A DNA stretch of 46,093 nt from an uncultured Pseudomonadota bacterium. GTDB lineage: Bacteria; Myxococcota_A; UBA796; SXON01. Both the position numbers and the translations under genes were made by a program. The notes under the pieces are model-generated. The model was not told the DNA's origin and made no database searches. It saw only the letters and a list, made by a program, of their open reading frames with translations. The stretch spans positions 1 through 46,093 of the forward strand of contig CAIMSU010000088.1 in the NCBI GenBank assembly GCA_903844155.1, read 5' to 3'. Positions 1 through 46,093 of the stretch are shown here, in pieces; the first letter of the stretch is position 1, and each line of letters begins with the position of its first letter.

Positions 1-1
1 C

Positions 2-181
2 ACGGACGTGACCGGGCTCGTCAAGCTGAAGGAAGGCGTCGAGATGGTCATGCCGGGCGACCGGGTTGAGATGGAGATCGAGCTCATCATCCCCATCGCG
101 ATTGAGAAGGGCTTGCGCTTCGCCATCCGCGAAGGCGGGCGCACGGTCGGCGCGGGCGTCGTCGCCGACATCATCAAGTAG
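2..181 (+). CDS. tuf: Elongation factor Tu, C-terminal end (partial)
   Basis: The window opens inside this gene; 59 residues and the stop codon remain. They match the end of EF-Tu domain III, including the [12 protein letters not shown] strand and the closing [15 protein letters not shown] motif, which is nearly invariant in the family. EF-Tu is the GTPase that carries aminoacyl-tRNA to the ribosome. The GTPase domain lies outside the window. A tuf gene directly before secE-nusG is the usual arrangement. A short GC-rich hairpin follows the stop codon, so tuf probably ends its own transcript before secE. Confidence 0.97.
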
Positions 182-201
182 CGGGCCTTGCACAAATCGT
201 G

Positions 202-228
202 CCGGGGCTATAAGGCCCCGGGGATTTT
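202..228 (+). terminator. Intrinsic terminator after tuf
   Basis: A perfect 7-bp stem (CCGGGGC, 202-208, with GCCCCGG, 215-221) closes a six-base loop and is followed by GGATTTT. The T run is short, so termination may be partial. No tRNA-Trp gene, often found here in other bacteria, is present between tuf and secE. Confidence 0.7.
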
Positions 229-258
229 GGTCAGGCAGGTCGCAGCAGCAGGACTATC

Positions 259-639
259 TTGGAAAACCAGCGTTCTACCATCCTCGTGTTCATCGTCGGC
301 GGCATTGCCGCGGGGGTGTTCGTGTGGCAGTCGACGCTGGCGGTCACCGCGTTCGCAGCGTGGGAGGATCCCAGCCTGGGCGGCGTGCTCAACACCTCAA
401 GCTTCCTTGGCTTTCTGACGGCGATCGGCACGTTCCTCGCGCTCATGCGCGTTGAGCGTGCACGGAACTTCGTCGACTCGGTGTGGGTGCAGCTGTTCGC
501 GGCGCACTGGCCGGGCCGCGAGGAGACGACGAACAACACCGCCGTCGTCGTCGGCGCCACCCTGTTCTTCTCCGCGCTGCTGTCGGTCTACGACCTCGCC
601 TGGGGAAAAATCACGGATTACTTCCTGTATTCTTCTTAG
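259..639 (+). CDS. secE: Preprotein translocase subunit SecE
   Basis: SecE is the small membrane subunit of the SecYEG protein-export channel. The 126-residue protein has three predicted membrane segments (about residues 7-27, 48-63 and 95-115), as in E. coli SecE, rather than the single segment of many other phyla. The conserved amphipathic stretch before the last segment is present (VERARNFVDSVW). The start is a TTG at 259, chosen because AGGA lies five bases upstream and the first membrane segment follows at once. Its place between tuf and nusG supports the call strongly, since SecE sequence alone is poorly conserved. Confidence 0.93.
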   Translation: MENQRSTILVFIVGGIAAGVFVWQSTLAVTAFAAWEDPSLGGVLNTSSFLGFLTAIGTFLALMRVERARNFVDSVWVQLFAAHWPGREETTNNTAVVVGATLFFSALLSVYDLAWGKITDYFLYSS

Positions 640-719
640 AGCTGACCCTCTACGTGGGCGCGTTGGCGTCCCACCGCTCCTCTTCGACGCTCACGCGTCG
701 CCGTCCCCCGGGAACCCGC

Positions 720-1253
720 ATGGCCATGGCCTGGTACGTCGTACACACCTTCTCCGGTTTCGAGAACAAGGTGAAGCTCGCTCTTGAAGAGCGCATCAAG
801 CTTTACGGGCTCGCACCGCGCTTCGGAGCCGTCATGGTTCCGACCGAGCAGGTCGTCGAGGTCAAGGACGGGAAGAAGCGCACCGTTCAGCGGAAGTTCT
901 TCCCCGGCTACATCCTCGTGCAGATGGAGATGGACAACCAGACGCTGCACATCGTGAAGGACACGCCCAAGGTCACCGGGTTCGTCGGTGGCGGGCGCAT
1001 CCCCCCGCAGATCCCGGAAGAGCAGGTCAAGCGGTTGAGCCAGACCATCGGCGGCGAGGAGCCTCGCCCGAAGCTCGCGGTCAACTTCAAGCGCGGCGAC
1101 GAGGTTCGCGTGGTCGAAGGGCCGCTCGCGCCAGTCACTGCCAAGGTCGAGGAGGTCAATGCCGCCCGCGGCCGCCTCAAGGTCACGGTCACGTTCATCG
1201 GTCGGCCGACCGTCGTCGAGCTTGATTTCACTCAGGTCGAAAAGGTCGGGTAG
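720..1253 (+). CDS. nusG: Transcription termination/antitermination protein NusG
   Basis: NusG binds RNA polymerase and couples it to Rho or to the leading ribosome. The 177-residue protein begins MAMAWYVVHTFSGFE, the typical opening of the NGN domain, and carries the RKFFPGYILVQM motif of that domain. The C-terminal KOW domain is seen from about residue 125 (FKRGDEVRVVEGPLA) to the end. The reading frame is open far upstream, but the family start fixes the ATG at 720. A second ATG at 726 would also give a normal protein. Its position before rplK is standard. Confidence 0.97.
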   Translation: MAMAWYVVHTFSGFENKVKLALEERIKLYGLAPRFGAVMVPTEQVVEVKDGKKRTVQRKFFPGYILVQMEMDNQTLHIVKDTPKVTGFVGGGRIPPQIPEEQVKRLSQTIGGEEPRPKLAVNFKRGDEVRVVEGPLAPVTAKVEEVNAARGRLKVTVTFIGRPTVVELDFTQVEKVG

Positions 1254-1331
1254 TCCCGGTTTCCCCCGGGCATCGCCCGCCACCAGTTCAGGTACACCGC
1301 CGCAGAAATGCCGGCACACGGAGCAAAGGTC

Positions 1332-1763
1332 ATGGCAAAGAAGGTCGTCAACTCCATCAAGCTGCAGATCATCGCGGGCAAGGCGACCCCTTCGCCCCCG
1401 GTCGGTCCTGCCCTCGGCCAGGCCGGCGTGAACATCCCGATGTTCGTGAAGGAATTCAACGCGCGCACCGCCGCTCAGGCCGGCGAAAACCTCATCGTCC
1501 CGGTCATCATCACGGTGTTCTCGGACAAGTCGTTCACGTTCGTTGTCAAGCCGCCGCCCACCGCTGTGCTGCTCGTCAAGGCCGCCAAGGCGGAGAAGGG
1601 CTCGGGCGAGCCGAACAAGAAGAAGGTCGGGTCGGTCACCCGCGCCCAGGTCGAAGAGATCGCGAAGATCAAGATCAACGACATGAACACCACCAACCTC
1701 GCGGCTGCCATGCGCACCGTGGAGGGGACCGCGCGCTCGATGGGCGTGGAGATCTCAAAGTAG
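1332..1763 (+). CDS. rplK: 50S ribosomal protein L11
   Basis: L11 forms part of the GTPase-associated centre of the large subunit, where it binds 23S rRNA and supports stringent-response sensing. The 143-residue product opens [18 protein letters not shown] and contains the N-domain [14 protein letters not shown] signature and the C-domain rRNA-binding [20 protein letters not shown] stretch. The frame continues upstream to 1308, but the family start and a GGAG placed eight bases before it select the ATG at 1332. It is followed by two hairpins and then rplA. Confidence 0.98.
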
Positions 1764-1795
1764 GGGCGCGATTCATCGCGCCCAGTCAGCGACTG
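1764..1795 (+). promoter_or_regulatory. Two hairpins between rplK and rplA
   Basis: Directly after the rplK stop codon a perfect 8-bp stem (GGGCGCGA/TCGCGCCC) closes a TTCA loop at 1764-1783, and a 5-bp stem (CAGTC/GACTG, 1783-1795) with an AGC loop follows. There is no T tract, so this is not a clear terminator. In other bacteria L1 represses the L11-L1 operon by binding an mRNA hairpin. This could be such a site or a processing or attenuation element; the role is inferred from position only. Confidence 0.45.
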
Positions 1796-1874
1796 GACAA
1801 ACAACAACCTCAACGCGACGGTTTTGTGGGAGGCGTCTATCGACGCCGCGGACCACGCCGCGCACGGAGTCAAC

Positions 1875-2591
1875 TTGGCAAAGCGTGGAAAGCGTTGGAG
1901 CGAGGCCCGAAAGGCCGTCGACCCCAACAACCGGTATACGGTGGAGCAGGCCGTGGATCTGCTCAAGGCCAGCGCGAAGACGAAGTTCGACGAGACCGTC
2001 GACGTCGCCGTTCGCCTCGGCGTGGACCCCAAGCACGCGGACCAGATGGTTCGTGGCGCCGTTGCGTTGCCCCACGGCACCGGCAAGACGGTGCGCGTGC
2101 TCGTGTTCGCTCAGGGCGACGCCGCCCGGGCCGCGAAGGAGGCCGGTGCTGACTTCGTCGGTGCCGACGACCTGATCGAGAAGATCAACACGGAGAACTG
2201 GACGGACTTCGACAAGGCCGTCGCCACCCGCGACCTCATGGGCAAGGTCGGAAAGCTCGGGCGCGTCCTCGGACCGCGCGGCTTGATGCCCAACCCGAAG
2301 ATCGGCACCGTCGTCGGTCCCGAGGCCATCGCTGAGACCGTTCGCGAGCTCAAAGGCGGCAAGATCGACTTCCGCGTTGAGAAGGCCGGCATCGTCCACG
2401 CCGGCATCGGCCGCGCGTCGATGAGCGCCGTTGCGCTTCGTGAGAACCTGCTCGCGCTCATGGGCACGCTCATGCGGCTGAAGCCCTCCACCGCGAAGGG
2501 TACTTACCTGCGCGGCGCGGCGCTCTCCTCCACGATGGGTGTGGGCATCCGCATCGATCTGAACGACCTCAACCGCCTGGTCGAGGCCTAA
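1875..2591 (+). CDS. rplA: 50S ribosomal protein L1
   Basis: L1 forms the mobile stalk of the large subunit next to the E site and often represses its own mRNA. The 238-residue product shows the conserved opening AKRGKRW, the RLGVDPKHADQMVRGAV segment and the signature GPRGLMPNPKIGTV. The frame is open from 1824, but the family start is the TTG at 1875, which has GGAG five bases upstream. L1 from E. coli is 234 residues, so length is normal. The rplJ ribosome binding site overlaps the end of this gene. Confidence 0.97.
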   Translation: MAKRGKRWSEARKAVDPNNRYTVEQAVDLLKASAKTKFDETVDVAVRLGVDPKHADQMVRGAVALPHGTGKTVRVLVFAQGDAARAAKEAGADFVGADDLIEKINTENWTDFDKAVATRDLMGKVGKLGRVLGPRGLMPNPKIGTVVGPEAIAETVRELKGGKIDFRVEKAGIVHAGIGRASMSAVALRENLLALMGTLMRLKPSTAKGTYLRGAALSSTMGVGIRIDLNDLNRLVEA

Positions 2592-2600
2592 GGAGTCATC

Positions 2601-3095
2601 ATGAACCGTACCGAAAAAGCGACGATCGTCGAGAGCTTCGCCAAGAAGACCGGTGGCGCCCCTTTCCTCGTCGTCGCCGAGATTCGCGGCACGACCGTGG
2701 CCGAGGTGAACCAGCTTCGCCGCGACCTGGAAAAGAACGGGATGCACTTCCGGGTCATGAAGAACACGCTCGCCAAGCGTGCCTTCAAGGACATCGGCGT
2801 GAACGGCCTCGAGCCGCACCTCAAGGGCATGACCGGCGTGTTCGTGTCCGGCCCGGACGCCATCGGCTCCGCGCGCGTGCTCAAGGACCTGCTGAAGCCC
2901 CTCGCGACCGTCAAGGTGCGGGCTGGCTATTTTGAGAAGGGCGTCGTCGCCGGGGATGCCGTCAAGGTCGTCTCCGAGCTCTCGACGCGCGAGGAGAGCA
3001 TCGCCAAGCTCCTCGGCACCCTCCTCGAAGCACCCCGCATGGTCCTTCGCGTGCTCAAGGCGCGCGAAGAGGCCCTCGAGGCCGCTGGCGGCTGA
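2601..3095 (+). CDS. rplJ: 50S ribosomal protein L10
   Basis: L10 anchors the L7/L12 dimers to the ribosomal stalk. The 164-residue protein has the usual N-terminal rRNA-binding domain ([18 protein letters not shown]) and a C-terminal helix that would carry L7/L12 dimers. AAGGAG overlaps the rplA stop codon and sits a few bases before the ATG. In E. coli the rplJL mRNA has a long leader where L10 binds; here only nine bases separate rplA from rplJ, so that control would need a different site. Confidence 0.97.
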
Positions 3096-3181
3096 TTTTC
3101 TGGCGCTTCGGCGTCTCCGCTTTTCGCGCCCCCGGCGCATCCCTCTCACCGATTCTATCGATTCAAGTTCAGGAGTCTCTC

Positions 3182-3553
3182 ATGTCCATCTCCCAGTCCG
3201 ACGTCGTTGACTACATCAAGAACCTCAAGCTCGCGGACGTCAAGGCGCTCGTCGAGACGCTCGAGAAGGAGCTCGGCGTCAGCGCCGCAGCGCCTGTCGG
3301 TGTCGCCGTGGCCGCTGGCCCCGTCGCCGTCGTCGAAGAGCAGACCGAGTTTGACGTGATCCTCACCAGCTTTGGCGAGAAGAAGATCGACGTCATCAAG
3401 ATCGTGCGCGAGCTCACCCAGCTCGGCCTGAAGGAAGCCAAGGAGCTCGTCGAGAGCGCTCCGAAGACCGTCAAGACCGGCGTCTCCAAGGACGACGCGG
3501 CCGCGGCCCGGAAGAAGCTCGAAGACGTCGGCGCCAAGGTCGAGGTCAAGTAG
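3182..3553 (+). CDS. rplL: 50S ribosomal protein L7/L12
   Basis: L7/L12 is the multi-copy stalk protein that recruits translation factors. The 123-residue protein has the N-terminal dimerisation helix, an Ala/Val-rich hinge (about residues 38-50) and the conserved C-terminal factor-binding domain with [14 protein letters not shown] and [19 protein letters not shown] lies six bases before the ATG. Eighty-six bases separate it from rplJ. A strong hairpin follows before rpoB, as in other bacteria where transcription is partly attenuated at this point. Confidence 0.98.
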
Positions 3554-3589
3554 TCTGTCCCCGCGCCGGTCTACCGGACCGGACCGCGC

Positions 3590-3619
3590 GACCCCCGGGC
3601 GTGTTTGCGCCTGGGGGTC
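3590..3619 (+). terminator. Attenuator-like hairpin between rplL and rpoB
   Basis: A 12-bp stem (3590-3601 with 3608-3619, one G-U pair) closes a six-base loop and is not followed by a T run. A smaller hairpin (3566-3571 with 3577-3582) lies just before it. In E. coli an attenuator between rplL and rpoB lowers polymerase subunit synthesis relative to ribosomal proteins; position and structure suggest the same here. The rest of the 288-base gap to rpoB holds another small hairpin (3695-3708) and no gene. Confidence 0.6.
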
Positions 3620-3841
3620 CGTGCGGCAATTGTTGTGCCAATGCTCTTGGCAGAACGCGGACGTGAGTTAGCCCCCGCCGCGGGTCCTGACGGGCCGGCT
3701 TTTGCCGGAGCAAGACCCGACCTCTCGAGCGCGTGCCCGCATGGGCGTCGCGCACCGTTCGCCCACGCGAACACCCTGTCTCTTCCAAAAAAAAACCGAG
3801 GAACGCGTCAGCGCGGTCCTCTGCAGCCCCCGGAGCTCTCC

Positions 3842-8062
<4,221 letters not shown>

Positions 8063-8071
8063 ACCCGTCCA

Positions 8072-8098
8072 GCGGCGGGCTCCTCGTGAGCTCGCCGC
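8072..8098 (+). promoter_or_regulatory. Hairpin in the rpoB-rpoC gap
   Basis: An 11-bp stem (8072-8082 with 8088-8098, one G-U pair) closes a CTCGT loop just after the rpoB stop codon. A T5 run follows about 14 bases later, too far for a classic terminator. The gap to rpoC is 232 bases, longer than in E. coli. No open frame with family resemblance is present in the gap. It may be an mRNA processing or partial termination site. Confidence 0.5.
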
Positions 8099-8294
8099 CC
8101 GCGCGGTCGACTTTTTCGATTTCCACATTCCCTGAACCGCCGAAAGGCGCATTGATCCAGCCCTACGCTCGTCATCGACGTAGTCATCGCTGGTCGATGC
8201 GCTCCGCGCCCCGGCAAGCGCACAGCACCCGCGAACCCCGACCCGCTCCGTTTCTCCACTTTGACGCTCAAGCTTTTGAGTGAGGAGTTCTCCG

Positions 8295-13088
<4,794 letters not shown>

Positions 13089-13099
13089 CCGTCGTTTCG

Positions 13100-13146
13100 A
13101 CGCCAGGGGCCTCTCTCGCGTAGGCGGGGGAGGTTTCTGGCGTTTT
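13100..13146 (+). terminator. Intrinsic terminator after rpoC
   Basis: A 7-bp outer stem (ACGCCAG, 13100-13106, with CTGGCGT, 13137-13143) encloses a second pairing (CCTC with GAGG) and leads straight into TTTT at 13143-13146. It begins 12 bases after the rpoC stop and ends the ribosomal/RNA polymerase block, which here is not followed by rpsL-rpsG-fusA. Confidence 0.75.
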
Positions 13147-13174
13147 GGGGTTCACGCCGTCGGAGAGCGCCTCG

Positions 13175-13291
13175 TCACGGCTCTTCCGAAAGCGGCAGGT
13201 TCGCAAGGTCATCGAGGTCTTTTCGTCGTCCGGCCGCCCGCTTGTTCGCGCGCAAATCAGCCAGCCCGATGATGTTCACGGTCAGCTCGCC
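13175..13291 (-). pseudogene. C-terminal remnant of a nucleotidyltransferase-like protein
   Basis: The last 38 codons before a stop read VNIIGLADLRANKRAAGRRK followed by DLDDLANL. This resembles the C-terminal end of small nucleotidyltransferase-like proteins, which typically finish with an NKRAAGRPKDLADV-type motif. The frame remains open to 13489, but upstream of this stretch it reads as Arg/Pro-rich sequence without family features, and no nucleotidyltransferase active site is visible. It therefore looks like a decayed gene. The rest of 13147-13501 shows no other gene. Confidence 0.4.
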
Positions 13292-13501
13292 GCCGATTCT
13301 GGCGCTCGGAGTACCTCGCGCCAGCCTCGGCGCTGAATTCCCGCAGTTCCAAGGCCACGAACCCCGCCAGCCGGCGAGTACGCCAGCCGGCACGGTTCGT
13401 GCGCGGAACCGCGCGCCGGGGGGCCATTGCTCTCGCCAATCGCGCGCTTTCAGCCACTTCCGAGGTGAATGTTTGCCCAGCGCCAGCAATGGCCCCCCTC
13501 A

Positions 13502-14200
13502 TCACTTACACTTCGCAAAATCCGACACACACTTGATCGTCACGCTCCCGCCGCCCTCAACCGTCACCTTCCCGGCCGGCGCCAACGCCCCGCCACCAAA
13601 CGCCGCTTCCACCGCGTACGTCCCCGCAGGCACGTCACCCGGTGAAAACCGCCCAGCGGCGCCGACGAGCGAGACCTTGTCGGCATCCCCGGTCACGTGA
13701 ATCGTGCCGCGCCCCACCGGGGCCGCCGCTACCGCGACGGGGGGTGGCGCGGCGATGGGCGCCGGCACAACAACCGGGGCCGCAGGCGCGGTCGCGACGG
13801 GTGCGGGCGTCGCAGGCCTGGGTGCGGTGGCATGGGTAGCCGGTGCTGCATCATGCACGGGCGCCTTTGGCGGCATGGCGTTGGGCGTCGCCGTCCCCGC
13901 TTGCGCGGCTGCGCCGGCCACCGTCGTCGTCGCCCCAGAAACCGCGGCAACGGTCGGCTCCGCCGGCGCTTTGACCACCTCGACCGGCACCCCAGCAGGC
14001 GCGACCGGCGCCACGTCACCCGTGGGCCCCGACCCAAGTCGCCACACAACCATCGCCGCGATCCCAAGCACACCGACCGCGCCCCCAACCTTCCAACCCA
14101 GCCGCGCCGGTCGCAACCCCACCGCATCTTTGCCCTCGCGCGATCCCGGCGCCTCCGTCGACAAGCTGCTTTGCTTCCGCCCCCCCCTCACTTGGCGCAA
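13502..14200 (-). CDS. Membrane/PEGA-like C-terminal half of the adjacent Ser/Thr kinase
   Basis: The frame encodes a basic juxtamembrane stretch, one membrane helix (VGGAVGVLGIAAMVVW), a long Ala/Pro/Val-rich linker and a C-terminal domain of about 70 residues with a PEGA-like pattern (GTIHVTGDADKVSLVGAAG, then PAGTYAVEAAF). Myxobacterial sensor kinases usually carry such a tail after the catalytic domain. Its only start near the 5' end is a TTG at 14200 inside the kinase frame, with no good ribosome binding site. The two frames meet at a run of eight G on the coding strand (14180-14187). A one-base change there would join them into a 565-residue kinase-TM-PEGA protein, so this is probably not an independent gene. 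Confidence 0.7.
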   Translation of the reverse strand: MRQVRGGRKQSSLSTEAPGSREGKDAVGLRPARLGWKVGGAVGVLGIAAMVVWRLGSGPTGDVAPVAPAGVPVEVVKAPAEPTVAAVSGATTTVAGAAAQAGTATPNAMPPKAPVHDAAPATHATAPRPATPAPVATAPAAPVVVPAPIAAPPPVAVAAAPVGRGTIHVTGDADKVSLVGAAGRFSPGDVPAGTYAVEAAFGGGALAPAGKVTVEGGGSVTIKCVSDFAKCK

Positions 14201-15200
14201 CCGTGAACGACGCCGGACGGGCGAGGACGGTTTGGGCCGGGACGGCGGTCATCGGCGACAGCTCGTCCAGCGCCTCGTCCAGCGCGTACGTCGCCGCCGG
14301 GAGGCCGGAGCTGGACGACGGCGCGGTCGGCGCGGTCGGCGCCCGCACCTTGGCCCCGAGCGGCGGGTGACCCTCGGGAATCGTCGGAAGCTCGGCCAGG
14401 ACCGCAGAGAGCGCCAGCCCCATGTCCCGGGCCGTAGCATACCGCTCGGCCGGCAGGTACCGCACCGCGCGCTGGATGATCGGCCGCAGCAGATCGGGCA
14501 CGCCGTCCAGCATCTTCGGGTGCATCTCACACATGAACAGGTCCGCGGGCGCCTGATCGGTCAGCAGATCCATCAGCATGGCGCCGGTGGAGTAGACGTC
14601 CGCCCGACCGTCGATCCCGCGCGACCCCGCCCGCTGCTCGGGCGCCATGTACGCCCACGTGCCCATGACTGAGCCCGTCCGCGTCATGCTCGGCGACTCG
14701 TCAGATTGCACGCGCGCAATCCCGAAGTCTGTCACCTTCGCGGACCCGTCCCGCCCAAGCAGGACATTGTGGGGCTTGATGTCGCGGTGGATGACCCCGT
14801 TGTCGTGGGCGACCTGCAGGGCCGTCAGCACCGAGATGCAGACCTCGGCGGCCATTCGGGGCGGTAGTGGCCCATTGTCTTCGACGTAGTCGTTCAAACT
14901 TCCGCCCGGAACCAGCTCCATCACCAGGTAGGGCGAGCCGTCGTCGTCCCCCACGTCGTACACCGCAGCGATGTGGAAGTGGCGCAGCCGCGCCATCGTG
15001 CTCGCCTCCGTCTCAAAGCGCCGTCGAAGCTCGGGCTTGGCCGCAAACTCGGGGGAGAGGACCTTCACTGCGCACTCCACCCGCAGCCGCTTGTCATACG
15101 CCAGGTAGACCGCCGCCATTCCCCCTTGACCGAGCAGACCTCGCACCTCGTAGCGCCCGGCGGCGATGGATTCAAGGTTGGGGGCCGGCGCGTCGCTCAC
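14016..15200 (-). CDS. Hanks-type serine/threonine protein kinase
   Basis: The catalytic domain is complete: glycine loop LGQGGMAAVY (residues 23-32), ATP-binding Lys46 in AVKVL, catalytic Asp140 in HRDIKPHN, DFG at 158-160 and the APEQ motif. The GTG start at 15200 lies four bases after the stop of the upstream gene, with which it should be co-transcribed. After about residue 338 this frame stops resembling a protein family (Gly/Arg/Trp-rich), and the true continuation, a membrane helix and PEGA-like domain, lies in another frame from the eight-G run at 14180-14187. Either a frameshift mutation, a slippery site or an assembly error is involved. Kinases of this type regulate development and secondary metabolism in myxobacteria; the target here is unknown. 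Confidence 0.9.
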   Translation of the reverse strand: MSDAPAPNLESIAAGRYEVRGLLGQGGMAAVYLAYDKRLRVECAVKVLSPEFAAKPELRRRFETEASTMARLRHFHIAAVYDVGDDDGSPYLVMELVPGGSLNDYVEDNGPLPPRMAAEVCISVLTALQVAHDNGVIHRDIKPHNVLLGRDGSAKVTDFGIARVQSDESPSMTRTGSVMGTWAYMAPEQRAGSRGIDGRADVYSTGAMLMDLLTDQAPADLFMCEMHPKMLDGVPDLLRPIIQRAVRYLPAERYATARDMGLALSAVLAELPTIPEGHPPLGAKVRAPTAPTAPSSSSGLPAATYALDEALDELSPMTAVPAQTVLARPASFTVAPSEGGAEAKQLVDGGAGIARGQRCGGVATGAAGLEGWGRGRCAWDRGDGCVATWVGAHG

Positions 15201-15204
15201 AGTG

Positions 15205-16035
15205 CTACCAGGTGACGATCGTGATGGTCCCAAGCGCGAGGGCGACCGCGCCGACGCCCCAGGACGCGTACGTGAGCGTGTTCGCGCGCGACTGCAGGCC
15301 CGGGAGCTGGGAGTCGAGCACGGGGTTGGCGAGGTCCTCGAACTGCAGCTTGGCCGAGTAGGCCAGGCCGTAGACCACCCCGCCGGCCAGCGCGGTCCCA
15401 CCCGTTGCGGCGATAAGGCCGGTGTGCTGTCCCTTTCGTGTCACAGCCTTGGGCGGAACCGCCCAACTTGGGAGCGCCGCCTTGGCGGGCAGGTACACCG
15501 AGTTGTCCAGCTTTCCGACCGCGTCGAAGCGTTGCACGATGACGCTGACGCCGGTTGGCCGCGGCGAACCGCGCACGCCGTCGACGACGATCCAGCCCCC
15601 GGCAGAGGCCTGCACCGCCTGCAATTCGCCTTCGTCCGCGTTCGCCGACTCCTCGTAGAGCGCGACCAGCGGATGGCCGGGGGGCGCGACGCTCTCCGGG
15701 ATTGCGTAGCCGGGTTCGAGGCGCCGGGCGGCGTGGAACTCGGCGCGCGCGGCCGCGAGATCATGCCGGGTGAACGCGGCGAGTCCGATCATGCGGTGGA
15801 AGGCTGCAGCGTCCTTGATGCCGACGGGCTCGGAGAGGCAGGTCAGCGCCTTGGCGCCGGCGACCTGGGCCTTGTTCAGCGCGTCAATGTCGAGGTCCGC
15901 GAAGGCGGCGACACCAGCGGCGGAGGCAGCCTCAAAATCGGCGGCGGTCGTCGTTGCCGGGCAGGCGCTGGCGGTATCTGCCGCGAACGCTGGATGGACG
16001 ATGCGGAGGAGCAATCCGAGGGCGAGGAGCGACAT
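15205..16035 (-). CDS. Exported protein with C-terminal membrane helices
   Basis: No family is recognised with confidence. The 276-residue product starts with a signal peptide (cleavage likely after HPAFA), followed by an Ala-rich helical region that resembles TPR-type repeats (residues 30-120), a short beta-rich region and two hydrophobic helices near the C-terminus (about 205-226 and 253-276). It is the first gene of a two-gene unit with the kinase, four bases apart, so it may be a partner or input for it. Myxobacterial genes of this layout often sit beside PEGA-type kinases. A good sigma-70-like promoter lies so close to the ATG that the transcript may have no leader. Confidence 0.7.
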   Translation of the reverse strand: MSLLALGLLLRIVHPAFAADTASACPATTTAADFEAASAAGVAAFADLDIDALNKAQVAGAKALTCLSEPVGIKDAAAFHRMIGLAAFTRHDLAAARAEFHAARRLEPGYAIPESVAPPGHPLVALYEESANADEGELQAVQASAGGWIVVDGVRGSPRPTGVSVIVQRFDAVGKLDNSVYLPAKAALPSWAVPPKAVTRKGQHTGLIAATGGTALAGGVVYGLAYSAKLQFEDLANPVLDSQLPGLQSRANTLTYASWGVGAVALALGTITIVTW

Positions 16036-16041
16036 TTCAGC

Positions 16042-16070
16042 AGTCTACCGGATCGCACGATGGGGGTCAA
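16042..16070 (-). promoter_or_regulatory. Sigma-70-like promoter, probably leaderless
   Basis: On the minus strand TTGACC (16065-16070) and TAGACT (16042-16047) are separated by exactly 17 bases. The -10 box ends six bases before the ATG at 16035, so transcription would start at or near the start codon. No Shine-Dalgarno site is present. Confidence 0.6.
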
Positions 16071-16201
16071 CGGCCTGGCCGAAAACGTCCCGCAGAGCCG
16101 CACGCGGCCGAGGCTTGCGGGGCTGCTGGCGATCGCAAGGGTGGCACTCGGGCGCACAATTTTGGCTGCGCGCGCGGCGGTGGTCGGCGCGGAGAACGTG
16201 G

Positions 16202-16207
16202 TATTCT
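16202..16207 (+). promoter_or_regulatory. -10-like box six bases before the start codon
   Basis: TATTCT lies exactly six bases before the ATG at 16214, where no Shine-Dalgarno sequence is visible. No convincing -35 box is seen. The spacing repeats at four other genes in the window. Confidence 0.45.
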
Positions 16208-16213
16208 GCGTTC

Positions 16214-17860
16214 ATGCGACGCTCTCGAACCCCAAGCCCCTGGCTCAACCTCGCACTCATGGCGTCCGCAGTTGCCGCTCCCGCCTGCGCCCTCATCTCC
16301 AGGGACGACTACAACGCCCGCCTGGACCTCGACGGCGACGGCATCCCGCGCCCGACGGATTGCGATGACAACGACCCGAACATCGGCGCGCCTTCTGGCC
16401 TTTTCGTCGACGAGGACAAGGACGGCTACGGTGGCACCGCCCCCGCGACGACCTGCGCGCTTGGCGACGGCGTCTCGGCCGTGAGCGGCGACTGCAACGA
16501 CGTCGACCCAACAATCCGCCCCGGCGCCACCGAAGTCTGCAACGGTCTGGACGACGACTGCGACGGCGTCGCGGACAACGGCGTTGAGCCGCAAACCTGG
16601 TATTTTGACGGTGACAGCGACGGGTACGGCACGCCCTTCACCACCATCGTCCAATGCACCCAACCCGCAGGCTACGTCGCCAACGGCTCCGACTGCAACG
16701 ACGCCGACCCAAGCGTGAACCCCGACACCCTGTGGTACCCGGATTCGGACGGGGACGGCTACGGCGACGAATCCAGGCCCACCGCCTCCTGCGAACAGCC
16801 CGCGGGCTCGATCCGCGACGGCACCGACTGTGACGACACGCGCGCTGACGTCTCCCCCACGGGGCTGGAAGTCTGTGACGCAGGTTGCACCGGGAACGGG
16901 TGCGACGAGGATTGCGACGGGCTCGTGGACGACGCAGACCCAAGCGCGACGGGGCAAACTCTGTGGTATCGGGATGCGGATGGGGATGGACTTGGGACGG
17001 TGTTCACCACGGTCGAGGCGTGTGATCAGCCGGACGGGTATGTGAGCGACAGGACGGATTGTGATGACGGGAATGTGGATGCGACGGCGTCAGCGGATTG
17101 TCGGTGGGTGGAGGTGAGCACGCTTGGGTTTCACACGTGCGCCCTCAGGGCGAACGGCTTGGCGCAATGTTGGGGTAGCGATTCCGACGGCCAGTCGGAC
17201 GCACCCACCGACGTTTTTACAACCGTCTCGGCCGGCTACAACTTCAGTTGTGGCGTGCGGTTGGATGGCAGCATCACGTGCTGGGGCACGGACGACTACC
17301 ACGAGGTCGACAGCGCGCCAACTGGGGTGTTCGCCTCGGTGAGCACCGGTTCCCAGTTCGGCTGCGCCCTGTCCGCTGACGGTACTCCCACGTGCTGGCC
17401 CGCCGAAGGCTACGGGAGGTACGTCCCGGTGCACTCGGGGTTCGTGCGTTTGTCAGCTGGCAACTACGCTGCCTGCACTCTCGACGCGGACGGTGCGGTG
17501 GGAGCTTGGGGCGGCAGTGGCGCTGAGGTCGGCACGTTCGTCAAGGTCGCGGGCGGTTACGAGGGCTGCCTCACGCTCGACCGGGCGGGGAGTCTGAAGA
17601 TGTCGGACGGCCACGGCGGCACGCCTCCGAGCGGCGCATTCTCATCGATCACCTGGGGCTTCAACCATGGTTGCGCCATCGCAGATGACGGGACGACATT
17701 GTGCTGGGGCCAGGACGATTACGGAGACACCGCCGTTCCCGACGGTGAGTTTGCGAGCGTCAGCGCAGGCCAATACCACACCTGCGCCATCACCACCGAT
17801 GGCTTCCTCCAATGCTGGGGCGACGACACCTACGGCCAAACCGACGCCCCAACCGACTGA
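16214..17860 (+). CDS. Lipoprotein with MopE-type metal-binding repeats and an RCC1-like propeller
   Basis: The 548-residue product has a lipoprotein signal with Cys25 as the likely lipidated residue (PACALIS). Residues 25 to about 295 are an Asp- and Cys-rich stalk with repeated DLDGDG, DCDDND and CNGLDDDCDG motifs of the MopE/putative metal-binding repeat family, which bind calcium or other metals in surface proteins. From about residue 296 come seven RCC1-like repeats (pattern HTCAL ... QCWG), enough for a complete seven-bladed beta-propeller. It is the first of three tandem genes sharing the same N-terminal part. The start ATG is followed by the signal peptide and preceded by a -10-like box at six bases. 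The ligand of the propeller is unknown. Confidence 0.85.
   Translation: MRRSRTPSPWLNLALMASAVAAPACALISRDDYNARLDLDGDGIPRPTDCDDNDPNIGAPSGLFVDEDKDGYGGTAPATTCALGDGVSAVSGDCNDVDPTIRPGATEVCNGLDDDCDGVADNGVEPQTWYFDGDSDGYGTPFTTIVQCTQPAGYVANGSDCNDADPSVNPDTLWYPDSDGDGYGDESRPTASCEQPAGSIRDGTDCDDTRADVSPTGLEVCDAGCTGNGCDEDCDGLVDDADPSATGQTLWYRDADGDGLGTVFTTVEACDQPDGYVSDRTDCDDGNVDATASADCRWVEVSTLGFHTCALRANGLAQCWGSDSDGQSDAPTDVFTTVSAGYNFSCGVRLDGSITCWGTDDYHEVDSAPTGVFASVSTGSQFGCALSADGTPTCWPAEGYGRYVPVHSGFVRLSAGNYAACTLDADGAVGAWGGSGAEVGTFVKVAGGYEGCLTLDRAGSLKMSDGHGGTPPSGAFSSITWGFNHGCAIADDGTTLCWGQDDYGDTAVPDGEFASVSAGQYHTCAITTDGFLQCWGDDTYGQTDAPTD
16286..16375 (+). repeat. 90-bp stalk repeat, copy 1
   Basis: This segment begins at the lipidated Cys codon and ends in the first DCDDND motif. 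It differs from copy 2 at about seven positions. Further similarity continues downstream at the CNG-DDDC and TWYFDGDSDGYG segments. Confidence 0.8.
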
Positions 17861-17866
17861 CCCACC

Positions 17867-19567
17867 ATGCGCCCAACCCTGTCCCCCATCCTCCTCGCCC
17901 TCTCCCTCGCGCCCGCCTGCGGCCTCATCTCCACGGACGACTACAACGCCCGCATGGATCTCGACGGCGACGGCATCCCGCGCCCAACCGACTGCGATGA
18001 CAACGACGCCACCGTCGGTGCCCCGGTCGCGGGCTTCATCGACGCAGACGCTGACGGTTACGGGGTTACGACGCCCGCAAGCCTCTGCCCGGCTGATGGC
18101 GCGGTCGCCCCGGCCAGCGACGATTGCAACGACGGCGAGGCCTCGGTTCATCCCGGCGCGACCGAAGTCTGCAACGGGGTGGACGACGACTGCAACGGCA
18201 CTGTCGATGACGGCGTCGAGCCACCAACCTGGTATTTTGACGGCGACAGCGATGGCTACGGCAACCCCGCGACCACCATCGTCCAATGCACGCAGCCGAC
18301 CGGGTATGTGGCCAGCGGCACGGACTGCGACGACGCAGACCCAACCGTCAACCCCGACACGCCGTGGTACCCCGACGTGGACGGCGACGGCTACGGGGAC
18401 ACAACCCAGCCGACGGCTTCGTGTGAGCAACCAGGTGGCCTGATCCGCGATGGCACGGACTGCGACGACACGCGCGCGGACGTCTCTCCCGCGGGACAGG
18501 AAGTGTGTGATACCGGCTGCACGGGGAACGGGTGTGACGAGGATTGTGATGGGCTTGTCGACAGCGACGACCCCAGCGTCGACCCCGCCGGGTTCCGTAC
18601 GTTCTACGCCGACGCAGACGGCGACGGGTATGGGGACGCCACCGTCTCAGTGCAGGACTGCGACACGCCGGCCGGCTATGTCCCGGACGGGCGGGACTGC
18701 GACGATACGGACGCCACCAGCGGCATCGAGTGCGCCTGGATCAAGGTCAGCGCCGGGTATTACGACTCCTGCGGCATCCGCGGGTCCGGACTGGCGCAGT
18801 GTTGGGGGGACGACGACTACGGGCTCGTCTCGGACACGCCGACGGGAGCGTTCGTAGACATCGCCGTGTCGGAGCGCGGGGAGAACGCCTGCGGCGTGCG
18901 TCCTGACGGCAGCATCGAGTGCTGGGGCACCGAGGATGCGTACCTCAACCCCAGCTCTTCCTACTACAGTCCGCCCCCCATCGGCACCTTCAGGGGCGTT
19001 TGCATGGGTGCCTACCATGCCTGTGCGCTCGCGGACGATGGGACGATCTCCTGTTGGGGGCAGACGAGCTACGGGCTCACCGTCCCGCCATCTGGCGCGT
19101 TCGCGACGATTGCGTGCGGCGGATACACGGACGTTGCGCTCGCAGCGGACGGGACGGCGACGTCCTGGGGGTACGACGACGGAGCCGGAATTCAGCTCGA
19201 TGGGACTGACTTCACGGCTGTCTCCGCTGGGTATTACGGGATCTGCGGGTTGGATTCCGCCGGGTCTGTGAGCTGCGTCGGGGACGACACCACCACGCCC
19301 TCGGACCTGACCGATGGCCCACCACGCGGCCCGTTCGCCGGGCCCTTCTCGGCGTTGGCCGCGGGCAGGAACTTCGTCTGCATGTTGGACGCAGATGGCA
19401 ACCTGACCTGCGAGACCAATGTCGGCGTCTACTACCCCCGAGGGGGCACCTGGCTCTCTCTCGACACCGGCTTCTGGGGCTACTGCGGTATCCTCACCAC
19501 CGGAAAGCTGTCCTGCGACGGTTCGAACGACGGCTACGGCGCCGAGGCGACCGATCCGCCGATTTGA
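17867..19567 (+). CDS. Lipoprotein with MopE-type metal-binding repeats and a second RCC1-like propeller
   Basis: The 566-residue paralogue begins six bases after the preceding gene, so the two are probably co-transcribed. A short signal peptide ends at Cys18 (LAPACGLIS). Residues 18 to about 288 repeat the Asp/Cys-rich stalk with motifs almost identical to the first gene, including the CNGVDDDCNG and WYFDGDSDGYG stretches. Residues 289-566 form seven RCC1-like repeats, but blades 4 to 6 have lost the Cys-Trp-Gly ending seen in the first gene. It is likely anchored to the outer membrane facing out. Binding partner unknown. Confidence 0.85.
   Translation: MRPTLSPILLALSLAPACGLISTDDYNARMDLDGDGIPRPTDCDDNDATVGAPVAGFIDADADGYGVTTPASLCPADGAVAPASDDCNDGEASVHPGATEVCNGVDDDCNGTVDDGVEPPTWYFDGDSDGYGNPATTIVQCTQPTGYVASGTDCDDADPTVNPDTPWYPDVDGDGYGDTTQPTASCEQPGGLIRDGTDCDDTRADVSPAGQEVCDTGCTGNGCDEDCDGLVDSDDPSVDPAGFRTFYADADGDGYGDATVSVQDCDTPAGYVPDGRDCDDTDATSGIECAWIKVSAGYYDSCGIRGSGLAQCWGDDDYGLVSDTPTGAFVDIAVSERGENACGVRPDGSIECWGTEDAYLNPSSSYYSPPPIGTFRGVCMGAYHACALADDGTISCWGQTSYGLTVPPSGAFATIACGGYTDVALAADGTATSWGYDDGAGIQLDGTDFTAVSAGYYGICGLDSAGSVSCVGDDTTTPSDLTDGPPRGPFAGPFSALAAGRNFVCMLDADGNLTCETNVGVYYPRGGTWLSLDTGFWGYCGILTTGKLSCDGSNDGYGAEATDPPI
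17918..18007 (+). repeat. 90-bp stalk repeat, copy 2
   Basis: The second copy of the segment spanning the lipidated Cys codon to the first DCDDND motif. The high nucleotide identity with the other copies suggests recent duplication or gene conversion. Confidence 0.8.
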
Positions 19568-19642
19568 GTGCCCCCGGCGCGGTCGCACCGGTATACCAGA
19601 GCCCTCCTCCGCCTTCTCCTCCGTGCCCAGGGACTGCTTCGC

Positions 19643-21553
19643 ATGCGCCTCATCGTCCTCACCCTTCTCGCCGCGCTCCCGGCCTGCGCCCTCATCTCCA
19701 CGGACGACTACAACGCCCGCATGGACCTCGACGGCGACGGCGTCGCGCGGCCAACTGATTGTGATGACAACGACGCCACCGTGGGCCTCCCCGTGGACTA
19801 CTACGGGGACGCGGATGGGGACGGATTTGGACACGGCGAGCCAAACCCAAGCTGCACGGCCCTCGCAGGCTACGTGGCTGACAACACCGACTGTGACGAC
19901 ACCCTTGCGACCGTCAACCCAGCCGCGCCCGAGTTGTGCAACGGGATCGACGACAACTGCGACGGTCACACCGATGAGAACACCGCGGCTGACGCGCCGA
20001 CCTGGCACGCAGACGCCGACGGCGACGGGTACGGAGACCCAAGTCAGCCCCTCGTCACCTGCTACCAGCTCGTCGGCTACGTCCTCGACGCCACCGACTG
20101 CAACGACGCTGACGCCAGCATCAACCCCGCTGCGACCGAGATCTGCGACGGCGCCGCAGTGGACGAGGACTGCTCCGGCTCGGCCGACATCGACTGTGAC
20201 GCAGATGGCTACGCCAACGCCGCGCTCGGCGGGGACGATTGTGATGACACGAACGCGGCGGTGAACCCCGGCGAGAACGAGGTCTGTGGGAACGCGATTG
20301 ACGACAATTGCGATGGCGTCGTGGCCGGGAGCTGCGCGTTCAGCGGGGATGTGGATCTGGCGGATGCGACGATCGTGGTTTCGGGGACGACCGGGTACAG
20401 TGTAGGCACTAAAATCGTGGCCGGGGACGTGACGGGCGACGGCTTCACCGACATCGCCCTGTGGGCGGGCGCGGCGCGCATCCTCTCAGGGCCGATCAAC
20501 GCGCCGGTCTCCGTGTCCGACGCTGACCCAACGGTCACTCAACACTCCGGGCAGCCGACGTTCAACGGGAGCATGGCCGTGGCCGACGTGGATGGGGACG
20601 GCGTCGCCGATCTGTGCCTCGGCGCCATCACGGGGGTCTCTGAGGGCGATGTCTACGCATATTACGGGCCGATGACGGCGACGCGCGACCAGGAGGAAGG
20701 CTCAATCCTGGGCGGCGGGGACGCGCTCGGCCACACGCTGGTGGCCGCAGGCGACATGGATGGTGACGGCGACCAGGACCTGCTCAGCGGCGCTTCGGCA
20801 TCCGCGGGCGATTACCACGAGGTGATCTACGGCGGCGCTCGCGATGGCTCGCATCCAACCGCCACTGTCACGGCCGAGCGCGGTTGGCAGGGCGACGGAC
20901 CGGCCGACGCGGGCGGCGGGGATGTGGACGGGGATGGCCTGGACGACATCCTGGTGGGCGAGACGAGCGGGTCGTCACCTGCCAATTCCGCTGCCTACCT
21001 CGTCCTTGGCCCCGTGACTGGCACGTCGAGCCTGGCAGACGCGGATGCGAAACTCACCGGCGAATACTACACCGGTTGGAGCGTCGCTATCCCGGGAGAT
21101 ACGAACGCCGACGGCTACGATGACATCCTCATCGCAGCCTGGGGAGCGAACGTCGATAACGGCAACAACTACCTGATGGATGGTCCCCTCGTCGGCGCGC
21201 ACGACCTGAGTTCGGACGCTACCGCCGACCTGGTGGGCGAGGTAAAAATGGGCACCGGCTACGTCGTGGCCTCGGCGGGCGACGTCGATGGAAACGGCAC
21301 GTCGGACCTGCTCACGAGTGGATTCGACAGCACCGCCAACAAGGTGTACGTCGTCCTCACCCCCGTCTCCGGCACGGTCGACCTCGCCGCAGCAGATGGT
21401 CGTCTCTACGGCGGCGATGTGGGGTACTACACGCCCGCCCTCACCCCCCTTGGCGACATGGACCAGGACGGCTACGACGACTTCGCGATTGGCGCCCCCG
21501 CCGCACTGTCGGGCGATGGCGCCGTCTACCTCATCTTCGGCGGCGCCGATTGA
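19643..21553 (+). CDS. Lipoprotein with MopE-type metal-binding repeats and an FG-GAP propeller
   Basis: The 636-residue third paralogue has a clear lipobox (LPAC, Cys15) followed by the same STDDYNARMDLDGDG opening and an Asp/Cys-rich stalk to about residue 230. The C-terminal part is different: seven FG-GAP/VCBS repeats of the type DVDGDGVADLCLGA, each with a calcium-binding DxDGDG loop, which would make an integrin-like seven-bladed propeller. The start was moved in from an upstream open frame to the ATG that opens the signal peptide. It lies 75 bases after the second gene. A role in surface adhesion or metal-dependent binding is inferred, not shown. Confidence 0.85.
   Translation: MRLIVLTLLAALPACALISTDDYNARMDLDGDGVARPTDCDDNDATVGLPVDYYGDADGDGFGHGEPNPSCTALAGYVADNTDCDDTLATVNPAAPELCNGIDDNCDGHTDENTAADAPTWHADADGDGYGDPSQPLVTCYQLVGYVLDATDCNDADASINPAATEICDGAAVDEDCSGSADIDCDADGYANAALGGDDCDDTNAAVNPGENEVCGNAIDDNCDGVVAGSCAFSGDVDLADATIVVSGTTGYSVGTKIVAGDVTGDGFTDIALWAGAARILSGPINAPVSVSDADPTVTQHSGQPTFNGSMAVADVDGDGVADLCLGAITGVSEGDVYAYYGPMTATRDQEEGSILGGGDALGHTLVAAGDMDGDGDQDLLSGASASAGDYHEVIYGGARDGSHPTATVTAERGWQGDGPADAGGGDVDGDGLDDILVGETSGSSPANSAAYLVLGPVTGTSSLADADAKLTGEYYTGWSVAIPGDTNADGYDDILIAAWGANVDNGNNYLMDGPLVGAHDLSSDATADLVGEVKMGTGYVVASAGDVDGNGTSDLLTSGFDSTANKVYVVLTPVSGTVDLAAADGRLYGGDVGYYTPALTPLGDMDQDGYDDFAIGAPAALSGDGAVYLIFGGAD
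19685..19774 (+). repeat. 90-bp stalk repeat, copy 3
   Basis: The third copy. It matches copy 2 closely in its first two thirds and diverges near the PRPTDC codons. Confidence 0.8.
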
Positions 21554-21565
21554 CCACCCGCCCCC

Positions 21566-21850
21566 CTACTCCAATTCCACCCTCAAGATCACAAACTCCC
21601 GCCCAAACCACCCCGTCGTCGCCCGCGACCAGGTGACAAACTGGATCTTGCCGTCCTGCTCGCCCAATTCCGGGTGCGTGGTGTTGAAATCAGCCTCGAA
21701 CGTGGTTGGTTCCATGAACGAGCGCGGCGCGCCGACGCTGTCGACGGGGTCCGTGAGGACCGCGTCGCCCGACGTCCAGACCGACACGCCACACACCGAC
21801 GCGCTGCCGCCGCCGTCGCGCCCGGAGATCGTCGACGGCTGCGTCACCAC
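21566..21850 (-). CDS. Possible short gene or gene remnant of unknown function
   Basis: In this stretch, which otherwise holds no gene, the minus strand is open and reads like a real protein near its end (FEADFNTTHPELGEQDGKIQ, then a strand-rich tail), with G/C in most third positions. The frame continues to 22162, but there it lies opposite a convincing lipoprotein gene, so only the part up to about 21850 (a GTG) can be separate. No ribosome binding site, signal peptide or family was recognised. It may be the 3' end of a decayed gene. The remaining bases to 21941 probably hold the promoter of the next lipoprotein. Confidence 0.3.
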   Translation of the reverse strand: MVTQPSTISGRDGGGSASVCGVSVWTSGDAVLTDPVDSVGAPRSFMEPTTFEADFNTTHPELGEQDGKIQFVTWSRATTGWFGREFVILRVELE

Positions 21851-21941
21851 GCCGAGGTCGCGGTTGGCGGAGGACGCTCCCGCAAGTCCTTGATATCCGG
21901 AGCTGGCACGGTTCCTGCTTCCCTCGATGGCGGAGTTCCCC

Positions 21942-22322
21942 ATGACCACCCACCCCCGTCTCTTCCCCGCCTTCGCCTTCCTCTCCCTCGCCGCGCTCGT
22001 CGCCCCGGGCTGCAACCCGGACGGCGGCTCCAAGGCCTGCACGGATCTGGCCGCGGCTTCCGTCGGCGTGACCATCGAGGCGGCCGACGGGGGCGCTGTC
22101 GACGGCGCTACCGTGAGCTGGTCCCAGGACGGCGGCGCCTCGACCGCCTGCGACGACATCACCGGCGACTGGATCTGCGGCTACGAGGTGATCGGCAACG
22201 TTGACGTCACCGTCAGCCTCCCCGGCTACGCGGACCAGACCCAGACCGCCACCGTCGCCTCGGACGGCTGCCACGCGATCGAGGAGCACCTGGACTTTGT
22301 GATGCAGCCCGTCAACATGTGA
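21942..22322 (+). CDS. Small lipoprotein with a carboxypeptidase-regulatory-like domain
   Basis: The 126-residue product has a signal peptide and a likely lipidated Cys in the PGCNPDGG stretch. The mature part is a single small beta-sandwich-like domain with the pattern GAVDGATVSW ... GYEVIGNVDVTVSLPGYADQ, resembling carboxypeptidase-regulatory/PEGA-type domains that decorate exported proteins. GGAG six bases before the ATG at 21942 decides the start over an ATG at 21927. The next gene is a paralogue with the same motif order, so this is a tandem duplication. Function unknown. Confidence 0.75.
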   Translation: MTTHPRLFPAFAFLSLAALVAPGCNPDGGSKACTDLAAASVGVTIEAADGGAVDGATVSWSQDGGASTACDDITGDWICGYEVIGNVDVTVSLPGYADQTQTATVASDGCHAIEEHLDFVMQPVNM

Positions 22323-22382
22323 GCGGCGCGCCCGCGACCCAACGCTGCGGGATAAGGACGACGGCGGGATCCTGGAGTCTCA

Positions 22383-22730
22383 GTGGCCCGCTTCGCCGTC
22401 TTTGTCGCCCTCTTCGCCCTCGCAGGCTGCGCCCCCTGCACCACTAGCGTCGGCACTTCGGTGAGCGCCTCCATCAACACGACGGATGGCTCCGTCGCCA
22501 GCGGTGCCGCGCTGACGTTCAGCGTGGACGGCGGTAGCGCGCAGTCGTGCGACGATGCGAGCGACGGGACCTGGAGCTGCGGGTACGATCAGCTCGGGAC
22601 CATCGCCGTTACCGCCACAGCCCCCGGGTACAGTACCCAGACCCAGTCAACGACCGTCTCCGCCGACCACTGCGGGCACGCGAGCGAGCGGCACCTGAGC
22701 TTCCTGCTCTCGCCGCTCAGCGCGAGTTGA
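22383..22730 (+). CDS. Small lipoprotein, paralogue of the preceding gene
   Basis: The 115-residue product starts with GTG, with GGAG five bases upstream. The signal ends in LAGC, a good lipobox. The domain repeats the neighbour's order: SINTTDGSVASGAALTFSVD, then a CDDASDG-TWSCGYDQLGT segment and the APGYSTQTQ strand. Both proteins keep paired cysteines around the GYxxxG motif, suggesting a disulfide. Its 3' end overlaps the convergent nuclease-like gene by 14 bases. Function unknown. Confidence 0.75.
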   Translation: MARFAVFVALFALAGCAPCTTSVGTSVSASINTTDGSVASGAALTFSVDGGSAQSCDDASDGTWSCGYDQLGTIAVTATAPGYSTQTQSTTVSADHCGHASERHLSFLLSPLSAS

Positions 22731-23724
22731 CCGCGATCGTCGCGTCAAACGGGATCGTGATCCGCAGGCCGAGGTGGTCGCTGACAGCCAGATCGCCATC
22801 GCCGATGTCGACGGGCGCGACGTGCGTCCCAGGGTGCCGCTTGAGGAAGGCGGCGTTGACCCCAACGCGGTCGTAGGCGGCGAGCGAGTCCCAGGCCTGC
22901 CCGCGCTCGGACTTGAAAAAGGACCCGGCGAACGTGCCGACGTTGGAGAACCAGGACAGGTCCAGCCCGGTCCGGTCCCGGAACCGCTTCACGGTCTTGT
23001 CGTCGATGTCCCGCGCCCGGCAGACCCGGGATTCATCCGCCTTGCACGTTGGTTCAAAGCCTGCGAGGAGGTTGAGGTCGCCCGTCAGCAGCGTTGCCTC
23101 GACGGGGTGGCCGAGGTCGCTGGCGAGGTCGTCGAACTGCCCGGCCCGGCCGCGTCCCAACGCCCCCGCGCCCTTCTCGGGACGCCGATGGTAGCTCGCT
23201 TGTGTGTGGCTCCAGACGATGCGGGTGTCGTCGACCGTCAGGCTCGCCCACCCCTTCCGGTAGGCGACGAGCGGGCCGAGCCAGCCCTCCGCCAGCGTGA
23301 CCGCCTTCGCCCGGAACCGCTTGCCGCCGCCGCTGGTAATATGGCGAACAACGACAACTTCATTCTGACGCACCCCGAGCGCCAGCCCCCCTGGCGGGCG
23401 CGCGGTCTGGATCGGCATCCACTCGTAGCCGGAGAGCCCGTCGCCGGCCTGCGTGTAGAAGCACCAGTCCTCGTCCAAGGAGGCCAGCGTGTCGGTGATG
23501 CGCGCCTCTTCGAGCAGCACGATGTCGACCTTCTGGCCCTCGCCTTCGAGATAGTGGCGTAGCAACGCGGCACGTTCCGATCGGTGCGTGCCCGTCGAGA
23601 TGAACTTGAGGTTCTGCTCCAGGACGGTGAGCTCGCCGTCGGCGTCCCGAAGCTCGGGCGTGGCCGGGCACCCTGCGTGAGCGTGCCCGAGGGCGAGGGT
23701 GAGAGCGAGGGGGAGGCTGAACAT
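22717..23724 (-). CDS. Secreted endonuclease/exonuclease/phosphatase-family hydrolase
   Basis: The 335-residue protein has a signal peptide (cleavage near AHAG) and the EEP superfamily motif set: QNLKF near the N-terminus, the metal-ligand Glu in LLEEAR, a SHTQASYH segment, the TGDLNL Asp-Asn pair and the C-terminal catalytic SDHLGL. This fold includes DNases, sphingomyelinases and phosphoinositide phosphatases; an exported version is more likely a nuclease or lipid phosphodiesterase. Substrate cannot be told from sequence. A TATCAT box sits six bases before the ATG, and the next gene is divergent. Confidence 0.85.
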   Translation of the reverse strand: MFSLPLALTLALGHAHAGCPATPELRDADGELTVLEQNLKFISTGTHRSERAALLRHYLEGEGQKVDIVLLEEARITDTLASLDEDWCFYTQAGDGLSGYEWMPIQTARPPGGLALGVRQNEVVVVRHITSGGGKRFRAKAVTLAEGWLGPLVAYRKGWASLTVDDTRIVWSHTQASYHRRPEKGAGALGRGRAGQFDDLASDLGHPVEATLLTGDLNLLAGFEPTCKADESRVCRARDIDDKTVKRFRDRTGLDLSWFSNVGTFAGSFFKSERGQAWDSLAAYDRVGVNAAFLKRHPGTHVAPVDIGDGDLAVSDHLGLRITIPFDATIAVNSR

Positions 23725-23730
23725 GCTCTG

Positions 23731-23736
23731 ATGATA
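23731..23736 (-). promoter_or_regulatory. -10-like box six bases before the start codon
   Basis: TATCAT on the minus strand lies six bases before the ATG at 23724. There is no Shine-Dalgarno site and no clear -35 box. Confidence 0.45.
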
Positions 23737-23809
23737 GCCGCGAAACGGGCTCCGTCGCGCGGGAGAGTACGGCGACCGGCGGACCCGCGCAGGAATGTCA
23801 CGCCCCTGC

Positions 23810-23815
23810 TACGAT
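23810..23815 (+). promoter_or_regulatory. -10-like box six bases before the start codon
   Basis: TACGAT lies six bases before the ATG at 23822, in the same 97-base divergent gap as the box for the minus-strand gene. Confidence 0.4.
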
Positions 23816-23821
23816 GTCACC

Positions 23822-24823
23822 ATGCTCCTCGCCTCACTCCTCTCCTTTGCCATGCCGGCGCTCGCTGCCCCTCCGACGGTCACCGTCAGCATCACGCTGC
23901 CCGCGCAAGCCCAGCAAGCGGGCCTTGACTCGACTCAGCTGGAGCAGGCGCTGACGGACGCGATCGGGCAGCAGCTCCACACAGCGGACCTGCAGCCGTA
24001 CATGGACGAGATGGCCAACGCCAACGTGCTCTCCGCGAAGGGCCTGGGCGTCGACTATGCCTCGGACATGCAGCGTTTTGAGGTGGGCGGTGGCATCGGG
24101 ACGGCGGTCAACGGGGCGGGGTTTGCGCTCACCTCCGGGCAGGGCCTGCCGGAGACGGGGTTTGCGTTGCAGATCGGGGTGATGGCAGGGTTGAACCTTG
24201 GGATTGCATCACCGAAGGACAGCGCCCTGCGACGGATACGGATCTACCTGAACGGCATGTCGGCAACGACCCAGCGCGACCCGTTCAGCGCCGAATTCCT
24301 CAACTACGGCGGTCATTTGCAGCTCCAGCTCGTCAAGGGCGGCGACAAGGACGACGGCGTGCGCTGGGGCGGAATGGATCTCACCACCGGCTACGAGTTC
24401 TCAAGCTACATCCTTACGTTGCAGCAGGGCCTGCCGGTCACCACCGACAACCTGACCTGGAACGCCACCGGAAACATGACACTCACGGCCAACGCCCAGA
24501 GCATTCCGCTGGAGCTATCGACCAACCTGCACATCTTCGTCGTGACGGGTTTTATCGGCGTTGGCGGCGACTACAACCTCTCCGGCTCCTCCAACGCGAC
24601 CATCGGCATCAGCGGCCCGATCACCCTCTCCTACAACGGCCAGGACTCCAACGTCGGCGCGGCGTCAGCGACAGTCAGCCAGGACGGGAGCGCGTCGACA
24701 CTCACCCCGCGTGTGTTCGCGGGCGCCCAGGTGGACATCGTGATGGTCAAGGTCTACGGCCAGCTCAACGTCACGCTCGACAAGAGCGTTGGCGGGCATG
24801 TCGGCGTGCGTGTGGCGTTCTGA
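23822..24823 (+). CDS. Exported protein, probably outer-membrane beta-barrel-like
   Basis: The 333-residue protein has a signal peptide ending near ALAAPP and then alternating polar/hydrophobic strands rich in Gly, Thr and Asn. It ends in VGVRVAF; a terminal Phe after alternating residues is typical of the outer-membrane insertion signal. No family was recognised. The ATG at 23822 is chosen over an upstream start because it opens the signal peptide and has a -10-like box six bases before it. It converges with the GH9 gene. A barrel or other envelope protein is inferred. Confidence 0.7.
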   Translation: MLLASLLSFAMPALAAPPTVTVSITLPAQAQQAGLDSTQLEQALTDAIGQQLHTADLQPYMDEMANANVLSAKGLGVDYASDMQRFEVGGGIGTAVNGAGFALTSGQGLPETGFALQIGVMAGLNLGIASPKDSALRRIRIYLNGMSATTQRDPFSAEFLNYGGHLQLQLVKGGDKDDGVRWGGMDLTTGYEFSSYILTLQQGLPVTTDNLTWNATGNMTLTANAQSIPLELSTNLHIFVVTGFIGVGGDYNLSGSSNATIGISGPITLSYNGQDSNVGAASATVSQDGSASTLTPRVFAGAQVDIVMVKVYGQLNVTLDKSVGGHVGVRVAF

Positions 24824-24839
24824 GGGCTCGGCGGCGGAC

Positions 24840-26585
24840 TCAGCGATCCCACTCCGCGACTGCTGACAGCAACTGCGCGGTGTAGTCCAACGCAGCCTCG
24901 TTGCTGACATAGTCGTTCACGTTGTCGTGGTAGATCATCTGGGGCGTCTGCAGATCCGCGTACGCGTCGTTCTTCGGCGCGTTGATCCCGCCTTCGTCCA
25001 TGGTTTGTTGCGACGCCGGACCGCCGACGACCGCGCCGTTCTCGGCCTGACCGCTCACGTCTGTCAGCGGCGAGGAGATCGACAACGGGCCGACGTCTGA
25101 GAGGCCGACCATGTAGGGCACCCCGAACGGGTTCATGCCGAGCGCTGAGTGAACCTGCCAGCGGGAGAGGTCACCGCAGGATTCGTCACTATCAACATCC
25201 ACAAGCCACGCACAGGCGTTCGCGTAGCCCTCGGCGGTCGCGACGGAGCCCCAGGTCCCCTCGCCTGCCCAACCCGTCGGATCCGCGGCGGCGGAGGCGG
25301 CGAAGGCGGTGCGGAGGGTCGCGGCCCGGGCGGACGGCGCGGAAAGATCGGCGGACCCAGCCGGGAGTTGCCGAGCAAGCCAGGCATCCGCGAGGACCTG
25401 TACGTCGGCGTAGGCGGGTGGACCTTCGTCGGTCCCGGCGGCGTTGGATAGGGCGACGGCGTCGGCGAGATAGGTTGGGTCGGTGGTGACACCGTACAGG
25501 GCTGCGGCGGCGAGCTGCATGTCGTCTGCGTAGTTGTCTTCCGGGTAGAAGTCGGCGGGACACGTCGGTTGGACGCCGGGGGTCGCGACGCCGAGATTGT
25601 AAAGCGAGATCGCCGATGTCTTCGCCGTTGCGGCGAGAGCGTCGTCATAGCCTACATAAGCTTGAGCAGCCAACGCAAGCGCAGCGGAAGCACGCCCCGC
25701 GATGTTGGCACAGGCGGGCCCGCACACATACGCGGGACGCTGTGTCAGGCCGGCGATGGGCGACAGGGTGTCGTCCTCCGGCATGCGCCAGTAGTCGTGG
25801 TCGCGCTCATCCCCAACCTGGTAGATCAGCGTGTTGTCGTCGGGATGAGCTGCGATGAGCCAGCGGACGCCGGGCTCCATCGTCGTCAGCAGGTCCGGCG
25901 TTCCATCGCCGTCGTCGTCGGGCCATACAGTAGGGTCGCGTAGGTAGGTGCCGAAGAGGAGGGCGACGGTGAAGGCGGTTGTGTGCGTAAACTTGAGGTA
26001 GTCGCCGGCGTCGTGCCAGCCGCCCTCCACGTTCACGGGCGGGTGCGTGCCGTCGAGCAGGTTTGCGGCTGGGATCCTGCAGACGTCGCTGACGTAGGAG
26101 TAGGGGACGAGGAGGGCGTCGCCCGAGGAGGTCGCGGCGTCGGAGTCGCTGATGGACGAGTAGAGGTGGCAGGCGCCGTGCAGCGTGGTCGCGTCGGGGC
26201 CACAGCGCTGGGCAGCGTAGAACTGGAGGCCGGTGGAAAGGACGGAGGCGGCTGGGTTTTCGGAGGCGCTGAAGGGAACGCTGGTCTTGCCGATGGTAAG
26301 CGCGAAGTCGCCGGGAACGGAGACCTGCAGCGCGTACCTGCGCACGACCAGATCCCCACCAGCGGCGGCGTAGGTCGCGGTCCCCGCCTCCGGATCAAGC
26401 GTTCCGTCAGGGGTCCCCGGCGGGAACTCGAGCGTGAGCGGGCCGGGGGCCGAGCGGTCCAGGACGAGGACCGGGAAGGACCCGTTGACCTGCGCTCCCA
26501 TCGCATCCACGCGGATCAGCGGGGCATCCGGCCGGCATCCGCCAAGCAGCAGGGCGACGAGGGTCGGGACGACGAGCTCACGCAT
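24840..26585 (-). CDS. Glycoside hydrolase family 9 (cellulase-type) lipoprotein
   Basis: GH9 enzymes are inverting endo- or exo-glucanases acting on cellulose and related glucans. The 581-residue protein has a lipoprotein signal (LLLGGC, Cys17), an N-terminal Ig/cellulase-N-like domain (about 20-110) and an (alpha/alpha)6 barrel. The GGWHDAGDYLKF motif gives the catalytic Asp pair and NDYVSNEAALDYTA near the C-terminus gives the catalytic Glu, both intact. The loop DDDGDGTPD resembles a calcium site. The start at 26585 is chosen for the signal peptide; the frame is open to a TTG at 26612. It is divergent from the lipin-like gene. Lipid anchoring suggests surface glucan degradation or remodelling. 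Confidence 0.9.
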   Translation of the reverse strand: MRELVVPTLVALLLGGCRPDAPLIRVDAMGAQVNGSFPVLVLDRSAPGPLTLEFPPGTPDGTLDPEAGTATYAAAGGDLVVRRYALQVSVPGDFALTIGKTSVPFSASENPAASVLSTGLQFYAAQRCGPDATTLHGACHLYSSISDSDAATSSGDALLVPYSYVSDVCRIPAANLLDGTHPPVNVEGGWHDAGDYLKFTHTTAFTVALLFGTYLRDPTVWPDDDGDGTPDLLTTMEPGVRWLIAAHPDDNTLIYQVGDERDHDYWRMPEDDTLSPIAGLTQRPAYVCGPACANIAGRASAALALAAQAYVGYDDALAATAKTSAISLYNLGVATPGVQPTCPADFYPEDNYADDMQLAAAALYGVTTDPTYLADAVALSNAAGTDEGPPAYADVQVLADAWLARQLPAGSADLSAPSARAATLRTAFAASAAADPTGWAGEGTWGSVATAEGYANACAWLVDVDSDESCGDLSRWQVHSALGMNPFGVPYMVGLSDVGPLSISSPLTDVSGQAENGAVVGGPASQQTMDEGGINAPKNDAYADLQTPQMIYHDNVNDYVSNEAALDYTAQLLSAVAEWDR

Positions 26586-26644
26586 CTCCGCCCCGTAAGC
26601 AGCTTTCCCCAAACCGGTTAGCGGCGTGACGAACTGGAAACACC

Positions 26645-27454
26645 ATGATCCGCCTCGTCGCTCTCACACCGTCCTTCCTCACATCCCTCGCCCTCTTCTC
26701 GCTCGTCGCCTGCGCGCAGACGCAGAAAGGGGCTGACTCCGGCGACACCTCCAACGGCAATGAAAACGGGGATTCGAGCGCCGATACCGACACGGACACA
26801 GACACCGACACGGACACAGATACCGACACGGATACCGACACCGACACCGACACCGATTCGGACACCGACACCGACACGAACACCGGGTGCCCGGCCGTCA
26901 CTTCGGCGACGACCACCCTCGTCGTCACCGACATCGACGAGACGCTGACCACGTCGGACAGTGAGTACCTCCAGCAGATCATCGACCCTTCCTACGACCC
27001 CGCGATGCGCCCGGACGCCAACACACTGATGCAGGCTTACTTCTCGCTCGGCTACCGCATCATCTATGTGACCGCCCGCGGCGACGACCTCCCCCTCTCG
27101 GACGGCACCAGCGCGACCGACGCCACGACCGCCTGGCTCACCCTCCACGGCTTCCCCCTCGATCCCGCCGACGTGCACCTCGCCAGCGGCATCTACGAGA
27201 CCGACCCCGCCGGCTTCAAGACCGACGTGCTCTCGGGAATTCAGGCCGAGGGCCTCACGCTCTCGTGGGCCTACGGGAACGCCGACACGGACATCCAGGC
27301 CTACCAGAACGTCGCCATCGACAACGCCCACATCTTCCTCGTCGGCAAGCTCTCCGACACGGCCAGCACGTACGGAGTGAACCCGATCTCGGACGACGAC
27401 GCGTACACCAACCACCTCGCGTCGTTCATCCCGACGGTGCCCTGCGGCGGCTGA
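26645..27454 (+). CDS. Lipoprotein with (Asp-Thr)n stalk and lipin/LNS2-like HAD domain
   Basis: The 269-residue protein has a lipobox LVAC (Cys23), a low-complexity stalk of 16 Asp-Thr/Ser pairs (residues 47-78) and a HAD-fold domain resembling LNS2, the catalytic region of lipin-type phosphatidate phosphatases. Asp96 and Asp98 in TDIDETLT are the nucleophile and acid/base, IIYVTARGDD supplies motif II, and the typical segment linking a predicted GFP-type loop to ASGIYETDPAGFKT is present. An exported HAD phosphatase of this type would act on surface or extracellular phospho-lipid or phospho-sugar. The substrate is inferred only from the family. Confidence 0.8.
   Translation: MIRLVALTPSFLTSLALFSLVACAQTQKGADSGDTSNGNENGDSSADTDTDTDTDTDTDTDTDTDTDTDTDSDTDTDTNTGCPAVTSATTTLVVTDIDETLTTSDSEYLQQIIDPSYDPAMRPDANTLMQAYFSLGYRIIYVTARGDDLPLSDGTSATDATTAWLTLHGFPLDPADVHLASGIYETDPAGFKTDVLSGIQAEGLTLSWAYGNADTDIQAYQNVAIDNAHIFLVGKLSDTASTYGVNPISDDDAYTNHLASFIPTVPCGG
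26783..26878 (+). repeat. Six-base tandem repeat encoding (Asp-Thr)16
   Basis: Sixteen in-frame units of the type GA[C/T]AC[C/G/A] (one unit reads GATTCG) make the protein stalk. The unit length keeps the frame, so gain or loss of units would change only stalk length. Confidence 0.85.
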
Positions 27455-27496
27455 CCGGCCCGCCTGGGCAGAGCGCTGGGCGCGATAAGGCCCGTT

Positions 27497-28777
27497 GTGC
27501 GCGTCAACCAGCCCGTCGTAGAGCCCGACATCGTCGTCGTTGGCGGAACGCGCGCGCCGTTTCGCGACGTCTACCATGCCTTTCTGCGCCTCACGTTCGT
27601 TGAGGCACTGGCGCTGATCCTCGGCGGCATCATCGGCATCAACGTGCTGTTTGCGCTCGCCTACCTGGCGACGGGCGGGATCGCCAACGCCGCCCCCGGC
27701 TCGTTTGTCGACGCGTTCTCGTTCTCCATGCAGACCATCGTCACCATCGGCTACGGTCAGATGTACCCGGCGTCGGGAGCCGCAAAACTCGTCTCGGACG
27801 TGGAGGCGATGAGCGGGCTGATGATCACGGCGCTGTCGACGGGCCTGCTCTTCACCAAGTTCAGCCAGACGCGCGCCACGCTGACCTTCGCAAAACGCGC
27901 CGTCGTCTGCATCCAGGACGGCATCCCGACGCTCATCATGCGCATCGGGAACGAGCGGGCGAACCTGATCGTGGAGGCGCAGGCGCGGGTGGTGCTCACG
28001 CGCACAGAGCGGACGGCCGAAGGACGGCTGTTCTACAGGATGTACGACCTGAAGCTTGTCCGCGACCGCAGCATCTCGTTCACCGGCATCTGGCAGGTCA
28101 TGCACCGGATCACGCTGGAATCGCCGCTCTACGGGGCGACCAGCGCGGATCTGGCCGCGCAGGAGGCCGAGATCGCCTGCGCGGTCGTCGGCATCGACGA
28201 CACCTCGCTGCAGCCCATCCATGGCAAGAAGGTCTGGTCAGACGCGGATATTCTCTTTGGCCACCGCCTCGCCGACATGCTTGACCCGCAGCCGGACGGC
28301 AAGCTCTGGGTGCACATCAACCGTTTTGACGACGTCGAGCCGGACCCCACCCCCGCTCCGCCGCCCCATCGGAAGAAGACCCGGTTGCACCATGTACAAC
28401 TCGCAGCACCGGCTGGAGAGCCGGGGAGCGCCGAGGCGGCTGCCCGACGGTTCTTCGGTGAAGTGCTTGCCTACGCGGAGCTGCCAAAGCCCGCCGGGCT
28501 CGCGGAGAACGGCGGTGCCTGGTTCCAGACGGACGACGTCCAGATCCACATCGGCCTCGATCCGGAATTCCATCCGGCCAAGAAGGCACATCCGGCGTTT
28601 GAGCTCCCCGACATCCACGAGCTGCGTGCCCTCTATTCGCGTGTCGAGGCCGCGGACGCGCACCCACGCTGGGACACGCGCCAGGAGGGCGTCACCCGGT
28701 TTTTCGCCGACGACCCCTGGGGAAACCGGCTGGAGTTCTTCGTCGTCGGGACCGAGCCGCCCCAAAAAGCAGGGTGA
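27497..28777 (+). CDS. Inward-rectifier K+ channel (KirBac type) fused to a glyoxalase/VOC domain
   Basis: Residues 20-130 form a two-helix potassium pore (helices about 36-58 and 103-123) with the selectivity filter TIGYG at 83-87. Residues about 130-280 form the cytoplasmic immunoglobulin-like domain of inward rectifiers (ARVVLTRTE, LVRDRS, WQVMHRITLESPLYG). After a Pro-rich linker (281-294) comes a vicinal-oxygen-chelate domain at about 297-417, opening with HHVQLAAP and closing with DDPWGNRLEFF, with candidate metal ligands His299, His351 and Glu413. The frame is continuous and no internal start with a ribosome binding site precedes the VOC part. The start is GTG with AAGG a few bases upstream. 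VOC domains bind metals and small metabolites, so a regulatory sensor for the channel is possible. Confidence 0.88.
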   Translation: MRVNQPVVEPDIVVVGGTRAPFRDVYHAFLRLTFVEALALILGGIIGINVLFALAYLATGGIANAAPGSFVDAFSFSMQTIVTIGYGQMYPASGAAKLVSDVEAMSGLMITALSTGLLFTKFSQTRATLTFAKRAVVCIQDGIPTLIMRIGNERANLIVEAQARVVLTRTERTAEGRLFYRMYDLKLVRDRSISFTGIWQVMHRITLESPLYGATSADLAAQEAEIACAVVGIDDTSLQPIHGKKVWSDADILFGHRLADMLDPQPDGKLWVHINRFDDVEPDPTPAPPPHRKKTRLHHVQLAAPAGEPGSAEAAARRFFGEVLAYAELPKPAGLAENGGAWFQTDDVQIHIGLDPEFHPAKKAHPAFELPDIHELRALYSRVEAADAHPRWDTRQEGVTRFFADDPWGNRLEFFVVGTEPPQKAG

Positions 28778-29933
28778 TGGGGACGAAGAGCAGGGCGGTG
28801 GCCGAATCGCCGCTGCACCCGCAGGTCGGTGGACCCGCGGCTGGGGTCACGTAGCAGGAACCGCCGCCGTAGGCGCCAGCGGTCACGAACGCGTCGTGGT
28901 AGTTCTGGCAGGTATCCCCACCACAACTGTCGACCGCAGCGGCGTCCAGGCAGCCCGCGCCGGCCCACCGCTGCCCACCGTCCCAGATGCCGACGTCAAA
29001 CCCATCCGCGAAGTGATCCGCACAGACGAGCAGCAGATCTCCAGCCTTGTCGCTGCATCGAACCGCAGGCTCGACGTCGCTGACCTCCGAGAAGTGCCGC
29101 CCCCCGTCCATGCTACGCCAGGTGCGCCCGACGTCGGAGCCGAGCCACACGTCGTTGCCGTCGACCGCCATGCCCGGAACCGGGTCGGTGTACAGGCCGT
29201 CCGAGAAGATCTCGGCGTAGGTCATGCCATGGTCGGCCGAAAAGAGCAGAGTCGGCGTCCCGTCGCTCGTCCGCGGGATGCGCCAGAGCCAGAGCCGGCC
29301 ATCGTCGACGGCGAGGATCCGCAAATCGACGTCGCCGTCGGGCCAGTCGGCGACGGCCGTGAACGCCTGACCGTCCGTGGAGGTCCAGAGCCGCTCGGCG
29401 AGGGTCGTGGCGTCGGCGCTGGTGGCGTAGATCCGCTCGCCGTCAGCATCCTCGGAGACCGCCACCGACTTGACATAGAGCCCCTGCAGTTCGGTCGCGA
29501 CACACTCTGGAGACGCGTCAAGGGCGCACCGGTAGAGTCCCCCGCTGCCCGCTGCGTAGATCGCCGCGTAGTAGCCGTCGTTTGCGCGTGCAACGACGGT
29601 CGCGAAGGCATCGGCGGGCAGGCCATCCAGCGGCGTGTTCACGCAGTCGGCCCCGACCGTCTCCAGCCCGTCCGACGTGGCGAGGAGCGCCCGCTGGCCG
29701 TCCACGGCGATGAGATCATACACGCTCTGCGTCGGAATTCCCTCCTCGCAACGCCACGTCCAGCTCGCACCAGCGTCGGTGGTGTAGACCACTCCCCAGC
29801 CGTTGGCGTTCGCCCACCAGGTGTTCGAATCGTCCGGAGCAATGGAGATCGCGGAGAGGCTGAACCGGTTGCCGTGCGCCATGGCCAGCGACGGCCACGC
29901 CAGCAGCGCGACCAGGCCGAACACGGTTTTCAC
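28692..29933 (-). CDS. Secreted propeller protein with MYXO-CTERM-like tail
   Basis: The 413-residue protein has a signal peptide (cleavage after LAMA), then repeated BNR/YCF48-like propeller motifs such as TTDAGASWTW, TSTDGQAF, SADHGMTYAE and SMDGGRHF. The C-terminus has a Cys-Gly-Cys-Ser motif, a hydrophobic stretch (ATALLFVPITLLFGA) and an Arg cluster, the MYXO-CTERM sorting layout of myxobacteria, though followed by an unusually long basic end. The GTG start overlaps the stop of the upstream gene by four bases. Its 3' end overlaps the convergent channel-VOC gene by 86 bases. Ligand unknown. Confidence 0.8.
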   Translation of the reverse strand: MKTVFGLVALLAWPSLAMAHGNRFSLSAISIAPDDSNTWWANANGWGVVYTTDAGASWTWRCEEGIPTQSVYDLIAVDGQRALLATSDGLETVGADCVNTPLDGLPADAFATVVARANDGYYAAIYAAGSGGLYRCALDASPECVATELQGLYVKSVAVSEDADGERIYATSADATTLAERLWTSTDGQAFTAVADWPDGDVDLRILAVDDGRLWLWRIPRTSDGTPTLLFSADHGMTYAEIFSDGLYTDPVPGMAVDGNDVWLGSDVGRTWRSMDGGRHFSEVSDVEPAVRCSDKAGDLLLVCADHFADGFDVGIWDGGQRWAGAGCLDAAAVDSCGGDTCQNYHDAFVTAGAYGGGSCYVTPAAGPPTCGCSGDSATALLFVPITLLFGAARSRRRRTPAGFPRGRRRKTG

Positions 29934-30493
29934 CGCGCGGAAACTACCTTCCCGCCGATCAGCACCTTCTCGCCGTCCAGCTCCGCTGGCTGTCCAGCGT
30001 AGGCGTCTGAAACCCGGAACGTGCGCTTTCCGATCAGGATGTGACCGTCCTGCCCGACAAAATTGTGCAGGGTGCCCCGACGCCATTGCTGGTAGTGTGC
30101 AGAGCAGAAGCCTTTGGACCGAAGCGTGCCCTCGCAGTCCGGCACGGTGCAGGCCCCGCGCGGAGCAGTATCGACCGGAAGGGTCGAGGCTGTCGGCACC
30201 ATCGCGACCGCTGCGGCCGCGAATTCCGCTCGCGACGCACTCAACGCATCGTAAGCCGCCTTCAGCTCCGCGAGCGTCGCCTCCTGGGCGCTCTTGAGCT
30301 CGGTGAGCCGGCTCTCCGCGCGGGCGAGGCGACCAGCCAGTGCCTGCGCGTCATCGCGCAACGCCTGCAGTTCGGCGGGGCTCGCGTAGCCCTGCTCGCG
30401 AAGGATCTCATGGACCAACGCCCGGATGGGCGCATCGAGGACTCGCCCGGCGGGGCCAGAGAGACGAGAGGTAAAGGCATCAGCGAGGGGCAT
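29930..30493 (-). CDS. Coiled-coil protein with a Cys3His zinc-site motif
   Basis: The 187-residue protein has a helical region that should form a coiled coil (about 40-95) and a small cysteine motif, Cys115-x4-Cys120-x9-Cys130-x2-His133 (ending GFCSAHYQQWRRG), likely a zinc site of the kind seen in short DNA- or RNA-associated proteins. The last 40 residues are strand-rich. AAGGAG lies six bases before the ATG, and a good sigma-70-like promoter lies upstream. It has no signal peptide, yet is translationally coupled to an exported propeller. I do not recognise the family. Confidence 0.75.
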   Translation of the reverse strand: MPLADAFTSRLSGPAGRVLDAPIRALVHEILREQGYASPAELQALRDDAQALAGRLARAESRLTELKSAQEATLAELKAAYDALSASRAEFAAAAVAMVPTASTLPVDTAPRGACTVPDCEGTLRSKGFCSAHYQQWRRGTLHNFVGQDGHILIGKRTFRVSDAYAGQPAELDGEKVLIGGKVVSAR

Positions 30494-30525
30494 GGCGGAC
30501 TCCTTGATACGGACTGGAGGAGTCG

Positions 30526-30554
30526 AATGTATCGCGGACGTGTTGCACCGTCAA
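30526..30554 (-). promoter_or_regulatory. Sigma-70-like promoter
   Basis: On the minus strand TTGACG (30549-30554) and TACATT (30526-30531) are 17 bases apart. It would drive the coiled-coil gene and the coupled MYXO-CTERM propeller with a leader of about 25-30 bases containing AAGGAG. Confidence 0.65.
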
Positions 30555-30560
30555 GAGCTG

Positions 30561-31550
30561 TCAGTTGAACTGCTCATAGTCCCCGCCGGGGCTCGATCCA
30601 GCCAGCAGGTAGACGGCGCGGCGGTTTCTGGGCTCGTCCACCCCATCCCCGGTCGGCACCGCAAGGTCGCCCTCGCCCATCCCACAATACCAGATTTCCC
30701 CTGGAAAACCATTGGTCTTGAACCATTTCGCGATGCTGAGTGCGCGAGCGCCCGACAGCTTCTGGTTGTTGGATGCGTCCCCGACGGTATCGGTGTGCCC
30801 CGACACGTACATGCGCACCGTCACCTCCCCGTCGTAGCGCTCGTAGACCTTCTTCGCTTCGATGAGCGCCGCGTCGAGCTTGTAGACCTCGCTGTCGTCG
30901 ATGGTGCTCTGGTTCGTCGCGAACACGACATCCTCGTGCGGGATGTTGTAGCTCCACACGCTCACGGAGAGGTCGGTCCAGAAGGAATACTCGTCATACG
31001 CCCGGATCTTGAGCTTGATCGGCTCGACGCTGGGCTCACTCCAGTTGACGGCGATCGCCTGCCCGGCCGGCGCCATCGTGATGATCGTCCCCTTCCCCGC
31101 CTCGACCCCATGCGCGCCCAGCGCCGTCACCTCCACCTTGCTCGCGGTCCGATCGAGCTTCACGGAGGCCGTCCGGCCCTTGAGGTCGAGCGCCTCCGGG
31201 ACAAGCTGGATCTTCATCGGCGGCCAGACCTGGATCCCGAACGACAGGGGCATGTCGCCCGAGGTTCCATCCGCGAAATCGCCGGACAGGCTGCCCTTGC
31301 ACGCATATTGGCCGATCGGCAGGTCAAAGGTGAACGCGATCGCCTCGCCCGCGCCCGCAGGCCCGGAATGGTTGCCGCCCTTGCCGCCGCAGTCAACGTG
31401 GACGTCAAGCCGCGTGGCGGCCTGGTTCACGTGGAGCGTCAGGCCAGGAACCACCGTGCCGACCTGGCCGTTCTTCACGACCTCCATGCTCACGGCCTCG
31501 TCGGCGATGGCAACGGGCTGGGACAGAAGGGCGAGGGTGAGGAGCGTCAT
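30561..31550 (-). CDS. OmpA-family exported protein
   Basis: The 329-residue protein has a short signal peptide (to about residue 17), an N-terminal beta-rich region of unknown type (20-200) and a C-terminal OmpA-like peptidoglycan-binding domain. The latter shows the signature VSGHTDTVGDASNNQKLSGA and the closing NRRAVYLL, including the Asp and Arg that hold diaminopimelate. It should tether the envelope to the cell wall. It follows the ALDH gene by 48 bases on the same strand. No Shine-Dalgarno site is obvious. Confidence 0.88.
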   Translation of the reverse strand: MTLLTLALLSQPVAIADEAVSMEVVKNGQVGTVVPGLTLHVNQAATRLDVHVDCGGKGGNHSGPAGAGEAIAFTFDLPIGQYACKGSLSGDFADGTSGDMPLSFGIQVWPPMKIQLVPEALDLKGRTASVKLDRTASKVEVTALGAHGVEAGKGTIITMAPAGQAIAVNWSEPSVEPIKLKIRAYDEYSFWTDLSVSVWSYNIPHEDVVFATNQSTIDDSEVYKLDAALIEAKKVYERYDGEVTVRMYVSGHTDTVGDASNNQKLSGARALSIAKWFKTNGFPGEIWYCGMGEGDLAVPTGDGVDEPRNRRAVYLLAGSSPGGDYEQFN

Positions 31551-31598
31551 TCGATGGGCTTATCCAGCGAGGTCGGCCACCGGTCGGCGTCCCCAGCC

Positions 31599-33143
31599 TC
31601 AGATGTCGAAATTCACGCCCTGCGCGAGCGGGATGTCGGCCGAATAGTTCAGCGTGCATGTCTGCCGACGCATGTACGCGCGCCAGCTGTCCGAGCCCGC
31701 CTCCCGACCGCCGCCGGTCTCCTTCTCGCCGCCGAACGCGCCACCGATCTCCGCGCCGGACGTCCCGATATTGACGTTTGCGATGCCACAATCGCTGCCG
31801 GCCGGGCCGAGGAACCGCTCCGCCGAGAGGAAGTTGGTCGTGAAGATGGAGCTGGAGAGTCCCTGCGGGACGTCGTTCTGGCGACGGATCGCGTCCTCCA
31901 GATCCGTGTAGGTGCCCACGTACAGGATCGGCGCGAAGGTCTCGTGCTGGCACACAGGCAGATCGCCGTCCATGGCGATGATCGTGGGTTGTACATAGGA
32001 TCCCAGCCGGTCGACCCGTTTTCCGCCTGTCAACACCCGCCCGCCCTGGCCGACGGCCGTGGCGATCGCCTCCTGATACATTCTCACTGCGTCGTCGTCG
32101 ATCAACGGTCCCATGAGCGTGCCGGCGACGAGTGGATCGCCGATCGTGACCTGCTCGTACGCCTTCACCAGCCGCGCGGTGAAGTCCGTGGCGATGCTCT
32201 CATGGAGGTACACCCGCCGTGTCGACGTGCAGCGCTGGCCGGCCGTGCCGACTGCGCCGAACGCGATGCCCCGCAACGCGAGGTCCAGATTGGCGTCCGG
32301 CGCGACGATGATCGCGTTGTTGCCGCCCAATTCCAGGAGGCTACGCCCAAAACGCTCGGCCACGACGGTTCCGATGCGCTTGCCCATGCGCGTGGACCCC
32401 GTCGCGCTCACCAGCGGAAAGCGCGCGTCGTGGATCATCCGCTCGCCAACCTCCGCATCGCGACCGATGACCAGCCCGAAGAGCCCAGAGAACCCGTGCG
32501 CAGCGAGCACGTCCTCACAGATTCGGTGCGAGGCGATGGCCACGAGCGGGGCTTTCAGCGAGGGCTTCCAGACGACGCCGTCGCCACAGACCGCCGCGAG
32601 CATGGCGTTCCAGGCCCAAACCGCATTCGGGAAGTTGAACGCACTGATCACCGCGATGAGCCCCAGCGGGTGCCACTGCTCGTACATGCGATGACCGGGG
32701 CGCTCGGAGTGCATCGAGAGGCCGTAGAGCTGCCGGGAGAGGCCAACGGCAAAGTCAGCGATGTCGATGGTCTCCTGCACCTCGCCGAGGCCCTCGGACC
32801 CGACCTTGCCCACCTCCAGGCTGACGAGCGCCCCAAGCGCAGGCTTGTTCGCCCGGAACTGCTCCCCCATCTGCCGCACGATCTCGCCGCGCTTCGGTGC
32901 CGGCACGCTCCGCCACCGCGCGAACTGCTCGGCCGACCGCTGCACCACCGCTTCGTACTGGGCAGTCGTCGCCAGCGCGACCCGCCCCAGGACCGAGCCA
33001 TCCGCAGGGTTGTAGCTCTCCAGTGTCCCAGCCGACTCGCCGGTGAGCGCGGGACCGGCCCAGGCGCCAGGGAGGACAGGGGCGGACAGGCCGAGGGCTG
33101 CGAGGACCGCGGCGGGATCGGTGGAGCGGAGGGTTTCGGACAT
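31599..33143 (-). CDS. Aldehyde dehydrogenase, ALDH7 (aminoadipate-semialdehyde) type
   Basis: NAD-dependent oxidation of an aldehyde to an acid is expected. The 514-residue protein has the active-site Glu in LELGGNNA and catalytic Cys in GQRCTSTRR, plus the cofactor-binding region around the FNFPNAVWAWNAM and GSTRMGK motifs. The C-terminal FGGEKETGGGREAGSDSW and TLNYS segments are typical of the antiquitin/ALDH7 group, which in lysine breakdown oxidises 2-aminoadipate semialdehyde. The ATG at 33143 has GAGG upstream; the frame is open far beyond it. No other lysine-degradation genes are nearby, so the in vivo substrate is open. Confidence 0.93.
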   Translation of the reverse strand: MSETLRSTDPAAVLAALGLSAPVLPGAWAGPALTGESAGTLESYNPADGSVLGRVALATTAQYEAVVQRSAEQFARWRSVPAPKRGEIVRQMGEQFRANKPALGALVSLEVGKVGSEGLGEVQETIDIADFAVGLSRQLYGLSMHSERPGHRMYEQWHPLGLIAVISAFNFPNAVWAWNAMLAAVCGDGVVWKPSLKAPLVAIASHRICEDVLAAHGFSGLFGLVIGRDAEVGERMIHDARFPLVSATGSTRMGKRIGTVVAERFGRSLLELGGNNAIIVAPDANLDLALRGIAFGAVGTAGQRCTSTRRVYLHESIATDFTARLVKAYEQVTIGDPLVAGTLMGPLIDDDAVRMYQEAIATAVGQGGRVLTGGKRVDRLGSYVQPTIIAMDGDLPVCQHETFAPILYVGTYTDLEDAIRRQNDVPQGLSSSIFTTNFLSAERFLGPAGSDCGIANVNIGTSGAEIGGAFGGEKETGGGREAGSDSWRAYMRRQTCTLNYSADIPLAQGVNFDI

Positions 33144-33209
33144 GGGGCACCTCAAGGGGGCGGTGGGTATCAAGAAAGTGCGACGACCGCCCGGGGGAGC
33201 GCGACCAGT

Positions 33210-33215
33210 TACCTT
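33210..33215 (+). promoter_or_regulatory. -10-like box six bases before a small gene
   Basis: TACCTT lies exactly six bases before the ATG at 33222, the same geometry as at four other genes here. No -35 box or Shine-Dalgarno site is seen. Confidence 0.35.
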
Positions 33216-33221
33216 CCCGGA

Positions 33222-33362
33222 ATGCCCACCTGGCGTGCCTGGACCGTCATCACCCTCCTCGCGTTCGGCGGAACGCTCGCCCTGGCGTGGCGAAAGGTGC
33301 CGGGGTTTCAGGAGGCCGTAGGGGTTGTCAAGACCGAGGCTCTCGCGCGGGTCCACGGATGA
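33222..33362 (+). CDS. Small single-helix membrane protein
   Basis: The 46-residue frame has a short N-terminal part with Arg and Trp, one membrane helix (about residues 7-24) and a cytoplasmic-like tail with charged residues. It is divergent from the ALDH gene and convergent with the metallopeptidase gene, in a stretch that would otherwise be empty. Support is the helix, the -10-like box at six bases and a fitting position. The same frame is open far upstream only because it lies opposite the ALDH gene. Function unknown. Confidence 0.4.
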   Translation: MPTWRAWTVITLLAFGGTLALAWRKVPGFQEAVGVVKTEALARVHG

Positions 33363-33374
33363 GCGGCCCGCCGT

Positions 33375-33998
33375 CTAGTTGACGGTGCACGCCCCATCCT
33401 CGGCGGTCCAGGCGGCGATCTCGTCGGGAGAGTAGTAGTCCCGTTGCTTCTCGGCGAGCACGTCGCCCGAGCAGTGTGCGTAGATCCAGTCACGCATGGC
33501 GGAGAGGCCGGTCGCGCATCCGCGCGAGAGGGCCTGCTCATCCGTCGCGCGTTCGTACGTCGCCAGCTCGTCCGTCCCCTCCGCCGACCCATACCAGAGC
33601 CCAAAGCTCACGTAATCGGCGGCGGCCATCGCGGTGTAGTCGTCGATGTGCCCGAGCTCGTGGGCCAGGACCGCGGCGAGCGCCGAAGGAGCGGGCGGGT
33701 CTGAGAGCACGACGGGGTCGTAATCGACGCGATACACCCGGGTTGTGTCATCGTTGGGATCGAGGCTGTCGAGATCGATGGAGGAACGGAAGAACTGGAG
33801 GTTGGCGACGGGGCTGGCGACGAGGTTCAGCGCCGCGAGGTTCGGATACGCGGCGACGGCGGTGGCGACGAGCAGGTCAGCGAGGCCGCCGTCGGTCGTG
33901 ACGGGGGCGGCTGGAAGGACGATCCGGTCGCAGGGACAATCCGCTGGGACCGTGGACGACGGGGCAGAGCACGCGGCGAGGATGAGCCAGGGGATCAC
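33375..33998 (-). CDS. Lipoprotein with HExxH zinc-metallopeptidase motif
   Basis: The 207-residue protein has a very short signal and a lipobox LAAC (Cys10). HELGH at residues 113-117 gives the two zinc ligands and the catalytic Glu, and an Asp/Tyr/Glu-rich helix follows. The downstream Glu in GTDELATYERATDEQ could be the third ligand, as in gluzincin-type peptidases. The GTG start overlaps the stop of the phosphatase gene by four bases, so it is coupled to it. Substrate unknown. It is likely tethered in the outer membrane or periplasm. Confidence 0.75.
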   Translation of the reverse strand: MIPWLILAACSAPSSTVPADCPCDRIVLPAAPVTTDGGLADLLVATAVAAYPNLAALNLVASPVANLQFFRSSIDLDSLDPNDDTTRVYRVDYDPVVLSDPPAPSALAAVLAHELGHIDDYTAMAAADYVSFGLWYGSAEGTDELATYERATDEQALSRGCATGLSAMRDWIYAHCSGDVLAEKQRDYYSPDEIAAWTAEDGACTVN

Positions 33999-34942
33999 TT
34001 TGGACGCGCCTTCCAGGCACGTACGAGCTCCAGATAATCCCCTGCGACTGGGCCGGGAAGCGTCTCCGTGCACGTGGTGCCGGCTATCGCCTGATGGACC
34101 ACCTTCACGATCGCGTGGTCGCCAAGGCCAGTGGCCGCATTTGCGAGGGCGCGGGGATCGACAAGCCCCCGCCGCAACAGGGACGCGGCTGCCTCCCCGA
34201 CGTCCTCCGGGCTGTAGGTCCCCGCATCATGGACTCTGGCGAGCCCCTCCGCTGGAAGCTCGCCGGACGCCGCCAGGGCCAGTGCTGCTTCAAACCAGGT
34301 TCGCACCGGCACAACGCGCGCCCCGAGCGCCGCAAAGCTCCAGCGCTCAACTCCCCGGTCCAGCCGGATGAAGATTCGGTCGACCGCGTCAGCGCGGGCG
34401 ACCCGCTTTTGCGCCGCCAAGGCCGCAACGATCGCGTCCGGGTACGCCCCGGCCGCCTCCATCAACCGCGAGAGCTCCACGGCGGCGACCTTCCCGGCAA
34501 TCACGTCCGCGTACACCGAGTAGATCAGCGCGTCCGCCTCTGCATCATCCCCGAAGAGGATCTCCCGCACGGCCGGCCCCATCCCGATCCTTCCCTCCAG
34601 AAGGCGCGGGAGCTTGTACCCGAACTGGTCCTTGACCGCGCGAAACCGGCCACGGCGCAAGCTCCCCAACGTGTCCTTGAGCGTGAACTCATCCCAGCGA
34701 ATGCCGTCCATTCGCAGCTTGAGCTCCAACACCGAGCGCATCTGCGTGGGCGACCCGGAGAGCAGCACGATCCGCGGGCGCCACCCCGGTCGCTCCCGCG
34801 CGAGCTCGCGGAGCAACGACGTCGCCCCTGGGATCGCCTTCTTGCTGCGCGCGGACTCCACTGCCGAGCGTAGCAAGCCCCGCATCGACTCAAAATCGGT
34901 GTCGAGGTAGGTCTTGTCGAGGTCCCAGCGATACACGCGCAT
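33995..34942 (-). CDS. App1-like (DUF2183) phosphatidate phosphatase family protein
   Basis: The 315-residue protein has no signal peptide. WDLDKTYLDTDF at residues 6-17 is the HAD nucleophile motif (DxDxT), IVLLSGSP is motif II, the Lys in LKDTLG or KDQFGYKL is a candidate motif III, and ILFGDDAEADAL is motif IV, as in the App1/DUF2183 family, whose yeast member is a phosphatidate phosphatase. The C-terminal third is helical and may be a separate regulatory domain. It starts one base after the ROK gene and is followed by a coupled lipoprotein, so the three genes form one unit. Substrate in bacteria of this family is not settled. Confidence 0.82.
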   Translation of the reverse strand: MRVYRWDLDKTYLDTDFESMRGLLRSAVESARSKKAIPGATSLLRELARERPGWRPRIVLLSGSPTQMRSVLELKLRMDGIRWDEFTLKDTLGSLRRGRFRAVKDQFGYKLPRLLEGRIGMGPAVREILFGDDAEADALIYSVYADVIAGKVAAVELSRLMEAAGAYPDAIVAALAAQKRVARADAVDRIFIRLDRGVERWSFAALGARVVPVRTWFEAALALAASGELPAEGLARVHDAGTYSPEDVGEAAASLLRRGLVDPRALANAATGLGDHAIVKVVHQAIAGTTCTETLPGPVAGDYLELVRAWKARPK

Positions 34943-34943
34943 G

Positions 34944-36242
34944 CTACCGGTCCTCCATCCGCTTGAGGCCTCGGAGCGACACCCCGAGCCGGGGAGCCTG
35001 CGCCGCCGCGATCGCCCCGTCGAACCCCGGCTGTGCGGGAATACTGAAGCGGATGGCCGCCCCGTCCAGGCCCGCGCGAATCGCCCGACCAATCGCACCG
35101 ACAAGCATCGACCCACCGCATTCTACCTCACTGATGCCAGGTAGTGTCACGTGGAGCTCCGCGACCACGCCCCGGAGCGTCGCCACCATCCAGTCCACCG
35201 TCGCGATCGCTGCGGGATCGCCATTCGCCAGCAGGTCGGCCAGCTGGTTCCCGATGCGTCGGGCGTCGAGGCCCTCACCGGCGCTCCCCTTCAGGGCCTT
35301 GAGGTGCAAGGCAATCCCATAGTTGGAAAGGTAGCTCTTCATCGCCCCCACCAGCGGGAGGTAGGTATGCGGGACCGCGTCCGGCCCCACGTCGACCACC
35401 AGTCGGCCCATCTCCACCGGCGACACATCTCCGTTTGCGTCGATCCAGCACCCGCCGAAGCTCGTCCCGATCTGCACCCGCACCAGGCGTCTCGCCCCCT
35501 GGCTGGCGCGCCAGCGGCCAAGGTTGACGAGGTCGTTGAACATCGCCACGGGCCCGCTGCAGAGGCCCGTCGCAACCCGAACTCCGAAATCGTCGAAGAG
35601 CATCGGATCACCGACTTTTTCGCGTAGGACCGTCGACAACTCGACCACCCGCCCGCTCACGTCCATCGGCGCGGCCATGCCGATCCCCAGCGAGGACAGC
35701 ATCTCACCGGCGGCCACTTCGGCCACAAGCGCCCGCGCCCGTCGCACCAGCGAGTCGATCCCCCGCTCGCCGTCGGGCCAGCTCGCTGCACTGCTCGACC
35801 GCAACACCGCTCCCTGACGGGTCACACACGCTTTCATCCCCGTGCCGCCAAGATCAAGTCCGCCGGCGAGACCGTCGGGGAGGAAGGGGTCGCGGGCATC
35901 GTCACGGGCCGGCAGATCGAGGCCAGCACGGGCAGGGGGCGGTGGAACGTCGCGGCCGAGGACGATGGGGACGTGGTGCAACGACCGGAGCTCGTCCAGA
36001 CCCGCGGTCAGGCGCTCGTCGACGAGTGGCGCTTCGATGGCGGCGGAGGCAGGGTTCGTCAGCAGGATCGCGTTGTGCAGGCGCGACAGCACTGGCCTGA
36101 TCGACCGCCCCCGTGGTGGCGCGTAGATGTGGAACGTCCGGACCGATGACGACCCCGACCACCCCTGCGCGAGGTGCACAGTCCATGGCACGGCCTGCGG
36201 CTCCTGACCGAGCGACCGCAGGGCATCCACCAGCGCAAGCAT
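34944..36242 (-). CDS. ROK-family kinase-like protein with N-terminal extension
   Basis: ROK proteins are sugar kinases or sugar-responsive repressors. Residues 127-420 form the ROK fold: the ATP phosphate loop GGLDLGGTGMKACV, the catalytic-base Asp237 in MFNDLVNLG and the IGTSFGG turn are present. The usual ExGH motif reads EMGR (277-280), and the Cys-rich zinc motif of most ROK proteins is absent, as in some glucokinase-like members. Residues 1-120 form an extra region unlike the helix-turn-helix of ROK repressors. The ATG at 36242 has AGGAG upstream. Divergent from the GH57 genes by 67 bases, it may phosphorylate or sense a sugar from glucan breakdown, but activity is uncertain. Confidence 0.82.
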   Translation of the reverse strand: MLALVDALRSLGQEPQAVPWTVHLAQGWSGSSSVRTFHIYAPPRGRSIRPVLSRLHNAILLTNPASAAIEAPLVDERLTAGLDELRSLHHVPIVLGRDVPPPPARAGLDLPARDDARDPFLPDGLAGGLDLGGTGMKACVTRQGAVLRSSSAASWPDGERGIDSLVRRARALVAEVAAGEMLSSLGIGMAAPMDVSGRVVELSTVLREKVGDPMLFDDFGVRVATGLCSGPVAMFNDLVNLGRWRASQGARRLVRVQIGTSFGGCWIDANGDVSPVEMGRLVVDVGPDAVPHTYLPLVGAMKSYLSNYGIALHLKALKGSAGEGLDARRIGNQLADLLANGDPAAIATVDWMVATLRGVVAELHVTLPGISEVECGGSMLVGAIGRAIRAGLDGAAIRFSIPAQPGFDGAIAAAQAPRLGVSLRGLKRMEDR

Positions 36243-36309
36243 GGCGGCTCCTAGCCAGTGCGATGGCTTCGCGCCCGTCCGGCCAGCCCCGGGACGGATA
36301 ATGGTGCGG

Positions 36310-38523
36310 ATGCAGTCCATCGGCCTCGCCCTCGTGCTTCATCACACACAGCCGCCGGGGACCAGCCCCACCGATCTCCGACGGGCATTCGAGCGCTGCT
36401 ACCTGCCGATGATCGCGGTGCTGGACGACTGCCCGGACATCACCGCGAGCGTGCACTGGAGCGGACCGCTCCTTGAGTGGATGGACCGGGAGGCGCCGGA
36501 GGCCATGGCGTCGTTGCTCGCGATGGTGCGGTCGGGACGGATCGAGGTGCTCGGCGGGATGTTCGGCGGCGCGCTGCTCTCTGGCGTTCCAGAGCGGGAC
36601 GCCGTGGGGCAGTTGACGGTCCAGCAACGCTGGTGGCGGGCGCATGGCGACATCAAGCCGCGGGGCGCGTGGCTCCCGTTCTGCGCCTGGGACCCGGCTG
36701 CCGTGCGCATCCTGGCGGGCCGAGGTCTGCAGTACACGGTGCTGGAAGAGCACCAGATGGGGCCGAACGTGGTCGCGGATGGGTGGTACCTGACCGAACG
36801 TGAGGGCACACCGCTCGGCGTGTTCGTCGCTGATTCCCGAATCGCCGCGATGATCCCTGAAAAACAGCCGACACGTATCACGCATGCGATCCACACGCGC
36901 GCCACCGAGGGGGTGCGCTGCCTCACACTCGCCATCGCCGTCGAGTCGTTCGGCGCGGCGCTGGACCGCTCCGCAACCGCCTGCTTCGGCGGCAAGTCCG
37001 GCTGGGTCCAGCGCTTCTTTGAGGTGCTCGCGGAAAACAAGCACTGGTTGAAGCTGGTGACCCTCTCCACCGCCTATGACCGGATGCGGCCGACCGGCCG
37101 CGTCTACCCACCGGCCTCCGTCTCCCTGCCCGTCGCCATCCACGCGATGGGCGGCAAGGCCGGCTACGCGTTCACGACGCTGCTCAAAGGGCTCCGGGAG
37201 GGTGAGCACGGCCCGCTCGGCGCCTGGGTCCGCCCGCCCGCCTGGGACGCGACCCTTGGCACCCACCCCGAGGTCAACCGGCTGCACAAGCGGATGCTCC
37301 GCGCATCGGCCGACGTGCAGCGTCTTCGCAACGCGATCCGGGAGTCCAAGGGCGAGCTGGACCCGCGCATGCTGGTGCTCGAAGAGGCCACGCTGGCGTT
37401 GTACCGGGGACAGAAGGGCATGGCCTACGTGCACGGCGTCGACGTTGGCGCGCAGGACGCCGAGGTTCGGTCCGAGGCGTGGCGCAATGTGCTGCTCGCG
37501 GAGCGCCTCTCAGCGGCCGCGCTCGGTGACATCGGCAAGTTGAAGGCCGAGCTTATCGATGCCGACCTCGACGGTCGACCCGAGCACGTCGTGCGCACGC
37601 CGCACTGGCAGGGTGTCGTGGCCCCCGGCCTCGGCGGCGGTCTCGTCGAGCTGTCCGTATTCAAACTACCGGGTAATCTACTGGATATTCGGTCGCGGGT
37701 GGAGGAGCCCGAGCACGCGCAGCTTCCCGCTCTGGAGGCGACAGAGGCCGGCACCGCCGAACCCGACGACGAACCAACCACCCAGGGTGAGCCGGCCCTG
37801 ATTCCGGCCCGCGACATGCCCGACCTGCCGACCGTGCGGGTCGCCGAGGATGGTCTCTGCGACCACATCCACATCGACCGCTACCAACGCGCCTCCTTCA
37901 TCGACCGCTTCCTCGCACCGGATGCCACGCTCGAGTCGCTCCGCACCTCGGGGCTCGTCGAGGCGGGCGATTTTCTCAACGGCGAATACACGGTGTTGCA
38001 GCAGGAGTTCACGGACGCACAGGCGGCGTGTACGCTCGCGCGCGACGGGGCGATGAGCGAGGGCGCGGCCCTGAAGCTCGTCCGTGTCCAGAAGCGCTTC
38101 GGCTGGCTCCGGGATCGCCCGGCGCTCGACGTCCGCTACGAGATCGAAAACCGGATGCACGACCCCGTTCACACGCGCTTCGGTATCGAGCTGAACTTCG
38201 GGATCGGCGGGCTTCGCGGTCCAGACTATGGGCTCGAGGTGCTCCGAAAGGGCAAGAGCAAGACCTTTGGCCTCGATGAGACCGTCGATCTCTCGCAGGT
38301 GCGCGAGGTGATCTGGTTTGACCGACACCGCCATTTCCGGCTTCGCATCCAGTTGGAGCAGGCCGCCCACGTATGGAGCTGGCCCATCGAGACCATCAGC
38401 CGGACGCCTCGGGGGGTCGGTCGGGTCTTTCAGGGGACGTGCCTCATCTTCTGGTGGCCCGTCGAATTCCAGGGGAGCGAAGCCAAGACCCTGGAGCTCG
38501 GCCTCGCGCTGGAGACGGCGTGA
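36310..38523 (+). CDS. GH57 amylase/4-alpha-glucanotransferase-like protein lacking catalytic residues
   Basis: The 737-residue protein has the domain order of GH57 amylases and 4-alpha-glucanotransferases: barrel with LHHTQP near the start, helical bundle, and a C-terminal beta-sandwich ending HVWSWPIETISRTPRG. The nucleophile motif reads GAWLPFCAW, with Phe124 where the family has Glu (compare GAWLPECAY in the next gene). The acid/base motif reads AVESFG, with Ala210 where the family has Asp. A GGFYEP-type substrate motif reads GGMFGG. These are multi-base changes in an intact frame, so this looks like a maintained pseudoenzyme, perhaps glucan binding or a partner of the next protein. ATGs at 36301 and 36310 are both possible; a GATAAT box before 36310 favours the latter. 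Confidence 0.88.
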   Translation: MQSIGLALVLHHTQPPGTSPTDLRRAFERCYLPMIAVLDDCPDITASVHWSGPLLEWMDREAPEAMASLLAMVRSGRIEVLGGMFGGALLSGVPERDAVGQLTVQQRWWRAHGDIKPRGAWLPFCAWDPAAVRILAGRGLQYTVLEEHQMGPNVVADGWYLTEREGTPLGVFVADSRIAAMIPEKQPTRITHAIHTRATEGVRCLTLAIAVESFGAALDRSATACFGGKSGWVQRFFEVLAENKHWLKLVTLSTAYDRMRPTGRVYPPASVSLPVAIHAMGGKAGYAFTTLLKGLREGEHGPLGAWVRPPAWDATLGTHPEVNRLHKRMLRASADVQRLRNAIRESKGELDPRMLVLEEATLALYRGQKGMAYVHGVDVGAQDAEVRSEAWRNVLLAERLSAAALGDIGKLKAELIDADLDGRPEHVVRTPHWQGVVAPGLGGGLVELSVFKLPGNLLDIRSRVEEPEHAQLPALEATEAGTAEPDDEPTTQGEPALIPARDMPDLPTVRVAEDGLCDHIHIDRYQRASFIDRFLAPDATLESLRTSGLVEAGDFLNGEYTVLQQEFTDAQAACTLARDGAMSEGAALKLVRVQKRFGWLRDRPALDVRYEIENRMHDPVHTRFGIELNFGIGGLRGPDYGLEVLRKGKSKTFGLDETVDLSQVREVIWFDRHRHFRLRIQLEQAAHVWSWPIETISRTPRGVGRVFQGTCLIFWWPVEFQGSEAKTLELGLALETA

Positions 38524-40232
38524 AGCTTGGGTCGTTCTGCCTCGTCCTCCACGGGCACCTGCCCTGGTCCCTCCACCACGGCCACTGGCCCCACGGCGAG
38601 GTTTGGCTCTACGAAGCAACGCTCGAAACCTGGCTTCCCCTGCTCCAAACGATCGAGACTTGTGCCCGGGAAGGCGTGCCGACGCCGATCACGCTCGGCC
38701 TCACCCCCATCCTGCTGGAGCAGCTCGCGAACGCCGACTTCAAGGTGGGTTTTGTCGATTGGCTGCACAAGCGTCTGGCGCGTGCGAACGCAGACGCGGA
38801 GGAGTTCCGCGGTCGGGGAGAGGGCCACCTCGCCTGGCTCGCCGCCCATTGGCGGACGCACACACAACACAGTATCGACCAATTCGAGGCGCTCGGACGC
38901 GACATACCCCGGGCCTTCGCCGACCACGCGCGCGCAGGTCGGATCGAACTCCTCACGTCCAACGCGACACATGGCTTCATGCCACTGATACAACATGACG
39001 CATGTTCGCGGGCGCAGGTCCGGGCAGGTGCTGCGACGAGCGAGCGCCTCCTGGGGATGCGCCCGTCCGGTGCCTGGCTGCCGGAGTGCGCCTACCGACC
39101 CGGCGGTCCCTGGACACCGCCCGTGCTCGGCGGGGGCCCGCGTCCACGAGCAGGGGTGGAGGAGATCTTCGCCCAGGAGGGCATAAAGTTCTTCTTCCTG
39201 GATGCCCACCTGGCCCGTGAGGCGCGGTCAGAGGGCATCCTGCGGCACCACGGAGGCGCGGCGACGTTCCAGAAGACAGACTGGGAGCAGGCGACCTGGG
39301 ACACGGCACGCGGTTGGCGGAGCCCGATGGAGCCCCACGCGCTCACATCCTGGGGCGCGCCGAGCGGGCTCACGGCGCTGTTTCGCCACCCCGAGGTGAG
39401 CGAGCAGGTGTGGAGTGGCGAGGTGGGGTACCCCGGCGAGGCCAGGTACCTGGAGTTCCACAAACGGCACGGAAGCGATGGCCTGCGGTATTGGCGGGTC
39501 AGCGGCGCCAAGGTCGACCTTGGTGACAAGCACCCGTGGAACCCCGAGGATACGCGCGTCGTGACGCAGGACCACGCCCGACACATGTCGGCGCTTATCG
39601 CGAGCCTGCTTGGGCGGCACCGGGCCCAGACCCGGAACGGTGAGCACCCCAGCGGGCGGCACGGCGTCGTGGTCGCACCGTTCGACGCCGAGCTGTTCGG
39701 GCACTGGTGGCATGAAGGGCCAGCGTTCATCGCCGACTTGTTCAGGACACTGGCGAAGAGCGAGGTCAAAGCCCAGACGGTCTCGGCGTTCCTCCGCGAG
39801 CACCCGGCGGACAAGGTCGTCGCGGTACCGTCCGGGAGCTGGGGAGCAGGCGGGGACTTCCGCGTCTGGCTCAATGACGAGCTGAAGTGGGTGTGCGAGG
39901 CGAGCTATCGAGCCGAGGACCGGTTTCTCGGCGACCTCGACCGGCTGCCCTGGCGGACGAACCAGGCGGTCCGGGACGCGCTCACCGCGGCAGCTCGTGA
40001 ATTACTGTTGTTGCAAGCGAGCGACTGGGCCTTCGTCATCCACACCCGGGGGGCTGTCGACTACGGCTACCGCCGCTTCTGCGAGCACCTCGCCCGGTTC
40101 GACCGGGCCTCGACCACGGCAGAGGCCCGCGCGCGGGGTGAGGACGACACGGTCATCGCCTTGCACGAATTGACCGATATGGGGCTCCATGATCCCGTGT
40201 TCCCGGACCTTCAGCTCGAGTGGTGGACGTGA
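38520..40232 (+). CDS. GH57 glucan branching-enzyme type (DUF1957) protein
   Basis: GH57 branching enzymes cleave alpha-1,4-glucan and rejoin it by alpha-1,6 links, shaping glycogen. The 570-residue protein has the N-terminal LVLHGHLPW, the GEVWLYEA and TSNATHGFMPL motifs of this subgroup, the nucleophile Glu189 in GAWLPECAYRPGG and the acid/base Asp389 in APFDAELFGHWW, followed by the WWHEGP turn and a C-terminal DUF1957-type domain. It starts with GTG overlapping the previous stop by four bases, so it is translated with the degenerate GH57 protein. No GlgA, GlgC or GlgP gene is seen in the window. Whether it branches or only hydrolyses glucan needs testing. Confidence 0.92.
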   Translation: MKLGSFCLVLHGHLPWSLHHGHWPHGEVWLYEATLETWLPLLQTIETCAREGVPTPITLGLTPILLEQLANADFKVGFVDWLHKRLARANADAEEFRGRGEGHLAWLAAHWRTHTQHSIDQFEALGRDIPRAFADHARAGRIELLTSNATHGFMPLIQHDACSRAQVRAGAATSERLLGMRPSGAWLPECAYRPGGPWTPPVLGGGPRPRAGVEEIFAQEGIKFFFLDAHLAREARSEGILRHHGGAATFQKTDWEQATWDTARGWRSPMEPHALTSWGAPSGLTALFRHPEVSEQVWSGEVGYPGEARYLEFHKRHGSDGLRYWRVSGAKVDLGDKHPWNPEDTRVVTQDHARHMSALIASLLGRHRAQTRNGEHPSGRHGVVVAPFDAELFGHWWHEGPAFIADLFRTLAKSEVKAQTVSAFLREHPADKVVAVPSGSWGAGGDFRVWLNDELKWVCEASYRAEDRFLGDLDRLPWRTNQAVRDALTAAARELLLLQASDWAFVIHTRGAVDYGYRRFCEHLARFDRASTTAEARARGEDDTVIALHELTDMGLHDPVFPDLQLEWWT

Positions 40233-40987
40233 CGCCTCGCCGCGAACTGCGAACCTGCCCGGTCGAAGGGCGCACCGTGCTCATCAACCCAGCCATCCCC
40301 GCGGTCGCGCTCCAGCCCAGGTCGCAAGAGCCTTCGACCTCCGCGATTGGATGGGCGCCCCGTGACCCGCCCTGGGTGGGCGTCGAAGGCGAGACGACCG
40401 TGACCCGAGCGCCGGCGGTGTATCGCGACGCACTCGGTGCCCACGAGCGGATCCAGGGTGACCTTCCCGCGGCGCTCCTCATCGCCGGGGAGCGCATGGC
40501 CGATCTCCGGGGCGACCTTCGACTTCGCAGCTTCAAACTGGCCGGGCGGGCCCACGACGGCGTCTGCGGCGGACTCGACCTCGTCGCTCTCCCCTTTGAG
40601 ACGCCGATCAGCGCGCCAGCGCGGTGGCGCGACGAGGAGATCGGCCGTGAACGCTGCGTTGATGTGCAGGACGGCGCGGTCGCGTTCCTGGCCTGGGCTC
40701 CCCGCACAGCCGCGGAGACGTGGGTCATGCCGCGCCTTGGAAGCGCCGCGTTCGCAAAGGACAATGTCGGCCCCGTCGCCCGCCTCGCGGTCGATCTGCT
40801 TGGACGGCTGCACGTCGCCCTCCCCGGCGTGGACGTTGACGTTGTGCTCGTTGACGGCGAGCCCTGGCGCCTTGAGCTGCGCCCGCGGTTTGAGCGCGAT
40901 GCCATCTACACGACCGCCACCGACATGGACGCACACGGTAGCTTTCCCGAGCATGTCGCAGCCTTCCTACAAGACTTTACGCCGTGA
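40229..40987 (+). CDS. GalT-like (HIT-superfamily) protein lacking the catalytic histidine motif
   Basis: The 252-residue protein resembles galactose-1-phosphate uridylyltransferase and nucleotide-glucose phosphorylases: RRELRTCPVEGR near the start, AFLAWAPRTAAETWVMPR in the middle and WRLELRPRF near the end match the family pattern. The active-site HPHxQ motif is replaced: the aligned segment before ALPFE reads CGGLD (residues 113-117), so the nucleophilic His is Gly115. GalT homologues often neighbour GH57 glucan enzymes. The GTG at 40229 overlaps the previous stop by four bases; GTGs at 40220 and 40223 are alternatives. Likely a binding or scaffold protein. Confidence 0.65.
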   Translation: MTPRRELRTCPVEGRTVLINPAIPAVALQPRSQEPSTSAIGWAPRDPPWVGVEGETTVTRAPAVYRDALGAHERIQGDLPAALLIAGERMADLRGDLRLRSFKLAGRAHDGVCGGLDLVALPFETPISAPARWRDEEIGRERCVDVQDGAVAFLAWAPRTAAETWVMPRLGSAAFAKDNVGPVARLAVDLLGRLHVALPGVDVDVVLVDGEPWRLELRPRFERDAIYTTATDMDAHGSFPEHVAAFLQDFTP

Positions 40988-40990
40988 GCG

Positions 40991-41998
40991 CTACGGCTTG
41001 ACCCCGGTGCGCCAGTCGGCGAACATCCGCTCGAGCCCGTCCTCAGCGCCGACCACAGGCGCATAGCCAAACGCATCAACTGCCGGTTGCACGTCATACG
41101 TATGCGAAGTCGCCAACTGCGCCGCTACGAAGCGGGTCATCGGCGGATCGTCCTCGCGCCCGAGCAGCGTCCACACCCCCTCGGCGACGCCGCCGAGCCC
41201 GCGAGCCACCCAGTACGGGATGCGAGCGGTCAGGCCGGGCAGCCCCACCTCCGCGAAGACCCGGTTTATCCAGGGCCACAGAGCGACCGGCTCGGGGTCG
41301 TTGACGAAGTAGGCCCGACCGGCACAGGGGGCCGAGGGCGACAACGCCCGCGCCGCCTGCAGGTGTGCGGCGGCGGCATTGTCGACGTAGGACAGGCTGA
41401 CCAGGTTCTTGCCGTCACCGACGATGCGCAGTCGACCGGCACGGTGACGGGCGATGACCCGCGGCAGGAGCCAGGGATCCCGGGCGCCCCAGATGAGGTG
41501 CGGCCGGAGGCACACGGTCGACAGGGTGGGCGTGTTTGCCCCGAGCACGAGGCGCTCGGCCGCCGCCTTGGTCTCCGGGTAGTGTGCAAGGTAGCTCGCG
41601 GGATAATCGAGCTGTGCGGCGGTCGCGTTGGTGTGGTCGTGCCCGTCAAAGATGACGCTCGGCGAGCTCGTGCAGACCAGGCGGGGAGTCCCGGCCGCGC
41701 GCATCGCCTCGAGCAACGCAGCCGTCGCATCCACGTTGCTACGTACAAAATCCGAGCGCCGGCCCCAGACCCCCGTCTTCGCCGCGACGTGGAACACGGT
41801 GTCCACGCCCTCCACCGCGCGCTTGACGACCGCCGGATCGGCCAGATCTCCCGAGATCGCCTCGACCCCCAAGGCCTCGACCTCCGGATAGCGACCGCGC
41901 GCGACGATCCGCACGGTGGCGCCCTCGGCGCGGAGCTGCTCGACCATCGTCCGGCCCAAAAATCCGCCACCGCCCGTCACAAGGGCGCGCATGCTCAT
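40991..41998 (-). CDS. oleD: OleD, 2-alkyl-3-oxoalkanoate reductase
   Basis: OleD reduces the 2-alkyl-3-keto acid made by OleA to the 3-hydroxy acid using NADPH. The 335-residue short-chain dehydrogenase-like protein has the nucleotide loop VTGGGGFLG near its start, the catalytic YPETK motif (Tyr and Lys) after a SSPSVIFDG segment, and the usual C-terminal substrate-binding part. The ATG at 41998 overlaps the oleC stop by four bases. It converges with the GalT-like gene, three bases apart. The family assignment rests mainly on its place in the ole cluster, since related epimerases share the fold. Confidence 0.92.
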   Translation of the reverse strand: MSMRALVTGGGGFLGRTMVEQLRAEGATVRIVARGRYPEVEALGVEAISGDLADPAVVKRAVEGVDTVFHVAAKTGVWGRRSDFVRSNVDATAALLEAMRAAGTPRLVCTSSPSVIFDGHDHTNATAAQLDYPASYLAHYPETKAAAERLVLGANTPTLSTVCLRPHLIWGARDPWLLPRVIARHRAGRLRIVGDGKNLVSLSYVDNAAAAHLQAARALSPSAPCAGRAYFVNDPEPVALWPWINRVFAEVGLPGLTARIPYWVARGLGGVAEGVWTLLGREDDPPMTRFVAAQLATSHTYDVQPAVDAFGYAPVVGAEDGLERMFADWRTGVKP

Positions 41999-43629
41999 GC
42001 GACCTTCCCGGCGGGAACGAGGGCTGTCTGCGCCTCGGCCCAGGCCTTGAGCTGGAGCCGGTGGATCTTTGCGTTGTGCCGCACGTCGACCGGGAAGGTC
42101 GGCCGAAACAGGACCGCGTAGCCCCGCGCAGCAAGTGACGCGCGAATCGCGGTGTCTGACGGTCCTTCCACGCAGATGGCGGGCTCCTCGGCCCCCCGGG
42201 CGCCCATGCCGATGAGCGCCACCCTCCGTCCACCGACAACATCGGCCACGCTGCCTTCCACACAGTCGGTGTAGAGCGGCCCCGTCGCTGTTTCGACGCG
42301 CTCGGACTTGCGCCCGCAAAACCACAACCGGCCGACATCGTCGATGTACCCCAGATCGCCGATTCGGTGCCAGACCACGCGCTTCGCCCCACCGGTCCCG
42401 CCCGTCTCCACCACGATTTTCGCCGCGGCGTTCGCGTCGGGACGATTGGCATACTCACGGGTAACGACGTCGCCGAGCACCGTGATCTCCCCGATCTCCC
42501 CGGGTGGGAGCACGCGAGCGTCGGCCCACTCGCGGATGGGATCGTCGGTGATCCCAAGAATGCGGACGGTAATGCCCGGCGCCGGCTTCCCGACGCACGT
42601 TCCACGGCCAGCAAGAGACGCTTTTGCCGTCTCGCCAACGATCTCCATGCCCCACTGGTTGGCGACGGGGAGCGACTCCGTCGCCCCGTACGGCGTTCCC
42701 ACGTCACCGGCCGGCAAGCACCGATGAAGCTGCGCAACGAGCGACGGCGGAACCGCCGCGCCGGCGACGAGGATGCGTTTCAACTCCGGAAACGTCACCC
42801 CATTCTCGACCGCCCAGGGCGCCACCCGGCGCCAGATCGCAGGTGAACCGAAGGCCGTGGTGCAGTGATACTTCCGCAACGCACGACCGACCTTCGCTGG
42901 ATCGCAGGTGCCGGGACGCGACGGGTCAAGGTCGGGAATCACGCTGGTCATGCCGAACGCAAGATCGAACAACGAGAACAAAGGGAACGCGGCGAGGTCG
43001 ACTTCACCCGGGCGAAAGTCATAGATCGCACGAAGCTCGCGGACCTGCGCGTTGAACATCCCGTGGGTATAGACCACCCCCTTGGCGGGCCCCGTTGAGC
43101 CCGACGTGAAGAGCACCGCAGCCTCCTCATCGTCGCCGACCCGAGCCATCTGCGGATCGCCAGGGGTCTTTGCGAGGCCGGCGAGCGTTGGCCCGGTCCA
43201 GAAGAGTCGCGGCCCCGCCGTGACCCAGGTAGTGACCGAGCGGAACGCCTTCGGAAAGAGCAGCCGGATCGCGTGCCCGATGGGAATGCCGACAAATGCG
43301 GTGGGCGCGAGGTCCTCAACGCAGCGCAGGAACTGGTTGCGCCCCATGCCCGGGTCGATGAGGACGGGGACCGCACCGGCCTTGAAGAGCGCGTAGGTGA
43401 GCCCGATCAGGTCGATGCCCGCGCGGACGAGGACGAGGGTGCGACGGCCCTTCTCGATTCCACGACCTCGCAAGCCACGCGCCAACGCATCGGTCCAGCG
43501 GTCGAGCTCCTGATACGTGAGTCGCCTTCCAGATTTATCGGCGATGATCGCCACCTGCTCGCCGTGGAGCCGTGCCCCCCGGGTGAGCCACCCGGCGGTG
43601 TTCGAGGTCGTGTCCAACGGAGCGGTCAC
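41995..43629 (-). CDS. oleC: OleC, AMP-dependent beta-lactone synthetase
   Basis: OleC activates the 2-alkyl-3-hydroxy acid with ATP and closes it to a beta-lactone. The 544-residue protein has the adenylate-forming phosphate loop LFTSGSTGPAKGV, the PYGATES motif, the RIGDLGYIDDVGRLWFCGR hinge region and the catalytic Lys in RHNAKIHRL near the end. The GTG start at 43629 overlaps the oleB stop by four bases and no separate promoter is seen. The protein is not fused to OleB, unlike in some actinobacteria. Confidence 0.93.
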   Translation of the reverse strand: MTAPLDTTSNTAGWLTRGARLHGEQVAIIADKSGRRLTYQELDRWTDALARGLRGRGIEKGRRTLVLVRAGIDLIGLTYALFKAGAVPVLIDPGMGRNQFLRCVEDLAPTAFVGIPIGHAIRLLFPKAFRSVTTWVTAGPRLFWTGPTLAGLAKTPGDPQMARVGDDEEAAVLFTSGSTGPAKGVVYTHGMFNAQVRELRAIYDFRPGEVDLAAFPLFSLFDLAFGMTSVIPDLDPSRPGTCDPAKVGRALRKYHCTTAFGSPAIWRRVAPWAVENGVTFPELKRILVAGAAVPPSLVAQLHRCLPAGDVGTPYGATESLPVANQWGMEIVGETAKASLAGRGTCVGKPAPGITVRILGITDDPIREWADARVLPPGEIGEITVLGDVVTREYANRPDANAAAKIVVETGGTGGAKRVVWHRIGDLGYIDDVGRLWFCGRKSERVETATGPLYTDCVEGSVADVVGGRRVALIGMGARGAEEPAICVEGPSDTAIRASLAARGYAVLFRPTFPVDVRHNAKIHRLQLKAWAEAQTALVPAGKVA

Positions 43630-44504
43630 GCAGTGCCCGCCGGAAGCGACCGAACCGCAGCGATCACCGCCTCCGGCGCATCTTCCATCACGTAGTGGCC
43701 GACCGTATCGAGCCTCGTGACCTGCGCATTCGGAAACCGCACCACCCATTCATCCAGGAACAACGGTGTGAAGCACCAGTCCTTCATGCCCCAGACGAGG
43801 TGCATTGGCTTGTCATTCAAGAGGGCGAGCCTGTCCGCGACCGCCTGCATCGTCGCCCGGCTTGGATGGTCCGGTTGCAGAGGGATGTCCTCGACAAAGC
43901 GGAGCGTTGCGATCCGGTCGGCCCAGGTGCCGTAGGGCGCCAGGAGTCCCGCCTTTGCGTTGGCGGTGAGGCCACGCTCGCTTGCCATGAACGAGGCTGC
44001 GCCTGCAAAACCGTTCAGCCCGCGCACTGCGAGCGGCCCGAAGCCGGGGATGCGACACAATGCGATACGCGTTGGAATCCGGGTGCTTGGCCACGCCGCG
44101 GTGTTCGTAACGACGAGGCGTCCAACCCGGTCCGGATGCCGCCCGGCGAACCCCGCACCAATCGCGCCGCCCCAATCGTGCACCACAAGCGTGATGTCCC
44201 GCAGGTCCAGCGTCTCCACCAGCCGCTCGATGTTGGCAATGTGCCCTTCAAGCCGGTACGGCCAGTCCTGGGGCTTGGAGGAGAGCCCGCAGCCGATGTG
44301 GTCCGGCGCAATGACGCGATGGGTAGGCGAAAGCTCGGCGATCAGCCGACGCCAGTAGAAGGACCACGTCGGGTTGCCGTGCAGACAAAGGACCGGCGAA
44401 CCCTTGCCCGCGTCCACGTAGTGCATCTCCCCACCGTCCACGGCGAGGCGGTGGGGCGCGAAGGGGTACTCCGACTGCCAGCCGGCGCTGGCGGCTTCGG
44501 TCAC
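43626..44504 (-). CDS. oleB: OleB, beta-lactone decarboxylase (alpha/beta-hydrolase)
   Basis: OleB removes CO2 from the beta-lactone to leave a long-chain cis-alkene. The 292-residue protein is in the haloalkane-dehalogenase-like group: HGNPTWSFYWR gives the oxyanion region, VVHDWGGAIG gives the nucleophilic Asp110, and TVGHYVMED near the end gives the catalytic His. The frame is open far upstream opposite oleA, but the GTG at 44504, overlapping the oleA stop by four bases, fits the family length. OleBCD proteins form large assemblies in other bacteria. Confidence 0.92.
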   Translation of the reverse strand: MTEAASAGWQSEYPFAPHRLAVDGGEMHYVDAGKGSPVLCLHGNPTWSFYWRRLIAELSPTHRVIAPDHIGCGLSSKPQDWPYRLEGHIANIERLVETLDLRDITLVVHDWGGAIGAGFAGRHPDRVGRLVVTNTAAWPSTRIPTRIALCRIPGFGPLAVRGLNGFAGAASFMASERGLTANAKAGLLAPYGTWADRIATLRFVEDIPLQPDHPSRATMQAVADRLALLNDKPMHLVWGMKDWCFTPLFLDEWVVRFPNAQVTRLDTVGHYVMEDAPEAVIAAVRSLPAGTA

Positions 44505-45520
44505 CAGGTCACGCTCATCATCGCGACGTTCAACCCCGAGCCAATGCCCATGAGCGCTACGTGATCGCCCGACCGGACGCGCCCGGCTTCCTCGGCGAGC
44601 GCCAACGTGAGCGGCACACCGGCCGGCCCGACATTTCCGAAGTTCATGTACGTCGGAAAGCAACGCGCTGACGGGATCGCGAGCGCCTCGCATAGCGCCG
44701 TCAGGTGAGCCTTGCCGACCTGATGGCAGATGTACTGGTCGATCTGCGAGGAGCTCCACCCCGGAAGCTCCTCGACCGCGCGACCCCACGTCCGCCTCGC
44801 GAGGGCCACGCCCGCTTTCAGGAGCTTGGTCGAGTCGGTGACCATGCGCTCGGATGTACCGATGCAAAGCCGGTTGTTGTCTGTGTCTGCGAGCCCGACG
44901 GAGCCATTCACCCGATGGCTCGTGCGCGAGCGGTCCGCGCGGCCGAGCACCATCGCCACCGCCGCCGAACCGAGCGTCAGCGTCGCAAAATTGTCCCAGA
45001 AGTCCTGCGAGGTCGCGTCCGGCGCCAGGAGGCGGCGCACGGTGTTCTCGACGATGTCGCCCGAGTTTTCGCCGTCGACCAGCAGCGCGTAGTCCACGAC
45101 GCCGGCCTCGATCATCTGCCCGGCAACCTCGATGCCGTTCATGAATCCGAGACACGCGTTGGCGATGTCGAAGTTCCGACACGTGGCGGGCAAGCCCAGC
45201 GCACCGTGCGCCAGGCACGCCATCGACGGCTCCAGGAAGTCCTTGGAGACGCTGGTGCTGACGAGCAGCCCGACGTCGTGCCGGTCGATGCCGGCCAGCG
45301 TGAGCGCCCTGCGCCCTGCCCGCGTTGCCACCTCGTGAACCGGCGTCCCGGGGTCCCAGAACCCGCGCTCGACAATCCCGGTGAGCAATTCGATCGGGTG
45401 CGGCGGCAGGCGCATTCGCGACATCGCGGGGTTCAACCGTTCTTCGAGCGCGCTGCTGCTCACGCGCAGGGGGGCGCGCTCGTACGCGATGCTCTCGATG
45501 GCTACGTTCTTGAATCGCAT
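44501..45520 (-). CDS. oleA: OleA, acyl-CoA head-to-head condensing enzyme
   Basis: OleA joins two fatty acyl-CoAs in a non-decarboxylative Claisen reaction. The 339-residue thiolase-fold protein has the active-site Cys123 in NACLGFMNG, Glu97 in DFLEPSMA (the Glu that typifies OleA and is absent from FabH), His in CHQVGKAH and Asn in MNFGNVGPAG. It is the first gene of the oleABCD unit. No Shine-Dalgarno site precedes the ATG, and the gap of 56 bases to the divergent DUF983 gene must hold its promoter. A TATTAG box at 45533-45538 is a weak candidate. Confidence 0.94.
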   Translation of the reverse strand: MRFKNVAIESIAYERAPLRVSSSALEERLNPAMSRMRLPPHPIELLTGIVERGFWDPGTPVHEVATRAGRRALTLAGIDRHDVGLLVSTSVSKDFLEPSMACLAHGALGLPATCRNFDIANACLGFMNGIEVAGQMIEAGVVDYALLVDGENSGDIVENTVRRLLAPDATSQDFWDNFATLTLGSAAVAMVLGRADRSRTSHRVNGSVGLADTDNNRLCIGTSERMVTDSTKLLKAGVALARRTWGRAVEELPGWSSSQIDQYICHQVGKAHLTALCEALAIPSARCFPTYMNFGNVGPAGVPLTLALAEEAGRVRSGDHVALMGIGSGLNVAMMSVTW

Positions 45521-45537
45521 GGGGGCCGGGGTCTAAT
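45510..45537 (+). promoter_or_regulatory. Sigma-70-like promoter for the DUF983 gene
   Basis: TTGAAT (45510-45515) and TCTAAT (45532-45537) are 16 bases apart. The -35 box overlaps the first codons of oleA on the other strand, so the two genes' promoters may interfere. Confidence 0.45.
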
Positions 45538-45576
45538 ACAAACCGCACTCACCGGCACGCCCGGTTAGCCGCCCGC

Positions 45577-45957
45577 ATGATCGGAGCCCTCCTCGCCGCG
45601 CTCATCGGCCGCTGCCCCAACTGCCAGCGCGGGCACATGTACAAAAGCTTCATGAAGCTGAATGACACATGCTCGGTGTGTCAGGTGCGGTTCGAGCGCT
45701 GGAATGGCAGTTGGACGATTGCGGCTGTGATGGGGTATTCGTCTGGTGCAATCTTCGCAATCGGCCTCGGTGCCTGGTTCCTGCATCACGACATGCTCAA
45801 GGGTTCTGAGAAGATCATCATCCCGGCAACCGTCGTGTTCACTGCCCTGTTCTACCCCGTCTGCAAGAACATCAGCATGTTCATGCTGTGGAACAACGGC
45901 TTTGTGACCGTGGACCCGCCCACCCTGGTCGCCCCGCCGGACCCGCCCGGCCCCTAA
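45577..45957 (+). CDS. DUF983 membrane protein
   Basis: The 126-residue protein matches DUF983: two zinc-ribbon-like pairs near the start (CPNCQRGHMYKSFMKL, then CSVCQVRFERW) and two membrane helices (about 47-68 and 82-100). Members are short inner-membrane proteins of unknown role, often near respiratory or lipid genes. The Pro-rich tail is unusual but short. It is divergent from oleA, which may mean a link to lipid metabolism, though adjacency alone is weak evidence. Confidence 0.85.
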   Translation: MIGALLAALIGRCPNCQRGHMYKSFMKLNDTCSVCQVRFERWNGSWTIAAVMGYSSGAIFAIGLGAWFLHHDMLKGSEKIIIPATVVFTALFYPVCKNISMFMLWNNGFVTVDPPTLVAPPDPPGP

Positions 45958-46008
45958 CCCAAGATGTGCGCGAACGCCGCGAATTCTCACATCCAAGCCT
46001 AGACAAAA

Positions 46009-46067
46009 CATAGGTTCCGCCTTAGTAGTTGGTTGTTGAAACCCCCACTACGAACGAGGAACCTATG
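46009..46067 (+). promoter_or_regulatory. Hairpin covering the ribosome binding site and start codon of the last gene
   Basis: CATAGGTTCC (46009-46018) pairs perfectly with GGAACCTATG (46058-46067); inside it GTAGT (46025-46029) pairs with ACTAC (46047-46051). The right arm includes part of GAGGA and the whole ATG of the next frame. The stretch from about 45990 is clearly richer in A/T than the rest of the window. Such structures limit translation from read-through mRNA in insertion sequences, but a stand-alone regulator is equally possible. Confidence 0.55.
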
Positions 46068-46093
46068 GGTAGGAGTTCTACCACACGCCGCGG
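46065..46093 (+). CDS. Start of a gene running off the window
   Basis: An ATG with GAGGA four bases upstream opens a frame that reads MGRSSTTRR before the window ends. The start MGRSS is known from some insertion-sequence transposases, and the local drop in GC fits a mobile element, but nine codons cannot settle it. Confidence 0.4.

Follow-up and report, generated by a model that had tools for sequence, protein, structure and literature searches.

A KirBac-type potassium channel gene continuing in frame into a VOC domain in a single genome, and its two-gene counterpart in a congener

In the window, the whole stretch of 46,093 nt that was analysed, a KirBac-type potassium channel and a VOC domain are encoded by one continuous gene. 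From the analyses described here it appears probable that, in the window lineage alone, this channel became fused to a VOC protein which a sister genome encodes in the next, overlapping gene; with less certainty, the VOC part may act near the pore. The arrangement consists of the following features:

26645..27454, + strand: gene of an LNS2-like (HAD) lipoprotein, separated from the channel by 42 nt and also present in the congeners G003 and G004 as a conserved neighbour
27497..28777, + strand: Kir-VOC fusion gene, an open frame of 426 aa plus stop with a GTG start
27497..28348, + strand: KirBac-type channel part (residues 1-284) with two transmembrane helices and IRK_C, based on Pfam, PDB search, and orthologues 74-76% identical
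27743..27757, + strand: selectivity filter TIGYG (residues 83-87), from the sequence
28334..28381, + strand: Pro-rich linker VEPDPTPAPPPHRKKT (residues 280-295), from the sequence, of low confidence in the predicted model
28385..28387, + strand: in-frame TTG, candidate start of a separate VOC polypeptide, with the purine-rich stretch GGAAGAAG upstream (read by eye)
28385..28774, + strand: VOC domain followed by a short tail (residues 297-426), matching 2qqz
28391, 28547, 28589, and 28733, + strand: candidate metal ligands H299, H351, H365, and E413, invariant in the alignment of homologues

A first-pass annotation of the DNA had proposed a continuous frame leading from a Kir channel through a Pro-rich linker to a complete VOC domain with candidate metal ligands, and had named no known example of this pairing. 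The frame, the linker, the candidate ligand residues, and both domain assignments were confirmed. Searches of open-access papers on the domain architectures of Kir channels, and on KirBac or other potassium channels combined with a glyoxalase or VOC domain, yielded nothing relevant, in agreement with the last point.

Domain calls on the 426-aa product were based on Pfam, NCBIfam, PDB sequence searches, and AlphaFold2 combined with Foldseek. For the channel half, Pfam detected Ion_trans_2 at residues 54-122 (E 3e-10) and IRK_C at residues 129-286 (E 8e-20), and KirBac3.1 was found as a PDB sequence match over residues 22-280 (E about 3e-52). The features expected of a KirBac protein are present, a GYG-type potassium filter and an IRK_C domain following a two-helix pore. 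AlphaFold2, run on seven sequences, modelled the channel poorly, with most ten-residue blocks below pLDDT 65, and placed its helices at residues 34-58 and 94-122. Foldseek paired this part with KirBac structures, and the rmsd was high, in keeping with the quality of the model. Elsewhere in the same genome, a 309-aa frame (L027, G000:C142:4598-5410) encodes another Kir channel, which is 35% identical and lacks a VOC domain.

The VOC half was modelled confidently in the same run (ten-residue blocks of pLDDT 77-93). Its closest structural reference is 2qqz, a putative glyoxalase-family protein, which matched residues 297-415 in the PDB sequence search (E 4e-24) and was superimposed by Foldseek with an rmsd of 1.4-1.5 and a TM score of 0.86-0.88 of the target. 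The Pfam Glyoxalase model aligned to residues 338-414 with an E-value of 0.0018 and 19.1 bits, just under the cut-off of 20.6. According to the model and Foldseek, the paired beta-alpha-beta-beta-beta fold is present, and in the alignment residues of metal-ligand type, the four candidates listed above, occupy the conserved strand positions.

The enzymatic identity of the domain is another matter. The first-pass annotation had considered a detoxifying enzyme beside the channel, with methylglyoxal stress as a comparison, but the VOC part is not recognizable as a glyoxalase acting on methylglyoxal. An NCBIfam search at E-values up to 0.01 gave no match, including the glyoxalase I model TIGR00068, which found a single weak match in the whole genome, on another contig. 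In addition, the second metal ligand of E. coli GlxI is a Glu residue, and the window VOC has His at this position. An identity as glyoxalase I was rejected. A glutathione-dependent glyoxalase I tethered to the channel, by analogy to the control of KefGB by S-lactoylglutathione, is very improbable. It would be in line with the VOC fold, with a glutathione synthetase gene in the genome, which makes glutathione chemistry possible in principle, and with the activation of KefGB by S-lactoylglutathione in E. coli (PMC3412212); besides the missing model match and the His residue, however, KirBac and Kef are unrelated.

Chance can be excluded as the source of the Kir-VOC frame, judging from the strong homologues of both halves within a single frame and from the differences to G004, which fall mostly on third codon positions in both. 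Counted by codon position, these differences are 54/38/132 in the Kir part and 22/31/54 in the VOC part. NG86 estimates of dN and dS, which are rough since dS is high, were 0.18 and 1.01 for Kir and 0.29 and 1.07 for VOC. By these comparisons, the two parts are demonstrably alike in being under purifying selection.

The channel is found at the same place, behind the LNS2-like lipoprotein gene, in three genomes of one genus: the window genome, G003, and G004. Its GTG start is conserved in the orthologues of both congeners (L033 and L032, respectively). In G004 (contig CALQBK020000158.1, L002/L032), the closest genome holding both parts, channel and VOC are specified by two genes overlapping by ATGA, where the sequence is CCATGAGG. 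The channel protein of 286 aa is 76% identical to the window and ends with KLP-TGA; the VOC protein of 116 aa, which begins at the overlapping ATG, is 58% identical and thereby less conserved than the channel. In G003 (L003/L033), the syntenic channel is 74% identical, ends with DPFP-TGA, and has no VOC gene beside it; the following gene is on the opposite strand and its translation resembles a sigma-54-type regulator. In a tree of VOC sequences, the window domain pairs with that of G004 (support 89/84, short of strong), and the branches around this pair are VOC proteins from other bacteria that stand free. The G004 contig (L032) is labelled as a Bifidobacterium breve MAG. Its genes and synteny are those of the genus of the window genome, and the label looks wrong.

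Two separate genes in a relative had been named in the first-pass annotation as an observation that would refute the fusion. Such a pair does exist in G004, and to this extent the objection applies in part; the pair is read here as pointing to a recent gene fusion and not to an error, since no one-base shift in the window yields the split layout. Between positions 28240 and 28520, stop codons are absent from the channel frame and from the +1 frame, and the first stop past the junction in the third frame, at 28459, lies inside the VOC part. With stops at these positions, a one-base error in a C-run would not restore an arrangement like that of G004. Moreover, the ATG of the G004 VOC gene corresponds to ACC in the window, and the window exceeds G004 by about 25 nt at the junction, which brings the VOC part into the frame of the channel. 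A one-base assembly error therefore explains the fusion poorly as far as the aligned sequences tell, and a recent gene fusion is the reading adopted here. More generally, the two genes could be truly separate and the channel's stop could have been removed by an assembly or sequencing error, which may have taken the form of a substitution masking a stop. The two genes of the sister and the state of the window assembly, a draft of 375 contigs with an estimated contamination of 4.98%, are compatible with this explanation, but one indel is not enough to bring back the compact overlap, and the change from ATG to ACC together with the longer junction amounts to several differences rather than one. 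Such an error is clearly unlikely.

To our reading, the distribution of the pairing also speaks of a recent event. In the sample of the phylum, the query had a match in 133 of 379 genomes, almost always through the Kir channel part, and VOC proteins of this type were detected in 19 of the 379. The two were side by side in just two cases, as a fusion in the window and as overlapping genes in G004; searches of the order (63 genomes) and the class (71 genomes) agreed with this result. Among 398 genomes around the genome of an alphaproteobacterial locus, 28 had a Kir or a VOC match, and in none were the two fused or adjacent. These counts cover genome assemblies, and divergent VOC neighbours could be missed at the cut-offs used. 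Within the Kir loci fetched, a VOC extension after the channel was seen solely in the window. If more than one fused genome is taken as the mark of a conserved architecture, the sample contains one, a metagenome-type assembly. Retention of the fusion in related genomes, a question raised in the first-pass annotation, was not supported by this sample. Since the pair is split in G004, the channel of G003 lacks the VOC gene, and no other fused case occurs in the sample, the fusion is most likely a young joining, restricted to a single genome, of a pair that was probably translationally coupled.

In the simplest history, channel and VOC genes would already have been neighbours in the last ancestor shared by the window genome and G004, and the window lineage would then have lost the stop of the channel and the start of the VOC gene. 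Given the ATGA overlap, joint translation of channel and VOC is expected in G004. Genes that overlap by four nucleotides show translational coupling, and such overlaps are over-represented where the products are subunits of heteromeric complexes (PMC10666635); the G004 layout thereby gives mild support to a partnership that was made permanent by fusion. The gene arrangement suggests that the channel and VOC proteins work together. The product of the fused gene would be a homotetrameric channel with four VOC domains suspended by flexible Pro-rich linkers beneath the cytoplasmic ring, and each domain would bind a divalent metal through its His/His/His/Glu set and handle a small ligand. The least certain step is that the VOC domain would act next to the pore, where it could be an enzyme on a tether or a ligand sensor working on the cytoplasmic gate.

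A neutral read-through is a serious competitor at this step and quite possible, although we would not call it probable. The channel would have lost its stop, and the VOC part would be a passive tail that works as it did when free and has no effect on the channel. The event is confined to a single genome, the linker is long and flexible in the model, the G003 channel does without a neighbouring VOC gene, and the relatives of the window VOC are mostly free-standing. Furthermore, the in-frame TTG at 28385, which follows a purine-rich stretch, might serve as the start of a separate VOC polypeptide, so that both forms might be present in the cell. Against a passive tail, the pair is already adjacent in G004 with a 4-nt overlap, a layout linked with functional partnership (PMC10666635), and the VOC fold and ligands were retained after fusion. 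The opposite possibility is a ligand-gated Kir channel of a new kind, in which recognition of a metal-bound metabolite by the VOC domain would shift the cytoplasmic gate, in cis in the window and in trans in the sister. Channel and VOC go together in two congeners, in one of them as a fusion, and the VOC domain has an intact ligand set and a place at the C-terminus next to the cytoplasmic gating ring. These points fit the proposal, but it is rather unlikely given the flexible linker of the model and a pairing that is not conserved beyond two genomes. The preferred reading, a joined partner that may act near the pore, leaves room for a tethered enzyme as well as for a sensor.

The surroundings of the fusion gene showed further features. 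The LNS2-like lipoprotein, which has a long TD repeat, adjoins the channel upstream in all three congeners (L032:3420-3989; L033:3422-3988), whereas no other Kir locus that was fetched has it as a neighbour. Its gene is probably in the same operon as the channel. In eukaryotes, the LNS2 domains of PITM and lipin proteins are associated with phosphatidic acid, and lipids regulate Kir channels; any connection between the LNS2-like gene and lipid regulation of the channel would be speculative. On the other side, a convergent gene (28692-30086, - strand) whose product has an anchor-like C-terminus (CGC...RSRRRR) shares 86 nt with the VOC part at the 3' end of the latter. The codons for RRRR reach to 28737, right where the conserved residues of the VOC domain finish.

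To our knowledge, the natural ligands of bacterial Kir channels, lipids aside, are poorly known. A partner that overlaps the channel gene in one species and is fused to it in another would be a Rosetta-stone clue to the stimulus of the channel. If the VOC domain gates the pore, it represents a new regulatory module for the inward-rectifier family; if it does not, the locus is a clear case of two genes becoming one when an overlapping stop and start were lost.

Another Kir fusion was encountered in the course of the searches. In a second channel class, an N-terminal LtrA membrane domain is in frame with a Kir channel, and tblastn detected 11 such loci in related genomes (L013, L014, L015, L016, L017, L018, L019, L021, L044, L046, and L049; for example L013:214-2316). 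PF06772 was recognized in the six proteins scanned with E-values from 6e-47 to 2e-85, and a literature search on LtrA with a potassium channel gave no result. LtrA-Kir recurs across families of the order, whereas the Kir-VOC fusion is present in one genome. Compared with known proteins, the window product shares with KirBac3.1 and KirBac1.1 (PDB 1xl4 and 1p7b) the two-transmembrane GYG pore followed by the Kir cytoplasmic domain; these channels stop there, while the window protein adds the linker and the VOC domain. The NirBac proteins, prokaryotic relatives of Kir channels, demonstrate the modularity of the Kir scaffold, but their filter is altered (PMC4607889), whereas the window protein combines a standard filter with an extra domain. 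With 2qqz, the window VOC has in common the single-chain VOC fold, about 40% identity, and four matching residues of ligand type; 2qqz, however, is free-standing, of unreported function, and without a channel. KefGB (PMC3412212) would share the logic of electrophile detoxification tied to potassium flux if the VOC domain were a glyoxalase, but it belongs to an unrelated transporter family, and its likeness to Kir-VOC would be one of logic, not of homology.
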